Below are positions 1-64,000 of a DNA stretch of 64,000 nucleotides, in pieces. The notes below the pieces were generated by a model. That model was not told the origin of the DNA and did not search any database. It saw only the letters and a program-made list of their open reading frames with translations. Source of the stretch: Pseudomonadota bacterium (GTDB lineage: Bacteria > Pseudomonadota > Gammaproteobacteria > Xanthomonadales > Ahniellaceae); NCBI GenBank assembly GCA_022843465.1, contig JALHNO010000004.1, forward strand, positions 186,001 through 250,000, read 5' to 3'. Within the stretch, counting starts at the first letter, position 1, and every line of letters begins with the position of its first letter. A program made the position numbers and the translations under genes.

Positions 1-3000
1 CTTCGGCGTATGCGGCAGGAGCGAAGAGTGTCCCCACACCAGGCATTCCAGTGCCGGGGCTAATCTCCAGCGAGGCGCGCACCTACAGTGTTGTCGCCAA
101 TGCCGGGCTCTATACCGTGTTACCGTCGACCGTATCGGTCAAGCGGTACGAACCGGATTACAGCACGCTGATAGGTGCTACTGAGACGAGTCTGTCGTCG
201 TATGACGCCTACGGTCACGCCGGGCTGAAGACATCGACCACCCGCGACTTTGCCGGCCTAGCCGAAGGCGACCTGGTCTACACCAGTGTCGTCAAGTCGC
301 TCTACGATCCCCAGCAATCGCCCTGGTGGCCCGACCGTCTGGTCCGCACCATACAAACATCCAGTGTCACCGATAACCGGCTGCCGGGCGGCACCAGTCC
401 CCCTGCACAATCCACCACCACCCTGATCGGCTACGACAGCACCACGCGCCAAGCCAACTGCCAGATGCAATTCGACGGCGCACTGGAAACGCTCAATACC
501 GCGTATGCCAGCAGCTGCACCGATCCGGGCTTGGCCGCTTGGGCTTCGTCGGCCAAATCCAGCTTCGATGTCTTCGGCAACCCCGCGGTCATCACCCAAT
601 ACATCAAGGGCGAGTCGCCGCGTACCGCGACATCGCAATGGTGCAGCGGCGCGGCATGCACGGCAAATACCAGCAGCGAAGGCTACTTCCCGCTGGCTGC
701 ATTCAATGCGGCCGGCCACGCGACTTGCTCCACCTTCGACGCGCGCTATGGCGTCGCGGTGGCGGTGCGCCAGCCGATGACCGGCGGTGCAACCTGTGCA
801 GGCAGCACTGGCCTGACCACAACCGTCACTCTGGATGTGTTGGGCCGGCCGATCAAACAGGAGTTCCCCAAGGCGGGTTCGCCGTTGCTGAGTAGCGCGC
901 CACCGGCGCACACCGCGCGTCAATGGTGTGTGACCGGTCTGTGCCCAATCAATGCCCGTCATGCGGTACTGCGCGAAGTGACGGAACAGCAGGGTACGCC
1001 CACCAGTTATCGGTATTTCGACGCTGCAGGCCAAGTCGTCGCCGAGGCCAGCCAGCACTTTGATGGCAGCAGTCTACGCACGGTCTACCGCAGCTTCGAC
1101 GACTTCGGTCGCTTGCTGAGCGAATCGCAGCCGACCTTTGCCAGCACGCCGGAGTTCACCACCGAGCACAGCTACGATGTGTTTGGTCGCATGAACGCGA
1201 AGTGGAGCCGGCGCCTGCGCCTGGATGGTGGCAGCGGCTACACCAGCTTGCTCAGCCGCTATTACACGAGTGGCCTGCGCACCGATATCGAAGTGCAGAA
1301 TTGCACCGGCGTGACCGTGCCTGCCACGGTGGGGGATGCCCCGGTATGCAATGGTGCCTATGGTCACAACCTCACCATGTCGCGGCTGTTCAATTCCGCC
1401 GGCAAGGTGCTGGAAACCACCGATGCGAACGGCGGCGATACCTCGTTCGTTTATGACGGTGGCGGCAATGTCGTGCGCCTGGTGGATGCCAATGGCAAGG
1501 CCACCACGGCCGTTTACGATGGGCTGGGACGACGCCTGAGCTCCGTCGATCCGAACCAGGGGGCACGCAGCTATACCTACAATGGCGCTGGCGAGATCAA
1601 GTCCGAAACCGACGCGCGCGGCTGGGCGAAATCCTTTACCTACGATGCGCTCGGGCGCGTGACGCGCCGCGACTGGAACGAACAGGCGGTTGCACCGAAT
1701 GCCAGCAATCTGCGTGATGTGGGTGTCGATACTTTTGTCTACGACACCCTCGGTTCTGGATTGCTTACCCGACAGAGCCGCACATTGACGCGCCAAGGTG
1801 GCGCCTTGCTTGAGTCGTCCAGTGAGGACTACAGCGTCGATGCGCTTTATCGCGTGACCCAAAGCAAGAAGACGATCAAGACCGGCAGCGCCGTCGAGGA
1901 TTTTGTCAGCACGACGCGCTACGACAAAAACTTTGGCCGCAGCAAGCAATCGTCACAACCCGGTGGTGTCAGCGTCGTGTATCGCTACAACGTGCGCGGT
2001 TTTGCGCTCGGTGAGGCTATGCTCGAAGACGCTGCCAACCCCGGTCTCTACCTGCGCAAGGTGATGAGCCTGGATGTGTTTGGCAACGTCACCGACGTCC
2101 GCCTCGCGAATGGCGTGATGAAACGTCTGCAGCAAGCCGATGTCAGCAGTGGCTGGGTCAAGCGCATCTGTTCCGGCACCGGCAACTTCAGCTGCACCGA
2201 ATCGACGACGGTCAACAACAACCAGGCGCTGGATGTCAGTTACCGGTACGACGGCTTCGGCAATGTCTCGCGTGCGACGAATGCCGGCAAGAAGTCTGCT
2301 GGCATCACGCTGCCGGTCAACGAAACCTACAGCTATGACGTGCTGCATAGATTGACCCAGAATGCGGGTGGTCTGGTCAACGTCGAGTATGCCTACGACG
2401 CCGTCGGCAATATGCTGAAGAAGAGCGACTTCAGCCAGAATCCGATCGCAGGCGCAGCCTATCTCTACCAGCCAGGCCGACCCAACGCCGTCAGCGAAGT
2501 GGCACTGAAGGACACCGTTGCAGGTTGCAGTGCTGCCGCCAGCAAGGCCCTGTACGGCTATGACGCCAATGGCAATCAAAGCAGTCGCCAGACGGGATGC
2601 GCGGGTCAGAGCAATGTCGCCAGCGACTGGATGGACTACAGCATCGACAACCTGCCGCGGCAGATCGCGCGTATGCCTGGGTTTGCATTTGGCGCAACGG
2701 TGCATGCCGGCAATATTCCGACGCCTAACAACCTTACTCAGTTCCACTACGGTTCCGACAATCAACGCACCCTGCAGGTGCTCAGCTTCGATGCAACGAA
2801 GAAGCGCACTACCGTATATGCCGGTGGCTACGAACGCGACAGTTACACCGATGGCCGCGTAGAACACCGCTACAGCGTGGCGCCGGGCGTGATGCTGATC
2901 AGGAGCACGGTCGCGAGCCGTGCGGGCACCTACTACACGCATCAGGATCGGCTGGGCTCGACCAGCACCGTGACCAAGGCGGACGGAACCATCATCAGCC

Positions 3001-4232
3001 AGAACGGCTTCGATGCGTTCGGCATGCCACGCAGCGGCGATTGGGACATCCCGAGCTGGCAGGCCTGGACGATGGCACCAACGGCCAATGGCGCCGGCTA
3101 CAGCAATCCCGGCATCACCCGGCGCGGCTTCACCGATCACGAGCAACTGGACCAGCTTGGCCTGACGCATATGAACGGGCGCATGTACGACTATCGCCTG
3201 GGGCGGTTCCTCGGCGTCGATCCGATCATCCAGTTTCCGACCAACTCGCAGTCGTTGAATCCCTACAGCTACATCATGAACAACCCGCTGAGTGGGACGG
3301 ATCCGACGGGGTATGCGGCGTGTCCGGCGGGGACAACGTGCGAAGAGGAAAAACGCAGGGAGCCCATCCCGGATCTGAAGGAAAGCTTCCTGAGAAAGTC
3401 GATGAGTTCGTATTTTGATCTGGGCACGCTGTCTACATCGAATGGAGCACAAGAGAAGCAGTCTATTGGCACAGCGAGCAGTGGATCACGGAACACGAGC
3501 GACCCGAAAAACGTTGGTGCGGCCTCTGATCCAAAGCAGTTGGAGACGATTGTCGTCAAGCCAACGCAGCGGGAAATTCTCAACAGCGGAGATCCTGAAT
3601 TGATCCGCCGGCTCCGTAACGACTTGGCGCTCGACTACTTTGGTGGTTTCTCGAAAATCGTCGGCAGCGGAGTGGCGGTAGCGTTTGTGTGCGGAGATCC
3701 GTTAACGGCTAGCGCATGCCTGGCCTATGGCGCGGGCGCGGCACAAGCGGGCGATGAAGAACAGGCCAAAATGTTTCTGGCTGCTGGTGCCAGTTCAGGC
3801 ATAATTCGTGCGCTGCCATCATCGCCCGCCTCGGTCGCGAGGCCGTTGAATGTGTCGAGTGGGGAAAGGGCGGCGGCGGTTGAAGCGGCAGCGATGCGCG
3901 GGCCGTCCTTACCGGTACGCAACGCCGAGGGCGGTGTGAGTTTCGCAGGATCAAGAGATTTGTACCCGGCCGGTCCTGGGCAGCAAAACACGGTTCAGAT
4001 TCAATATACCGGATCAAGGCGCCAAGATTACGGTGCGGCAAATCAAGCTGCTGGTGTTGGGACGACTCAGAAGCCACCTTCAGGGTACACGTGGCATCAC
4101 GTCGATGACTACAATGCCGCCTCAAACACCGGCACTATGCAACTCGTAAGATTACGCACGCATGAAGCGACATATCCCCACAATGGTGGGGTGCGTCAAT
4201 ATGAACAGGCAACCGGGAATAAGTACAAGTAG
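1..4232 (+). CDS. RHS/YD-repeat polymorphic toxin with C-terminal WHH nuclease domain (5' end outside window)
   Basis: The reading frame is open from base 3, so the gene begins upstream; a GTG at 51 is probably internal. At least 1,400 residues are visible. Most of the protein is YD/RHS repeats (many YDxxGR-type units such as YDGLGRRL and YDALGRVTRR), which form the cocoon-like shell enclosing the toxin tip. The RHS core is clear around 2930-3310: HQDRLGST, then RMYDYRLGRFLGVDP, ending in NPLSGTDPTG. After it comes a variable tip of about 310 residues. The last 50 residues contain TWHHVDD, MQLV and a later H-x3-YPHNGG segment, matching the WHH clade of HNH/endonuclease VII toxin domains; DNA cleavage is inferred from that family. 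The SUKH gene nine bases downstream is the expected immunity partner. Delivery (type VI secretion or contact-dependent) cannot be told from the window. Confidence 0.9.
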   Translation, partial: SAYAAGAKSVPTPGIPVPGLISSEARTYSVVANAGLYTVLPSTVSVKRYEPDYSTLIGATETSLSSYDAYGHAGLKTSTTRDFAGLAEGDLVYTSVVKSLYDPQQSPWWPDRLVRTIQTSSVTDNRLPGGTSPPAQSTTTLIGYDSTTRQANCQMQFDGALETLNTAYASSCTDPGLAAWASSAKSSFDVFGNPAVITQYIKGESPRTATSQWCSGAACTANTSSEGYFPLAAFNAAGHATCSTFDARYGVAVAVRQPMTGGATCAGSTGLTTTVTLDVLGRPIKQEFPKAGSPLLSSAPPAHTARQWCVTGLCPINARHAVLREVTEQQGTPTSYRYFDAAGQVVAEASQHFDGSSLRTVYRSFDDFGRLLSESQPTFASTPEFTTEHSYDVFGRMNAKWSRRLRLDGGSGYTSLLSRYYTSGLRTDIEVQNCTGVTVPATVGDAPVCNGAYGHNLTMSRLFNSAGKVLETTDANGGDTSFVYDGGGNVVRLVDANGKATTAVYDGLGRRLSSVDPNQGARSYTYNGAGEIKSETDARGWAKSFTYDALGRVTRRDWNEQAVAPNASNLRDVGVDTFVYDTLGSGLLTRQSRTLTRQGGALLESSSEDYSVDALYRVTQSKKTIKTGSAVEDFVSTTRYDKNFGRSKQSSQPGGVSVVYRYNVRGFALGEAMLEDAANPGLYLRKVMSLDVFGNVTDVRLANGVMKRLQQADVSSGWVKRICSGTGNFSCTESTTVNNNQALDVSYRYDGFGNVSRATNAGKKSAGITLPVNETYSYDVLHRLTQNAGGLVNVEYAYDAVGNMLKKSDFSQNPIAGAAYLYQPGRPNAVSEVALKDTVAGCSAAASKALYGYDANGNQSSRQTGCAGQSNVASDWMDYSIDNLPRQIARMPGFAFGATVHAGNIPTPNNLTQFHYGSDNQRTLQVLSFDATKKRTTVYAGGYERDSYTDGRVEHRYSVAPGVMLIRSTVASRAGTYYTHQDRLGSTSTVTKADGTIISQNGFDAFGMPRSGDWDIPSWQAWTMAPTANGAGYSNPGITRRGFTDHEQLDQLGLTHMNGRMYDYRLGRFLGVDPIIQFPTNSQSLNPYSYIMNNPLSGTDPTGYAACPAGTTCEEEKRREPIPDLKESFLRKSMSSYFDLGTLSTSNGAQEKQSIGTASSGSRNTSDPKNVGAASDPKQLETIVVKPTQREILNSGDPELIRRLRNDLALDYFGGFSKIVGSGVAVAFVCGDPLTASACLAYGAGAAQAGDEEQAKMFLAAGASSGIIRALPSSPASVARPLNVSSGERAAAVEAAAMRGPSLPVRNAEGGVSFAGSRDLYPAGPGQQNTVQIQYTGSRRQDYGAANQAAGVGTTQKPPSGYTWHHVDDYNAASNTGTMQLVRLRTHEATYPHNGGVRQYEQATGNKYK

Positions 4233-4241
4233 GGTAAAGAG

Positions 4242-4667
4242 ATGGAATTTATAAATGGCGACAAAAAATTGTCAATAGACGATATTACAGTAATTCAAGA
4301 AACCAAAGGTCTGCTTTTGTCAAAAAATCTCATTGAGCTTTACCTTAGGAGTAATGGAGGAGAGCCATTCCCATATGTATTCCAAAACGACGATCTGGAT
4401 ACGGTAGTATCATTGGTGCTGCCATTGAAATCAGATGAAGCACACACATCTGTAGAAGCATACTCAAATCTTGTTTTGCGGAAACGCATTATTGAAAAGA
4501 ATATGTTTCCGTTCGCTGTGGATGGTGGAGGAGACTATTTTTTAGTTGACACTAAGGATCCCAACGAACTTACTTATTTTTTGAATAGCGATTCTTCCGA
4601 GGGAATTTCATTGATCCCACTCAATGTAAGATTGAGCGACTTTTGGGATACACTGAAGCCAGAGTAA
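4242..4667 (+). CDS. SMI1/KNR4 (SUKH) family immunity protein, partner of the WHH toxin
   Basis: A 141-residue protein starting at ATG 4242, only nine bases after the RHS stop. It has the SUKH layout: an N-terminal helix with LSKNLIELYLRSNGGEPFP (the LPxxLxxFYxxxNGG-like motif), a central strand region, PFAVDGGGDYFLVDTKDP (the FAxDxGGDYFxxD signature), and a C-terminal SDFWDTL helix. Members of this family bind and neutralise nuclease toxins, and the position fits an immunity gene for the WHH tip. Base composition is strikingly AT-rich compared with its neighbours, which suggests the tip and immunity gene were acquired together as a cassette. Product family is secure; the toxin partner is inferred from adjacency. 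Confidence 0.87.
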   Translation: MEFINGDKKLSIDDITVIQETKGLLLSKNLIELYLRSNGGEPFPYVFQNDDLDTVVSLVLPLKSDEAHTSVEAYSNLVLRKRIIEKNMFPFAVDGGGDYFLVDTKDPNELTYFLNSDSSEGISLIPLNVRLSDFWDTLKPE

Positions 4668-4739
4668 ATGAGTAGTCGGCGTTCAAGGTGATTGGTGTCG
4701 ATCGGTACGTCGGGATCGGCCAGGAAGGAGGAAGGGGGA

Positions 4740-4825
4740 GGTCTAGTTATGTAGCAGTCAGACTCTGAAAAGCCCAAGCAAAGCGCCGCTTCGATTACTA
4801 CTCGACGCCAGCGAACCGCCCCTGG
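4740..4825 (+). repeat. Dispersed 86-bp repeat, copy 1
   Basis: Begins GGTCTAGTTATGTAGCAG and ends GAACCGCCCCTGG. It matches copy 3 (6385-6470) with about six differences in 86 bases and shares its first 43 bases with copy 2 (4857-4899). It lies directly after the SUKH gene. The rest of the 4668-4903 gap shows no gene. Possibly the end of a transposable element or a recombination remnant that punctuates the immunity cassettes. Confidence 0.85.
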
Positions 4826-4856
4826 TGCACTACGGGAGGACGGGAGGAATTGGTCA

Positions 4857-4899
4857 GGTCTAGTTATGTAGCAGTCAGACTATGAAAAGCCCAAGCAAA
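4857..4899 (+). repeat. Dispersed repeat, copy 2 (first 43 bases only)
   Basis: A shortened copy of the 86-bp repeat, one mismatch from copy 1 over 43 bases, ending five bases before the start codon of the next immunity-like gene. Its truncation point is exactly where that gene begins, suggesting the cassette boundary cut the repeat. Confidence 0.8.
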
Positions 4900-4903
4900 A
4901 AGA

Positions 4904-5551
4904 ATGACAATGCTCGGACCAGCTATCCAAAGGCTCCTCTCAGTTTCCAGTCCAAGCCTGTTCAATGGTGATGCAGCAATTGAACCTGGCAAGTTGAAGG
5001 CTGCGGGGGTATTTGCTAACGACATCGCCTCGATTTTGGAAGCGAAGAACGGGTTCTTTGCGTTTGAAGGTGCCCTACGGTTTTTCCCGTATACCAGTGT
5101 GCCTGTGAGCTATGGGATATTGGAATGGAACGAGGCAGCTCTCTGGCGATATGAATTTGAGGACCTCGCGGAAGGTTGCTTCTTCTTCGCCGAGGACATC
5201 TTTGGTGTGCAGTTCTGCACGAGCGGAAACGCCATTGCCTCGTTTGATCCGGAAACGGGCCAACGCACTTTCGTCGCTGAGTCGTTGGAAGCTTGGGGCA
5301 AGGCTGTGCTAGACGATTACGAAGTGTTGACGGGCCATCGCCTGGCCCATGAATGGCAAGAGCGCAATGGAAAACTCCCTGGCCGAAAGCGTCTGGTGCC
5401 GAAAATCCTCTTTGTTCTTGGCGGACAGTTCGACATTTCAAATCTTGCTGCGATGGATGTCATCGAAGGAATGAGGGCCAGAGGATGTGTCGCGCGACAA
5501 ATTCGTTACCTGCCTGAGGGGGCGAAGGTGCGATTTGACATCACCGAGTGA
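4904..5551 (+). CDS. SMI1/KNR4-like protein, orphan immunity candidate
   Basis: A 215-residue protein without signal peptide or membrane segment. The N-terminal half contains KNGFFAFEGALRFFP and a later FAEDIFGVQFC strand pair. The C-terminal third has GHRLAHEW, RLVPKILFVLGGQFD and a final ARQIRYLPEGAKVRF stretch, a pattern I recall from longer SMI1/KNR4-type proteins in toxin loci. It differs in length and sequence from the SUKH protein just upstream, so it is not a simple duplicate. No toxin tip is visible for it here, so it is best read as an orphan immunity gene protecting against a neighbour's toxin. Start codon: ATG 4904, with ATG 4910 as an alternative; no convincing ribosome site is visible. 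Confidence 0.7.
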   Translation: MTMLGPAIQRLLSVSSPSLFNGDAAIEPGKLKAAGVFANDIASILEAKNGFFAFEGALRFFPYTSVPVSYGILEWNEAALWRYEFEDLAEGCFFFAEDIFGVQFCTSGNAIASFDPETGQRTFVAESLEAWGKAVLDDYEVLTGHRLAHEWQERNGKLPGRKRLVPKILFVLGGQFDISNLAAMDVIEGMRARGCVARQIRYLPEGAKVRFDITE

Positions 5552-5577
5552 TCGTCACGAAAAGCAGGGGCGTAGGG

Positions 5578-6369
5578 CGCAATGAAATTGCGCCGCATTG
5601 AACGCCTCGCACGGTAGGATACTTCGGGGATATTTGCGGCGTGATGCCCGTCGGCCGTAGCGCCCCACGGGTTGCGCAGTGATCGGGTTTTGCGGCGCAT
5701 CGCGCGTCTGGTTGTCAAGGGCTCCGGTGGCGCGCTGCGTGACCGAAGTGTGCAGCAATGGTCCATAATGGTCGGTCAGATGAGGGTTGAGAGATGCGAG
5801 GATTCGCCTGCTTGCTGTTGATGCTTTCCGCTGTGGTCGGTCATGCGGCCGATCCGGCAGCCGAGTCCAAGCCGCATACACTGGACGATCTGTTGCGCAG
5901 TTGGGAAATTCGCGACGCGCGTTTGTCGCCGGACGGCGATTACCTTGCGGTCACCATTCCGCGAGCGGGCGGAAAACTGATCCTCGGGGTGTTTCCGATC
6001 GGCCGGCCCAGTGAGGCAAAGCTGATTCAAGTGCCGACGCCAGGCGAGATGATTGGCGGCTTTACCTGGGTCAGTCCAAAGCGGCTGGTGATTTCCATTG
6101 CCAAGCAATTTGGCGGTGCTCAGATGCAGCCCTACAGCACGGGGGAGCTTTGGGCCGTGAATGCCGACGGCGGCGAGTTCAAGGTTCTGCACACCTGGCG
6201 TGGCGACATGCAGACGGGAACCAAGCTCAACCAGACGCAGTCCCTGAATACCTTTGCCTATCTGCTTGATGGCCTGCGCGACGATGACGACCATGTGCTG
6301 ATCTACACTGCCCCGATCGTGGAGAATGCACAGAGCGGTGTGTTTCACGAGCTGTATCGGCTGAACGTG
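5578..6369 (+). repeat. 792-bp direct duplication (left copy) of the S9 peptidase 5' region
   Basis: This segment equals 7080-7871 at a constant offset of 1,502 bases. I see two substitutions (T5607 against C7109, A5621 against C7123) and otherwise identity, including all codons up to the breakpoint. It covers about 216 bases of upstream sequence plus the first 192 codons of the peptidase gene. The left copy breaks off 15 bases before dispersed repeat copy 3. Confidence 0.95.
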
Positions 6370-6399
6370 CGCAGGAAGGGGTCAGGTCTAGTTATGTAG
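5794..6399 (+). pseudogene. Truncated duplicate of the S9 peptidase (N-terminal 190 residues only)
   Basis: The first 192 codons are identical to the intact peptidase at 7296-9290, including the signal peptide. The frame then runs into the dispersed repeat and stops at TAG 6397-6399 inside it. The catalytic alpha/beta-hydrolase domain (Ser, Asp, His) is absent; only part of the beta-propeller remains. It keeps the full upstream region of the real gene, so it may be transcribed, but no function is expected. It looks like the scar of a recombination event that inserted the HEAT-like immunity gene. Confidence 0.85.
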
Positions 6400-6470
6400 C
6401 AGTCAGATTCTGAAAAGCCCGAGCAAAGCGCCGTTTCGATTACCACTCGCCGCCAGCGAACCGTCCCTGG
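6385..6470 (+). repeat. Dispersed 86-bp repeat, copy 3
   Basis: Full-length copy beginning GGTCTAGTTATGTAGCAG, about 93% identical to copy 1. It sits exactly at the breakpoint of the duplicated peptidase fragment and supplies its stop codon. Confidence 0.85.
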
Positions 6471-6715
6471 GGAACCACTTGAAACTCGCTGTCCGAATTT
6501 TCCGCGGAAGCGCAAGTGCGCGCAGCCCCTCAGCGGACGTTTTTTGACGTGCAAATCGTTGCCGCAGCCGCCACAATCGCGTGTTTTGGCCGTCAGCAGA
6601 CGCAACTTTCCTGCGTCAGAACGCTTCTATCCCACACTTGTGCAGACTTGCGAGGCGCTTGAGGTTGTATACCGCCAGTTTCGTGGTGATCTGAAACTCT
6701 GCCAGGGGGTCAATA
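6400..6715 (-). other. Gap with a possible transposase C-terminal relic (minus strand, 6616-6705)
   Basis: Apart from the dispersed repeat, this 316-base stretch holds one suggestive piece: on the minus strand, about 30 codons ending at the stop 6616-6618 read FQITTKLAVYNLKRL near the middle, like the C-terminal helix of IS1182- or IS5-type DDE transposases. There is no start and no catalytic part. It would mean that the repeat family is linked to an insertion sequence. Evidence is weak. Confidence 0.35.
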
Positions 6716-7063
6716 GTGCGAATAGTGCGCGAGTTCTCTCACATCCACCCAATTGACCGTGTCGCGGCGCACGCGGCGTTTGCTTCTGATAGTCCTGAGG
6801 CTGTTTGTCGAGCATTGCTATCGCTTACTTTCCATGATCCAGATTGGCGATGGGTTCAGAACACTTGCCTGTTCTTCATGCGTGACCAGAATGCTGAAAT
6901 TCGTGGACTTGCGGCGACTTGTCTCGGGCATCTAGCACGAATTCACCGTGTGATAGATAGAGAGGCTGTCGAGTGCGCATTGCGAACGATGTTGGACAAC
7001 AGTGAGGCTTCAGGTCGAGCTCAAGATGCGCTTGACGACATTGAAATGTTCGTCGGTAAATGA
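6716..7063 (+). CDS. HEAT-repeat-like small protein, orphan immunity candidate
   Basis: A 115-residue protein starting at GTG 6716, with AGGGGG six bases upstream as ribosome site. The helix-pair pattern is clear: HDPDWRWVQNTCLFFM, then NAEIRGLAATCLGHLARIH, then a last helix pair ending ALDDIEMFVG. The middle segment is typical of small HEAT-repeat proteins found beside toxin genes. Composition is less GC-rich than the peptidase next to it. It sits between the two copies of the peptidase 5' region, so it appears to have been brought in as an inserted cassette. Immunity role is inferred from location; no cognate toxin is visible. Confidence 0.7.
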   Translation: MRIVREFSHIHPIDRVAAHAAFASDSPEAVCRALLSLTFHDPDWRWVQNTCLFFMRDQNAEIRGLAATCLGHLARIHRVIDREAVECALRTMLDNSEASGRAQDALDDIEMFVGK

Positions 7064-7079
7064 CAAATGGTCCGAGGGA

Positions 7080-7871
7080 CGCAATGAAATTGCGCCGCAT
7101 TGAACGCCCCGCACGGTAGGATCCTTCGGGGATATTTGCGGCGTGATGCCCGTCGGCCGTAGCGCCCCACGGGTTGCGCAGTGATCGGGTTTTGCGGCGC
7201 ATCGCGCGTCTGGTTGTCAAGGGCTCCGGTGGCGCGCTGCGTGACCGAAGTGTGCAGCAATGGTCCATAATGGTCGGTCAGATGAGGGTTGAGAGATGCG
7301 AGGATTCGCCTGCTTGCTGTTGATGCTTTCCGCTGTGGTCGGTCATGCGGCCGATCCGGCAGCCGAGTCCAAGCCGCATACACTGGACGATCTGTTGCGC
7401 AGTTGGGAAATTCGCGACGCGCGTTTGTCGCCGGACGGCGATTACCTTGCGGTCACCATTCCGCGAGCGGGCGGAAAACTGATCCTCGGGGTGTTTCCGA
7501 TCGGCCGGCCCAGTGAGGCAAAGCTGATTCAAGTGCCGACGCCAGGCGAGATGATTGGCGGCTTTACCTGGGTCAGTCCAAAGCGGCTGGTGATTTCCAT
7601 TGCCAAGCAATTTGGCGGTGCTCAGATGCAGCCCTACAGCACGGGGGAGCTTTGGGCCGTGAATGCCGACGGCGGCGAGTTCAAGGTTCTGCACACCTGG
7701 CGTGGCGACATGCAGACGGGAACCAAGCTCAACCAGACGCAGTCCCTGAATACCTTTGCCTATCTGCTTGATGGCCTGCGCGACGATGACGACCATGTGC
7801 TGATCTACACTGCCCCGATCGTGGAGAATGCACAGAGCGGTGTGTTTCACGAGCTGTATCGGCTGAACGTG
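7080..7871 (+). repeat. 792-bp direct duplication (right copy, belonging to the intact S9 peptidase)
   Basis: Matches 5578-6369 with two visible differences. This copy continues smoothly into the complete peptidase gene, so it is the ancestral position. Confidence 0.95.
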
Positions 7872-9290
7872 TACAGCGGTGCGCGCAGCAAGCTCGGCCG
7901 TGCGCCGTTGCGCAATGCCGGTTTTCTGGTGGATGTGAAAGGCAATGTGCGTGTTGCCTATGGTAGCGACACGGCACTGAATACGAAGATCTACACGCGT
8001 GCTTCCGAGGGTGGCGAGTGGAAGCTCGTCGTCGATCAGGCGACCGACGAGCTGGGCTCCTGGCCGATTGGATTCGCGGGCGATATCGATACGATCTATG
8101 TGCAGCGCGAGGAGAAGACCGGTCCCGACAGTCTGTATCGGATGAGCCTGGCCGATGGCAAATTGACCCGGGCGCTGGGCGACCCGGTCAGCAATCCAAC
8201 GCAGTACTACGCCACGGTCGATGGTGGCGACCTGTACGGCGTCGGATTCGACGCTGGCAAGAGCCGCGTCGCGCTGATCGGCGATTCTGACGAAGCTGTG
8301 CTGCAGGCCTCCTTGCAGAAGGCGTTCGCTGACGAACAGGTGGAGATCGTCAACTTCAGCGACGATGGAAATTTTGCGCTGGTCCTGGTGTCCAGCAGCG
8401 CAAACCCGGGTGACTTCTATCGATTTGATCGGCGCACCAAGAACCTCGACTACCTCAGCAGCCGGGGTCAATGGCTGGACCTGCAACAACTCTCCGCGAA
8501 GCGCCCGGTGCAGTTCAAAGCCCGCGATGGCATCGCCTTGCACGGGTATCTGAGTGTTCCGCCAGGCAAGGAAGCGAAAAAACTGCCGTTGCTGGTGTGG
8601 GTGCATGGCGGGCCACATGGTGTGCGCGACTACGCTGGCTACGATGACGAGACCCAGATCTTTGTGTTTGGCGGCTATGCCGTGTTGCAGCTCAACTACC
8701 GCGGCTCCAGCGGGTATGGGCAGGCGTTCGAGAAGGCCGGCTATGGCCGATGGGGCGCCGAGATGCAGGACGATCTGACCGATGCCACGCGCTGGGCGAT
8801 CGAGCAGGGCATTGCTGATCCCGAGCGTATCTGCATCGGCGGTGCCTCTTATGGGGGCTATGCGGCCATGATGGGCGCGGTGCGCGAGCCCAAGCTGTAT
8901 CGATGTGCGATCAGCTACGTTGGTGTCCATGACTTGTCGAAGATGCTGACACGTGGCGACATCAACGACACGGAATTCGGCGAGTCTTACCTCAAGTTGG
9001 CGCTGGGTGACAGTAAGGATGCGCTCGTGCAGCGCTCGCCTGTTTCCGCAGCGGCTCAGATCGAGGCGGCAGTTTTCATTGCCGCTGGTGCCTTGGACCA
9101 GCGCGTGCCGATCGTGCATGCCAAGGAAATGACCGAGGCGCTCGATCGCGCCGGAAAGAAATACGAGTACATGCTCAAGAAGCGTGAAGGTCACGGCTAC
9201 TACGAGGAGCAGAGCCGCAAAGACCTCTACCAGGGGATACTCAAGTTTCTGGATACGCATATCGGTCGCACGAAAGTGGTCGAGAAATAG
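7296..9290 (+). CDS. Secreted S9 family (prolyl oligopeptidase-type) serine peptidase
   Basis: 664 residues with a signal peptide (MRGFACLLLMLSAVVGHA). Residues about 30-400 form a beta-propeller with WD40-like strands such as ARLSPDGDYLAV. The C-terminal alpha/beta-hydrolase domain starts near LPLLVWVHGGPHG. Ser518 is the nucleophile in GGASYGGYAAM; the acid is in AAGALDQRVP and the histidine in REGHGYYEEQ. The family cleaves short peptides, often after proline or acyl-amino acids, here probably in the periplasm or outside. Start ATG 7296 follows a purine-rich GAGGGTTGAGAG. It is the intact version of the truncated copy at 5794. Exact substrate is unknown. Confidence 0.9.
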   Translation: MRGFACLLLMLSAVVGHAADPAAESKPHTLDDLLRSWEIRDARLSPDGDYLAVTIPRAGGKLILGVFPIGRPSEAKLIQVPTPGEMIGGFTWVSPKRLVISIAKQFGGAQMQPYSTGELWAVNADGGEFKVLHTWRGDMQTGTKLNQTQSLNTFAYLLDGLRDDDDHVLIYTAPIVENAQSGVFHELYRLNVYSGARSKLGRAPLRNAGFLVDVKGNVRVAYGSDTALNTKIYTRASEGGEWKLVVDQATDELGSWPIGFAGDIDTIYVQREEKTGPDSLYRMSLADGKLTRALGDPVSNPTQYYATVDGGDLYGVGFDAGKSRVALIGDSDEAVLQASLQKAFADEQVEIVNFSDDGNFALVLVSSSANPGDFYRFDRRTKNLDYLSSRGQWLDLQQLSAKRPVQFKARDGIALHGYLSVPPGKEAKKLPLLVWVHGGPHGVRDYAGYDDETQIFVFGGYAVLQLNYRGSSGYGQAFEKAGYGRWGAEMQDDLTDATRWAIEQGIADPERICIGGASYGGYAAMMGAVREPKLYRCAISYVGVHDLSKMLTRGDINDTEFGESYLKLALGDSKDALVQRSPVSAAAQIEAAVFIAAGALDQRVPIVHAKEMTEALDRAGKKYEYMLKKREGHGYYEEQSRKDLYQGILKFLDTHIGRTKVVEK

Positions 9291-9352
9291 CCATCGCGCG
9301 CCGCTGCCCGCCCAAGATCACGATCGCGGCCATTGCGTCGGGCAGAAAGGCC

Positions 9353-9444
9353 GGCGGAGAGACCTGGACACCCAACAAAGGCGACATCTCGCAGACCAGG
9401 CGGAGAGACCTGGACACCCAACAAAGGCGACATCTCGCAGACCA
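9353..9444 (+). repeat. Two perfect tandem copies of a 46-bp unit
   Basis: Units at 9353-9398 and 9399-9444 are identical, starting GGCGGAGAGACCTGGACACC. They lie in the 464-base gap between the peptidase and the convergent Ig-like gene. That gap also has a 16-base GC palindrome at 9529-9544 but no gene. There are no spacers, so it is not a CRISPR. Confidence 0.93.
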
Positions 9445-9708
9445 CGTCACGGATCCGTACAACTGACTTCGCCCTCTGATCCGATCATCGTGGTGGCCAT
9501 CACCTACCCACGATCATCGCTGGTTCCACCCGGGCGCGCCCGGGCTCCATCACGGATCACGGCGTTTTGCGTTGTGTGGGGCGGCTTTTGTGTGCGGTCC
9601 GAGACAGTAATCTTCGTGGCTGAGGGATGGCGACAATCTGACAGGGATAACGAGAATTTGCCCCGACTTGTCGTCTCAGACCCATTTCCCAGGCCGTTGC
9701 AGGCGAAT

Positions 9709-9736
9709 GCCCGTCCCCGGAACTCCGGGAACGGGC
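9709..9736 (-). terminator. Hairpin after the Ig-like secreted protein gene
   Basis: GCCCGT-C-CCCGGA / TCCGGG-A-ACGGGC with a two-base loop: 12 paired bases around one mismatch. It lies 19 bases past the stop of the minus-strand gene. There is no clear U-tract. Confidence 0.55.
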
Positions 9737-9754
9737 GAATCGACGATCAAATCA

Positions 9755-10867
9755 TTAACGCGTTACTTGCACCGTGATGGTCGGCGACTTGCCTGCTGAC
9801 ACCTGGATCATATTGATGTCCTGCAGACGCGAGACGTCGGAAACGGTCTTGTTGATGGCGGAGTATTGGCCACGATCATTCAGCAGCACATGGGCTTCCT
9901 TGCGGCTGCCGTCAAAGACCAGCAGGTCTTCCATGCCATCCTTGTTCAAATCAGCCTTCGCGAAACTGACTGCCGTATCCTTCAAATCAATGCCGACCGC
10001 ACTCAGATCAGGCGTGTCGATCATTTCGCCTTCGGCTTGCTTGTTGGCGCCAAAGCTCGAAACCGTCACCCATACAAAACCAGTGCCGTAGCCGCCTGGA
10101 CCGTAGCAATCAACCCAGAACGGCGAGCTCCAGCTTACGTAGGCTGCATAGGCGCCGAATGGACCGCCATGAGAGCATGAGTTGGCGTTGGTGGATTGCC
10201 AGTTGATCCAGACGACTCCAGGTGCGTACAACCAGCTGGGTGTCGCCCAGACAAAGACGGTGGGTGGTGCCGGCGGTGCTGGCGACACGGTCAAGCCGGC
10301 GCTGGCCGAGGTCTGTCCGCCCGTACCAACGCAGGTGACAGTCACTTGCTGGTTGCTGGATGGAGTGACAACCTGGCTACCCGACGTACCGCTGATCGAG
10401 AGCGATCCTGTACTGCTGCAACTGGTGGCGTACTGTGCGCTCCAGCTGAAGGTCGAGCTCTGGCCCGTATAAATCGAGGCCGGCGAATAGCTGGCGTTGA
10501 CCACCGGAGGCGTGTTGGCGGATTGCACTGCAAGCGAAGCCGAGCCGTAGCCGATCTGATCGAGAGAACTCTCGCAGGTCACCTCGGCAAAAAGATTCGT
10601 GGTTGGACTTAGCGCAAGGCTGCCGCTGGAACCACCAAACGACAGGCCTGGCACGCCACTGATCTCGCAGAACGCGGCACCGGGGGCCGACCAGGAAAAC
10701 GTGGTCGACTGACCTGCCAGGATGGAATTGGGGGTGAACCTTGCCGTCACACGCAGAACACCGCCAGGCGGGATTCGTTGTGCAGCGTCGGCGCCAGCTG
10801 CCAAGCTTGGGCCGGTCGCGGCCAGCCCACCCAGCGCCAAGGCCAGGGAAACAAACAGATACTTCAT
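9755..10867 (-). CDS. Secreted protein with Ig-like repeats and an FG-GAP-like C-terminus
   Basis: I chose ATG 10867 (MKYLFVSLALALGG) because it gives a clean signal peptide cut after SLAAGA and has GGGAG just upstream; a further 18 codons are open before it. The 370-residue product holds two similar units with SILAGQSTTFSWSA and SIYTGQSSTFSWSA followed by a Cys, the PKD/Ig-like pattern of extracellular proteins. A third, aromatic-rich unit is around residues 200-270. The C-terminal 90 residues include FAKADLNKDGMEDLLVFDG, an FG-GAP/VCBS calcium-binding type motif. Role probably surface attachment or matrix; no enzyme motif is seen. Confidence 0.75.
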   Translation of the reverse strand: MKYLFVSLALALGGLAATGPSLAAGADAAQRIPPGGVLRVTARFTPNSILAGQSTTFSWSAPGAAFCEISGVPGLSFGGSSGSLALSPTTNLFAEVTCESSLDQIGYGSASLAVQSANTPPVVNASYSPASIYTGQSSTFSWSAQYATSCSSTGSLSISGTSGSQVVTPSSNQQVTVTCVGTGGQTSASAGLTVSPAPPAPPTVFVWATPSWLYAPGVVWINWQSTNANSCSHGGPFGAYAAYVSWSSPFWVDCYGPGGYGTGFVWVTVSSFGANKQAEGEMIDTPDLSAVGIDLKDTAVSFAKADLNKDGMEDLLVFDGSRKEAHVLLNDRGQYSAINKTVSDVSRLQDINMIQVSAGKSPTITVQVTR

Positions 10868-11702
10868 TCTCAAACTCCCGTGTTTGCGTGCTTTGGAAAA
10901 GGTCGCACGTGTGGAAACCATTGGTTTTATTTGCAGCAGTGGTCATTGGCATTGGCCCGCTGCGATGATTGCCAAATACAACTCGGCAACAGCGGCGAAT
11001 ATAGATCATTGCTTTGAACGGAAACGGAACGCTTGCCACAATTCATCGTGGCGACTTATTGACTTCCCATTGATGTCATGCGCGCCGCAGGGGCAGTGCC
11101 GGGCGGCACTACGTAATTTTGTGTTGATGCAAATTATATGAATTCATGGTATTGGCAGACCGAAAGGTGAGCGCGGCAGTGCCGCTTCGTTTTTCAGCCG
11201 ATGGACAATCTGATCAGCCCAGGCGGATTCAAGACTGAAGCGTAAGCGCCGCTCCGGACAAGGCGTGCACCGTAGTCGCGGCCGCATATCGCGCAGCCCA
11301 AAGCGGCGGATGAGTCGTTAGGGCGCTTCCGGCAATCATCGGCGCAAATACCTGAAATGCGCCGTGGTAGCAAAAAAATTCCATCCGGCGTGCCTGCTCG
11401 GGATGGCAAACACCCGGATGAAGACCTGCTGCTATGGCTCGACCCCCGCAAATCGAGTATGCCGGCGCGCTGCAATGCGCGCCGCCCGTGCGCTTGCCGC
11501 GTATACGCTTGCCGCGCTTGGCGCACGGTTCGTACTGCACAATGCCAGCGTCGGCAGGATTGGGCGGAGGGCGTGATGGGGCCTTGCGGGACGTGACCCG
11601 ATTCCTGAGGTCTCATTGTTGTGTGTTCCAATGCAAACCCGCACGGGTGCCCGCTGTTCACGTGCCGCGGGCGGTGGTCATTCTGGACAGGTTACTGCCA
11701 CA
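10868..11702. other. 835-base gap; AT-rich promoter region and a possible RAYT transposase N-terminal scrap
   Basis: The part nearest the Ig-like gene (10940-11160) is AT-rich relative to the genome and probably carries its promoter. At 11434 on the plus strand a short piece reads MARPPQIEYAGAL, like the N-terminus of REP-associated tyrosine transposases, before losing any resemblance. Longer open frames on both strands here have no recognisable domain and I do not call them. Confidence 0.45.
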
Positions 11703-12992
11703 ATGGACGCGCGAAACTCAACGGCGCAGTCGGTAAACAGGGGGCTCCGGGTGCTGACCATTTTGTACCAGGCAGCGATCGTCATACTGACCTTGTTGTT
11801 GCTCTTCAGCCTTCGTCGACAGTTTGGTCTCGCGCCGATGTACGTATTCATCGGTGCACTGCAGGTCCTGCAGACCTTGAGCGCAACGATTTTCGTGCAG
11901 ACCGAGTTGGGGCTGCTCATGAGCCCCGGTTCATCGGTGATGTTCGGGGTCGGCCTTGTCGGTGTGTTGTTGGTCTACCTCCGCCACGATGCCATGGAAG
12001 CTCAGCGGATGATCTTCGCCCTGCTGGCTGCCAATGCGTCGGCCGGGGCGGTGATGTTCCTGCTGTCGCTCCAGATACATGAGCCCTCGGTCTTCAATGG
12101 GCCGTCATTCAGCGAGGAGAGCCTCTTCCAGGGAAGCGGCATGCTCGTACTCGGAACTGTCCTGCTTGCGATTGACGCCCTGCTTGTCGTGGTGCTGTAC
12201 GAGTTTTTTGCTCGACGTGCTGCAGGCGTGTTCCTGCCGATCCTGGCTACGCTCGTATTGGTCCTCGCATTCGACAGCCTGGTGTTTGTCTCGGCGGCGT
12301 TCTGGGGTGACCCGAAGTTCCTGTCGATCCTTGTCAACTCTGTGCTCAGCAAGGCGCTGATCGCCACCGGCTACGCTGTGGTCAGCGCGGCTTATCTGCA
12401 CTGGTTCGAGCGCGAGCTGTTCGTGTTTTTTGCCGGGACGCAGCCGCGCGATATCTTCGCCATGCTCACCTATCGCCAGAAGTACGAGCTCTTGCTGCGC
12501 GAGGCGATGCACGACGGGCTGACCGGGGTCTACAATCGTGCCTACTTCAATGCCACAGCGCAGCATGATGTTTCGACATGCTGGGGTGCTCAGCGCCCGT
12601 TGTCGCTGCTCTTCATCGATCTGGATCGTTTCAAGCAGGTAAACGATACGCACGGCGCCCAGGTAGGAGACGCAGTACTTCGGGCCACCGCGGAATGCCT
12701 CGCCCGCGGGAGGCGCCCTGCTGACCATGTCAGCCGCTTCGGTGGAGAGGAATTTGCCGTGGTTCTTCCTAACACCAGCGTGATAGACGCATTGAGCATT
12801 GCGGAAAAATTGCGCATGGAGATCGCGTTGCTCCACGCCCAGGGGTTGAGCCCGGTGAAGACCACGGCCAGCTTCGGTGTGTCTTCCTTGCCGGAAGATG
12901 GCACAACACTGCCGCAGCTCGTCGAGGCCGCTGATCGCCGGCTGCAGCGCGCGAAAGCCTCTGGCCGTGATCGCGTCGAGACCAGGGACTGA
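11703..12992 (+). CDS. Membrane-bound diguanylate cyclase (GGDEF)
   Basis: ATG 11703 is preferred (MDARNSTAQ), leading directly into the first membrane helix; upstream in-frame ATGs lack family-like sequence. The 429-residue protein has six or seven hydrophobic helices over residues 15-250, then a GGDEF domain opening at HDGLTGVYNRAYFN. The active-site loop is GGEEF, a functional variant, so cyclic di-GMP synthesis is expected. RPAD lies exactly five residues before GGEEF, which is the RxxD inhibitory site for product feedback. The membrane part probably senses a signal at or in the membrane. It stands alone without an obvious operon partner. Confidence 0.9.
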   Translation: MDARNSTAQSVNRGLRVLTILYQAAIVILTLLLLFSLRRQFGLAPMYVFIGALQVLQTLSATIFVQTELGLLMSPGSSVMFGVGLVGVLLVYLRHDAMEAQRMIFALLAANASAGAVMFLLSLQIHEPSVFNGPSFSEESLFQGSGMLVLGTVLLAIDALLVVVLYEFFARRAAGVFLPILATLVLVLAFDSLVFVSAAFWGDPKFLSILVNSVLSKALIATGYAVVSAAYLHWFERELFVFFAGTQPRDIFAMLTYRQKYELLLREAMHDGLTGVYNRAYFNATAQHDVSTCWGAQRPLSLLFIDLDRFKQVNDTHGAQVGDAVLRATAECLARGRRPADHVSRFGGEEFAVVLPNTSVIDALSIAEKLRMEIALLHAQGLSPVKTTASFGVSSLPEDGTTLPQLVEAADRRLQRAKASGRDRVETRD

Positions 12993-13080
12993 GGTGACGG
13001 ATATCGGCGGTGCTTGGGTTGGCTTGTAAGCGCGGGCGCATGGTCAATAAGTCACGACTCGTACTGCCACTTCAGTACCG

Positions 13081-13311
13081 ATGGCCATCCTGCCATGGCA
13101 GGCCCCGTGCGAATCGAACGTCCCGGCGCACGGCAATGCGCGTGCGTATCGGGTCGCTGACGATGAGGCCTGTGAGGCGTTTCTGCCTCAGTTGGCTCGC
13201 GTATGCGAGTGCTTCGATTGGCCGGCGCATGCGTGTTGCCTGAAGCACAACCTCTGCCATCTGCTGGTGGAGGCGGCGCAGGCGACGCGACGGGCGAAAG
13301 GTACCAGCTGA
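13081..13311 (+). pseudogene. Degenerate REP-associated tyrosine transposase (RAYT) fragment
   Basis: 76 codons read AHGNARAYRVADDEACEAFL and then HACCLKHNLCHLLVEAAQ. This follows the Y1/RAYT pattern RGNxRxxxFxDDxDxxxFL ... HAYxLMxNHxHLLVExxxxxL. The HUH histidine pair is damaged (NLCH instead of NHVH) and the C-terminal half with the catalytic tyrosine is missing. REP-like palindromes at 19288-19361 fit a genome where this transposase family has acted. The 12993-13440 gap otherwise shows only the terminator at 13402. Confidence 0.6.
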
Positions 13312-13401
13312 ACGGGATCGGCCAGCCGGTTCGGGTTGGACGGCTCTGGGGCGCAAGCAGCCGGCCCGGCGGGCGCAGCGCAGCAGGAGGCAGCAACGAA
13401 A

Positions 13402-13422
13402 AAGCCGGCACGCAGCCGGCTT
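13402..13422 (-). terminator. Intrinsic terminator, apparently the original one of tRNA-Val
   Basis: On the minus strand: AAGCCGGC, five-base loop, GCCGGCTT, then a run of T. It stands 19 bases beyond the left copy of the tRNA-Val 3' half, in the right orientation and distance to end that tRNA transcript. Its presence on this side, and not beside the intact tRNA, shows that DNA was inserted between tRNA and terminator. Confidence 0.75.
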
Positions 13423-13440
13423 GGTCGAATACCCGATGGG

Positions 13441-13487
13441 TATGGTGGGCGGTACAGGGCTTGAACCTGTGACCCCTGCCGTGTGAA
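13441..13487 (-). repeat. Attachment-site repeat: displaced 3' half of tRNA-Val
   Basis: 47 bases identical to 16263-16309, i.e. the 3' half of tRNA-Val including CCA, T arm and part of the anticodon arm. The sequence diverges at the anticodon loop. This is the classic footprint of tyrosine-recombinase integration into a tRNA gene. Confidence 0.9.
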
Positions 13488-13550
13488 CGACGGGAACAGC
13501 GTCCGCCTACGTCCGCCAGTGTTCGGCAAGTGGCTGTTACTAAAGACTAA

Positions 13551-14017
13551 ATGTCCACACCGAGAGTGCTTGAGCTGGCAGTGCGGATGAGCCGTCCGCT
13601 TGCCGACACTGAAGTGCTGCCTGTCAATTTCGAAGTCAATGTCCGGCGACAGATCGATGCTGCGTGGGCCAAAGCGCTGGAAGAGAACAACACGTACTTC
13701 CAGGTGGAGCGAGAGCGACTCGACCAATGGGCAGAAGATCAACTGTTGTCGGCCGAGCAGGCGCACAGGACATCAAGGCCCGGCTGAAGCACGGCAAGCG
13801 ACGCGCCAGGGCGGCAACGACGGTGGAAGACCAGGCTGCCGTGCAAGATGAGATCAAGGCGCTGGAGAGCCAGCAGCGTCGCCAACGGCGCGAGATTTTC
13901 GACGTGGAAGACGAAATCGAAGCGAAGCGCGATGGTCTCATCGCCGCTCTGGAGCGGCGTCTGAACCAGCGTAGCCATAGTCTTCGGTTGTTCAGGATTC
14001 GCTGGGCCCTTGCATAA
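13551..14017 (+). pseudogene. C-terminal fragment of a large DEAD/SNF2-type helicase, frameshifted
   Basis: From 13551 one frame reads FEVNVRRQIDAAWAKALEEN and ERERLDQWAEDQLLSAEQ, ending at 13787. A different frame takes over near 13760 with QDIKARLKHGKRRARAATT and RRQRREIFDVEDEIEAKRD, closing at LFRIRWALA. Together these match, from memory, the long coiled C-terminus of helicases that partner a site-specific methyltransferase in phage-defence loci. One small indel around 13750-13775 separates the halves. Walker motifs and the rest of the helicase are gone. The piece ends 44 bases before the winged-helix gene. Confidence 0.7.
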
Positions 14018-14050
14018 CATCACATGTAATGTAACATTGCACTTGCAATG
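14010..14050 (+). promoter_or_regulatory. Promoter with two palindromic operators before the AbiEi-like gene
   Basis: Two inverted repeats lie in tandem: 14017-14032 (ACATCACATGTAATGT, two central-flank mismatches) and 14035-14050 (CATTGCA-CT-TGCAATG, perfect). A possible -35 TTGCAT (14010-14015) and -10 TAACAT (14032-14037), 16 bases apart, overlap them. A regulator bound here would block transcription. Known AbiEi antitoxins repress their own operon through two inverted repeats, so the layout supports autoregulation. Confidence 0.65.
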
Positions 14051-14061
14051 CGATAATTGAT

Positions 14062-15093
14062 ATGCGACATATAGGATGGTCCTACGAGGATGTCATGCCT
14101 GAAATGCTTGAGAAAACGCTGCGGCACCTTCGGAATACGCGCGAACTGCGGGCAGAAGTCCTGGATCTGGCGGCCAGGCTGCTGGCTGGCAAACATTCGT
14201 CGGGCCGTGCGACCGTGATCGATCCGATCGTCAGCGAAGCCACCATTCGGGAAGAGTGGGACCGGCTGCTGCCGGCCATCGCGCCCGAGGCGCGTTCCCG
14301 AATGACCCTCGTAGTTCAACAGGGGGCGGAACCGCGCGGCGAGCAAGTCGGGTCCGACAAGCCGAGCGTCTTGACGCTTGATCGCCCCAACTACCGATTT
14401 GAAGTGCTTCGGCTACTGCTGGGAGCGAGCCTCGAAAAAGACGGCTCGCAACCGGAAGCAGGCATTGCTGCTCATATCGAAGGCACCCAGCTTGGTCTCA
14501 TCGATGCATTGGGTGCTTCGCTGACGCCGGTGCGGAGTTCGCTGGCTGCACTGCGCGATGCAGGCCTGATCGCCAACCTGCGCTGGCTGGAAATCACCCC
14601 CGAGGCGTTGTCGATGGAGCAGCTCAGTCGCTTGGGCGCGTTGCCCCAGGTACTGCGCTTCCGTTTTGAGCGCGGCGCCCGGATCAAGCCTCCGGCAGAA
14701 CTTGTGAAACGCGCGGAGCCGCTGCTCGGGCCCAATGGCCCGATGCTTTGGAAGCCCTTCTCGCTTTCTGGCACGCCAGTGGCGCAAAACGACGCGCCCG
14801 GATTGGACCTGATCGGCACGCCGCGCCTGGATCTTGTGGCGAATGTTTCCCGCACTGAGAAAACCTTCGATGCTGATGTAATGCGTCTGCTCGATGACGG
14901 CCTGGAGCCGGATCCGAATCCTCTGGCCCCGGCGCCGGTTGTCGTGACCCTGGTGCGTGCGAGCACCCGGTTCGACCGCAATGCTGGCATTGGCCAATCC
15001 CGCTGCGCACATCCCTGCGATGTCTTCCTGTCCCTGCTCGACATGGGCCTGCGCGAGCAAGCCCTGCAATATGCCAAAGCGGTGAAACTGTGA
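14062..15093 (+). CDS. AbiEi-like winged-helix protein, predicted antitoxin/autoregulator
   Basis: 343 residues from ATG 14062; no good ribosome site is visible. The N-terminal 110 residues are helical and family-unknown. Around residues 115-180 there is a winged-helix-like stretch (FEVLRLLLGASLE, LTPVRSSLAALRDAGLI). The C-terminal part has IGTPRLDLVANV and ends HPCDVFLSLLDMGLREQA, a pattern like AbiEi/antitoxin C-terminal domains (APRxDL ... CDxxLxLLD). It overlaps the nucleotidyltransferase start by four bases (GTGA), as in type IV AbiE modules, and two palindromes precede it. It lies in the decayed tRNA-Val island but is itself complete. Family assignment is by motif resemblance and context, so moderate. 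Confidence 0.55.
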   Translation: MRHIGWSYEDVMPEMLEKTLRHLRNTRELRAEVLDLAARLLAGKHSSGRATVIDPIVSEATIREEWDRLLPAIAPEARSRMTLVVQQGAEPRGEQVGSDKPSVLTLDRPNYRFEVLRLLLGASLEKDGSQPEAGIAAHIEGTQLGLIDALGASLTPVRSSLAALRDAGLIANLRWLEITPEALSMEQLSRLGALPQVLRFRFERGARIKPPAELVKRAEPLLGPNGPMLWKPFSLSGTPVAQNDAPGLDLIGTPRLDLVANVSRTEKTFDADVMRLLDDGLEPDPNPLAPAPVVVTLVRASTRFDRNAGIGQSRCAHPCDVFLSLLDMGLREQALQYAKAVKL

Positions 15094-15968
15094 AGCGCAT
15101 GGAGCTGGATGCCAGCGACTTGCTTCAACGCGTCGCTGAGCGCGTCCCAGCCGGGTTGCGTACCAAAGTCGTGGTGATTGGCAGCATCGCCAGCGCGTGG
15201 GCCTTTCGCGACGTTTCAGGAACCCACGCCGTCGCCACCAAGGACATCGATCTACTACTTCTCCCGGCCATCGATGCTGTCACTACGGCGGAAATGCTGG
15301 GGCAAGAAATGCTGGATGAAGGCTGGCTACCTCGATACCCGGGCGGCATCCAGCCCGGCAGAGCGGAAACACCGGACACCCAGCTTCCCGCCTTGCGGCT
15401 TAGTCCGCCGGGAGAGCCCGAAGGCTGGTTCGTCGAGTTGCTGGCAGCACCGCTCAGCAGTCAAACCACACGCAAACACTGGCAACGCTTCCATACCGAC
15501 CTGGGCGACTTTGGCCTGCCGAGCTTCCGCTACATGCCGGTTGCCGTCGAAGGCGCTGAGAACACCGACTTCGGTCTGCGTGTTGCGCGACCGTCCAACA
15601 TGGGGCTGGCGCATCTGCTCGAACATGCCGACCCCGATCGCACACTAATTTCCAACCTGCCGGGCACGCCGTCGCGCTTCATCAAGGACGTTGGGCGTGC
15701 GATCTCACTGTGGTGGTTGGCGCGCGAGCAATCGCCAATGGCCGGCGATGGCTGGCTGGCCAAATGGCGTGAAACACTGGCTGGGCTGTATCCCGAACGC
15801 AAGGACGAGATGAAGGCGGCGGCACGGGCCGGGCTTTCGAGCGTCACCGACCACCTGCGCGAAACTCATGGCATTGCACTCAATGGCGTTCTGGCACCGC
15901 ATGGCACCACGCTGGAGGCGTTTCGCCGCGCACACGCTAGCCTGACCGACCTGTTCGAAACACTCTGA
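15090..15968 (+). CDS. Nucleotidyltransferase of the AbiEii/minimal NTase type, predicted toxin
   Basis: 292 residues, GTG start 15090 overlapping the upstream stop; ATG 15099 is an alternative. The nucleotidyltransferase signature is VVIGSIASAWAF followed by ATKDIDLLLLP, i.e. GS-x(n)-T-K-D-x-D, with Asp residues expected to bind magnesium. A later RFIKDVGRAISLWW resembles the KD-containing motif of AbiEii proteins. AbiEii-like toxins transfer nucleotides to RNA, notably tRNA acceptor ends (MenT relatives), and halt growth on phage infection; whether this one does is inference. Both the gene and its partner are intact while flanking defence genes are broken, which fits a toxin-antitoxin pair that resists deletion. 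Confidence 0.7.
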   Translation: MKRMELDASDLLQRVAERVPAGLRTKVVVIGSIASAWAFRDVSGTHAVATKDIDLLLLPAIDAVTTAEMLGQEMLDEGWLPRYPGGIQPGRAETPDTQLPALRLSPPGEPEGWFVELLAAPLSSQTTRKHWQRFHTDLGDFGLPSFRYMPVAVEGAENTDFGLRVARPSNMGLAHLLEHADPDRTLISNLPGTPSRFIKDVGRAISLWWLAREQSPMAGDGWLAKWRETLAGLYPERKDEMKAAARAGLSSVTDHLRETHGIALNGVLAPHGTTLEAFRRAHASLTDLFETL

Positions 15969-16009
15969 TGATGGTGCCGACAAGCGCCCACGATGGAAGT
16001 ACACACAAC

Positions 16010-16228
16010 ATGACCGACACCAATCCCGCAAAGTTCAAGAAGCTGGTCACCCTGCTCAGGGAGCTGTTCCAGCTCGACCAGCCGGATCTGGATTTCGGCA
16101 TCTACCGGATCAACGACATAGGACAGGTCGTTCAGCACGCGCAGCATCGGCGACAGGGGCATATGCCTTTGATCTCGCGAGGCATCTGGCGGACAAGTTT
16201 CCGTACCAGCGTCCGTACAGCGACTTAG
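16010..16228 (+). pseudogene. 5' stub of a site-specific DNA methyltransferase
   Basis: ATG 16010 opens MTDTNPAKFKKL, then LLRELFQLDQPDLDFGIYRI, the N-terminus I recall from large adenine-specific methyltransferases paired with helicases in defence loci. After about 34 codons the similarity ends abruptly (near 16112) and the frame runs through unrelated sequence to a stop at 16228. All catalytic motifs (FxGxG, DPPY) are missing. The start lies 41 bases after the nucleotidyltransferase stop, so the methyltransferase was probably the next gene of the operon. Confidence 0.65.
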
Positions 16229-16257
16229 GCTGACGGGAAAGCTTGCCTAAGTCGCTG
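16218..16257 (-). terminator. Perfect 13-bp inverted repeat just past tRNA-Val
   Basis: Arms CAGCGACTTAGGC (16218-16230) and GCCTAAGTCGCTG (16245-16257) with a 14-base loop. It begins seven bases beyond the tRNA 3' end on the minus strand. It could replace the lost terminator, or be an integrase arm site of the island; no T-run follows. Confidence 0.5.
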
Positions 16258-16264
16258 ATCGATA

Positions 16265-16339
16265 TGGTGGGCGGTACAGGGCTTGAACCTGTGACCCCTG
16301 CCGTGTGAAAGCAGTGCTCTACCGCTGAGCTAACCGCCC
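16265..16339 (-). tRNA. tRNA-Val (anticodon CAC)
   Basis: 75 bases with encoded CCA. Acceptor GGGCGGT pairs with ACCGCCC; D arm GCTCAGCGGTAGAGC; anticodon stem CTGCT/GGCAG with loop TTCACAC, giving anticodon CAC (codon GUG); T arm ACAGG-TTCAAGC-CCTGT. The 3' half was supplied by the island (see the 47-bp repeat), so the tRNA stays functional. Confidence 0.95.
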
Positions 16340-16504
16340 GTCTTTCGAGGGGGGCGCAGTGTACGGAGCGGGTGGGGTTGCGGTCAACTTCGGCGTGCGG
16401 GGCTTCAGCTGGCGGTAATTGGTCGCGGGTTCATCCTGAGCTGTGGAGTGGCACTAGACTGCTGCCATCGATCCGCCGACTGCGGTGCTCTGGAGCGAGT
16501 CTGT

Positions 16505-17044
16505 ATGCGTGTTCTCGGTCTGCTCGGGTGTACTTCCCTGCTGCTTGCCGGCGGTCTGGTGGGGCCGGCCCAGGCCTACGATTCCGATGACGAGAGTGTC
16601 ATCGTGCGCTGCGAGTCGCTGCGCGGTCGTGATGCCTATTGCCCGGTTGATACCCGCGGTGGGGTATACCTGCTTGATCGCCTCAGTGATTCGCGCTGCG
16701 TCGAGGGTGAATCCTGGGGTGTCGATCGCCGCGGCATCTGGGTCAGCCAGGGTTGCCGGGCCGATTTTGAAGTGTTGCCGGCGCAAAGCGGCCGCTCCAG
16801 CCGGGGTTCCTCGGGATACGAGCGGCCCTGGAAAGAGGAGTTTCAACGTGGCCATGAGGGTGTCAGTGTGGTCTGCGAGTCCTACGATCGCCGCACTACC
16901 CATTGTCCGGTCCGTGTGCGCCGCGAGGTCGAACTGATCGAGCAGTACAGTTCGGCTGAATGCCGCTACAACTGGAGCTGGGGTTACGATTCCAGCGGCA
17001 TCTGGGTCGACCGCGGCTGTCGCGGGGAATTTGCCGTGTATTGA
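16505..17044 (+). CDS. Secreted DUF3011 protein
   Basis: 179 residues from ATG 16505, with signal peptide MRVLGLLGCTSLLLAGG cut after AQA. It carries two DUF3011 units: VIVRCESLRGRDAYCPVDT ... GIWVSQGCRADFEV and VSVVCESYDRRTTHCPV ... GIWVDRGCRGEFAVY. Each has four cysteines that can form two disulphides. DUF3011 is common in Xanthomonadales; its molecular role is not known to me. Upstream (16340-16504) shows nothing certain. Confidence 0.83.
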   Translation: MRVLGLLGCTSLLLAGGLVGPAQAYDSDDESVIVRCESLRGRDAYCPVDTRGGVYLLDRLSDSRCVEGESWGVDRRGIWVSQGCRADFEVLPAQSGRSSRGSSGYERPWKEEFQRGHEGVSVVCESYDRRTTHCPVRVRREVELIEQYSSAECRYNWSWGYDSSGIWVDRGCRGEFAVY

Positions 17045-17141
17045 TGGGGTGGCGCGGCGGCATTGCGCAGCTTGTCGAGATCACGGGCAACCGCGCAGAT
17101 CAAATGCAGCGTGGCAAGCCTCGCTTTGTGCGCTGGTTTTT

Positions 17142-17218
17142 CTGCAGGGCATCTCTGTGAGATGCCGGCTCCAATGCGCCGCCGAGTTGGGACGGCATCT
17201 CACCGAGATGCCCTGCAG
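17142..17218. repeat. Paired palindromic repeat (REP/BIME-like)
   Basis: A 25-base arm CTGCAGGGCATCTC ... (17142-17166) is inverted at 17194-17218 with about one mismatch. Each arm is itself a small palindrome (GGCATCTC-n-GAGATGCC). A GGCAAGCC motif flanks both ends. It fills the gap between the DUF3011 gene and the convergent next gene and may also act as a terminator. Confidence 0.7.
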
Positions 17219-17250
17219 GGTCAGAGACGAGCAGCGCGGCAAGCCACGCC

Positions 17251-18147
17251 CTAAGATGGCGCGGACTTGCGGGCGGGGCGGCTTGGTGTCTTCTTGTTCC
17301 GTTTTGCTGCAGTGGGATTGCGCGTTCTCACTGGGGAGGGCGTTGCTGGTTTGGCCTTGGGCTTGGGCTTGGCGGATGACGGGCGCGTGCTGCGGATTCG
17401 GGCGGGCGGCTTTGGCTCAACTGTGACCTGACCGAGAAAATCCAGGTTCGGCATATAGGCGCCAATCCGCTGCGACCAGATGCGGGCGCCGTCGCTGGCC
17501 TGCTCGATGGCCGAGCGCGCCGCCTTGCCGGCCCAGTTCATCATCGTGCTCTGATCGATCATCGCAACGCGCCGGAACAGATCGGGCCAATCGTGGATGG
17601 TAGCGTCGTGGATCTTGCAGAGGGTCTGCGTCCGGCTGCCAATCGCATAGGTGACCGCAATATTGGTCGCGGCCGCGGTGGCCACATTTGCCAATGGCCA
17701 TGCGCCGCGCAGCCAGCGCGCCCCCAGCAGCCCGCTTGCGCGCTGGGCGAGCCAGCGCGAGGCCTCGCGGGCGATTTCATCGGTGCCGAGGTTGGTCGCG
17801 GCAATCGCGAGGATGGCAATGTTCTCGCCATGCTCGGGTATTTCCATGTCGTAGAGCGCAAACACCTCGATCACCAGCTCGGCCTGCAAGGCGCTGACCA
17901 GGGCGGTGTCGGCCAGTGGTCCAAGCGCGAACGAAGCCAGCCGACCGACGCCAGGGATGGCACCGGTGATCGCCGTGAGCGCGCCGACTGTGCCCGCCTG
18001 GATGCACTTGTTGCGCACCAGCAGTTTGCACAGCTGATCGCGAGAAGACTGCGGAAATGCACTGCGCAGTCGCTCGACGCGGCGGCGCGCCATTATCCGG
18101 TCGGCGCGACGCACCGAATCCCACAGGGTAAGCGGCTTCTTGATCAT
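17251..18147 (-). CDS. Conserved membrane-associated protein (EcsC/DUF697-like) with a basic tail
   Basis: 298 residues, ATG 18147. The core contains two hydrophobic stretches with glycine-rich turns: [20 protein letters not shown] and [21 protein letters not shown]. The layout recalls EcsC or DUF697 proteins, but I cannot settle the family. The last 55 residues are almost only Lys, Arg, Pro, Ser and Ala, like histone H1-type tails, and would bind nucleic acid or lipid head groups. It is divergent from mtnA (gap 91 bases). No catalytic motif is seen. Confidence 0.6.
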
Positions 18148-18238
18148 GCCGGGATTATGCGACCAATGCGGCGAGGATGGCAGGGTAGGCAGCTCATGGC
18201 AGCCTGCATTAGTCTTGGCGGTCTTGGAGAACCGACCG

Positions 18239-19279
18239 ATGATCGATTACAGCCGCTACGATCGTGTGCGCGCCGTGCGCTGGGAAGGCGATGCCCTGCA
18301 TCTGCTCGACCAGCGTCGGCTGCCGCTTGAGGAAGTGATGATCCGCTGCGAGGACGCCCAGGCGGTTGTAGCGGCGATCGCCAACCTGACCGTGCGCGGT
18401 GCGCCCGCCATCGGCATCGCCGCTGCGTACGGCGTGGTGCTGGCTGCCAGGACCAAGGCCGATGCGTTTGGCCGTGTGAACGCGGACGCCATCGCGGGCG
18501 AACTCGCCACCTTGCGGGCGTCGCGGCCGACTGCGGTCAATCTGTTCTGGGCGCTGAACCGGATGGGCGAGGTGCTGCGTGCGGCCGGCAGCGTAGCCGC
18601 CCTGGAATCGGCTGCGATCGCCATCGAGCGTGAGGATCTGTCGGCCAACCGGCGCATGGGTAGTCTGGGTGCCGCGTTGATCGCGCCCGACAGTGGCGTG
18701 CTGACCCACTGCAATACCGGATCGCTGGCTACTGCCGGGTTTGGTACGGCACTCGGCGTCATCCGTGCCGGCGTTGCCGAGGGCAGGATTTCCCGGGTCT
18801 TTCATACCGAGACCCGGCCCTGGCTGCAGGGCACGCGACTGACCGCCTGGGAGCTTCTGAAGGATGGCATCGAGGCCCATCTGATTGCCGATTCCGCTGC
18901 TGCGCATCTGCTCGCTTCGGGAAAGGTGCAATGGGTCATCGTCGGCGCCGACCGGATTGCCGCCAACGGCGATACCGCGAACAAGATCGGTACCCTGCAA
19001 CTGGCGGTGCTGGCGCGGCATTTCGGGGTGCGCTTCATGGTGGTTGCGCCGCGCTCCACAGTGGATATGGGCACCGCTTCCGGCGCCGACATTCCGATCG
19101 AACTGCGTGATCCTGCGGAAATGCTGAACTTTGCCGGCACCCGGGTGGCGGCAGAGGGCGTGCAGGCACTCAACCCGGTGTTCGACGTGGCGCCGGCTGA
19201 GCTGATCGATGCCATCGTGACCGAGTTGGGCACGATCACCGCGCCTGACCGCGACCGGATGGCAGCGAGCTTTGCCTGA
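18239..19279 (+). CDS. mtnA: S-methyl-5-thioribose-1-phosphate isomerase
   Basis: 346 residues from ATG 18239 with GGAG upstream; an in-frame extension to 18140 overlaps the neighbouring gene and is not family-like. The enzyme converts methylthioribose-1-phosphate to methylthioribulose-1-phosphate in methionine salvage. Family landmarks: [17 protein letters not shown], catalytic Cys158 in [14 protein letters not shown], and catalytic Asp238 in [17 protein letters not shown]. Length is normal. In Xanthomonadales mtnA is often next to gyrA, as here. Regulation is not evident. Confidence 0.95.
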
Positions 19280-19287
19280 AGGCAGTC

Positions 19288-19361
19288 GTGGGAGCGCCGA
19301 AGCGGCGCGACCGTTGAGTCAAGTCTTCGAGACTGCGGTCGGCCCGCTTCGGGCCTCCCAC
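19288..19361. repeat. REP-like inverted pair upstream of gyrA
   Basis: GTGGGAGCGCCGAAGCGGCG ... at 19288-19313 is inverted at 19336-19361 (CGGTCGGCCCGCTTCGGGCC ...). The GTGGGAG head and CTTCGG-type loop are typical of xanthomonad REP elements, the substrates of RAYT transposases. Confidence 0.8.
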
Positions 19362-19526
19362 ATCGGGTCGACGGTTCGCGGCTCACTGTGGGCGCGCCAG
19401 GCGCTGCCCAGCAAGGCGGCGAGGGGCGCCCGCGTGCTAGAATCCCGCTCTTCCGCGCGTCCTCAATCGGGCCGACGTCTGCACCGATGCGGCCGCGCAT
19501 GTCATTGAAAAGGTTGAGAGCATCCG

Positions 19527-22121
19527 ATGTCAGAATTCGCCAGGGAAGTCATCCGCGTCAACATCGAAGACGAGATGCGGCAAAGCTACCTCGACTACGC
19601 GATGAGCGTGATCGTCGGGCGCGCTCTTCCCGACGTACGCGATGGCCTTAAACCCGTGCATCGGCGCGTGTTGTTCGCGATGAATGAGCTGGGCTGCCAC
19701 TACAACAAGGCCTACTACAAGTCCGCGCGTATCGTCGGTGACGTCATCGGCAAATACCATCCGCATGGCGATCAGTCGGTGTACGACACCCTGGTACGTA
19801 TGGCGCAGCCGTTCTCGCTGCGTTACCTGCTGGTGGACGGGCAGGGCAACTTCGGCTCGGTCGATGGCGATTCCGCAGCGGCCATGCGCTACACCGAAGC
19901 ACGCATGTCCAGGCTGGCGCACGAACTGCTGGCCGACATCGACAAGGAAACTGTCGACTTCACTCCGAACTACGATGAGAAGGAACTCGAGCCGACGGTG
20001 CTGCCGACGCGGCTGCCGAACCTGCTGCTGAATGGTTCCGCCGGCATTGCGGTCGGCATGGCGACCAATATTCCGCCGCACAATCTGGGCGAAGTCATCG
20101 ATGGCACGATCGCGATCATCGACAATCCGGATATCAGCATCGACGAGCTGATGCAGCTGATCCCGGGGCCGGATTTCCCCACTGCCGGCATCATCAACGG
20201 CTCCAGCGGCATCATCGAGGCCTACCGGACCGGGCGCGGCCGCATCCGCATCCGCGCGCTTGCCGAGATCGAGACCGACAGCGATGGCCGCGATGCCATC
20301 ATCGTCACCGAGCTGCCGTACCAGGTGAACAAGGCGCGGCTGATCGAGAAGATCGCCGAGTTGCACAAGGAAAAGAAGATCGAGGGCATTGCCCCCGATG
20401 GATTGCGCGACGAGTCCGACAAGGATGGCATGCGCATCTTCATCCAGGTGAAGCGCGGCGAACAGGCCGATGTGCTGCTCAACAATCTGTTCCAGCAGAC
20501 CCAACTGGAGACTGTCTACGGCATCAATATGGTGGCCCTGGTCGACGGCCAGCCGCGCATCCTCAACCTGAAGGAAATCCTCGAAGCCTTTGTCCGCCAC
20601 CGTCGTGAGGTGGTGACCCGGCGCACGATCTTCGAACTGCGCAAGGCGCGGGCGCGGGCACACACGCTGGAAGGGCTGACCATCGCGCTCGCCAACATTG
20701 ACGAGATGATCGAGTTGATCAAGACCTCGGACAACGCGCAGACCGCCAAGGAACGCCTGCTGGCGCGGCGCTGGGAGCCCGGTCTGGTGCGCGCCCTGCT
20801 GGGCGCCGCGGGTGCTGAAGCCTCGCGTCCCGAGGATCTGCACGAGAACGAAGGGCTGCACGAAGACGGCTATCAGCTCTCGGAAGTGCAGGCCAAGGAA
20901 ATTCTCGAAATGCGCCTGAACAAGCTGACCGGGCTTGAACAGGAAAAGATCACTGATGAGTACAAACAGTTGCTGGAGACCATCCGCGGCCTCATCGCGA
21001 TCCTGCAGGATCCTGTGCTGCTGCTGAATGTGATCCGCACCGAACTGCTGGAGATGAAGGAAGCCTTCAACGACAAGCGACGCACCCTGATCCAGCACAA
21101 CCAGGAAGATCTCAGCAATGAGGATCTGATCGACAAGCAGGACCTGGTGTTGACCCTCTCGCACTCGGGCTATGCCAAGGCGCAGCCGGTCAGCGATTAC
21201 CGGGCTCAGCGACGCGGTGGCCGTGGCCGCTCGGCGACCGCGATCAAGGAAGAGGATTTCATCGAGAACCTGCTGGTGGCGCACAGCCACGACACCGTGC
21301 TCTGCTTTACCAGCCATGGCCGGGTGTTCTGGCTGCGCACCTTCCAGTTCCCGATGGCCGGACCGAACTCTCGGGGTCGTCCCATTGTCAATCTGCTGCC
21401 GGCGCTTGAGCCGGGTGAGAAGGTCAATGCCATGCTGCCGATCCAGGAATACAGTGATGATCGCTACGTGTTCTTCGCCACCCAGGCCGGTGTCGTCAAG
21501 AAAACCCCGTTGAGCGATTTCTCGCGTCCGCGCAGCAACGGCATCCGCGCGGTGGAACTGGACGAGGGCGATGTCCTGGTTGATGTCGCGATTACCGATG
21601 GCTCGCGCGATGTGCTGCTGTTCGCCTCCAACGGCAAGGCGGTGCGCTTTGCCGAAGATGCCGTGCGTGCAGTCGGACGCACCGCGCGCGGAGTGCGCGG
21701 CATGACCCTGGCCGAGGGCGAGCAGGTGGTCAGCATGATCGTCGCCGACGATGGCGACATCCTGACCGCAACCGAACGCGGCTACGGCAAGCGCACTCCG
21801 CTGGAAGAGTATCCGCGCAAGGGGCGCGGCACCCAGGGGGTGATTGCAATCCAGACTTCGGAGCGCAACGGCAAGCTGGTTGGCGCGCTGCAGGTCACTG
21901 CGGCGCACGAGGTCATGCTGATTTCCAACCAGGGCACCCTGGTGCGCACGCGGGTCGAGGAGATCGCCCAGGTCGGACGCAATACCCAGGGCGTCACCCT
22001 GATCCGCCTGCCCGCCGATGAGTCCCTGGTTGGCATCGCTGCTGTCGAATCCCTGCCTGATGAGGGCGGCGATGACGATGACAATGCCGTGCCGGAAGGC
22101 GCCGTGGCGGAGCCATCGTGA
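19527..22121 (+). CDS. gyrA: DNA gyrase subunit A
   Basis: 864 residues from ATG 19527. The subunit breaks and rejoins DNA during supercoiling. The N-terminal breakage domain is complete: catalytic Tyr122 in [10 protein letters not shown]. The quinolone-determining region reads [11 protein letters not shown], so position 83 is Gln in place of Ser, with Asp87 kept. The GyrA-box QRRGGRG near residue 560 and six C-terminal blade repeats (e.g. [17 protein letters not shown]) mark it as gyrase and not topoisomerase IV. The acidic tail is [17 protein letters not shown]. It overlaps the following protease gene by four bases. Confidence 0.98.
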
Positions 22122-24205
22122 GCAGAGTCGGGGGCATGAGTCGGTCGCTGGGTTTTCCGCTGTTCTCCGCCTTGCTCCTCTCGGGGTTCGCTGTCTGTCA
22201 GGCGCAACCGGCAGCAACGATACCGGCGGGCCAAGTCGCGGCGATGCGTTCGGCCCAGGTCGCCGCCGCCCGCGATGCGGTGATGCCCTATGTGGTCAGC
22301 ATCATGGTGGTGCGCGAGGACCATGTGCAGGGCAAGGCCCAGCTCAGCCTGGGCAGCGGCAGCGGCACCATCATCAGTGCCGACGGTCATGTCGCGACCA
22401 ATGCCCATGTCACCGAGAACGGTCAGCGCTTCCGCGTGGTACTGGCCGACAAGCGCGAACTCTCGGCACACCTGGTGGGCGCCGATGAACTCAGCGATAT
22501 AGCGGTGCTGAAGATCGACGAGCAGCGCGAGGGCGGCTACGCCTATGCCAATTTTGCCGAGCGCAATCTGCTGGAGGCCGGCGATCCGGTGCTCGCGATG
22601 GGCGCTCCCTGGGGTCTCGAACATTCGCTGTCGCAGGGTGTGGTCAACCATCCGGCACGGCTGATGGTGTCGCTGTTCCAGGACGAGGCTGACTACGAGC
22701 AGCAACTCGGACGCAATCAGCCCACCGCGCGCTTCTATGCATGGATTCAGCACGATGCGGCGATCTCGCCGGGGAATTCCGGTGGTCCACTGGTCAGTCT
22801 TGCCGGCCAGATCGTCGGGATCAATACCCGCGGCAGCTTCAGCGGCGGTGATATGGCGTTTGCCATCCCGGCCGACGTCGCGCGCCGTATCGTTGATCAG
22901 TTGGTACGCGAAGGTGAGGTCAAGCGCAGCTATTTCGGTTTCGCGGTGCGCTCGTTGAAAAGTTCCGGCCTGGATCAGGGCGTGCTGGTCAGCTCGGTCC
23001 AGCAGGATTCCCCGGCCGATGCCGCCGGACTGGTGCCGGGCGATCGGATTGTCCGCATTGATGGTGCGGCGGTGACCGTGGCCCTGCCCGAGCAGGTGCC
23101 GGTTTTCCTGCGCGAGTTGACCGAACGACCGCTTGGCCAGAAGCTGCAGATGGATGTGCTCAGCGGCGGGCGCACGCGCAGCCTGAGCATGATCTCCCAG
23201 CCGTATCCGCGCGATCTTGGCGACAACGTCGAGATCAAGGCCTGGGGTCTGACCCTGACCGAGGTCACGCCGGCGATCGCGCGCTCGCGCCTGCTGGAGC
23301 ATCAGACCGGGCTGATCGTGACGGGTGTCTTGCCTGGCAAGCGTGCCGCCACCGCACATCCGCCGCTGGCCGTTGGCGATGTCGTGTTCGCGATCGATGG
23401 CAAGCCAGTCGCTGTGGTCGCCGATGTCGAGGCACTCGGTGTTTCCAACGGTGCCGGCGACTCGGCACGGGTCATCTCCTTCGAACGCTCCGGAAAATCC
23501 ATGTTGTCCGCACTCGATGCCCGCGCTGCCGACAGCGAACCCGGCAAACTGCGTGAACTGCCCAAGCCCTGGGTGGGTATCGATGCCCAGCCGATCACCG
23601 CCACCACTTCGCGCCTGATCGAAGGTCCGGCCGGTGGCGGTTATCGCGTCACCCGCGTCTATCCGGGTCCGGCGCAGCGCGCCGATATCCGCGTCGGCGA
23701 TCTGATCGTCGCCGTGGCCGGCGCCGCCGTTCCGGTCTCTGGCGACAGCGATGACGAGGCCCTGCAGCAGCGTTTCCGCGACGCCCTCGTCGACGAGCCA
23801 TTGGCCCTGACCATCTGGCGCGCCGGCAAGGAACTGGAGACCGAACTGACCCCTGGGATAGCGCCCGACCCACGCGGCTCGCTGAAATCCCTGTCGATCG
23901 ATTGGCTGGATCTCGGGGTCCGTGCGCTTGGCTTCTACGATCGTATCGAGCGTCGTCTCGACAAGGCAGCGCAGGGCGTTGTGGTCGAACGCGTCGAGAC
24001 CGGTGGGCTGGCCGGCCTGGCCAACCTCAAGCCCGGCGATGTCATTCTGAAGGTCGATGGCAAGGCGGTCGATGGCCTCGATACCTTCAAGCTGCTGACG
24101 GCCCGGTCGGCGCACAAGGAAGGTCGCAATATCAGTTTTCTTGTACTGCGGGCCGCGCGCACGCGCCTGCTGTTCCTGGACGCCGGTTGGGAGAAATCAC
24201 CATGA
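22118..24205 (+). CDS. Periplasmic HtrA-type serine protease with four PDZ domains
   Basis: 695 residues. GTG 22118 overlaps the gyrA stop (GTGA); ATG 22136 is an alternative and both give a signal peptide ending at CQAQ. Catalytic triad of a trypsin-like protease: His97 ([10 protein letters not shown]), Asp127 (LSDIAVLKI), Ser221 (SPGNSGGPL). Four PDZ-like segments follow, at about 268-345, 375-450, 480-560 and 595-680, recognisable by [37 protein letters not shown] and [12 protein letters not shown]. DegP/DegQ usually have two, so this is an enlarged member. Expected role is quality control of envelope proteins. It is coupled to the next gene by an ATGA overlap, implying they work together. 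Confidence 0.88.
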
Positions 24206-25011
24206 AGGAATCACTGCGCTCATTGCTTGTCGTGGCCGTCATGCTGCTCTCGAGCGTAGCCTTTGCCAGTCCGATGGACGAGGAGAGCAAGGAGATTTTT
24301 GCGCGATTGCTCAAGCAGCACGCCGCATCGGTGGTGCGCATCAATTTCGTCATGAAGTCGAGCTTTCAGGGCCAGGACCAGAGCCAGGAATCTTCAACCA
24401 CCGGTGTGATCGTCGATCCCCGTGGTCTGATCCTGGTGCCGCGGATGGTGGCGGAGCCGAGCTTCCCGGGTGTCGACAAACTGACCAGCGAGCAGCGCGC
24501 CAGCTTCAAGCTGGAGACCCGCGATTTCCGGGTTCGTCTGGCCGGTCAGGACACGCCGCTGGAAGCCGAGGCACTGACCAGCGATGCGGATCTCGGTGTT
24601 GCCTGGCTGCGCCTGAAGCCGCCCGCAACTGCCGCGGGCGCAGCCGAGTCGGCGCCGCCACCGAGCTATCCGGCGATTCGCCTGAGTGACAGTGCCGATG
24701 CCGCCCCCGGTCAGGCCTACTATGTGATCGAACGTCTGGATGACCGCTACGGCGGTGCCGCCCTGGTCAGCTGGGGCGTGCTGGTCGGTGAGGTCACGGT
24801 ACCGCGTCCGGCGCATATCACCACGGGCGCACTGGGCCTGGGGTTTTCCGCAGAGGGCAAGGTGCTGGGTTATGTGGTCGCCGACCTTGAGAGCATGGAC
24901 TCAGCCACGATGATGACCGGGCAGGGCGGCATGATTCTGACCATGGCGCCAGCCGCACGCCTGGCCTCCGCCAGCAGCCGTGCCGCCAGCCTGCTCGACG
25001 AGACCGATTGA
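24202..25011 (+). CDS. Trypsin-fold pseudoprotease, partner of the upstream HtrA-like protease
   Basis: 269 residues from ATG 24202, overlapping the protease stop. Signal peptide [22 protein letters not shown]. The fold is still readable: SSTTGVIVDPRGLILVPRMV corresponds to the GSGVIVxxxGxILTNxHV strand, but the His is replaced (LVPRMV). DADLGVAWLRL retains an Asp-like position. The GNSGGP nucleophile loop is replaced by TTGALGLGFSAEG, so no Ser is available. It is therefore probably inactive and may act as a regulatory or scaffold subunit. No PDZ domain is present. Assignment rests on alignment by eye and context. Confidence 0.75.
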   Translation: MKESLRSLLVVAVMLLSSVAFASPMDEESKEIFARLLKQHAASVVRINFVMKSSFQGQDQSQESSTTGVIVDPRGLILVPRMVAEPSFPGVDKLTSEQRASFKLETRDFRVRLAGQDTPLEAEALTSDADLGVAWLRLKPPATAAGAAESAPPPSYPAIRLSDSADAAPGQAYYVIERLDDRYGGAALVSWGVLVGEVTVPRPAHITTGALGLGFSAEGKVLGYVVADLESMDSATMMTGQGGMILTMAPAARLASASSRAASLLDETD

Positions 25012-25245
25012 CCGGGTGCTGCGGTGACAGGTGGGCGCATCAGGTCATCATCGTTTGCAGTCCATGGCCGCACAGGGGCTCCTGCAGACCCCGGATTCAT
25101 GATCGCAAACTACATTAGGAGTATCGCGTAATAAATTGATTTATAATTGTTTTGTGTGCGCATTTTCGGAGTGGCTTGCGGCCACTGACGGGCGCAGCCC
25201 CTGACTTCCGGCCACTGTACAAGCCAGTAGTCGGGCGCCAAGCTT

Positions 25246-25261
25246 TGGACTGAACAGTCCA
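25246..25261. promoter_or_regulatory. Palindromic operator before the TetR-family gene
   Basis: TGGACTG-AA-CAGTCCA, seven-base perfect arms, 19 bases before the start codon; an extra AGTCC follows. Placement fits autorepression by the TetR-type regulator. The rest of 25012-25280 holds an AT-rich run at 25110-25155 likely used as promoter, but no gene. Confidence 0.7.
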
Positions 25262-25280
25262 GTCCAATACAGGCCGTCGC

Positions 25281-25904
25281 ATGCCCTATAGCACCCGCAA
25301 CCCGCGCACGCGGAGCATCATCGAAGCTGCCTCCGAGCTCTTCATCGACCATGGTTACCAGGTCAATATGGCCGAGGTCGCGCGCCGCGCCGGGGTTGCC
25401 AAGCAGACGGTCTACACCCATTTCGGTACCAAGGAGCGGCTGTTCGAGGCCGCCATCGTGCATCTGATTCAACCATTGCGGCAGTTGCTGGAACAGGATC
25501 AGCGCGGCATTCGCGAAAGCCTGATCGAATACGGCCGGCATCATCTGGATCGATGGCTGGATACCCGCACGGCCGGGCTCTCCCGTCGTCTTATCGCCGA
25601 AGCCGGGCGCTTCCCCGAGGCCGCACATACGCTCTACAACAACAGCATGCATGCGGTCTGCGAGCGCCTGGCCGAGCGCATTGCTGCCGCCGACAGGCGC
25701 GGCGAAATCTCGGTGCCCGATAGTCGGGTCGCAGCAGAACTCCTGCTGGGCATGCTGCTCGGTCTGGATGGTGATCGGCGCCGGTTGGGGCAGCCGCAGC
25801 GCGATGCCGCCGCACGCGAACGCTGGGTCGTCCTCGCTGTCGACGCGTTTCTGCGGGCCTATGCCGTTGCCGAAACCGCCCCCAGCGCCAGCGGCCGGCA
25901 ATGA
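25281..25904 (+). CDS. TetR/AcrR family transcriptional regulator
   Basis: 207 residues, ATG 25281. Helix-turn-helix at residues about 10-55: IIEAASELFIDHGYQVNMAE, then VARRAGVAKQTVYTHFGTKE. The C-terminal ligand domain (residues 75-195) resembles the AefR/TetR_C_7 type (LSRRLIAEAGRFPEAA). No transporter or enzyme lies next to it that would name the ligand: upstream is the protease pair, downstream a convergent c-di-GMP gene. A palindrome just before the gene suggests self-repression. Confidence 0.9.
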   Translation: MPYSTRNPRTRSIIEAASELFIDHGYQVNMAEVARRAGVAKQTVYTHFGTKERLFEAAIVHLIQPLRQLLEQDQRGIRESLIEYGRHHLDRWLDTRTAGLSRRLIAEAGRFPEAAHTLYNNSMHAVCERLAERIAAADRRGEISVPDSRVAAELLLGMLLGLDGDRRRLGQPQRDAAARERWVVLAVDAFLRAYAVAETAPSASGRQ

Positions 25905-26004
25905 ACCGGCAAGCTCGCCGCTGTTGATCCATCAGGCTGATCTCTGTCGGGACGCTGTTGATGCGCGAACCCGGCATCTACCGCAACCGCTACGTGGTCG
26001 GCAC

Positions 26005-28563
26005 TCACATCGCGGCCAGCTTGATGGGGGGCTCGGTATTGCCGGCTTCCTGCTGGGCGAAGGGCAGGGCGCGTTCGAGGCCAACCTGCGGTTCGCCAAT
26101 GAAATAGCCCTGCAGATAATCGACCTGGCACTCGCGCAGCAGGGGCAGAATCTGCGGACGATCGACAAATTCCGCAATCGTGCGTTTGCCTACCGAGTGC
26201 GCGATACCGGTGATGGCCTTGACCACAGCCTGGTCGATCTTGTCTTCGAGCAGTCCCTGGATGAAGGACCCATCGATCTTCAGATAATCGACGTCCAGAT
26301 GCTTCAGATGGCTGAAGGTCGAGAAGCCGACGCCGAAGTCGTCGAGCGCGAACTGGCAACCCAGCGTACGCAGATGACCGATCAGGGAGCGCGCTGCCTC
26401 CAGATTGCTGACCGCACGCGACTCGGTGATCTCGAATACCACCTGGCGTCCGTCAACGTCGAACTCGACCAGCTTGTCGGTGACAAAGCCTGCGGTCGCG
26501 GGATTGATCAGCGATTGCGCCGACAGGTTGATCGACAGACGCACGCGACGACCCTGGCGATTGATCTCGCGCAGGGCCTTGAAGGCGTTGTGAATCACCC
26601 AGCGGTCGATCTCCTGCATCATGCCGAAGCGCTCGGCCGTGGGCAGGAAGGCGTCGGGTGCCAGCAACTGGCCGTGGGTATCACGCAGTCGCAGCAGCAC
26701 CTCGAAGTAGGGCTCCAGGCGCTGGCCTGACACCGGCTGACTGGCAAAATCGCTGAGAGGAACAATGGGCTGATAGCTCAGCACAAAGCCATCGCTGCGG
26801 ATGGCCTCTTCCAGTCTGGACGACCAGCCGAGTTCCTTGTCCATCGCAGCACGTTCGTCGGATTCCGGCGAGAACACATGGGTCTGATTGCGGCCGCCAT
26901 TCTTGGCGATGTAGCAGGCGATATCGGCATTGGCCATTGCTTCGGCCGGTGATTCGGTCAGTCGATCCATCCGCGCCACGCCAATCGAGACCGTGATGCG
27001 GTAACTCTTGCCCGCGTACACAAAACTGGTGCCGGTCAGCGCGCGACGGAATTCGTCGGCAATCGAGTCGATGTCGGAACTGGTGACATTGCGCAGGATG
27101 ATCGCGTACTCGTCACCGCCCATGCGCGCAAGATGATCGGACTGCCGCAGCCGCGACTTCAGACGGGCACTGACCTCGATCAGCAACTGGTCGCCGGCAC
27201 TGTGACCGGCGGTATCGTTGATGTACTTGAAGCGATCGACGTCGATGAAGAGCAGCAATGAGGTCTGATCGGTCCGCTTGAGGCGGGTGACTTCCTGCTC
27301 CAGCTGACTCTCGAAGAAGGCACGATTATTGAGCTTGGTCAGTGAGTCATGACTGGCCTGCCAGCGCAGTTCTTCTTCCAGGACCCGACGCGCGGAGACG
27401 TCACGGAACGCGATCACCGAACCCTGACGCACGCCATCGACGTTCATCGGAAAGACCGTGCACTCGACCGGGATCGGCCGGCGCGCCGCTGTGATGAACA
27501 GTGTCTGCCAGTTCGGTACCTGGGAGCCGTTCTGATAGCACTGCGACAGGAAACAGGCCGTGCGTGGCATCGGTGCGCCATTCTCGAACGCATGATGGAA
27601 CTTCTCGTAAGCCGAAAACCCGACCAGATCGGGCGCCGAGGCATAGCCGAGCAGATCGACGGCGGCCGGATTGACGAACTGGATGATGCCAGTGCGATCG
27701 ACCCCATAGACACCGTCGCCGACCGAGGCAAGAATCCCCTCGAGCCGGCGCCGTTCCGCATCCACTGCCTTGCGGTCGATCACCATGCGTGCCAGTGAAT
27801 GCAGGCGCGCCAGGAACAATTCCTTGGACTCGCTCTTGAACATGCACTCGATCGCGCCCGAAGCCAGCGAGTCGTTGATCACCTGGTCCGAATAGGTGCC
27901 GGTGATCACCGCGCAGATGGTGCTGCGCAGGGCCGGTGTCGACTTGATGGTGCGGATCAGTTCGGGCCCGTTCTCGTTGGGCATGAAGTAATCGGTCACC
28001 ACGATATCGAACGTCAGTTCGACAATCTTCTTGCGGGCTTCTTCGACGCTGCTGGCGATCTCGACCTGGTAGCCCTGCTTGCTCAGCAATTTCTGGAAGG
28101 CGAGCCGTACCGTGGCTGAATCATCCACGAGCAGCACACGCAGTCCGGTCGGATCAGTGCCATCGCTGTCATGTGACTCGCGCCGGCTGGGCCGCAGCAA
28201 TTTGTTGAGTGCCTCACCCGCCTCGTTGTAATCGCCCCAGTTGAGCAGAGCGACACGCGGACGCTTCATCATCCAGTTGACGGCACCCGGGCTGTTGGAA
28301 TCGGCGAGCACCAGCACCGGCAGATGCTCGAAGGCATCGCGGGTGAGCATGTCGAAGATTTCGTCAGCCTTGGGCTCGCCGTAATCCGGCCAGCCGACGG
28401 CAACGGCGCCAATCTCGCTCGACGAGCGCGGCATGCGCTCCAGAAACGCATGGACCTCTTCGAAGCTGCTCAGGGCATGCACACTGAATCCGGCACCGGA
28501 CAGCACCGCCGATATCGCGCGGCGGCGTGTAGTGGATGATTCGGCGAGCAAAACACTGGTCAT
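26005..28563 (-). CDS. Response regulator with receiver, PAS, GGDEF and EAL domains
   Basis: 852 residues, ATG 28563. Residues 1-125 are a receiver-like domain with no clear phospho-Asp. A true receiver follows (VLLVDDSATVRL, phospho-site Asp191 in TDYFMP). A PAS domain covers about 275-400 (GVYGVDRTGIIQFVNPAA). GGDEF domain: HDSLTKLNNRAFF and the active-type loop GGDEY at 482-486. The EAL domain begins near 590, where the signature is EVLLRL in place of ExLxR-type EALLR, yet DDFGVGFSTFSHL and KIDGSF are kept. Synthesis, breakdown, or both of c-di-GMP are possible. Its kinase is not adjacent. Confidence 0.93.
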   Translation of the reverse strand: MTSVLLAESSTTRRRAISAVLSGAGFSVHALSSFEEVHAFLERMPRSSSEIGAVAVGWPDYGEPKADEIFDMLTRDAFEHLPVLVLADSNSPGAVNWMMKRPRVALLNWGDYNEAGEALNKLLRPSRRESHDSDGTDPTGLRVLLVDDSATVRLAFQKLLSKQGYQVEIASSVEEARKKIVELTFDIVVTDYFMPNENGPELIRTIKSTPALRSTICAVITGTYSDQVINDSLASGAIECMFKSESKELFLARLHSLARMVIDRKAVDAERRRLEGILASVGDGVYGVDRTGIIQFVNPAAVDLLGYASAPDLVGFSAYEKFHHAFENGAPMPRTACFLSQCYQNGSQVPNWQTLFITAARRPIPVECTVFPMNVDGVRQGSVIAFRDVSARRVLEEELRWQASHDSLTKLNNRAFFESQLEQEVTRLKRTDQTSLLLFIDVDRFKYINDTAGHSAGDQLLIEVSARLKSRLRQSDHLARMGGDEYAIILRNVTSSDIDSIADEFRRALTGTSFVYAGKSYRITVSIGVARMDRLTESPAEAMANADIACYIAKNGGRNQTHVFSPESDERAAMDKELGWSSRLEEAIRSDGFVLSYQPIVPLSDFASQPVSGQRLEPYFEVLLRLRDTHGQLLAPDAFLPTAERFGMMQEIDRWVIHNAFKALREINRQGRRVRLSINLSAQSLINPATAGFVTDKLVEFDVDGRQVVFEITESRAVSNLEAARSLIGHLRTLGCQFALDDFGVGFSTFSHLKHLDVDYLKIDGSFIQGLLEDKIDQAVVKAITGIAHSVGKRTIAEFVDRPQILPLLRECQVDYLQGYFIGEPQVGLERALPFAQQEAGNTEPPIKLAAM

Positions 28564-28831
28564 CGCGACTCCCCTTCGCTAGGGAGTGAGACTAGCGCTG
28601 GGGCTGGGCGGTGCCAACTGGCTTGGCGCTGCCTTGCGCGGGTTGGTTCAGCCCGGAGTCGCGGCGTGTGCATACCGCTGCGCCCCCGCTGGGCTTCCTT
28701 GCCGTTCTCCCGGGGAACGCGGCGACCGAGGTGGGTCCGCCGAGGCGCGCTGAGGGAAACGACAGCGGACACAGTGTTCGTCCCCGTAGAGATTACTGTT
28801 CAATTCCGGACATGCGCCGTCGGAGCGCTCG
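28564..28831. other. Divergent gap before the ABC exporter operon
   Basis: 268 bases separate the c-di-GMP gene from the first open codon of the adaptor frame. No gene is seen. GGACAC-A-GTGTTC at 28767-28779 is a near-palindrome about 120 bases before the -24/-12 element, a distance suited to an enhancer for a sigma-54 activator, but this is only one short dyad. Confidence 0.35.
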
Positions 28832-28883
28832 GTGTCTCCCAACAAATTCCATATTAATCAAAGCAATATGCTCGGCATGTTGT

Positions 28884-28899
28884 TGGCACGACGATTGCG
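28884..28899 (+). promoter_or_regulatory. Sigma-54 (-24/-12) promoter of the exporter operon
   Basis: TTGGCACGACGATTGCG (28883-28899) matches the RpoN consensus YTGGCACGRNNNTTGCW at all but the last base. GG (28885-28886) and GC (28897-28898) are ten bases apart as required. +1 would be 28910, exactly the A of the adaptor's ATG. The same operon encodes an NtrC-family activator and kinase, which need such a promoter. Confidence 0.75.
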
Positions 28900-28909
28900 T
28901 CAATGGGGC

Positions 28910-30163
28910 ATGGATATTGCCCGCCCCGATCTGATTGCCAAGAAACGCCAGCGTCAGCGCTGGATCGTCGCCGCCTCCGTTGTCTCGGTCGCTTTGCTGA
29001 TCGGACTGATCTGGTCGCTGCCTGCTGCCGCGCCCAGGGTCGAAAAGTCCACTCTGTGGACTGACACCGTGAAACGTGGAGAAATGAAACGCGAGGTGCG
29101 CGGCCCCGGCATCCTGGTGCCCAAGGAAGTTCGCTGGATTGCTGCGGAAACCACGGCGCGGGTCGAACGCATCGTCATCAAGCCGGGCGCGGCGGTTACC
29201 CCGGACAGCGTGATTCTTGAACTCAGCAATCCGGAGGTGATGGACGCCGTGCTGGCGGCGCGCGCGGCGCTGACGGCGGCTGAGGCTGATTTCGCTGCGC
29301 GGCGGATGGGGCTGGAGAGCCAGCAACTGGATCAGAAGGCGACCACGGCAAGCATCGAGGGTGATTACGAGGCGGCGCGTCTGCAGGCCGAGGCCGAGGC
29401 TGATCTCAACCAGAAGGGCATCATCTCCGACATCAACTATCGCCGCACCCAGCTCACCGCCGACAGCCTGAAGGTCCGCATCGATATCGAGAAGGAACGC
29501 GCGACCAAGTTCGCCAGCACGATGCAGGCGCAGCTGGCCGCCGATCGCGCACGCATCGAGCAGCTGCGCAATACCGCCGCCCTGCGCCAGCGCCAGGCCG
29601 ATGCCCTGCAGGTACGCGCGGGCATTGCCGGCATCCTGCAGCAGGTACCGGTACAGGAAGGCGCCCAGGTGCTCGCTGGTGCAAATCTCGCACGGGTTGC
29701 GGTGCCGGGTGTGCTGATGGCGGAACTGCGGATCGCTGAAACCCAGGCCAAGGACGTCGCCCTCGGACTCAAGGTCGCCGTCGATACCCGCAATGGCATC
29801 GTGGAAGGCAAGGTCAGCCGTATCGACCCCGCCGTGGTTGCCGGCAATGTACAGGTCGATGTCGATCTCCTGGGCGCGCTTCCCGACGGTGCCCGCCCCG
29901 ATCTCTCGGTGGACGGCACGATCGAGATCGAGCGGCTCGCCGAGGTCATCTACGTCGGTCGTCCGGCGTATGCGCAGTCCGGGGCCGATACCACTCTGTT
30001 CCGCATTGACGGCGACGGCAGTCAGGCCCGGCGCATCCCCGTCCGGCTGGGCCGAGCCTCGGTCAACCAGATTGAAATCGTGCAGGGCTTGCAGGCTGGC
30101 GACCAGATCATCCTTTCCGACACATCACAGTGGGATCGCCACGAACGCCTCAAGATCGACTGA
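28910..30163 (+). CDS. Periplasmic adaptor (HlyD/MacA-like membrane fusion protein)
   Basis: 417 residues from ATG 28910 (MDIARPDLIAKKRQRQRW), the usual opening of this adaptor group; an in-frame GTG at 28832 with GGAG before it would add 26 residues. One membrane helix at about 20-40 is followed by a lipoyl/barrel-sandwich half (IAAETTARVERIVIKPGAAV), a long helical hairpin at about 110-235, the second lipoyl half (VRAGIAGILQQVPVQEGAQV) and beta-barrel and proximal domains. Such adaptors link inner-membrane ABC exporters to an outer-membrane channel; none of the latter is in the window. First gene of the exporter module. Confidence 0.88.
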   Translation: MDIARPDLIAKKRQRQRWIVAASVVSVALLIGLIWSLPAAAPRVEKSTLWTDTVKRGEMKREVRGPGILVPKEVRWIAAETTARVERIVIKPGAAVTPDSVILELSNPEVMDAVLAARAALTAAEADFAARRMGLESQQLDQKATTASIEGDYEAARLQAEAEADLNQKGIISDINYRRTQLTADSLKVRIDIEKERATKFASTMQAQLAADRARIEQLRNTAALRQRQADALQVRAGIAGILQQVPVQEGAQVLAGANLARVAVPGVLMAELRIAETQAKDVALGLKVAVDTRNGIVEGKVSRIDPAVVAGNVQVDVDLLGALPDGARPDLSVDGTIEIERLAEVIYVGRPAYAQSGADTTLFRIDGDGSQARRIPVRLGRASVNQIEIVQGLQAGDQIILSDTSQWDRHERLKID

Positions 30164-30227
30164 TGAGTACGCACTCCGAACCACCTCACGCGCCACGAAT
30201 CGCCCGCATAGCCAAGGAAATCCTGTC

Positions 30228-30974
<747 letters not shown>

Positions 30975-30993
30975 GCAACCGGAGAACGCCCCC

Positions 30994-33423
30994 ATGAAGT
31001 CCTTGCTGATGGGATTCCAGCACGAGATCAAGCACTCGCTCCGGCAACTGCGCCGTCGCTTCGGCTACGCACTGCTGACCATTGCGGTGCTCGCCTGCGG
31101 GCTTGGCGCCACCATGTACGTACTGGTCGCGATCAATGCCCTGATCCTGCGGCCGCTGCCGTTCCCTGCCGCCGAACGCATCGTCAGCATCGGTGACCGC
31201 AGTCCGGAGAATCCTGGCCGCCTCAACGGACTGCCCTCGCAGGACTTCCTCGATCTGCGCAAGGAACTCAAGAGCTACGAGCACCTGGGCGCCTACTATG
31301 AGGCGACGATCAACCTCGCCGATGACACCGAGGCGCAACGCTACGAAGGAATCTTCGTGGCGGGCGCGCTGTTCGAGATGCTCGGAGAGCAGGCACTGCT
31401 CGGACGCCCGCTCAACGAAGCGGATGATCGACCTGGCGCTGTGCCCCTGGTGGTGATTTCCGAATCGGTATGGCGCGATCGCTTTGGCGCCGATCCCGAC
31501 ATCATCGGGCGCTCACTGCGGATGAATGCGCAGCCGGCAACGATCATTGGCGTGATGCCCAGCCCATTTGCATTTCCACGCCAGTCCCAGGTCTGGACCA
31601 CGGCCCGCTTCGTCGATGGTGCGCATGAGGACAGCCAGTTCTGGGGGCAGATCGTCGGCCGGCTCAAGCCCGAAGTCAGCACGGATGCTGCGGCGGCGGA
31701 ACTGGTCAGCGTTTACGAACGGTTGAAAGCGCAGCGCATGGATCTGCGCCGCAATCTCGATGGCGGACTGATGCCAATGGCCAAAGCCTTCATCAATTCC
31801 AATACCCGGGCCATCCTTTTCATCATGCTGATCACGGCGTTCTCTGTACTGCTGCTGGCCTGCGCCAATGTCGCCAATCTGCAGCTCGGCAGTCTGGCCG
31901 CGCGCAGCCGTGAGTTCGCTGTTCGCGCCGCGATCGGTGCCGGGCGTGGGCGCATCATTGTCGGCGTGCTCAGTGAGTCGCTGATCCTTGCGGCGGTAGC
32001 CACCCTGGTGGCCTTGCTGATTGCCGATGCAGCCGGCGGTTGGACGGGCGACTATTTTGCGCGCGCCGAGGATTCGCCGGGCTACTGGTTCACCTTTCAG
32101 GTCGATGCCCGAGTGACCTTGATGGCTGCCGCGGTTGCGCTGCTGACGACCATGCTTTCCGGACTGATTCCCGCGCTGCGTGCCAGTGGCATGGCGTTGA
32201 CGCGGGCACTGAATGATTCCGGCCAGAGCGGCGAGGGCAGATTCTCCCGCGTGGGCAAGGGTCTGATCGTCGGTCAGATCGCATTGTCCTGCCTGCTGCT
32301 GATCGGCGCCGGCATGACCTGGCGCGGACTGCAGGCGCGCGCCAGCTTTGATCTGGGTATCGATGCCGCACCATCGAGTCTGCTGACGGCCCGCGCCGCG
32401 ATCTTCAACGAGCAGTTTCCGGAAGCCGCGGACAAGGAGCGCTTCTTCGCTGCAGTGACCGAGAAATTGCGTGCCGACAGCAATGTGGTGGCGGCTACGG
32501 CAGCCGAAGCTCTGCCGGGCTGGACTGCGGGCGGCGACGATGTGATCGTCGAAGGTCAGGCCGATCCGGAAGCCACACTGGAAGTATTCAAGAGTTCGGT
32601 CGATGATCATTTTGCCGAGACCTATGGTATTCCCGTGCTCAGCGGCCGCTTCTTCGACAGCCGTGACCAGCAGGCCAGTCAAGCGGTGGCGGTGGTTGAT
32701 CAGCGCTTTGTCGATCACTACTGGCAGGGCCAGGATCCGCTCAATCGACGCATCAAGCTCGATCCCGAGGATCCCACGTCGCAATGGGTGACGATTGTTG
32801 GCGTGGTGCGTCCACTGCAACTGGAAGACGTCGACGACGATCCGCAGCCTACGGTGCTGCTGCCGATGCGGCAGTCGCCGGTGCGCTTCGCGAGTATCGC
32901 GGTACGCACGCTCGGTCCACCGATGGCGTTTGCGCCGCGGATGGCCGAGATCGTCCGCGAGGTCAACGCCGATACGCCGATCTACTGGGTGCGCACGCTG
33001 GAACAGGTGCTGCGGCTGGACGGTGCCGGTGACCGGTTTCTTGCCCTGGTATTCGGCATTTTCGGTCTGGTCGGCTTGCTGCTGTCTTCGGCAGGCCTGT
33101 ACGGCGTGCTGGCGCAATCGGTGACCCGACGTACCCGCGAGATCGGCGTTCGTCGTGCCATCGGTGCCGAGACCGGTCAGGTGGCCCGACATGTTGCCGC
33201 GGGTGCGGCACGACTGGTGCTCATCGGCATGGTGGTCGGGCTCGGGCTTGGTGTGCCGTGGGCGAAGATGCTCAGCTCCAACGCATTGCGCATGACGAGC
33301 TTCGATCCGCTGGTATTCGCCCTGGTCGCGATCAGCATTCTGGCCTCGGCATTCATCGCGGTGCTGATACCCGCGCGTCGCGCCATCCGGATCGATCCGA
33401 TGCAGGCGCTTCGATACGAATAA
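30994..33423 (+). CDS. MacB/FtsX-type ABC permease (first)
   Basis: 809 residues, ATG 30994 with GGAG upstream. N-terminal helix (YALLTIAVLACGLGATMYV), a MacB-type periplasmic domain (about 50-270), three helices in the middle (IMLITAFSVLLLACANVANL), a second periplasmic domain, and a C-terminal FtsX core ending with IPARRAIRIDPMQALRYE. This doubled layout (two MacB_PCD/FtsX halves) is typical of the large permeases found with NtrC-type regulators in Gammaproteobacteria. Likely substrate is a peptide, lipid or antibiotic; none can be named. Confidence 0.9.
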   Translation: MKSLLMGFQHEIKHSLRQLRRRFGYALLTIAVLACGLGATMYVLVAINALILRPLPFPAAERIVSIGDRSPENPGRLNGLPSQDFLDLRKELKSYEHLGAYYEATINLADDTEAQRYEGIFVAGALFEMLGEQALLGRPLNEADDRPGAVPLVVISESVWRDRFGADPDIIGRSLRMNAQPATIIGVMPSPFAFPRQSQVWTTARFVDGAHEDSQFWGQIVGRLKPEVSTDAAAAELVSVYERLKAQRMDLRRNLDGGLMPMAKAFINSNTRAILFIMLITAFSVLLLACANVANLQLGSLAARSREFAVRAAIGAGRGRIIVGVLSESLILAAVATLVALLIADAAGGWTGDYFARAEDSPGYWFTFQVDARVTLMAAAVALLTTMLSGLIPALRASGMALTRALNDSGQSGEGRFSRVGKGLIVGQIALSCLLLIGAGMTWRGLQARASFDLGIDAAPSSLLTARAAIFNEQFPEAADKERFFAAVTEKLRADSNVVAATAAEALPGWTAGGDDVIVEGQADPEATLEVFKSSVDDHFAETYGIPVLSGRFFDSRDQQASQAVAVVDQRFVDHYWQGQDPLNRRIKLDPEDPTSQWVTIVGVVRPLQLEDVDDDPQPTVLLPMRQSPVRFASIAVRTLGPPMAFAPRMAEIVREVNADTPIYWVRTLEQVLRLDGAGDRFLALVFGIFGLVGLLLSSAGLYGVLAQSVTRRTREIGVRRAIGAETGQVARHVAAGAARLVLIGMVVGLGLGVPWAKMLSSNALRMTSFDPLVFALVAISILASAFIAVLIPARRAIRIDPMQALRYE

Positions 33424-33487
33424 GTTCGGGATCCGCAGGGACGCGGGTCATCCATTGTTCAAGCCATCGGCCGCAAGAGGCAATTCC

Positions 33488-35938
33488 ATGCGCCAGTTCT
33501 TCTCCGACTTGATGCACGCTGCCCGCCAGTGGCGTGCGCGTCCCGGCCTCTGGTTGGCCATTGTAGTGACGTTGGCGCTGGGCATCGGCGCCAATACGGC
33601 TGTGTTCAGTGTGATCAACGGCCTCCTGCTGCGGCCGCTGCCATTTGCCGATGCCGATCGGCTGGTGATGGTCTACAACACGTATCCGAAGAATGATCTC
33701 GAGTTCGCTGGTACTTCGATACCGGACTACCTTGATCGTCGTGAGGGCGCGCCGTCGCTGGAAGACCTGGCGATGTTCAATCAGATCAGCCTCAATCTGA
33801 CCACCGGCCAGGTGCCCGAGCAGCTCAGTGCGGCGCGGGTAACGCCCTCGTTCTTCAGCGTGCTGCAGGTGTCCGCCGCCTACGGGCGCGTCCTCGATGA
33901 TGCCGATGCCGAGGACGGCGCAGCGCCCGTGGCTGTGCTCAGTCACGGTCTCTGGCAGCGGCTCTATGGTGGTGACCGCAGCGTGCTCGGACGCGAACTG
34001 GTCCTCAGCGGACGCAACTACCAGATCGTCGGCGTGATGCCGGAAGCCTTTGCGTTCCCGGATCGTCAACGCGATCTGTTTGTACCCTTCGTGTTCACGG
34101 CTGCACAGAAATCCGATGAGGAACGTGGCAACGAATACTCGATGTCGATTGGCCGACTCAAGCCGGGCGCCACACTGGCCGGCCTCAATGCCGAGATGGA
34201 CCTGCTGGTCCAGCGGGTCGGCGCGCGCCTGCCGGACTATCTGCCCTTCATCGAATCCTCCGGTTTCACTGGCCGGGCTGAGCATCTGCAGGAATTTTTT
34301 GTCGGCGATCTGCGCGGCCTGCTTGGCCTCCTGCAGGCGGCAACCCTGTTTGTCCTGCTGATCGCTGCCGCCAATGTCGCCAACCTGCTGCTGGCCCAGG
34401 GCCTCGCACGTCGCCGCGAATTTTCCGTTCGTGCGGCCATGGGTGCCGGCCGCGCACAGTTGTTCCGGCAACTGATTGCAGAGTCTCTGCTGGCATCAAT
34501 CGCCGGCGCTGGTCTCGGTCTGCTGATCGCGCAGGGATGTCTGGCCTTGATGGATGGTCAGCTGCTGCAGCGTATGGGTGGCTCGCTGTTCCATACTGCG
34601 ATCGATGCCGGCGTGCTCGGCTTCACCCTGCTGGTGTCCGTGCTGGTGGCCTTGTTGATCTCGATCCTGCCGGCGATCGTTGTTGCCGGACCGTCCCTGG
34701 TCGAGGGACTCAAGGATGGCGGGCATGGCACCACCAGCAGCCGCTTCACCCGGCTCAGTCGGAGCACACTGGTCGTTGTGCAGTTGGCGCTTTCGGTCGC
34801 CCTGCTGATCGGTGCCGGCCTGATGCTGCGCAGCTTCGACCGTCTGAGCGGAGTTGGCCCAGGATTCGATCCGGCTCATCTCTACTCGGCAGCCTATGCA
34901 CTGAACGGCGATCAATATGCCGATCCTGCTGCGCGTGCCCAGTTCATCGAGAATTCGTTGAACGGCATACGCCAGATTCCGGGAGTCGCCGCGGCCGGCA
35001 TGATTTCGGGTCTGCCGTTTTCTCCGATGGCAGACAGCTCCGGCACCTTTGCGATTCGCGGCGAAGTCTACGACGCCACCCATGTGCCCCCGCACGCCTT
35101 CCAGCGCATCATCGATGAGGGATTTTTCCCGACCAGCCGGGTGCCGCTGTTGCTGGGAAGAAATTTCACGGTGGCCGACAGCGCCGACGCCAGCCGCGTG
35201 GTGATCATCGACAAATTGCTCGCCGACAAGCACTTTGCGGGACAGGATCCGCTGGGCAAGCAACTGAGTCGTGGCGGTGGCGGCGACGATGCGCAATGGA
35301 TGACCATCGTCGGTGTGGTCGGGACCGTCAAGGCGACCGAACTGGGCGCGGAAGTGCGCAAGGAGACCATGTACGTGCCGATGCGGCAGACATCGTTCCC
35401 TGTCGGTTCCTTGCTGGTGCGTGCCGAGATGCCGCGCGATGTATTGACGACGAAGATCCGGGCCGTACTCAAGCGTGTAGATCCCGGTCAACCGATCTTC
35501 GATGTCCGGACCATGCAGGAACGCATCGATGCTTCGCTCGGACCGCAGCGGGCTCCGATGCAACTGCTGCTGGTGTTTGCCGGAGTGGCCCTGGTGTTGG
35601 CGGCGGTGGGCATTTATGCGGTGCTGGCATTCCTGGTTGGCCAGCGCGCCGGAGAAATCGGTGTGCGGATGGCGATCGGCGCCGGTCGCGGCGATATCCT
35701 GCGGCTGGTGTTGCGACAGAGCGCGGGGCTTGTTGGGTTGGGGCTGGTAATCGGCGTGGTGGCGGCGCTTTTGCTCGCGCGCGTGCTCAGCAGTCAGCTC
35801 TATGGCATCAGTGCCTACGATCCGCTCACCTATGTCGCTGTCGTGATTCTGCTCGCTGTGGTGGCCGCCGCTGCGAGCCTGCTGCCGGCGCGTCGCGCCA
35901 GCCACATCGATCCCTTGCGCGCGCTGCGACAGGAATGA
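33488..35938 (+). CDS. MacB/FtsX-type ABC permease (second)
   Basis: 816 residues, ATG 33488. Same architecture as the preceding permease: LWLAIVVTLALGIGANTAVF, first periplasmic domain, ATLFVLLIAAANVANLLLA, second periplasmic domain and a final LLPARRASHIDPLRALRQE. The two are only moderately similar, so the duplication is old and they may form a heterodimer. The 64-base gap from the first permease contains no promoter I can recognise. Confidence 0.9.
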   Translation: MRQFFSDLMHAARQWRARPGLWLAIVVTLALGIGANTAVFSVINGLLLRPLPFADADRLVMVYNTYPKNDLEFAGTSIPDYLDRREGAPSLEDLAMFNQISLNLTTGQVPEQLSAARVTPSFFSVLQVSAAYGRVLDDADAEDGAAPVAVLSHGLWQRLYGGDRSVLGRELVLSGRNYQIVGVMPEAFAFPDRQRDLFVPFVFTAAQKSDEERGNEYSMSIGRLKPGATLAGLNAEMDLLVQRVGARLPDYLPFIESSGFTGRAEHLQEFFVGDLRGLLGLLQAATLFVLLIAAANVANLLLAQGLARRREFSVRAAMGAGRAQLFRQLIAESLLASIAGAGLGLLIAQGCLALMDGQLLQRMGGSLFHTAIDAGVLGFTLLVSVLVALLISILPAIVVAGPSLVEGLKDGGHGTTSSRFTRLSRSTLVVVQLALSVALLIGAGLMLRSFDRLSGVGPGFDPAHLYSAAYALNGDQYADPAARAQFIENSLNGIRQIPGVAAAGMISGLPFSPMADSSGTFAIRGEVYDATHVPPHAFQRIIDEGFFPTSRVPLLLGRNFTVADSADASRVVIIDKLLADKHFAGQDPLGKQLSRGGGGDDAQWMTIVGVVGTVKATELGAEVRKETMYVPMRQTSFPVGSLLVRAEMPRDVLTTKIRAVLKRVDPGQPIFDVRTMQERIDASLGPQRAPMQLLLVFAGVALVLAAVGIYAVLAFLVGQRAGEIGVRMAIGAGRGDILRLVLRQSAGLVGLGLVIGVVAALLLARVLSSQLYGISAYDPLTYVAVVILLAVVAAAASLLPARRASHIDPLRALRQE

Positions 35939-35948
35939 GCAGCGCGCC

Positions 35949-36617
35949 ATGCTGATCAGTCTGCGCAAGCTCGAACGCAGTTATCCGATAGCCAGCGGCC
36001 GTACCTGGGTGCTGCGCAACATCAGTCTGGATGTCGCTGCTGGCGAGTTCGTCAGCGTGACCGGGCCGTCAGGATCGGGCAAGTCCAGTCTGCTGAACGT
36101 GCTGGGCATGATGGATTCGCAATGGCAGGGTGAGTATTTTCTCGACGGCAGCCCCGTTCATGCCTGCACTCCGGCGCAGCGCCAGCGCCTGCAGCGTGCG
36201 TCGATCGGTTTCATCTTCCAGCAGTACCACTTGCTTGCCGATCTGACGGTTGCCGAGAATCTTGAGTTGCCGCTGAGTTATCGGGATATGCCGGCCGCGC
36301 AACGCCGGGCGCGGGTCGCTGAAATGCTCGATCGCTTTCAGAATGTCGCCAAGCGCGATCTGTTCCCGTCCCAGCTCTCGGGTGGCCAGCAGCAACTGGT
36401 TGCGGTGGCACGCGCCCTGATCACCCAGCCCCGCGTGATCCTGGCAGACGAACCCACCGGTGCACTGCACTCGGAGCAGGGCCAGATGATCATGCAGACC
36501 CTGAAACAGCTCAATGTCGAGGGCGCGACCATCATCCAGGTCACCCACAACGGCGAGTACGCAGCGCTCGGCAGTCGTCGGCTTGAGCTCTTCGATGGCT
36601 GGTTGCAGACCGGATGA
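35949..36617 (+). CDS. ABC exporter ATPase, MacB/LolD type (second)
   Basis: 222 residues, ATG 35949, ten bases after the second permease. Walker A GPSGSGKSS, signature LSGGQQQL and Walker B VILADEPTGALH. The D-loop has TGALHS where the family has TGNLDS, replacing the usual Asp by His, and the C-terminus is short. Each permease thus has its own ATPase, and the D-loop change suggests an asymmetric ATPase pair in which this site is weaker. Confidence 0.9.
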   Translation: MLISLRKLERSYPIASGRTWVLRNISLDVAAGEFVSVTGPSGSGKSSLLNVLGMMDSQWQGEYFLDGSPVHACTPAQRQRLQRASIGFIFQQYHLLADLTVAENLELPLSYRDMPAAQRRARVAEMLDRFQNVAKRDLFPSQLSGGQQQLVAVARALITQPRVILADEPTGALHSEQGQMIMQTLKQLNVEGATIIQVTHNGEYAALGSRRLELFDGWLQTG

Positions 36618-36653
36618 TTGAGCCTGTGCAGCGGACTGCGCCAGAATGAGCGC

Positions 36654-38081
36654 ATGAACAAACTTCCCATCCTGATCGCCGACGACCAGCCCGATGTCGC
36701 CGAGGCCTTGCGATTGCTGCTCAAATCGGAGTCACTGACCAGTCGGATCGTGCACGATCCGGGTGCGGCATTGGAGGCGGTCCGGAGTCAGCACTTCGCC
36801 TGTGCACTGCTCGATCTGAACTACAGCCGTGACACCACATCGGGCGCCGAGGGCCTCGAACTTATCGCGGCGATCCGCCGCGTCGACAGCCAAGTACCCA
36901 TTGTGGTGATGACCGCCTGGGGCACGATCGAACTGGCGGTCAAGGCGCTGCAGGCCGGTGCCGGCGATTTTGTCGAAAAGCCCTGGGAAAACCAGCGTCT
37001 GCTCAGCGTGCTGCGCAACCAGATTGCCCTCGGCGAAGCGGCGCGCGTGGTCGAGCGTCTGGATGCCGAGAACGCCTTGCTGCGGGTGGGCGAGGGTGGT
37101 GACGCCTTCATTGCCGAGTCCCCGGCCATGCGTCGGGTTCACGAACTGATCCGGCGGATCGCGCCCTCGGATGCCAATGTCCTGATACTCGGCGACAACG
37201 GCACCGGCAAGGGCGTGGTCGCGCAGCGCATCCATGAGGCATCGCGGCGCAGTCGTTGCGCGCTGATCAAGGTCAACATGGGCGGCATTCCCGAACAATT
37301 GTTCGAGAGCGAGATGTTCGGGCATATCAAGGGCGCGTTCACCGACGCCAAGAACGACCGGATCGGGCGCTTCGAACTTGCCGACGGCGGCAGCCTGTTC
37401 CTCGACGAGATCGGCAATATCCCGATGTCGCAGCAGCCCAAATTGCTGCGTGTGCTGGAAGACGGCGAACTCGAGCGCGTCGGCTCATCGCGCACCACGC
37501 GGGTCAATGTGCGCCTGATCTCGGCGACCAATGCCGACCTCGGCCGCGAAGTGTCGGCCGGACGCTTTCGCAAGGATCTGATGTTTCGCCTCAATACCGT
37601 TGAGATCCAGCTGCCGCCCTTGCGCGATCGCAGCGAGGATTTGCCCCTGCTCGCTGCGCATTTCCTGCAGGTCTACAGCGCGCGCTATCAGCGCGAGGGC
37701 ATGCGCATCGCGCCTTCCGCGCTGCGACAATTGCAGGCTTATGCCTGGCCGGGCAATGTCCGGGAATTCAGCCATGTCATCGAACGCGCTGTGCTGATGG
37801 CAGCGACCAGCCTGATCGAGGAATTCACCCTCAGCCAGTCTTCGTCTGCTGTCGACCCGGCCCCAGCGGCCGGCGCCCGTGCCGATTCTGCAGACGGCCA
37901 GGCTTCTCTGGCGGTGCCTGGAACCCAGGCGCCCACCATCGAACAGGCGGAAGAATCCCTGATCCGCAGCGCGCTTGAACGCAGCGCCGGCAATATCCAG
38001 AAGACGGCCGAGGCATTGGGCTTGAGTCGCGGCGCGCTGTACCGCAGGCTGGAAAAGTATGGCATTCGCGGCGCCCATTGA
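36654..38081 (+). CDS. NtrC-family sigma-54-dependent response regulator
   Basis: 475 residues, ATG 36654. Receiver domain with phospho-acceptor Asp54 (ALLDLNYSRD) and acidic pocket DD at 10-11. The central AAA+ domain has Walker A GDNGTGKG and FLDEIGNIP. The sigma-54 contact loop reads GAFTDA, against the usual GAFTGA. A Fis-type helix-turn-helix ends the protein (NIQKTAEALGLSRGALYRRL). It probably activates the -24/-12 promoter at 28884 and so the entire exporter operon, in partnership with the histidine kinase downstream. Confidence 0.92.
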   Translation: MNKLPILIADDQPDVAEALRLLLKSESLTSRIVHDPGAALEAVRSQHFACALLDLNYSRDTTSGAEGLELIAAIRRVDSQVPIVVMTAWGTIELAVKALQAGAGDFVEKPWENQRLLSVLRNQIALGEAARVVERLDAENALLRVGEGGDAFIAESPAMRRVHELIRRIAPSDANVLILGDNGTGKGVVAQRIHEASRRSRCALIKVNMGGIPEQLFESEMFGHIKGAFTDAKNDRIGRFELADGGSLFLDEIGNIPMSQQPKLLRVLEDGELERVGSSRTTRVNVRLISATNADLGREVSAGRFRKDLMFRLNTVEIQLPPLRDRSEDLPLLAAHFLQVYSARYQREGMRIAPSALRQLQAYAWPGNVREFSHVIERAVLMAATSLIEEFTLSQSSSAVDPAPAAGARADSADGQASLAVPGTQAPTIEQAEESLIRSALERSAGNIQKTAEALGLSRGALYRRLEKYGIRGAH

Positions 38082-38163
38082 TCTGCCACAAGCATCCAGG
38101 CAGCCAGTGTGCGGCGGCCGATCGGCGATCGCGGTTGCCGCCATGTTCCGGGTAGGCTGAGCC

Positions 38164-39537
38164 ATGAGCTTTACTTCCGGTTCCGATCCCAGGCTGGATC
38201 CCAGTCGACGCCTCGGCATGCAGTTCGAAACGCGCGTGCTGCTGGCCGCGCTGGCGATCCCTCTGCCCGCACTCGCTGGCATGTCGCTGTTGCTGCTGGT
38301 TCCGGCCTTGGCTCTGTATTGGCCTACTCTGCTCTTGCTGATTCTGCTGACTACCCTGGTGCTGGCTTTCAAGCTGCGCCATCTGGTGGTGTATCCACTG
38401 CATACGCTCAGCAATCTGCTGGAGGCACTGCGCGAGGGCGACTACAGCCTGCGTGGTTCGCGCGCTCGCCAGAGCGACGCCATCGGCGATGTGGTCTGGG
38501 AAGTCAATGCGCTTTCCGAAACTCTGCGGCAACAGCGACTGCGCGTCGAGGAAACCCTGAACCTGCTCAGCAAGGTGATGAGCGAAATCGACATCGCCGT
38601 GCTCACCTTCGATGAGGCGCGCTGCCTGCGCCTGATCAATGCCGCTGGCGCGCGCTTGCTGGCGCGTCCGGCAGCGGAGTTGATCGGACGCGATGCGGTT
38701 GAACTGGGCATGCTGGACTGCCTGGAGATCGAGCACGAGACCACGCTGGCGCGCAGCTTTCCGGGCGCCAGCGGCCGCTTTGGTCTGCGCCGGGTCGCCT
38801 TCCGGCAGGACGGCGTGCCGCATGAGCTGCTGGTGATCTCTGATCTCAGTCGCGCCCTGCGTCAGGAAGAACGCCAGGCCTGGCAGCGTCTGATCCGCGT
38901 GCTGGGACATGAACTGAACAACTCGCTGGCACCGATCCGATCGATGGCCGAAACCCTGGGCAGTATGGTGGTGCGCGATCCGCTGCCCGATGAATGGCAG
39001 GAAGACACCCGCGGCGGGCTCAATCTGATCCGCGATCGTGCCGACGCGCTTTCCCGATTCATGCTCGGCTATTCGGCGCTGGCACGGCTACCGGCGCCCG
39101 AGCGAAAGCCGGTGGCACTGGGTGAACTCGTGCAGCGCGCGGCGCTCTGGGAGCGACGCGTGACGGTGCGGGTTGAGCCTGGTCCGGAGCTGAGCATCCG
39201 TGCCGATGCCGATCAACTCGAACAGGCCCTGATCAACCTGATCAAGAACGCTGCCGAATCCATGCTCGGAAACTCCGTGTCCGCGCAGTCGTCCGAGGTA
39301 GTACTCGACTGGACCCAGGGCGCGCGCGGAGAGATCAGTATCCGAGTGCTCGATCGCGGCCCGGGTCTTGCCTCTAAGGAGAATCTGTTCGTTCCGTTCT
39401 TCACTACCAAGCCGGGTGGTTCCGGTGTCGGTCTGGTGCTGGCGCGTCAGGTCGCCGAGGCGCACGGCGGCAGCCTGAGCCTGGACAATCGCGAGGATGG
39501 TCCGGGCTGCGTGGCTTGTCTGCGACTGCAGCCCTGA
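38164..39537 (+). CDS. Membrane sensor histidine kinase (NtrY-like)
   Basis: 457 residues, ATG 38164. Two membrane helices close together at about 27-70 with nearly no periplasmic loop, so the signal is probably sensed in the membrane, as in kinases that monitor cell-envelope stress. A HAMP-like linker and a PAS-like domain (about 135-230) follow. The phospho-acceptor His lies in RVLGHELNNSLAPIRSM; ATPase boxes are NLIKNAAES, DRGPGL and GGSGVGLVLAR. It is the partner of the response regulator just upstream. Confidence 0.92.
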   Translation: MSFTSGSDPRLDPSRRLGMQFETRVLLAALAIPLPALAGMSLLLLVPALALYWPTLLLLILLTTLVLAFKLRHLVVYPLHTLSNLLEALREGDYSLRGSRARQSDAIGDVVWEVNALSETLRQQRLRVEETLNLLSKVMSEIDIAVLTFDEARCLRLINAAGARLLARPAAELIGRDAVELGMLDCLEIEHETTLARSFPGASGRFGLRRVAFRQDGVPHELLVISDLSRALRQEERQAWQRLIRVLGHELNNSLAPIRSMAETLGSMVVRDPLPDEWQEDTRGGLNLIRDRADALSRFMLGYSALARLPAPERKPVALGELVQRAALWERRVTVRVEPGPELSIRADADQLEQALINLIKNAAESMLGNSVSAQSSEVVLDWTQGARGEISIRVLDRGPGLASKENLFVPFFTTKPGGSGVGLVLARQVAEAHGGSLSLDNREDGPGCVACLRLQP

Positions 39538-39594
39538 GGATGATGGGCGGCTGCGCAGCGCCCTCCAGGTTGCTTCGACCAGCCGCTGCTGCGC

Positions 39595-40158
39595 TCAGGC
39601 GGGCTCCGCCAACAGGCTGCGAATCGCCGCTTCGATCGCCTTGGCCTGCTTGCTGTTTTCGTGCGTCTCACCGACAAAGCGATAGCGGATCCTGCCCTTG
39701 CGGTCGACCAGGTAGTACGCCGGCCAGTAGTGATTGTCGAGTGCGCGCCAGTAGCGCATGTCGTTGTCGATCATGATCGGGTGGCGGAGCTTGAACTCCA
39801 CGGCCTTGGCACGCACGGAACTGATCTTGCGTTCGCGATCGAACTCGGGGCTGTGGATGCCGATCAGCTGCAGTGGCTCCCCGGAGAATTTCTGTTCCAG
39901 CGCATTGAGCCAGGGAAACGAGCGATAGCAGTTCCAGCATTCAAAGGTCCAGACATCAACCAGCAAGACCTTGCCCCGCAGATCCTGGATGCTGAGCGGC
40001 ACGCTGTTGATCCATTGGTCGCTGGCCCGATGGCTGAACTCCGGCAGCGGCCTGGATGGAGAGATCTCCGTCGCCTGCAGACAGCCGACAAGCACCAGGC
40101 TGGCCAGTGTGAGCAGGATGCGGGTCGGGCGTAAGCGGATTCGGGACGGCAGCTGCAT
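39595..40158 (-). CDS. Thioredoxin-like lipoprotein (TlpA/redoxin family)
   Basis: 187 residues from ATG 40158; a longer in-frame start at 40215 would spoil the signal peptide. Lipobox LVGC at about 25 predicts a lipid-anchored periplasmic protein. The thioredoxin-fold active site is WTFECWNCYRSFPW, i.e. CWNC, and the cis-Pro segment is WPAYYLVDRKGRIRYRFVGE. The family reduces or transfers thiols in the periplasm, sometimes with cytochrome c maturation. No dsb or ccm gene is adjacent, so its client is unknown. Confidence 0.83.
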   Translation of the reverse strand: MQLPSRIRLRPTRILLTLASLVLVGCLQATEISPSRPLPEFSHRASDQWINSVPLSIQDLRGKVLLVDVWTFECWNCYRSFPWLNALEQKFSGEPLQLIGIHSPEFDRERKISSVRAKAVEFKLRHPIMIDNDMRYWRALDNHYWPAYYLVDRKGRIRYRFVGETHENSKQAKAIEAAIRSLLAEPA

Positions 40159-40230
40159 CGCATTCTCCGGTTGTTGAATTCGGAGACCGGACTGGCGGCC
40201 GTCATATTGCAGCACTGACGTTGCGCGAAC

Positions 40231-40797
40231 TCAGGCGCGCCCGGAAAACTCTCCGGTTTCGGTATTCACCCAGACCTTCTCGCCGTTGACGATGTACTCG
40301 GGCACCTGGATTTCCAGCCCGGTGCTGAGCTTGGCTGGCTTGCTGCGCTTGGTCGCGGAGGCACCCTTGAGCTCGGGCGGCGTATCGACGACTTCCATCA
40401 CCACCGACTGCGGCATCTGCAGAGCCACCGGGTCGCCATCGATCAGCACGATCTGCGCTTCTTCGAGGCCCTCGGTAATGAATCCAACGGCATCGCCCAG
40501 GGCCGGCGGATCGAGCATATACGGGGTGTAGTCCTCGGCATCGAGGAACACATAGGCATCGCCGTCCATGTACGAGAAGGTCACCGGACGGCGCGTCAGA
40601 TCGACTTCATCCAGCACATCCTCGGCGCGCAGGCTGAGGTCGAGCCTGGTGTTGCCCGGCACGCTGTACAGCGCGAAGCGATAGGTCGTATTGCCGCCGC
40701 GGGCGGTCGGTGAACTCTTCTCCACCGAATGCACGCGCCAGGTCTGCTTGTTGTGGGCAACCACATTGCCCTTCTTGATGTCGTAGGCCTTCAACAT
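40231..40797 (-). CDS. yeiP: Elongation factor P-like protein EfpL (YeiP)
   Basis: 188 residues, ATG 40797. Three beta-barrel domains of the EF-P/eIF5A type. Domain I has [13 protein letters not shown] and the tip loop [14 protein letters not shown]. The tip carries Arg where canonical EF-P has the modified Lys, as in EfpL/YeiP. Domain III ends with [22 protein letters not shown], the normal EF-P C-terminus. It helps ribosomes past difficult proline-containing stretches. It is a single gene here, 25 bases from the SDR gene that starts upstream on the same strand, possibly cotranscribed. Confidence 0.93.
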
Positions 40798-40821
40798 GTT
40801 GTCGATCTCGTTGCTGGATTG

Positions 40822-41589
40822 TTATTTCGGCTGCAGCCGGATGGCGCCGTCGACACGCAGGGTGCTGCCATTGATGTAGCGATTGCCGATGACGAAGGCC
40901 ACAGTCTGGGCGAATTCCTCCGGCTTGCCGAGGCGCGAGGGGTAGGGCACCTGGGCACACAGCGATTCGTACACGGCCGGTGGCATGCCGTCGACCATCG
41001 GGGTGTGGAATACCCCAGGTGCCACGGTGGCCACGCGCACGCCGATCCGGGCGAATTCGCGCGCCATCGGCAGGGTCATTGAAACCACGCCACCCTTGGA
41101 GGCTGAGTAGGCGCACTGACCGATCTGGCCCTCGAATGCCGCAATGGAAGCGGTGTTGATGATCACGCCGCGTTCGCCATCCTCGCCGGGCGCGTTGTGC
41201 TGCATCAGATTGGCCGCTGCCTTGGCGATGTTGAACGAGCCGATCAGATTGACCCGCACCGTGGTCTCGAATTGCGAGAGCTTCATCGGGCCTTCCTTGC
41301 CCAGCACGCGGCCGGCACCCAGGATGCCGGCACAGCTGATCGCTGCATTCAAGCCACCCATCGCGCTGGACGCCTGTTCCATCGCCGCGGTGACGGCGGA
41401 TTCGTCGCTGACATCGACCGCCAGAAAGTGCGCGGCGGCACCAAGCTCGGCCGCTGCCGACTGGCCGCGATCAGCGTTGACATCGAAAAGGCAGACCTTG
41501 CCGCCATTGCGTACCACATGCTGCGCCACGGCATAGCCAAGCCCGGAGGCGCCCCCGGTGATGACCGCACGAACCTGGTGCAATTCCAT
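40822..41589 (-). CDS. Short-chain dehydrogenase (17-beta-HSD10/3-hydroxyacyl-CoA dehydrogenase type 2-like)
   Basis: 255 residues, ATG 41589. Rossmann NAD site TGGASGLGYAVA, NAG-like motif ISCAGILGAGRV, catalytic Ser in INTASIAAFEGQIGQ and YSASK (Tyr and Lys). The AFEGQIGQCAYSASKGG segment and VAPGVFHTPM are typical of HADH2-like enzymes oxidising 3-hydroxyacyl-CoA in branched-chain acid breakdown. No other catabolic gene is beside it, so the substrate is a family-based guess. Confidence 0.9.
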   Translation of the reverse strand: MELHQVRAVITGGASGLGYAVAQHVVRNGGKVCLFDVNADRGQSAAAELGAAAHFLAVDVSDESAVTAAMEQASSAMGGLNAAISCAGILGAGRVLGKEGPMKLSQFETTVRVNLIGSFNIAKAAANLMQHNAPGEDGERGVIINTASIAAFEGQIGQCAYSASKGGVVSMTLPMAREFARIGVRVATVAPGVFHTPMVDGMPPAVYESLCAQVPYPSRLGKPEEFAQTVAFVIGNRYINGSTLRVDGAIRLQPK

Positions 41590-41779
41590 AGTGCTCTCCA
41601 GAAAAGTTGCGCATTATGCCCGAGCCGTTGACCAGCGGCGATTCGGCGCCGCGCGCCGTTGCCCAGCGATCTCGGCGCGGCCGCCAGACTTCAACGCAAA
41701 CTGCTGGGCCGCAAAGGGAAATTGAACGGTCGCCGTGGTAACTTTGGCATTGTGCATCGTGTCATGCGGGAGACTGACC

Positions 41780-43792
41780 ATGTCATCCAAGCGCTTCTCC
41801 GGAGCTGTTCTCGCCATCGTTCTGGCGCTGCCTGTCGCTGCCGCGACGCCCGATCAGCCCCTGCAGCTCGAGACCGGCCAGGTCCCGCTGCATGAGCCCT
41901 GGCTGGTCAACGGCGGCGAGTTCAAGATCCGCTTCAATCAGGAACTGCTGAGCGCGCATGGCATCACCGCACACGGCGCCGAACCGACGCCCGCCCAGGG
42001 ACCGGTCGACGAGGAGTTCGCACGCTTCGCCCTGGTACCGGCCGAGGGGCTGCAATTCAATGCGCCCGAGGGCGGTTTTGATCGCTTCACCGGCGGCGCA
42101 CTGGGGCTCGCGGGTGGCTTTGCGCTGAGCCTGCCGGGCGACAACCGTATCAGCTATCAGCAGGCACGTCTGCGCTTCAATGCAGCCGCGCCGACGCGAC
42201 TGGATCTGATCAGCGACGATGGTCGCGCCTGGTTCTACATCAATCATCTGATGTACAAGATGGTCGATGACTACAGCGGGTTCTTTGTTCGCAGTGCCGA
42301 TCTGCGCGCCAGTGCCGCGCTGGCAAAGCGACTGGGTGCGCCCGAGTTGGCCGATCAGTACATCGGCGAGATCAAGCTGCGTGCCGAAGTAGTGGCGCGC
42401 CCCGAGGGGTTCATCAAGCCGGATGCCAAGGCGTTGCTGGCCTGTCCCGATTTCCACGGTACGCCCTTCACGGGCGCTGGCGGCGGCACCTACCAAGCCG
42501 ATGTGCTGATGGAGTCCTACAGCATGTCGGCCACCCGCTGCCGGCGCAGTGATGGCAGCAGTCCCTGTGATGGCAGCGGCGCCGATGATGGCGAGGTCGT
42601 GTTCACGCCGAGTTCCAGCCTGCGCAATTCCAACAAGCCCAATACTGCCGACGTGCCCTGGTACGAGAAGTTCACCACCAGTCCGTTCGATTTTCCATAC
42701 GAGGGCAATGACCAGCATCCGTACCTGATCTGGAACATGTACCGCATCGTCGACGATCAGCTGGAGCAGATCGGTGCCTCGGGCGTGAAGCATGCCTTTC
42801 TGACCACCAATGGGGGCTGTGCTGCCGGGGCCTGTACCGGGGGTGGGCATATCCTCGGCAAGAACTGCGGCGATACCTATGGCACCGGCAACAATGACGG
42901 TTCCAGCAGCCTGGGACCAAGAAGCGAGTTGATTCCGGCGCGGGGCCAGTGGGCGCGCTGTGGCTCGATCTTCGATCCCGACTGCAATGGTGTGCAGAAC
43001 AGCTCGGGCAATACCAGTTACTCGCAGCGAATGATCGTGCGCGAGTCGAAGATGACGCCGGTGCCGGGAGCATTGTCGACACAGTACTTCTCGGAGTCCT
43101 GGTACATCGTCCAGGACGACATCAATATCTACAACACGATGGCGCATCGCACGATGGCGCCGAGCAGCAGTGGCAGCGCCTGGTCGCCCGGCGCCCAGGG
43201 CAGCTTCGTGCTCGGGCCGGTGGTCAATGCCTGGGTTGACCCACTGACCAACCCGACACGCAATATCGAACTGGCCTCGGCCGAAGGGCATAGCCGCGTT
43301 GCCGTGAAGGCCACCGCGCTGACAGCGTGTCCGGCGGCTTCGGGTCTGGTCGGTACCTGCTACCGCTACGACTACGTGGTCAACAATCTCGATTTCGCCC
43401 GCGTCGCCTACATGCCTGCGCCCAACAATGTCGGGCCGAATCTCGGCATCGTCAGCAGCCAGGGGTTCAACTCGTTCCGGCTCGATCTCGGCTCGGAAGT
43501 GGCAATCTGGGTTGACCCCGTTGCGCACTTTGCCGATATCGACATCGATGCCGGCAACAACTGGTCGGTGCAAACGGCTTCCGAGTCGATCGCCTGGATC
43601 GCTCCGGTCAGCGGCAACGAGTTGAACTGGGGCAAACTTTTCCGGTTCTCCTTGGTGACGACGGCAGCGCCGAACCCGGCCTTCACCCGCCGTGTCTACC
43701 TGGACGTGAACCCAGCCGACGAGGCCGTCGATTTTGTCGGTCGACTGATGGTGCCCAATGTTGGCACCCTGTTCTTCAGCGACTTCGAGTAG
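41780..43792 (+). CDS. Large secreted protein of unknown function with FxSDFE tail
   Basis: 670 residues from ATG 41780 (MSSKRFSGAVLAIVLALPVAAA, signal peptide); GGGAG lies nearby. I do not recognise the family. Visible: a compact N-terminal region up to 210, a cysteine-containing glycine-rich centre (GGCAAGACTGGGHILGKNCG), and a C-terminal beta-rich part. The final residues are GTLFFSDFE, a short aromatic/acidic tail also seen in the protein at 45253. It may be processed or sorted at this tail. Functions such as adhesion or an extracellular enzyme cannot be decided. Confidence 0.7.
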   Translation: MSSKRFSGAVLAIVLALPVAAATPDQPLQLETGQVPLHEPWLVNGGEFKIRFNQELLSAHGITAHGAEPTPAQGPVDEEFARFALVPAEGLQFNAPEGGFDRFTGGALGLAGGFALSLPGDNRISYQQARLRFNAAAPTRLDLISDDGRAWFYINHLMYKMVDDYSGFFVRSADLRASAALAKRLGAPELADQYIGEIKLRAEVVARPEGFIKPDAKALLACPDFHGTPFTGAGGGTYQADVLMESYSMSATRCRRSDGSSPCDGSGADDGEVVFTPSSSLRNSNKPNTADVPWYEKFTTSPFDFPYEGNDQHPYLIWNMYRIVDDQLEQIGASGVKHAFLTTNGGCAAGACTGGGHILGKNCGDTYGTGNNDGSSSLGPRSELIPARGQWARCGSIFDPDCNGVQNSSGNTSYSQRMIVRESKMTPVPGALSTQYFSESWYIVQDDINIYNTMAHRTMAPSSSGSAWSPGAQGSFVLGPVVNAWVDPLTNPTRNIELASAEGHSRVAVKATALTACPAASGLVGTCYRYDYVVNNLDFARVAYMPAPNNVGPNLGIVSSQGFNSFRLDLGSEVAIWVDPVAHFADIDIDAGNNWSVQTASESIAWIAPVSGNELNWGKLFRFSLVTTAAPNPAFTRRVYLDVNPADEAVDFVGRLMVPNVGTLFFSDFE

Positions 43793-43851
43793 CGCGTCCC
43801 GATCCGCAGACAGCAGAGAGAGTCTTTACCACTCGTACCAGGAGGTTTCCG

Positions 43852-44304
43852 ATGTACCGACACATCGCAGTGGCCATTGATGGCGGCGAACTTTCCGCAC
43901 GCGCGGTATCCGCTGGCGCGCAGCTTGCCAAGTCGCTCGGCGCACGCCTCTCGCTGATCTGGGTGGCCGAGCCGTACGCGCCCCAGGTGCTTGCGATCGT
44001 GCCGTATCCCTTCGTGCCGGTGATCAGCGATGAGGAGTTCGGTGCCCAGGTCGATGAGATTGCGGCGCGTCTGTTCGCCGAGGCCAGTGCCACTGCGCGT
44101 GCCCATGGCATCGACGAGGTCCATTGCGAACGGGCGACCGCAGTGGCCCCCTACAAGGGCCTGCTCGAAGCTGCCGAGCGGCTGCAGGCCGACCTGCTGG
44201 TGATGGCCTCGCACGGTCGCCGCGGTATCGGCGCCATGGTGCTGGGCAGCGAAACCCAGAAGGTACTGACGCATTCGAGTATTCCGGTCCTGGTGATCCG
44301 CTGA
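43852..44304 (+). CDS. Universal stress protein (UspA family)
   Basis: 150 residues, ATG 43852 with AGGAGG nine bases upstream. A single Usp domain: MYRHIAVAIDGGELSARAV opens the alpha/beta fold, and the nucleotide-binding motif is ASHGRRGIGAMVLGSETQKV (G-2x-G-9x-G-S/T), so it is of the ATP-binding type. C-terminal IPVLVIR is typical. Such proteins accumulate under stress or slow growth. Confidence 0.93.
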   Translation: MYRHIAVAIDGGELSARAVSAGAQLAKSLGARLSLIWVAEPYAPQVLAIVPYPFVPVISDEEFGAQVDEIAARLFAEASATARAHGIDEVHCERATAVAPYKGLLEAAERLQADLLVMASHGRRGIGAMVLGSETQKVLTHSSIPVLVIR

Positions 44305-44406
44305 CCGGCAGCAGCGCGCGATCGCCATGCTGCTGCGATCCCGGCATGGTCGCGCAGCCGATCAGCCGGTAAAGTGCGCCACTTCCCGCACCGACGGCTG
44401 ACCCGA

Positions 44407-45111
44407 ATGACCACGCCCCGCAACGCGCCCATCACGATTGCTCCCAGCCTGCTTTCGGCCGACTTCGCCCGCCTCGGTGAAGAGGTGCGTGCTGTGCTCG
44501 CCGCCGGAGCCGACTGGATTCATTTCGATGTGATGGACAATCACTACGTGCCCAACCTGACCGTGGGCCCGCTGGTCTGTGAAGCCATCAAGCTCCACGT
44601 CGGCGCGCATCTGATCGATGTCCATCTGATGGTTGAGCCGGTTGATGCGATCGTGCCGATGTTCGCCCGGGCCGGCGCCGGCGTGATTTCGTTTCATCCC
44701 GAGGCCTCGCGCCATGTTGATCGCACACTGGCCCTGATCCGCGACCACGGCTGCCTTGCCGGTCTGGTGTTCAATCCGGCGACGCCGCTGCATTGGCTCG
44801 ATCATGTGATGGACAAGCTCGATCTGATCCTGCTGATGTCGGTGAATCCCGGCTTCGGTGGCCAGTCGTTCATTCCGTCCACGCTCGCCAAGCTGCGCGA
44901 AGTACGCACCCGCATCGACCGCCACGTTGCAGCCGGTGGCCAGCCGATCAAGCTGGAAGTCGATGGCGGCGTCAAGCCGGACAATATCCGCAGCATCGCC
45001 GCCGCTGGCGCCGACACCTTTGTCGCCGGCTCCGCAATTTTTGGCAAGCCGGACTACGCCGCCGTGATCAAGGAAATGCGGACGCAGGCAGCTGCCAATT
45101 TCCTCGGCTGA
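44407..45111 (+). CDS. rpe: Ribulose-phosphate 3-epimerase
   Basis: 234 residues from ATG 44407. Interconverts ribulose-5-phosphate and xylulose-5-phosphate. TIM-barrel signatures are all present: [28 protein letters not shown] (metal His and Asp), [15 protein letters not shown] and [11 protein letters not shown] with the catalytic Asp. A weak hairpin (45118-45130) follows. In many Proteobacteria rpe lies near trpE or gph, but not here. Confidence 0.96.
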
Positions 45112-45252
45112 GCCACCAGACCGAAGGTCTCGTGCAACGTAACAATGTTTTCCTCACAAGGCGCTCGATTTGATCTCGCCCGGGGGTTTTTCCCGACAGT
45201 TGTGGCCCCATCTGAATGCTACGGTGGGCTTACACACTGCGGGATATGGACC

Positions 45253-46713
45253 ATGAAGACAAGCTGGATAGGTGGGCTGCTGCTGGCGGCCGCCACGACC
45301 GGGTCAGCACAGTCACTGACTTTCTCGATCAGTGGCGAGCCGGTGACGATGGCACTGGATACGCCGGTGGTGATCGATGGCGCACCAGCGACGCTCTCCG
45401 ACCTGCGCTACCGCCCCAATGGCATGCAGGCGCGCTGGAGCGCAGCGGGAACCGTACTGCGCGGGGTCACGCCGACTCCAGTGTTCAGTTACACCCTGAT
45501 CGGTCCAGTGACCCAGGTGTCTCCGCTCGCGGTTCTCGGGCAACCGATCACGATCACCTCCGATACCACCCTGCTCGGTGTCGGCGCCTCGCACACCCTG
45601 CCACTCGGTACTCCGGCGGTAGTCGCTGGTCTGATTGACGCCAATGGCAGCGTGCTGGCCAGCATGGTGGAGCGCCGTGGTGCAGCCGGGCCACGCTTAC
45701 TGTTGACCGGTCCGGTTCATGCCGTGAACGCAGGCAACCAGACGATCGACGTTGGCGATCAGCCGGTTTCCGTTGCCGGCGCAGGTTTCGATGACTGTGC
45801 AGGGGCAACTCCGGTGGTGGGCGAGTATGTCGAACTGCGTGCGAACGCGATCGATCCGTTTCCGCCGGGCACCCTGATCACTACCGTGACCGATGCGCGC
45901 TGCATTGCCCTGGTGCCGGCAGGGACGCCGGCAGCGATCGGCTTTCTGGAAGGGCTGGTCACCGCGGTGCCGAGTGCCACCCAGTTCTTGATCGGCGCGC
46001 TCGCGATCAATTTCGATAACAGTACGCTGTTCGAATTTGGCGATGCCGATGATCTTGAGCCGGGCGTCGGGGTGATCGTGCATGGCAGCTATGTGGATGC
46101 GCAGACGCTGGCCGCGACCGAAATCGCCTTTGTGCGCCCGGTGGTGCGCTTCCAGGCGCCGATCGAACCGGCCGCGGTGGTGCCGGGCACTTCGATCAGC
46201 GTATTCGGGATACCGGTACTGTGGTCGGCACAGGTGCGCGACGAGGACGGCTATCTCGCCAATGGCCTGAACCAGGCCCTGCAGGTCGAGGTGCGTGGCT
46301 ATCTCGACAGCAGTGGCCAGGCCTATGCCACGCGTGTGCGTGATCGAGGCGATCCCGATATCAATGACGTGGTGCTGCGCGGACCGGTGCAGGCAATCGC
46401 CGAGCCGACAGTCACCATCCAGGGGCTCGCGGTTGATACGACCGGGGCCATCTTTACCGATGAATACGGCGCGCCGCTGACATCAACGCAGTTCTTCGCC
46501 GGCGTACAGATCAACCACATGGTCGATGCCAGCGCAGCCAGCTACAACGCCGCCGGTCAGTCGCTCGCTGCCGGCGCGATCATCTGGATTGATGCGCCGG
46601 TGCTGCGTGCACCGGCGGTCCGGCCAGCCGGCAACCCCAACGATACGATCACGGCGGGCACGGCGCGCGACTACGCGTTTGTCGAACCGATGTTTGCCAG
46701 CAGCTTCGAATAG
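45253..46713 (+). CDS. Secreted DUF5666-like repeat protein with FxSSFE tail
   Basis: 486 residues from ATG 45253, with signal peptide MKTSWIGGLLLAAATTGSAQ. The body is a series of beta units of about 70 residues, each with phrases such as GPVTQVSPLAVLGQPITIT, TGPVHAVNAGNQTIDVGDQP and LVTAVPSATQFLIGALAINF; this is the OB-like DUF5666 pattern (G-x-V ... f.v.g..V). The C-terminal residues are FVEPMFASSFE, related to the FFSDFE tail of 41780. Function of DUF5666 is unknown to me; secretion to the cell surface is likely. Confidence 0.7.
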   Translation: MKTSWIGGLLLAAATTGSAQSLTFSISGEPVTMALDTPVVIDGAPATLSDLRYRPNGMQARWSAAGTVLRGVTPTPVFSYTLIGPVTQVSPLAVLGQPITITSDTTLLGVGASHTLPLGTPAVVAGLIDANGSVLASMVERRGAAGPRLLLTGPVHAVNAGNQTIDVGDQPVSVAGAGFDDCAGATPVVGEYVELRANAIDPFPPGTLITTVTDARCIALVPAGTPAAIGFLEGLVTAVPSATQFLIGALAINFDNSTLFEFGDADDLEPGVGVIVHGSYVDAQTLAATEIAFVRPVVRFQAPIEPAAVVPGTSISVFGIPVLWSAQVRDEDGYLANGLNQALQVEVRGYLDSSGQAYATRVRDRGDPDINDVVLRGPVQAIAEPTVTIQGLAVDTTGAIFTDEYGAPLTSTQFFAGVQINHMVDASAASYNAAGQSLAAGAIIWIDAPVLRAPAVRPAGNPNDTITAGTARDYAFVEPMFASSFE

Positions 46714-46739
46714 GACAGTGCATCCCGGGTTGCCGGATC

Positions 46740-47456
46740 TCAGGCGGGCTCCAGATCCTGCCAGCGTCCGCTGAAGCCCTTGCCCAGCGCGTAGGCGAGC
46801 AGACCCTTGGGATAGTGCGGCGGCAAGGCCAGCGCCCAGCGGAAGAGGATGCGGTCGTGGTGACGATAGACACGGCGAATGCGCAACTCGGTGCCGAACA
46901 GCTCAGGGTCGGAAGCGTCCAGTAGCTGGCCCTGCGGGCCGATCACTGCGTAGCCATGGCCGGCAGCGAGGTAGAAACAGTCATCCCGCTCGACGGCGCC
47001 ATAGGCATCGCCGATCAGGCGGAACGGGTGTTGCCGATCAGGCTCGTCATCGGGCTGCACGTGGCCGCCCAATCCGTCGATCACCAGGCTGATCGATGCC
47101 GAGCGCACGCCGGTGACCTTGCCCGTAATCGTGCTCGGGTCCTGATCCAGATTCTGCAGCGTCGGATCGAGTGGGATCGCAGCGAGGAAGTGCTGCATCC
47201 TCTTCAGGCGATCCCGTTCGGCGCGCAACTCGGCTTGATCCGGTGCGTTACGCACCCTGGTCAGCACTTCGGCGAGGATCTCGGGTCCGAAATCACGCAA
47301 CACCAGATCCTGCAGACGACCGGTCAGGAATTCCTCGTGACTGCAGCTGCCTGCCAATTCGCCATGACCGGTGCCGCTGGCATGGACGACTTCCATTGCA
47401 GTCACCGATACGGTGCACAGGGTGTCGTGATGCGAGGCTGTCCATTGGGCGTTCAT
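46740..47456 (-). CDS. Hypothetical protein, family not recognised
   Basis: 238 residues from ATG 47456 (MNAQWTASHHDTL); open codons upstream to 47537 look like non-coding. No signal peptide or membrane helix. A short helical section (residues 60-100, ERDRLKRMQHFLAAI) is followed by a beta-rich half ending FRWALALPPHYPKGLLAYAL. Coding bias agrees with the neighbours and it is probably real. It is convergent with the DUF5666-like gene, 26 bases between stops. Confidence 0.55.
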   Translation of the reverse strand: MNAQWTASHHDTLCTVSVTAMEVVHASGTGHGELAGSCSHEEFLTGRLQDLVLRDFGPEILAEVLTRVRNAPDQAELRAERDRLKRMQHFLAAIPLDPTLQNLDQDPSTITGKVTGVRSASISLVIDGLGGHVQPDDEPDRQHPFRLIGDAYGAVERDDCFYLAAGHGYAVIGPQGQLLDASDPELFGTELRIRRVYRHHDRILFRWALALPPHYPKGLLAYALGKGFSGRWQDLEPA

Positions 47457-47677
47457 CGCACGGACCTCGTGGCTGGCAGGTCCGGGCGCGCCGCAGTCGC
47501 TGCGGCCTGCCTGAGCCTGCGTGCAGGATATCAGCACAGTTCATCGGGAACAGCCTCGCGGCGTGCACAGTTGCCCAGGTACTCTGTAGCTGCGCTGCCG
47601 TGAGCGCAGCCGTCGGCCGGTTTTCCGTGCGTGCCCGTCCGGCGTGATGCAGCCCAATCTGCTGCATCGATGGCCGA

Positions 47678-48358
47678 CTATCCGCGTGCGTCCGCGGCGA
47701 CCGCGGGCGCCGCGAATACCCTGGGCAGCACCAGCAGCGCCAGCAGCAGCCCGAGCAACTGCGCCAACACGAATCCGGGTACATCGGCGAACCGGATGCC
47801 GGAGAAAGTTCCGGTGAAGGCACGCGCGGCGGTGACCGCAGGATTGGCAAAGGACGTCGAGGCGGTGAACCAGTAGGCGGCCGTGATGTAAGCGGCCACC
47901 GCAAACGACGGTGCCCAGGCCGGTCCGCGACTGCTGCCCTGGATCACCATCAGCAATCCAAAGCTCGCAACCAGCTCGCTCCAGCCCTGCGCCCAGCCAT
48001 GGCGCAGTTGCGCGGTCGCGCTGATCAGTTGGATATCGAACATCAGATGGGTCGCCAGCACGCCGGCGATGGCAGCCAGCATCTGCACGCCGATATAGGC
48101 GACGGCATCGCCGCCCGAAAGTGCGCCCAGGCGCCAGGCCATCAGCGACACCAGGGGATTGAAGTGGGCACCGGAGATCGCGCCGAAACTGAGGATCAGT
48201 GTCAGCAGGGCCGTACCGGTCGCCACGGCGTTGGCGAACAGGGCGAGCGCAACATTTCCCTGTGCGAGGCGTTCGGCCATGATGCCGGAGCCGACCACGG
48301 CCATCAGCAGAAAGGCCGTACCCAGAGCTTCGGCGAGCAGTCGCTGGCGCAGCGGCAT
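47678..48358 (-). CDS. aqpS: Aquaglyceroporin of the ars operon (AqpS-type arsenite channel)
   Basis: 226 residues. ATG 48358 follows the arsC stop (TGAAATG); GTG 48370 would add four residues. Six membrane helices of the MIP fold. The first NPA box is SGAHFNPLVS (NPL) and the second SFANPAVTAARAF, with the Arg of the selectivity filter. In an ars operon, such a channel lets arsenite made by ArsC flow out of the cell down its gradient, as shown for Sinorhizobium AqpS. No arsB or acr3 pump is present. Last gene of the operon. Confidence 0.85.
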   Translation of the reverse strand: MPLRQRLLAEALGTAFLLMAVVGSGIMAERLAQGNVALALFANAVATGTALLTLILSFGAISGAHFNPLVSLMAWRLGALSGGDAVAYIGVQMLAAIAGVLATHLMFDIQLISATAQLRHGWAQGWSELVASFGLLMVIQGSSRGPAWAPSFAVAAYITAAYWFTASTSFANPAVTAARAFTGTFSGIRFADVPGFVLAQLLGLLLALLVLPRVFAAPAVAADARG

Positions 48359-48359
48359 T

Positions 48360-48842
48360 TCAGCGCGCACCCAATCTTTGCAACTGCACCTGCAACTCGT
48401 CGCGGCCCAGTGCGTCGAAGGGCAGGGCGAGGAAGGCGCGCAGGCGTTCTGCTATCAGTTCGCGCGTGTGCGCGAACGCTGCGCGCACGGTGGCGGCGTC
48501 GCCCCTTGCAGCGGAGGGATCGGCGAAGCCCCAGTGCACGGTCAGCGGGTGGCCGAGCCACAGCGGGCAGACTTCGCCGGCGGCGTTGTCGCAGACCGTC
48601 ACGACCAGATCCATTTCAGGGGCACCGGCAGCGCTGAACTCATCCCAGCTCTTGCTGCGAAGACCCGTGGTGTCGGCCCCGATCGCTTGCAGCGCTTCGA
48701 GTGCAGCCGGATTGACCCGGCCCGAGGGTGCGCTGCCGGCACTGTGTGCGATCCAGCGATCACCAGCCAGATGGCGCAGCAAGCCTTCGGCGAGGATGCT
48801 GCGGGCGGAATTGTGCGTACAAAGAAACAGCGCGTGCTTCAT
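48360..48842 (-). CDS. arsC: Arsenate reductase, low-molecular-weight phosphatase type
   Basis: 160 residues, ATG 48842. The catalytic loop is LCTHNSARS with Cys8. Two later cysteines, Cys84 and Cys92 (TVCDNAAGEVCPLW), form the redox relay to thioredoxin. It turns arsenate into arsenite. It overlaps the arsR stop by four bases and ends one base before the aqpS ATG, so the three genes are tightly coupled. Confidence 0.93.
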   Translation of the reverse strand: MKHALFLCTHNSARSILAEGLLRHLAGDRWIAHSAGSAPSGRVNPAALEALQAIGADTTGLRSKSWDEFSAAGAPEMDLVVTVCDNAAGEVCPLWLGHPLTVHWGFADPSAARGDAATVRAAFAHTRELIAERLRAFLALPFDALGRDELQVQLQRLGAR

Positions 48843-49171
48843 CGGGCTTTGGGCTCACAGCAAGGGGGTGCGGGATCCGCGCAGGATTCACCCGCGCAGC
48901 AGTTTTCACTGAGATAGGTCAGCAGTTCGTTCATCGCGGCGTAGTTCGCGGAGTAATGCACGAAGCGGCCATCCTGGCGCGAGATGGCCAGTCCGGCCTG
49001 GCTCAGTTCCTTCAGATGAAACGACAATGTGGCGGGGGCAAGTCCGACGCTGGTGGCGATTTCTCCGGCCGGCTTTCCGTTCGGACCACACTGCACCAGC
49101 AGCCGAAAGATCGCCAGGCGGCGGTCCTGGGCGAGGGCGGCGAGTCGTTGTACGGCGGTAGCTGATTCCAT
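48839..49171 (-). CDS. arsR: ArsR-family arsenite-responsive repressor
   Basis: 110 residues, ATG 49171. Winged helix: LAALAQDRRLAIFRLLV, then GLAPATLSFHLKELSQAGL. The C-terminus is rich in cysteine (ENCCAGESCADPAPPCC), a likely As(III) site of the C-terminal CC type, in place of the CVC motif in the DNA-binding helix. Its start lies two bases from a strong palindrome (49173-49190), which probably is its operator. First gene of the arsR-arsC-aqpS operon. Confidence 0.92.
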   Translation of the reverse strand: MESATAVQRLAALAQDRRLAIFRLLVQCGPNGKPAGEIATSVGLAPATLSFHLKELSQAGLAISRQDGRFVHYSANYAAMNELLTYLSENCCAGESCADPAPPCCEPKAR

Positions 49172-49172
49172 G

Positions 49173-49190
49173 TTTCCATAATAATGGAAA
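49173..49190. promoter_or_regulatory. Probable ArsR operator between arsR and the ATP-grasp gene
   Basis: TTTCCAT-AATA-ATGGAAA: seven-base perfect arms. It is the only AT-rich palindrome in this divergent gap and almost touches the arsR start. It would control arsR-arsC-aqpS and, given the short 57-base gap, perhaps the ATP-grasp gene. Confidence 0.7.
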
Positions 49191-49228
49191 TGATGTACGG
49201 TGCAAGTCCCGGATTGCAGAACCGCACG

Positions 49229-50632
49229 ATGAACCTGCCCGAACTTCCCGCACGGATACCCGGCACAGCCGACCTGGCCGACCAGCTCAATCGCGACTGC
49301 TTCTGCATAGGCGCGGATCTCGGGGGGCTGCGCGATGCGCTGGTCGGCGAGCTCGCCGAACACGGATTGCAGGGCGATCTGGCGCAGTCGCATCCGCATC
49401 TGTTCGCCAGTACGCCGGTCTTCGTATCTTCGGAGCAGGTCACGTTCATGCACCAGTTGATTGCCGCCATCGAATCGGTGATCGCCATGCCGCAGTGGCA
49501 GCAGCACGTGCTGGCGACGGCGCCCGATATCGCACGTCGGCAGCAGTCGACCCGCGGAGTCTTGATGGGTTTCGATTTCCATCTGCATGCCGAGGGCGCG
49601 CGGCTGATCGAGATCAATACCAATGCCGGTGGCGTGCTGCTCAATCTGGCCCTGGCGCAGGCGCAGTGGCGATGCTGTAATCAATTTCCGGTGCCGCCCG
49701 ACGCGGATCAGAAGACGCCAGCTCAGGCCGAACGCGAACTCGTCGCGATGTTCAGAGAAGAGTGGCAGCTTACTCGCGGCGATCTTCCGCTGCGGCGCAT
49801 CGCCATCGTCGATAGCGCGCCGCAGTCGCAGTATCTGCATATCGAGTTCCTGCTGTTCCAGCAATTGTTCCGTCGCCATGGCATCGAAGCGGTGATCGCC
49901 GATCCGCAGCAGCTGGTCCTGCGCAACGGAGTGCTGCAATGCGACGGCGAGGCGATTGATCTGGTCTACAACCGGCTGACCGATTTCTATCTCGACGATC
50001 CGGCGCACGCCAGCCTGCGTGAAGCCTACGTCGCGGACGCGGCGGTCATTACACCGCATCCGCAGGCGCACGCGCTCTATGCCAACAAGCACAACCTGGC
50101 GCTGTTGAGCGATGCCACCTTGCTGCGCAGCTGGCAAGTTCCCGAGGCGCGGATCGCGCTGCTGCAAGCGGGCATTCCGCCGATGCGTGCGGTGACGATG
50201 GCGGATGCCGATGCGTTGTGGGCGGAGCGGCGACGCTGGTTTTTCAAACCGGCATCCGGCTATGGCAGTCGCGGCTGCTATCGCGGCGACAAACTCACGC
50301 GCAAGACCTTTGAACAGATCATCGCTGGCGACTATGTGGCACAGGAACTGGTGCCGCCAAGCGAGCGACGCCTGCAGCAGGGCGGCGACTCGGGTCTGAA
50401 GGTGGATCTGCGCCACTACGTGTATGCCGGTGCCACCCAGTGGGTCGCGGCACGGCTCTATCAGGGGCAGACCACCAACTTCCGCACGCCGGGCGGCGGC
50501 TTCGCGCCGGTCTATCCGGTCGCCAGCGCAGGCGGCATGGCGGCCAGCTGCGGGATCGCGGACAGGTCGAAGGCTGCGACCGCCGCGTCGAGCAATGGCG
50601 CGATCCGAGGGTGTGCGGGCGGATCGGGCTGA
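49229..50632 (+). CDS. ATP-grasp-like protein divergent from the ars operon
   Basis: 467 residues from ATG 49229 (MNLPELPARIPG); an ATG at 49184 falls inside the operator. ATP-grasp features: LIEINTNAGGVL (metal-binding Glu/Asn), FFKPASGYGSRGCYRGDKL (nucleotide-binding Lys and glycine loop), YVAQELVPPSERR, and VDLRHYVYAG ... ARLYQGQTTNFRTPGGG. The order is partly reversed relative to standard ligases, so it may be a circularly permuted ATP-grasp. The last 40 residues run antisense through gluQ and are low complexity; the natural end was probably near 50510. Whether it acts on an arsenic metabolite or on a peptide is unknown. Confidence 0.72.
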   Translation: MNLPELPARIPGTADLADQLNRDCFCIGADLGGLRDALVGELAEHGLQGDLAQSHPHLFASTPVFVSSEQVTFMHQLIAAIESVIAMPQWQQHVLATAPDIARRQQSTRGVLMGFDFHLHAEGARLIEINTNAGGVLLNLALAQAQWRCCNQFPVPPDADQKTPAQAERELVAMFREEWQLTRGDLPLRRIAIVDSAPQSQYLHIEFLLFQQLFRRHGIEAVIADPQQLVLRNGVLQCDGEAIDLVYNRLTDFYLDDPAHASLREAYVADAAVITPHPQAHALYANKHNLALLSDATLLRSWQVPEARIALLQAGIPPMRAVTMADADALWAERRRWFFKPASGYGSRGCYRGDKLTRKTFEQIIAGDYVAQELVPPSERRLQQGGDSGLKVDLRHYVYAGATQWVAARLYQGQTTNFRTPGGGFAPVYPVASAGGMAASCGIADRSKAATAASSNGAIRGCAGGSG

Positions 50633-51408
50633 CCCAGAAACCGCAAGGCCGCGCGCAACGCCGGCAGTGGATCTTCAGCGTCGATCGGCAGACTGGCGGT
50701 CGACTTGCTGAGCTTGTGCCCATCGCGATCCAGCGCCAGCGGCAGATGCAGATAATCCGGCGTTGCCAGCTGCAACTTCTGCTGCAGAAAAATCTGCCGC
50801 GGCGTTGAATCCAGCAGGTCGCCTCCGCGCACGACTTCGCTGATGCCCTGAAGATCATCGTCAACCACCACGGCGAGTTGGTAGGCCGGCAGATCGTCCG
50901 CGCGCCAGATCACGAAATCGCCGACGCTGGAACTTTCCTGCTGGTAGCGGCCGACCACGGCATCCTGGAACTGCCACTGGCAATCCGGCACGCGCAGACG
51001 CCAGGCGCCACGACCGCCAGTGCGCTTGCAACTGCCGCGATGCAGGCCACTCGGTGCCAGATCGCTGCGCGTGCAGGTGCAGTGGAAGGCAGCGCCGCTG
51101 TCGATCAGCCGCTGCAATGCCTCGCGATACAGCGCGTGGCGCGCGCTTTGATAGACCGGTGCTTCGTCCGCCACCAGGCCGAATGCATGGAGTGTGTGAA
51201 GGATCTGTTGACTGGCGCCGGCACGCTCGCGCGGCGGATCGATATCCTCGATGCGTACCAGCCAGCGACCACCCTCGGCGCGTGCCCGCAACCAGCTTCC
51301 GAGTGCCGCAACCAGCGATCCGAAATGCAAGGGTCCGGTAGGCGAAGGTGCAAAGCGTCCCCGATAGGTCGGCTGGTTTTCACGCGCTGGCAACACTTGG
51401 GTGGACAT
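50512..51408 (-). CDS. gluQ: Glutamyl-Q tRNA(Asp) synthetase
   Basis: 298 residues, ATG 51408. Resembles the catalytic half of GluRS without the anticodon-binding domain: FAPSPTGPLHFGSL (HIGH-type), DRDGHKLSKST (KMSKS-type), and a zinc site with CTCTRSDL and GSC. It attaches glutamate to queuosine at position 34 of tRNA-Asp. Length fits the family. Its 3' end overlaps the convergent ATP-grasp gene by 121 bases. Confidence 0.95.
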   Translation of the reverse strand: MSTQVLPARENQPTYRGRFAPSPTGPLHFGSLVAALGSWLRARAEGGRWLVRIEDIDPPRERAGASQQILHTLHAFGLVADEAPVYQSARHALYREALQRLIDSGAAFHCTCTRSDLAPSGLHRGSCKRTGGRGAWRLRVPDCQWQFQDAVVGRYQQESSSVGDFVIWRADDLPAYQLAVVVDDDLQGISEVVRGGDLLDSTPRQIFLQQKLQLATPDYLHLPLALDRDGHKLSKSTASLPIDAEDPLPALRAALRFLGQPDPPAHPRIAPLLDAAVAAFDLSAIPQLAAMPPALATG

Positions 51409-51498
51409 CGATCGTCACTGCGGAAATCTTGAATTGACTGGAGCCGACCATACTATGTTGATGCGTGCCGCCCAAGGCGGCTGACTGGAGTGTTGACG

Positions 51499-52389
51499 AT
51501 GATGCGCATTGCCTTGTTTATCGCCACCAACCTGGCCGTGATGCTGGTGGTGGGTGTGGTTGCCAGCGTATTCGGCCTCGGCCGTGGCCAGGGCGGCATC
51601 GGTGGGTTGCTGGTTCTGTCGGCTGTCATCGGCATGACCGGCGCGATGTTCTCGCTGTTCATTTCCAAATGGGCAGCCAAACGCAGCGTGGGTGCCCAGG
51701 TCATCGAACAGCCACGCAACGAAGCCGAGGCCTGGCTGCTGAGCACGGTCCGGCGCCAGGCCGACAAGGCCGGCATCGGCATGCCCGAAGTCGCGGTGTT
51801 CGACTCGCCGGAAATGAATGCCTTTGCCACCGGCTGGAATCGCAACAATGCCCTGGTTGCAGTCAGCACCGGCCTGCTGCGACAAATGAATCGCGACGAA
51901 GTCGAGGCCGTGCTCGGTCATGAAGTCAGCCACGTCGCCAACGGCGATATGGTCACCATGTCCTTGCTGCAGGGTGTGCTGAATACCTTCGTGGTGTTCT
52001 TCAGCAGCATCGTCGCGAACATCGTCTCGAGTTTCCTGCGTCGCGGCGACGATGACGGCCCTGGCCTGCTCGATGGTCTGGTGCATACCGTGGTCTATAT
52101 CGTCCTCCAGCTCCTGTTCGGTCTGCTGGCTTCGATCATCGTGATGTGGTTCTCGCGCCGTCGCGAATTCCGTGCCGATCATGGCGGCGCCACGCTGGCT
52201 TCGCGGCAGTCGATGATCAATGCCCTGCGTCGTCTCGGCGGGGACCGTTCCGACGCCACCTTGCCCGAGGCGGTCGAGGCCTTCGGTATCGCCAGTGGCA
52301 AGCCGGTGGGCCTGAAGCGCCTGTTCATGAGCCATCCGCCGATCGCCGACCGCATCGCGGCGCTGGAATCCGGACGCCAGAACGCTTGA
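51499..52389 (+). CDS. htpX: Membrane zinc protease HtpX
   Basis: 296 residues from ATG 51499 (MMRIALFIATNLAVM); GTG 51490 would add three. Two N-terminal helices, zinc motif H141-E-V-S-H145, a second helix pair (TFVVFFSSIVANIVSS and VYIVLQLLFGLLASI), and the third ligand Glu in EFRADHGGA. It degrades misfolded inner-membrane proteins together with FtsH. C-terminal LFMSHPPIADRIAAL is typical. Confidence 0.96.
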   Translation: MMRIALFIATNLAVMLVVGVVASVFGLGRGQGGIGGLLVLSAVIGMTGAMFSLFISKWAAKRSVGAQVIEQPRNEAEAWLLSTVRRQADKAGIGMPEVAVFDSPEMNAFATGWNRNNALVAVSTGLLRQMNRDEVEAVLGHEVSHVANGDMVTMSLLQGVLNTFVVFFSSIVANIVSSFLRRGDDDGPGLLDGLVHTVVYIVLQLLFGLLASIIVMWFSRRREFRADHGGATLASRQSMINALRRLGGDRSDATLPEAVEAFGIASGKPVGLKRLFMSHPPIADRIAALESGRQNA

Positions 52390-52399
52390 TCCAGGCACT

Positions 52400-52431
52400 C
52401 AGGTGATCGCGCCCGCAGGGGCGATCACCTG
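52400..52431. terminator. Bidirectional hairpin between htpX and allA
   Basis: CAGGTGATCGC (52400-52410) / GCGATCACCTG (52421-52431), perfect 11-base stem with further G-C pairs in the loop. It lies 11 bases after htpX and overlaps the allA stop at 52425, so it can end both convergent transcripts. Confidence 0.75.
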
Positions 52432-52943
52432 GGTTGGACGTCGAGGGGTTCGATCCAGCCGGGCGCGCTGAGGCTGACTTCGTCGCAGTTGTGACCTGGG
52501 CCGCCGCGATCGATCACCAGAAAATCTCCGGCGCTATCGAGCGCGATCAGCGGATGGTGCCAGCTGCCGCGGTGGTAATTGATGCCTTGTCCGGCATCGG
52601 CGAGAAAGACCCGTGGCAAGGCCTCAGGCGTTTGCGCCACCACGACCAGATAACGCTGACCCTGCAGCGGAATGAACGCCTGACTGCCCAAGGGGTGACG
52701 CTCCAGCATGCGGATGGCGAACGGCAGGCTGCGCGCCTGGGCACGGAAGATGCTGATCAGGGTGCGGCCACCCTCGGCATCGGTATCGACGCGGGCGAGG
52801 TCGTGGAAGCGCTGCGCCGTACCCTCATTGACGGCATAGGTCGCGCGCGCGGCGGCCGCCTCGATCACATCACCAAATGCGGCGAAGGCCTCAGCAGTCA
52901 GCGCCTCGACGCTCAGTACACAGCGCTCGCCCGCCACGCTCAA
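52425..52943 (-). CDS. allA: Ureidoglycolate lyase
   Basis: 172 residues, ATG 52943. Splits ureidoglycolate into glyoxylate and urea. Family features: [37 protein letters not shown] and [15 protein letters not shown] (cupin-like barrel, with metal-free active site around the His/Trp segment). Start overlaps the alc stop by four bases. Last gene of the purine operon. Confidence 0.93.
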
Positions 52944-53950
52944 ACCGGCCGCCCATGCAGACGCAGCCGGGAGACACCACCGTCCGGAATGATATTGAAG
53001 CGGATGTGACTGATCGCCGCGTGCGCATCGATTTCGCTGCGGTAGTGGTGCTGATGATCCATCTGCAGTTTCTGCTCCGGCAGCAGCGTCGGCCAGAACA
53101 TCGACTGGGTGATCAGCGACTCACGCGTTCCACCGACCGCAGCGCTGGCCTGGATAGAACAACGGTCCGGAAAGTTGCCCTTGAAATGGCAGGTATCGAC
53201 TTCGATCGCTTCAATCTGACCCGGTCTTGCCAAGGCGATGATGCACCAGTCGTTACCGGGTTCGCGGCGTCGGCGGGTTTCCCAGCCGTCGCCCATATTG
53301 ACGCCGCGACCAGGGAGCAGCAGATTGGAAGCAAACCCGAAATGCTGGTTGTTGGCCGCCACCACGGTGCCGCCGTTCAGGGCCGCGATCAGATCGATCA
53401 GGCCATGGGCATCGGCGACTGCGGCGCCGAATTCGGGTGTGCCGTAGACGCGCAGGCGGGCCAGGCCGCCATCGGGAAACAGATTGACGCGCAGATGCGT
53501 ACACACCGCCGCGGACTCGATCGCGAAATAGTGATGGCGATTGCCGGCAAGATTGACCGCAGGCAGCAGCGGCAGCCAGTTTGAACGTTCATCGGCGTCG
53601 CCGTCGGCGATATGGCAGGCCTCGATCGAAGCGGCCGGCGGAAAGTTGCCGGTGAAATGGCTGGTATCGAGATCCACGCCATGGATCACACCGGGACGCG
53701 CCAGCCGCACGATGCACCAGTCGTGTCCGGCAGTGCGCTTGCGCCGGCTCTCCCAGCCGTCCATCCACTTGCCGTTCTGGTCGTACTTGCCGGGAATGAA
53801 GACCGCCGGATCCGGATTGAGCATGCGCTCGCGCGCCGCGAAGAAATCATCGCTCGCTGTCAGCGCCACGGCGCCCAGTCGGGCATCGGCAAGGTTGACA
53901 TGGCGCTGGACGAAGTCGGGCGCGTCTGCATCGATCTGGGGCAAGGCCAT
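52940..53950 (-). CDS. alc: Allantoicase
   Basis: 336 residues, ATG 53950. Hydrolyses allantoate to ureidoglycolate and urea. Two repeats of a jelly-roll domain: [20 protein letters not shown] and [18 protein letters not shown], each followed by GxIxxxxxDTxHFxGNFP ([13 protein letters not shown] and [11 protein letters not shown]). This internal duplication is diagnostic of allantoicase. Length is normal. Confidence 0.95.
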
Positions 53951-53977
53951 GCTGCGGTTCCTGGTAGGTCGGCGCGC

Positions 53978-54496
53978 TCAACGGCGCGCGGTAGTGTCGA
54001 TTGTATCGGCGAGACGGAACGCTGCGATCCTTTCGATCTGACGCAGCGCCTCGGCGAATTCCTGCTCAGGGTTGCGGTCAATCCGAACCTGCATATTGGC
54101 GATGATGCTGTGGCGATCATGTCCGCGCACCGCCAGGATGAAGGGAAAGCCGAAGCGCTCATCGTAGGCCGTGTTCAGCGCATTGAGGCGGGCGAATTCC
54201 TCCGAGGTGCACTCGCCAAGTCCGGCACCGCGTTGCTCCTGGCGCGAGGCGGCTGTCAGCTCATCGGCGATCGCCGCCTTTCCTGCCAACCTCGGATGGG
54301 CGCGGATCAGGGCCAGCTTGGCATCGTTATCGGCAGCGGCCAGGCTGGCGCAGAGCGCCGCATGCAGTTCACTGACACCGGCAAACGGGCGCGCTGACCA
54401 GGTGCGTTCGGCGACCCAGGGCGAGTGTTCGAAGATGCCAGCCAGCAGTTCGGTGAACGCGGCCTGGTCGAGTTGATTGATCTGATCCAGTGTCAT
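53978..54496 (-). CDS. uraD: OHCU decarboxylase
   Basis: 172 residues, ATG 54496. Decarboxylates 2-oxo-4-hydroxy-4-carboxy-5-ureidoimidazoline to S-allantoin after uricase and HIU hydrolase. All-helical fold: AFTELLAGIFEHSPWVAE (with the catalytic region), IRAHPRLAGKA (His-Pro), TSEEFARLNALNTAYDERFG and PFILAVRGHDRHSI. uricase and pucM are not in this window. It lies between puuE and alc on the same strand. Confidence 0.95.
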   Translation of the reverse strand: MTLDQINQLDQAAFTELLAGIFEHSPWVAERTWSARPFAGVSELHAALCASLAAADNDAKLALIRAHPRLAGKAAIADELTAASRQEQRGAGLGECTSEEFARLNALNTAYDERFGFPFILAVRGHDRHSIIANMQVRIDRNPEQEFAEALRQIERIAAFRLADTIDTTARR

Positions 54497-54556
54497 TCGC
54501 TTGCTCTTCGCCTGCGCATGTCATGCAGGCGGTGTACGTGGTGGATAGCGTTGAAA

Positions 54557-55519
54557 TCAGCGGGGCAGATCGGCATCAGCAGCACCCGACCAGGCCGCAC
54601 GATACGGATGCGACTGCTTCCAGTGTCGCGCGATGTCGATGCGCCGGCAGACCCAGACCTGGTCATGGCGGGCGACATGATCGAGAAAGCGCTGCAGGGC
54701 GATGAAGCGGCCCGGCCGTCCCAGTATCCGGCAATGCATGCCGATCGACATCATCCGCGGCAGGTCAGCGCCTTCGGCATACAGCACATCGAAACTGTCG
54801 CGCAGATACTCGAAGAAATGTGTGGCGGTGTTGAAGCCCTGGGCGGTGGCGAAACGCATATCGTTGCTGTCGAGCGTGTAGGGCACGATCAGATGCGGCC
54901 GCTTGCTGCCGTCGCCGAGTGTGACCCTGGACCAGAACGGCAACTCGTCCCCGTAGCAGTCCGAGTCATACTCGAAGCCGCCGTGCTCGACCACCAGTTG
55001 CCGGGTATTGGGGCTGTCGCGCCCGGTGTACCAGCCGAGCGGCGCGCTTCCGGTCAGCGCACGATGGATCTCGACCGCCTTGTGCAGATGCGCGCGCTCC
55101 TCATCGATCGACATCTGCTGATAGTGGATCCAGCGCCAGCCATGCGAGGCGATCTCATGACCTGCGTCGATACAGGCACGAACGAACTCCGGATTGCGCT
55201 GCATCGCCATCGCCACGCCAAACACGGTGAGCGGCAGGCCACGACGGGCAAACTCGTCGAGAATGCGCCAGCCACCCACCCGGCTGCCGTACTCGTAGAT
55301 CGACTCCATGCTCAGGTGACGCGCGGGATAACTCGCCGCGCCGATGATCTCGGACAGGAACTGCTCGCTGCCGGCATCGCCGTGCAGCACCGAGTTCTCG
55401 CCACCTTCCTCGTAGTTCAGCACGAACTGCAGCGCCACGCGCGCGCCGCCGGGCCAGTCGGCGTGGGGAGGCCTGCGGCCATAGCCGATCAGGTCGCGGG
55501 GGTAGGGGCTATCGTGCAT
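54557..55519 (-). CDS. puuE: Allantoinase PuuE (polysaccharide-deacetylase fold)
   Basis: 320 residues, ATG 55519. Hydrolyses allantoin to allantoate without the metal centre of the amidohydrolase-type enzyme. Family signature: RDLIGYGRRPPHADWPGGAR, NYEEGGENSVLHGD, HEIASHGWRWIHYQ and GRDSPNTRQLV. First gene of the operon puuE-uraD-alc-allA, which takes allantoin-level purine waste to glyoxylate and urea. Confidence 0.95.
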   Translation of the reverse strand: MHDSPYPRDLIGYGRRPPHADWPGGARVALQFVLNYEEGGENSVLHGDAGSEQFLSEIIGAASYPARHLSMESIYEYGSRVGGWRILDEFARRGLPLTVFGVAMAMQRNPEFVRACIDAGHEIASHGWRWIHYQQMSIDEERAHLHKAVEIHRALTGSAPLGWYTGRDSPNTRQLVVEHGGFEYDSDCYGDELPFWSRVTLGDGSKRPHLIVPYTLDSNDMRFATAQGFNTATHFFEYLRDSFDVLYAEGADLPRMMSIGMHCRILGRPGRFIALQRFLDHVARHDQVWVCRRIDIARHWKQSHPYRAAWSGAADADLPR

Positions 55520-55605
55520 GTTGGGCCGGGTCGTGAACTGCGCGCCCTAGTGTAGTGCGCGAAGCCGGGATGACAGCAATCAGGCCGCCACCGTGACGAC
55601 GCCGA

Positions 55606-56304
55606 CTACAGCAGCTTCCAAACCAGCACGCCCACCAGCACATTGCCGACCCCCGCAATGATCATGGTCAGTCCGGCGATGGCGCCGATGCGCGGATCGA
55701 GTTCGTAGGCACGGGCAACGCCGACCCCGTGCGCGGCCATGCCGTAGGCACAGCCGCGTGCGAGTCTGGCCTCTGCCGGCAACCACGCCAGCAGACGCTC
55801 TCCGACCAGGGCACCGAACAAGCCGGTGATGATCACCAGAACGGCAGTCAAGGCAGGAATGCCGCCGATTCGTGCCGAAAGCTCCATCGCAAACGGTGTC
55901 GTGATCGAGCGTGGGATCAGGCTCCGGGCCACTGCACCGTCGATCTGCAGCAGGCTGGCCAGCAGCCAGGCGCCGAGTACGGCGGTGACACTGCCGATCA
56001 CGATGGTCACCAGCAACAGGGGCCAGCAGCGCCGGATCAGGACGCGTTCGCGATAGATCGGCAGGGCCATCGCTGCGGTTGCCGGGCCCAGCATGGTCAG
56101 CAGCCAACCGGTTCCCGAGAGATAGCTGCTGTAGGGCGTGCGCAGCAGCAGGGTGAGTCCAATCAGCAGCACCGGTGCCAGCAGAACCGGCGACAACCAG
56201 GTGTGGCGATGGCGCCGGTAAATCGCGTTGCAGAGCGCATAACCGGCCAGTGTGGCCAGACACCAGAATGCGGCCTGGGCAAGGGCGCTGCTGTCAGCGC
56301 TCAT
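55606..56304 (-). CDS. lrgB: LrgB/CidB-family membrane protein
   Basis: 232 residues, ATG 56304. Seven or so membrane helices with family motifs LGPATAAMALPIY, SLIPRSITTPFAMELS and YGMAAHGVGVARAYE. LrgB works with LrgA in murein hydrolase control, programmed lysis or pyruvate/glycolate transport (plastid PLGG1 is a relative). Start overlaps the LrgA gene by 11 bases. Confidence 0.9.
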   Translation of the reverse strand: MSADSSALAQAAFWCLATLAGYALCNAIYRRHRHTWLSPVLLAPVLLIGLTLLLRTPYSSYLSGTGWLLTMLGPATAAMALPIYRERVLIRRCWPLLLVTIVIGSVTAVLGAWLLASLLQIDGAVARSLIPRSITTPFAMELSARIGGIPALTAVLVIITGLFGALVGERLLAWLPAEARLARGCAYGMAAHGVGVARAYELDPRIGAIAGLTMIIAGVGNVLVGVLVWKLL

Positions 56305-56704
56305 CTGGTCGCATCCAACGCTGCAAACAGAACACCGTTGCGGCGGTGACCAGCATCACCGCGGCTGTGCCGGCGATCACCACCAGCAGCAATTTGAATC
56401 CCAGCGGACCCAGCAGTTCCGGCATATCGATCACCACCACGAGCGCCGGAACAAAAAACAGCAGCATCGATGACAGCAGCCAGTCGGCACCGCGGGCCAG
56501 GCTGATCGTCCGGATCAGACCAGTGCCCAGTGCCGCGAGCAGCACCAGCATGGCGAGCACACCGCCGGGAATGGCAAGTCCGATGCGTGCGACCAGTCCA
56601 TCGCAGAGCCACCACAGCAGGATGATCACGGCGACCTGCAAGGGCAGGCTGCGTCGCAGTGTACGTCGTGCCGAAATCGAGAGACGACGCAAGCTGCGTG
56701 TCAT
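56294..56704 (-). CDS. lrgA: LrgA/CidA-family holin-like membrane protein
   Basis: 136 residues, ATG 56704. Four membrane helices; family motif LAIPGGVLAMLVLLAAL (usually IPGxxxGxxLL) and SMLLFFVPALVVVI. The N-terminal 20 residues are highly basic. It pairs with LrgB directly downstream. A glycolate or pyruvate export role would suit the nearby glyoxylate-producing purine operon, but this is inference. Confidence 0.88.
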   Translation of the reverse strand: MTRSLRRLSISARRTLRRSLPLQVAVIILLWWLCDGLVARIGLAIPGGVLAMLVLLAALGTGLIRTISLARGADWLLSSMLLFFVPALVVVIDMPELLGPLGFKLLLVVIAGTAAVMLVTAATVFCLQRWMRPDER

Positions 56705-57026
56705 GGTTCCATCCGTGGCGGGCTCACGCGCATTGTTGGGGAGACGCCGGACGCGCGTCCAGTGCGGGCCAGCAAACGCGCTTGTTCAAACCGGGTCAGC
56801 AGCGCGCACCCCGCCATTCGTCGTCGAAGCGCCTGCGAAATATCCTAGATCGGAACCGGATTTTCCCCGATTCCAGCCTGCGACAAACGGGGTAAGGTTT
56901 CCGTTGTCGCCAAAGGACAGCCAGGGGGTAGGAACCGGCCAGTCCACGGATTCCTGCCCGCCATTGTCCGGGCCACGCGACAGCGCCAGGCCCAAGGCCG
57001 GCGCATCATCTGTGGAGGAGATCACC
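56705..57026. other. Divergent gap between lrgAB and the haem-motif protein
   Basis: 322 bases without a gene. It must hold promoters for both directions; I see no convincing -35/-10 pair. A strong ribosome site (GGAGGAG) precedes ATG 57027. Confidence 0.5.
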
Positions 57027-60000
57027 ATGTCTGGTCGTCGACTGTACATCCGCTTCGGCATCTTTGCCGTGCTTGGACTCGGAATCTGGGTGCTTGGCAT
57101 CAGCCAGGCGCAACCGGCCCCGACCGGCACGCGTCATGTCACCGGATACCTCGTACTCAGCCCACCGCGCATCGAAAATGCACCCGTCATTGCCGTTCCC
57201 GGCGTCAAGGTTCGCCTGGTTTCCCTGCTCGACAACGCCGACGTCGGCACCGTCAGGACCGATCTCAGCGGCCGCTTCAATTTCGGTGTAGTCAAGCCCG
57301 GGCGCTATCAGGTCTGCTGGTCGAAGGCTGGCATCGTGTCGCAGTGTGGCAAGACCTTTTCCGTGCAGGCACGTCATGTCTATCTGCAACGACTCGCGAT
57401 CAGCCCGAAGATCAGCGGCAAGGCACGCACGATCTACGGCAAGGTTCGTCTGGCCGATGGCAGCGTTCCGCGCACGCTCGAGCCGATGTTCGGCATCAAT
57501 GCCTTTGCCACCGTTGCCGCACGCGATGCCAGGGGCAAGCTGATTCGCAGCGGCTACGTCAACAACTACGGTGAATACGTGCTACCGGGTGTAACGCCGT
57601 CACGCGGGATGAAGATCTCGGCCAGCATCGAGGCGGCGAAGATCGAACAGCCGCTGGTCCCCGTCAGTGCCCTGTCGCAACGGATCAATCTGACCTTCAA
57701 GCAGCACGCACCCAAGATCAAGGGATTGCTTGGCAAGGCGCCCTTGAATCGGCATTGGTCGGCAAAGGCCGGTGATGCCATCGACGTCACCATCAAGGCC
57801 ACCGACGCCGATGGCCACAGCTTGACCTACTGGTGGCTGCTGCCCGATGGCAGCACCAAGTTGCAGACCGCGGATGCTTCCCTGGTCGGCCTGAATCTGG
57901 GCAGCTCCGGCGGTCTACACGAATACACCGTGGTGACGGGTGATGGATTCGGCGGCTATGCACGTGAAACCTTGAAGGTCTCGACGCAGGGAATCCGTTT
58001 CGCCGGCGTTGTCAGCGGCACGAATGCACCCGTGCTCGCCGGTGTCCAGGTCGAGGTCAATGGCAAGACCACGACAACCACTGCCGATGGCCGCTTCTCG
58101 ATGTTCGTTGATGAGCAGCCGCGTTATGTGCTGAATCTGCGCAAGTCCGGCTATGGCCTGGTCTCCAAGGTCCTCGACAACGGCAACAGCAACGGCCGCT
58201 ATGTGATGACGCGCGCAACGGTGAAAAAGGTCGATCCCTCGGTCGACTTCGAAGTCGTCAATGAGCGCCGGCCTGACGATTGCCCCGGCGCGGTCGGCGA
58301 CCGCTATCGCAAGCGCGAGTCGGTGACCCATGGACAGGCGACGGGCAAGCGCGACTGCGGCCCCGGCATCAAGGTGCGCTTCCCGGCCAATGCGCTGGAA
58401 ACGCCGAACGGTGCCGCGCCAGTGGGTGATGTCCATATCGAGTTGACCACGGTCGATCTGCGCTCGGCCGATGGCATGCCGGGCAATGGCAGCGCACGCA
58501 ATACCGGCGGTGACATCCGCACCATGGAAAGCTATGGCGCCGGCACCGTCGAAATGCGCGACCAGAATGGTCCGCTGCGCATCAAGGCCGGCATGCAGGC
58601 CGAGATCACCATTCCGATCCCCGCCGAGCAACTGGCGTTCCCGGCCGCCATCCCGGCCAGCATTCCGCTGTTGTCCTACGACGAGAAGGACGGTCGCTGG
58701 AACGAGGAAGGCAGTCTGCAGCGTGATGGCAACACCTATGTCGGCAAGGTTCGTCACTTCTCTGCCATCAACGCCGATACGCTGAAGAACAATCAGGCCT
58801 GTATCCGGCTTGAGGCCACCCTGATGCCGCCGAATTTCCGCTTCGAGGCCGAGGTACCGCAGAGCGGTGCGCCGCGCATCGTCGGTGAGGTGATCGCCAA
58901 CGAGGTGCAGCGCTTCCATGTGCTGATCAACCTGCCGACCAATGCCATCATCAAGATGCGCACCTTCGACAGCAACAATCAGCCGATCGCCCTGCTCGAC
59001 GTGAACAACCCGGGTGCGGCCAACGGCCTGACCGAGTTGCAGGTCAATTCAGGCGGTCCGCAGAATCCGCTGACACCGAATGAACCGGCGTTCCCGTACG
59101 ATGCCTGCCAGGTGTCGGTTGAACTCACGCCCAAGCGTCCGGTCGGGCAGGGAGTCGACCAGTTCCTCAGTGGCTTCAACATCTTCACCGATGGCCAGAC
59201 TTCGGGCGGGGTCAATTCGCTGAACCTCACCGAGCTGGATCAGGGCAATATCAATCTCGCCAACCAGATCCGCGCCGCTGGCGAGGCGTACTACGCCCGC
59301 ATCGATCAGCCCAACCTGCGCGAGACCTTGGCCGAGTTCAAGACCAAGAATGGCTTCCCGAACGCCGATGAGATCAAGCTCGCCTATGCCAACAGCGGCG
59401 ATCTCGGCTTCGGTCGCGACATGCACTGTCGCAAGCTCACCGGCACCGGCAACAACAACGAGTACGCCTGCTATGTCACCAACTATGGCAGCCGCTTCAC
59501 CGACGACGGCCAGGACTATCTGGATGCACTGACCAATACCGTTCCGATCGCCACCGTCGGCATGGAGTACTCGCGACTGGAGGATGCCGCGGGTGTTCCG
59601 TTCGGCAATCCCATCGTCAAGTTCTACGTGTTCAAGGAAGCGCTCGGCAATGCCCGTGCCACCAGCGCCGATCTCGATGGTGCCGGCGAGCGTCCGGTCC
59701 CGCAGCTGTGCACCGTGTGCCATGGTGGCCGTCCGCCGAATGCTCCCAACAATGACGGTCTGATTCCCTGGGTCGACAATGCCTCGGTCGACATGGGCTC
59801 GCGCTTCATTCCGTTCGATCTGACCAGTCTGTTCCTGCTCAATCCGAACGGCGCCGTCAACCAGACGGCATTGCGCAAGCTCAACTGCGACATCGTCAAG
59901 AACGCGGCCCCCAGCCCCGAACTCGATGCGGTGATCGCCTCGATGTATGGGCCCGGCTGCAGCGGCAATCAGATCATCGGCAATGCGGTTCCGGGCTGGC

Positions 60001-60329
60001 AGGATGCCGCAGCCAGCACGCCGAATCTTCCCAACAAGCAGGAGGTCTACGCCAAGCTGGTAACGCCGTCGTGCCGAGCCTGCCATCTGTCGCAGACCCC
60101 GAGCAGCATCACCTGGGCAGAGGCGCAGGACTTCAGCAACTTCGGACCCACGATTGCCGATCTTGTATGCAACCGCCACGTGATGCCGCATGCCCTGGTC
60201 ACCCACAACCGTTTCTGGCTCAGCACCGGGCCGCATCAGCCGCTGTTGCTGCACAATTTTCTCAATGGCAATAGTGCGCCGGGAACGGGAACCGGACTCG
60301 AGTGCATCCAGCAGCAGGGTGATCCTTGA
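57027..60329 (+). CDS. Secreted protein: carboxypeptidase-regulatory-like domains plus two c-type haem motifs
   Basis: 1,100 residues from ATG 57027, with GGAGGAG upstream. One N-terminal helix (IRFGIFAVLGLGIWVLGI). Residues about 35-135: regulatory-like beta sandwich (TDLSGRFNFGVVKPGRYQVCW). About 315-400: a second one (VLAGVQVEVNGKT ... TTADGRFSMFV). About 440-580: a CILP/FAM171-like segment (RFPANALETPNGAAPVGDV, PLLSYDEKDGRWNEEG). C-terminal half carries CTVCH at 895-899 and CRACH at 1016-1020, i.e. two CxxCH haem sites. It may be an extracellular or outer-surface cytochrome or redox enzyme. I do not know a named family with this combination. Confidence 0.75.
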   Translation: MSGRRLYIRFGIFAVLGLGIWVLGISQAQPAPTGTRHVTGYLVLSPPRIENAPVIAVPGVKVRLVSLLDNADVGTVRTDLSGRFNFGVVKPGRYQVCWSKAGIVSQCGKTFSVQARHVYLQRLAISPKISGKARTIYGKVRLADGSVPRTLEPMFGINAFATVAARDARGKLIRSGYVNNYGEYVLPGVTPSRGMKISASIEAAKIEQPLVPVSALSQRINLTFKQHAPKIKGLLGKAPLNRHWSAKAGDAIDVTIKATDADGHSLTYWWLLPDGSTKLQTADASLVGLNLGSSGGLHEYTVVTGDGFGGYARETLKVSTQGIRFAGVVSGTNAPVLAGVQVEVNGKTTTTTADGRFSMFVDEQPRYVLNLRKSGYGLVSKVLDNGNSNGRYVMTRATVKKVDPSVDFEVVNERRPDDCPGAVGDRYRKRESVTHGQATGKRDCGPGIKVRFPANALETPNGAAPVGDVHIELTTVDLRSADGMPGNGSARNTGGDIRTMESYGAGTVEMRDQNGPLRIKAGMQAEITIPIPAEQLAFPAAIPASIPLLSYDEKDGRWNEEGSLQRDGNTYVGKVRHFSAINADTLKNNQACIRLEATLMPPNFRFEAEVPQSGAPRIVGEVIANEVQRFHVLINLPTNAIIKMRTFDSNNQPIALLDVNNPGAANGLTELQVNSGGPQNPLTPNEPAFPYDACQVSVELTPKRPVGQGVDQFLSGFNIFTDGQTSGGVNSLNLTELDQGNINLANQIRAAGEAYYARIDQPNLRETLAEFKTKNGFPNADEIKLAYANSGDLGFGRDMHCRKLTGTGNNNEYACYVTNYGSRFTDDGQDYLDALTNTVPIATVGMEYSRLEDAAGVPFGNPIVKFYVFKEALGNARATSADLDGAGERPVPQLCTVCHGGRPPNAPNNDGLIPWVDNASVDMGSRFIPFDLTSLFLLNPNGAVNQTALRKLNCDIVKNAAPSPELDAVIASMYGPGCSGNQIIGNAVPGWQDAAASTPNLPNKQEVYAKLVTPSCRACHLSQTPSSITWAEAQDFSNFGPTIADLVCNRHVMPHALVTHNRFWLSTGPHQPLLLHNFLNGNSAPGTGTGLECIQQQGDP

Positions 60330-60373
60330 CGTTCGGCGATAGCGTGGACTGATCAACCACGATGCAGCCTCAA

Positions 60374-60399
60374 ATCGCCGGACCTTCGGGTCCGGCGAT
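60374..60399 (+). terminator. UUCG-loop hairpin after the haem-motif gene
   Basis: ATCGCCGGACC-TTCG-GGTCCGGCGAT: perfect 11-base stem closed by a stable UUCG tetraloop, 45 bases after the stop. No T-run. The rest of 60330-60615 shows no gene. Confidence 0.7.
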
Positions 60400-60615
60400 C
60401 CGTGTTCCGGGTTGCCGCTGGCCCGCCTTGAGGATGGCGGTCGCGACGGCGCCGCGAACGGTGGCCGTGTGCATTGTCTGTGTCCTTCTGTCGAATCGGA
60501 TGTGTCGGATCACGCCGCTGGATACCGCCATGAGTTGACTGGCGCCGGCGCGCCCGGATCGCTAGAGTCCCGGGTCCGCTGACGCCCAGCCTCTGCTCCT
60601 CACCCAGGTTCGATC

Positions 60616-63333
60616 ATGTCGAAGAAACTGCTGCCTGTTCTGCTGCTGGCGGCCACCGCAGTGGCCGCGTACCTGTACTGGTCGGCCTCGCGTCTGGACA
60701 CCTTTTCTTCCGCGCCTGCCGCGGCTTCGTATCGGCCAGCAGCAGCCCCGGTGGGACAACTGCCCGACACCGCAGCGCCGCTGGCCTACGCGATCGACCT
60801 GACCATCGATCCGGACAAGGATGAGTTCTCCGGCGTCGTCACCATCCAGGTGAAGTTGAACGCTGCCAGCAGTCGGATCTGGCTGCACGGTCAGCGTCTG
60901 AAAATGAAATCGGTCGAGGTGACGCCAGCCGATGGCGCGCCGTTCGCTGCCGAGTACGCTGAGTCGGGCAGCACCGGCGTGGCATCCCTGGATTTCGGCC
61001 GCGAACTGGCCGCGCAGACGCTGGCGATTCGCTTCGTCTACGACGCGCCCTTCGACCGTGCCTTGAATGGTCTGTACCTGGTGACCGATGGCGGCGAACG
61101 CTACGCCTATACCCAGATGGAATCGCACTTTGCGCGCAAGGCTGCGCCGCTGTTCGATGAACCCCGTTTCAAGGTGCCGTTCACGGTCAGCCTGACCATC
61201 CGCAACGAGCACGTCGGCATTGCCAATACTCCGCTGGTGAATACCGAGGATCTCGGCAATGGCATGAAGAAGCTGAGCTTCGCGCCAAGCAAGCCACTGC
61301 CGACCTATCTGCTGGCCTGGGCAGTCGGCAAGCTGGATGTGGTCGAATGGGCAGCCATTCCGCCGAGCGCTCTGCGTGATCGCCCGATCCCGCTGCGCGG
61401 CGTGGCCAGTCACGGCAAGGGTGCACGGCTCGACTACGCACTGGAGAACACCGCCGGCATCCTGCAGACGCTGGAAGATTACTTCGGCATTCCCTATCCC
61501 TACGAGAAGCTCGACATCCTGGCGGTTCCGGATTTCGAGTCGGGTGCGATGGAGAACGCTGGCGCCATCACCTATCGCGAACAGCTGCTGCTGCTTGACG
61601 ATGATTCCTCATTGCAGGACAAGCGCAGCTACGTCGCGGTGCATGCGCATGAGCTTGCCCATCAGTGGTTCGGTGACCTGGTCACCATGCCCTGGTGGAA
61701 CGACATCTGGCTCAATGAGGCGTTTGCCTCGTGGATGGAGAACAAGGTCGTCAATCGCTTCGCGCCCCGGATGGGCTTTGAACTCGCCACCCAGACCGAA
61801 TCGGCACGCGCGATGCGACTGGATGCCCTGGCTAGCATGCGCCAGATCCGTCAACCGATCGATCGCAATGACGACATCAGCAATGCCTTCGATGGCATTA
61901 CCTATTCCAAAGGTGCTGCCGTCATCGCCATGTTCGAGAATTTCGTCGGCGAAGCAACCTTCCAGAAGGGTGTCAATGGCTATCTGAAGAAGTACGAGTG
62001 GGGCAGCGCGACCTCCGAGCAGTTCGTCGCGGCAATCGCCGAGGCCGCCAATGACCCGCGGGTGACGCCGGCATTCTTCAGCTTCCTCACCCAGATCGGC
62101 GTGCCCGAAGTGGTGATGGCCAGCACCTGCAGCGAGGGCAAGTTCAAGGCCCAGCTGCGGCAGTCGCGTTACCTGCCGGTGGGCTCGGCGGCAAGCCGTG
62201 ACCAGCAGTGGCAGATTCCATTCTGTGTGACGGCCTACAACGGGACCAGCGGAACCGGGCACTGCACCCTGATGACGGCGGCCATTCAGGACTGGTCGCT
62301 GGATCTGCCCAGCTGTCCGACTCATGTACTGCCCAATGGCAACGGCGCCGGCTACTACCGCTTCAGCATGGGCGGCCAGCAGTTCAGCGAACTGCTGCAG
62401 CAACTCGACACGCTGCCCTTGCCTGAAGCCTATGTGCTGGTCGACAACCTTGCCGCCGGATTCCGCTCCGGCACGGTCGATGTAAATGCCTATCTGGCGG
62501 CATTGCCGAAGATTGCCGCGCATCCTTCGCGCGAGGTCGCGACGATGCCGCTCGGCGATCTCGAGTTCATTCGCAGCCAGGTCATCGACCAGGCACGCAG
62601 GACGGAACTCGAGGCCTACTACGCGCGGCTCTATCAGCCCCGCCTGGACGCGATCGGATTGAACCCGGGCAAGGACGACTCCGCGGAACTGCGCCTGCTG
62701 CGCAGTGACCTCGTTGATTTTCTGGCGCAGTCGGCGCGCAGCGGGCCTGTGCGCACCCGTCTGACCGAGTGGGGACGCGCCTATATCGGTTACGGCGGCG
62801 ATGGGCAATTGCATGCAGATGCGGTGCCGCCGGATCTGCTCGCGCAGTCCCTGATCGTGGCGAACCAGGAACTCGACGCGCCATTCTTCGAGGCACTCGA
62901 TCGCCAGCTGGAAAAAAGCAGCGATGGCAATGTGCGCGACAACCTGCTGTTTGCCATGGCCCGCAGCGACGATCCGGATCTGGCCAGGCGCGCACGCGAA
63001 CTGATGCTGAGCCCACGTCTGCGTACCAATGAGCGCTTCTTGATCGCCTTCGGCCAGATGCGCGATCCGGTGAACGCCGATGCCATGTTCCAGTGGTTCA
63101 AGGCGCATGCCACCCTGATGATGCCGCTGATGCCTGACCGCATGCGCAATCGCATGCCGATGCTGGCCAGCAGCTATTGCACTCCCGAACGTGCCGATGA
63201 AGTGAAGGCCTACTTCACGCCATTGATCGGCGCCAATCCGGGTGGCGAGCGCAGTCTCAACAACGTGCTCGAAGGAATCGCTCTCTGCCACGCGCTGGTG
63301 ACGGCGCAGCCGGCGGTGCGCATCGAGGGCTGA
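60616..63333 (+). CDS. M1 family membrane-anchored aminopeptidase
   Basis: 905 residues, ATG 60616. N-terminal signal/anchor (LLPVLLLAATAVAAYLYWSA). The exopeptidase motif is GAMENAG. Zinc ligands: H345-E-L-A-H349 and Glu368 in WLNEAFASW, with the standard 18-residue spacing. Residues 560-890 form the ERAP1-like C-terminal domain (ARRARELMLSPRLRTNE). It removes N-terminal residues from peptides in the periplasm or at the surface and may cooperate with the S9 peptidase near 7 kb. Confidence 0.94.
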   Translation: MSKKLLPVLLLAATAVAAYLYWSASRLDTFSSAPAAASYRPAAAPVGQLPDTAAPLAYAIDLTIDPDKDEFSGVVTIQVKLNAASSRIWLHGQRLKMKSVEVTPADGAPFAAEYAESGSTGVASLDFGRELAAQTLAIRFVYDAPFDRALNGLYLVTDGGERYAYTQMESHFARKAAPLFDEPRFKVPFTVSLTIRNEHVGIANTPLVNTEDLGNGMKKLSFAPSKPLPTYLLAWAVGKLDVVEWAAIPPSALRDRPIPLRGVASHGKGARLDYALENTAGILQTLEDYFGIPYPYEKLDILAVPDFESGAMENAGAITYREQLLLLDDDSSLQDKRSYVAVHAHELAHQWFGDLVTMPWWNDIWLNEAFASWMENKVVNRFAPRMGFELATQTESARAMRLDALASMRQIRQPIDRNDDISNAFDGITYSKGAAVIAMFENFVGEATFQKGVNGYLKKYEWGSATSEQFVAAIAEAANDPRVTPAFFSFLTQIGVPEVVMASTCSEGKFKAQLRQSRYLPVGSAASRDQQWQIPFCVTAYNGTSGTGHCTLMTAAIQDWSLDLPSCPTHVLPNGNGAGYYRFSMGGQQFSELLQQLDTLPLPEAYVLVDNLAAGFRSGTVDVNAYLAALPKIAAHPSREVATMPLGDLEFIRSQVIDQARRTELEAYYARLYQPRLDAIGLNPGKDDSAELRLLRSDLVDFLAQSARSGPVRTRLTEWGRAYIGYGGDGQLHADAVPPDLLAQSLIVANQELDAPFFEALDRQLEKSSDGNVRDNLLFAMARSDDPDLARRARELMLSPRLRTNERFLIAFGQMRDPVNADAMFQWFKAHATLMMPLMPDRMRNRMPMLASSYCTPERADEVKAYFTPLIGANPGGERSLNNVLEGIALCHALVTAQPAVRIEG

Positions 63334-63434
63334 GCGCGCCATAGCCGCCTGCAGATGCTGAAGCTCCAGCACCTGCAGGGTCCGCCGTCGTCCTGGCTAT
63401 CTGTCGGTTCCTGCGTGTTGCGATGCAGACAGGC

Positions 63435-63992
63435 TCAGCGCTGCTGATTGGCCGCCAGTGTGCTCGCACTTCCCGGGCTTGCCTGGGCCAGTTGCCGTTG
63501 CAGACTGATGGCAGTCAGCGAACCGGGCGCAGCTTCCTCCAGCAGCGCAATCACCCGGCGCGCTTCGCTGTGATCACCTCCGCGGATCATGGCCTGTACG
63601 CGGCTGGTTGCCGCAGGACCGATATCGGCCAGGATCTCGGCGGCACCGGCACTGCGGGCATTGATGCGCCGCGCCTGCAGGGCATGCTCGAGCGCGTTGT
63701 CACCGGCCGGGCTGACGATGCGATCGGCCTGGAAGGCCACATTGGCGCGCCGCAATGCTGCGCGCTCTGCGGATTTCATTGCCGAGCGCACATCGGCATC
63801 GCGCGTGCCGGTGGTTGTGGCGGCGGCCGGGGTCATGGCCTCGGCGGCCGACATTGGCGCGATCCGCGCTCCGTCTCCGGAGCCGCAGGATGCGAGCAGC
63901 GCCGCGAGCGCGGCGACGACCAGAACCTTACGCAATTCCTTCGCACAATCACGGGCTTGCAGTGTTGCTTGGCGGGCGCTCACGTCCCTCAT
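63435..63992 (-). CDS. Lipoprotein resembling the N-terminal part of xanthomonad TonB-like proteins
   Basis: 185 residues if ATG 63992 is used; a TTG a little downstream (LRKVLVVAALAALLASC) would give a neater signal peptide. Lipobox LASC predicts lipid anchoring. The segment ADRIVSPAGDNALEHALQAR, then ILADIGPAATSRVQAMI and ARRVIALLEEAAPGSLTAI, follows the helical pattern I recall from Xanthomonadales energy-transducer (TonB-like) proteins, where it lies before the TonB domain. That domain is absent here. Function unknown. Confidence 0.65.
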   Translation of the reverse strand: MRDVSARQATLQARDCAKELRKVLVVAALAALLASCGSGDGARIAPMSAAEAMTPAAATTTGTRDADVRSAMKSAERAALRRANVAFQADRIVSPAGDNALEHALQARRINARSAGAAEILADIGPAATSRVQAMIRGGDHSEARRVIALLEEAAPGSLTAISLQRQLAQASPGSASTLAANQQR

Positions 63993-64000
63993 GATCAGCT

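Follow-up and report, generated by a model that had tools for sequence, protein, structure and literature searches.

Cytochromes P460 and c′-β are built on a five-stranded antiparallel β fold that holds a haem, and both occur as one-haem subunits that mostly assemble into homodimers (PMC11928373). The same review, published in 2025, calls this fold unique to the two families, and the words ‘fusion’, ‘di-heme’ and ‘two-domain’ do not occur in its text. Here we describe a protein that differs from those families in joining a domain weakly resembling cytochrome c′-β to a further haem domain and a chain of β domains in one polypeptide. It is encoded within a 64,000-nt stretch of contig JALHNO010000004.1 from a gammaproteobacterium of the family Ahniellaceae (hereafter, the window), by a gene at positions 57027-60329 of the forward strand. 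The initial annotation had read there a frame of 1100 residues with the haem-attachment motifs CTVCH at residues 895-899 (59709-59723) and CRACH at residues 1016-1020 (60072-60086). Translation, which gave 1100 residues with no internal stop, and a motif scan confirmed this reading and found exactly these two CxxCH motifs. When the residues of the protein were shuffled 100,000 times, at least one CxxCH appeared in 354 shuffles and two appeared in none. The β domains occupy about 700 residues and are followed by the conserved two-haem module. On the basis of the conservation of the module, a signal-like N-terminus and the presence of PF01578 homologues in the same genome, the sequence gives good support to a two-haem c-type cytochrome that would be carried on a β-domain chain outside the cytoplasm, possibly at the cell surface.

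The gene resembles its surroundings in composition: its G+C content is 0.619 (window, 0.625) and its third-position G+C is 0.779 (next gene, 0.777). The sequence GGAGGAGAT lies immediately 5′ of the ATG. No sigma-70-like promoter was found between positions 56700 and 60640, and the single terminator-like site in this interval is on the other strand and falls below the shuffle mean of 2.7. Downstream of the gene lies an M1 aminopeptidase and upstream, on the other strand, LrgA/LrgB and ureide-degradation genes; this neighbourhood provides no functional clue and no evident redox partner adjoins the gene. The ureide-degradation cluster (52428-55519, reverse strand) comprises ureidoglycolate lyase, allantoicase, OHCU decarboxylase and a polysaccharide-deacetylase-family protein, which by its position may be allantoinase/PuuE-like. 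Elsewhere in the window, a gene at 45145-46710 (forward strand) encodes a 522-residue protein with three DUF5666 stretches. The cytochrome-c assembly family PF01578 scores over its cut-off at three places in the host genome.

The first 30 residues (57027-57116), read by eye, look like a signal peptide with an RR pair, a hydrophobic run and SQA-QPA, and suggest export from the cytoplasm. The domains that follow would serve the cell envelope as a scaffold or stalk. In the whole protein, Pfam recognised β domains only, one family above its cut-off and four others below it, and NCBIfam gave nothing at E ≤ 1. The family above cut-off is the carboxypeptidase-regulatory-like PF13620 (E 2e-13; score 51 bits, cut-off 32.3), whose best stretch, residues 56-116, lies within a first transthyretin/CnaB-like domain (residues 34-129, 57126-57413; Z 10.3 to the CnaB2 domain 8bdw). 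This bore out the carboxypeptidase-regulatory-like segment of the initial annotation, and the predicted fold revealed a second one at residues 322-401 (57990-58229), where the sequence match to PF13715 (329-390) is below cut-off and the transthyretin-like fold is clear (323-397, Z 11.5 to 5aq0). Two cysteines of the first domain, C97 and C107, are invariant in the 16 relatives, the window protein among them, that share the whole architecture. Between these two domains the predicted fold places another β domain (residues 130-227, 57414-57707) and an Ig/PKD-like domain (residues 228-321, 57708-57989; Z 10.7 to SORCS2 and 9.5 to NEGR1). A further segment had been described as CILP/FAM171-like. 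No CILP match is listed for the protein and the FAM171A1-2-B_N match is below cut-off (E 0.094); what the segment does contain, at residues 440-589 (58344-58793), is a ZU5-like domain, since the predicted fold of residues 378-589 resembles ankyrin ZU5 domains (3ud2, Z 8.9 over 131 residues, 3.8 Å). The full-length model thus consists of CnaB/transthyretin-like, Ig/PKD-like, carboxypeptidase-regulatory-like and ZU5-like domains (pLDDT 72), in an arrangement that is unreliable given a pTM of 0.53. Residues 34-589 share the folds of carboxypeptidase-regulatory-like, CnaB, Ig/PKD and ZU5 domains, none of which, to our knowledge and in the papers listed by our searches, is described as a carrier of a di-haem module.

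Conservation was evaluated in 51 non-redundant proteins, the window protein included, a set that leaves aside L083 (its contig ends before haem 1), L021 (a contig-edge fragment) and four second gene copies. Both CxxCH motifs are kept in 51 of 51, so that their conservation in homologues, the test on which the initial annotation had proposed to stand or fall, was complete. M1053, F866, D884, P892, N953 and W991 are also invariant, N819 is present in 50 rows and R797 in 49. M799 is found in 45 of the 51 rows and M846 in 43, and neither varies among the 16 full-length proteins; the two counts over all rows, initially 43 and 40, were corrected by motif since the alignment had misplaced L045, L084 and L082. 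The six exceptions at M799 have V, H, Q, I, L or no motif, and M846 is replaced by I in eight rows. Invariance of Met and His was read from the 51 rows and from two further alignments, A1 (excluding L048, L045 and L021) and the modelled alignment A3 (excluding L083 and, for their long inserts, L081 and L084), and no Met or His at haem 1, other than that of its own motif, proved invariant. The spacing between the two motifs is 85-159 residues, except in two rows with inserts. These are L081 and L084, where insertions hundreds of residues long within the haem module bring the spacing to 304 and 293, respectively; in L045 about 500 residues are inserted after the ATVAME strand and ahead of haem 1. 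At least three CxxCH motifs are present in 29 of the 51 rows, and among the 16 full-length proteins a third one is present in 10, the exceptions being the window protein, the four Myxococcus proteins and L054.

The second haem appears to sit in a helical domain (residues 1004-1083, 60036-60275) that is like class I c-type cytochromes in having its CxxCH in a helix, a Met-Pro pair 33 residues past the motif His and helices thereafter. The Met of this pair (M1053-P1054, 60183-60188; M in 51 and P in 50 of 51 rows) is the only Met invariant in all 51 and the obvious candidate for the second ligand of haem 2. Among 19 members scanned with Pfam at E ≤ 0.1, weak matches to Cytochrome_CBB3 were obtained in 9 and to Cytochrom_C in 5, the matched haem being unspecified; the window protein itself matches neither Cytochrome_CBB3 nor Cytochrom_C and differs from class I cytochromes in having no PF00034/PF13442 match. 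Haem 2 thus looks like a small class-I-type electron-transfer domain with His/Met ligation.

The first haem belongs to a mostly β domain (residues 753-954, 59283-59888). A model of residues 701-1100, which carries no haem, was obtained with a pLDDT of 84 and a pTM of 0.87 and shows three helices followed by five strands, the third and fourth of which are separated by a helix, then the CTVCH motif and a helical part with CRACH. A mostly β domain with its CxxCH after the last long strands is also what cytochromes c′-β and P460 (PF16694) have. Foldseek gave no significant match for the haem module (best E 0.21). When 998 chains were realigned structurally, cytochrome c′-β of Nitrosomonas europaea (7s5o) came first, with 123 of 156 residues aligned at 4.3 Å and a Z of 5.0, a value below the level that the alignment tool calls trustworthy; the chain ranked second had a Z of 2.9. 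The absence of a family from the structural-alignment lists does not exclude that family.

Profile comparison pointed in the same direction, for one part of the P460 family. Against PF16694 proteins of a divergent kind (all 16, or 13 in the set p460c, which leaves out three), haem-1 profiles reached 73-92% with scores of 39-50 in six tests, which are not independent as the three query profiles overlap. Of 40 column shuffles per test, none reached the score in five query/template pairs and one did in the sixth; shuffles with a score of at least 80 were to be discarded, and no such shuffle arose. Control profiles of the haem-2 region (h2.aln) and of haem-3 regions, whose stretches may include haem 2, gave 21-39% against the same two sets. 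Another control stretch, h2q, also held haem 1, and its 52-67% (14% against classical P460) was disregarded in favour of h2.aln. The divergent sets were tried after a negative first test, and their result is to be weighed as that of a second attempt. In that first comparison, with 21 classical P460 proteins (21 of 30 loci, those caught by a motif pattern), the haem-1 profile gave 9-13%, no better than shuffles, and the haem-2 control gave 24%. The signal was also lost with the pooled P460 set of 37 proteins (22-43%; 5, 10 and 13 of 40 shuffles reached the score), and an HMM gave haem-1 domains lower scores than haem-2 domains and shuffled controls alike. PF16694 itself had no match in the genome of the window even at E 10 and none in the 19 members at E 0.1. 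Homology to classical P460 is consequently not supported by sequence, as judged from the 9-13% and from the HMM scores below controls, and the profiles give moderate support to a kinship of the haem-1 domain with divergent proteins of the P460 family.

The residues around haem 1 can be compared with those of the two families. In a low-confidence alignment, the column of the P460 cross-link lysine falls on V817 (V in 47, I in 2, A in 1 and T in 1 of the 51 rows), and a P460-type cross-link therefore seems unlikely; the window protein would in this respect resemble c′-β, which has no lysine at the aligned position. Three pocket positions of 7s5o are described as holding Met79, Ala109 and Arg46 (PMC11928373), and R797 and M799 of the R797-x-M799 stretch (59415-59423), candidate distal-side residues of haem 1, could fill pocket-position roles as in 7s5o. 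An enzymatic or gas-binding haem 1 of the P460/c′-β kind is possible. We would extend this only tentatively to a larger proposal, namely that the haem-1 domain forms a new and deeply divergent branch within the c′-β/P460 superfamily, hard-wired to its own class-I haem (often with a third haem) and mounted on a β stalk as a self-contained extracytoplasmic redox device for a small molecule (NO, hydroxylamine, peroxide or similar) in several phyla. If haem 1 is P460/c′-β-like, the fold reaches proteins with several domains and several haems, and one chain would allow both the binding of a ligand and the delivery of electrons to be tested, directly so through the invariant residues named here.

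In 101 genomes of the nearest kin, three matched, that of the window included, and none of the nine other genomes of its family did; in a class-level search of 369 genomes, 17, again counting its own, matched the C-terminal 400 residues. Motif patterns that leave out the haem site picked up 52 stretches in named genomes, 35 of them relatives, from six phyla (Myxococcota, Acidobacteriota, Planctomycetota, Verrucomicrobiota, Nitrospirota and Pseudomonadota). All 34 of the loci from these haem-free patterns that were examined, L083 being outside the 34, keep both CxxCH motifs and the MP after haem 2. The whole architecture, by end-to-end alignment, is common to 16 proteins from five phyla, with 31-38% identity to the window protein, invariant positions also in the β domains and lengths of 1014-1409 residues, except for L064 (950 residues), which its contig truncates. 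The combination of domains, which had been put forward as an unfamiliar one, is accordingly not unique, being present in at least 16 proteins. In the literature searched, which held few subscription papers, none of the papers listed describes such a protein as judged by title and opening of the abstract, none was returned that links cytochromes or electron transfer to the carboxypeptidase regulatory domain, and we found no name for the family. In a tree of the haem region, one change separates the 16 full-length proteins from eight rows whose genes follow a barrel-like gene, the other 27 rows belonging to neither group and in part falling among them. The tree does not establish the 16 as one clade, since the four Myxococcus proteins stand apart from the other twelve and rows that are not full-length lie between them.

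No family of Pfam or NCBIfam matches residues 744-1090 at E ≤ 0.1, and the profile search of the C-terminal region that the initial annotation had suggested returned for residues 601-1100 a sole match, DUF240, at E 0.18 and below cut-off. A single-sequence search of the PDB found nothing at E ≤ 1, the plasmid collection contained no match to the window protein, and a whole-protein single-sequence search of genome contigs gave 9 stretches, of which none was confirmed. The protein is a member of a conserved and widespread family of multidomain c-type cytochromes, undescribed and unnamed as far as we found. Its two-haem module is conserved, exceeds 300 residues and occurs in six phyla, and no family in Pfam or NCBIfam reaches its cut-off there; this represents a gap among catalogued extracytoplasmic redox proteins.

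How the module might work can be read from the asymmetry between its haems. In the reading that we favour, with a probability of about one half, the protein belongs to an undescribed, widespread family and is a c-type cytochrome with two haems outside the cytoplasm, in which haem 1 is accessible to a ligand or substrate, haem 2 is a relay and the β domains are a stalk. Haem 2, class-I-like and with His1020 and Met1053 as putative axial ligands, would serve as the electron port. Haem 1, in a β-sheet domain that may be distantly related to c′-β/P460 and that seemingly has neither the cross-linked lysine nor the distal carboxylate found in hydroxylamine-oxidising P460, would probably bind a small ligand or substrate at its distal face near R797 and M799 and exchange electrons with haem 2. 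A universal Met at haem 2 and none at haem 1 across the family is what makes us prefer this reading to one of two plain relays. The latter, a serious although less probable alternative, holds that both haems are His/Met-ligated, haem 1 through M799 or M846, and that the protein wires an envelope protein or passes electrons outward with no catalysis. M799, present in 45 rows and invariant with M846 in the 16 full-length proteins, may indeed be an ordinary distal ligand, and the barrel-like and Big/cadherin-cluster genes that precede the cytochrome gene in gammaproteobacterial relatives look like an envelope electron conduit; however, neither Met is universal, whereas M1053 of haem 2 is, and no barrel homologue lies beside the window gene or was found in its genome (one query, no positive control).

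An oxidase or surface electron-transfer protein had been suggested at the outset. The c-type cytochrome outside the cytoplasm was upheld, and an oxidase in the sense of CcP, MauG or RoxA was not: although two CxxCH motifs in one probably secreted polypeptide would suit a di-haem peroxidase or oxygenase of that kind, Pfam returned no such family for the 19 members at E ≤ 0.1 and the MauG-type signature, in a pattern modelled on the one quoted in PMC4496055, occurs in none of the 51 proteins, and we rejected this candidate at the sequence level as very improbable. The iron oxidase FoxE (5mab) is a weak lead, as a profile search aligned both its haem segments with those of the window protein in the same order at a non-significant E of 0.98. 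The haem might alternatively stabilise or regulate an adhesin-like β chain in a structural or accessory protein with no redox work. Most of the protein is β chain, and TfcP of Myxococcus xanthus, a cytochrome c reported as probably taking no part in electron transport, provides a precedent (PMC8833165); TfcP as described there carries one CxxCH and is ligated by a Cys, however, and a set of two to three haem motifs, with a distal Met that is universal following haem 2, would exceed the needs of such a role, which we regard as improbable.

The genes next to the cytochrome were also compared among relatives. In eight gammaproteobacteria (L035, L038, L041, L042, L043, L044, L046 and L049) a barrel-like protein of ∼290 residues (476 in L044) is encoded directly before the cytochrome gene. 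Four of these proteins were scanned; three had no Pfam match and the fourth matched the TonB-receptor barrel weakly, below cut-off. The barrel-like gene is itself preceded, in six of the eight, by a gene for a protein of 1200-2200 residues belonging to one BLAST cluster, with one CxxCH near the N-terminus in four of the six and the other two running to the edge of the fetched stretch. Two proteins of this cluster, one from the group (L043) and one from outside it (L060), were scanned and both have Big/cadherin repeats. These findings suggest an envelope system in the barrel-bearing gammaproteobacterial branch, which could be an undescribed envelope electron-transfer operon, and offer no evidence for a partner of the window protein itself. 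Ten neighbours of eight full-length loci showed no evident common theme. In three other relatives, homologues of one cluster, c8, are encoded directly before the cytochrome gene (L071, 6368-8053; L056, 4899-6413; L083, 5379-7097), and the one copy scanned, that of L071, has an autotransporter β-domain. L056 and L083 also share the gene that precedes it, of cluster c13, and the L056 copy of this gene encodes caspase and Sel1 domains.
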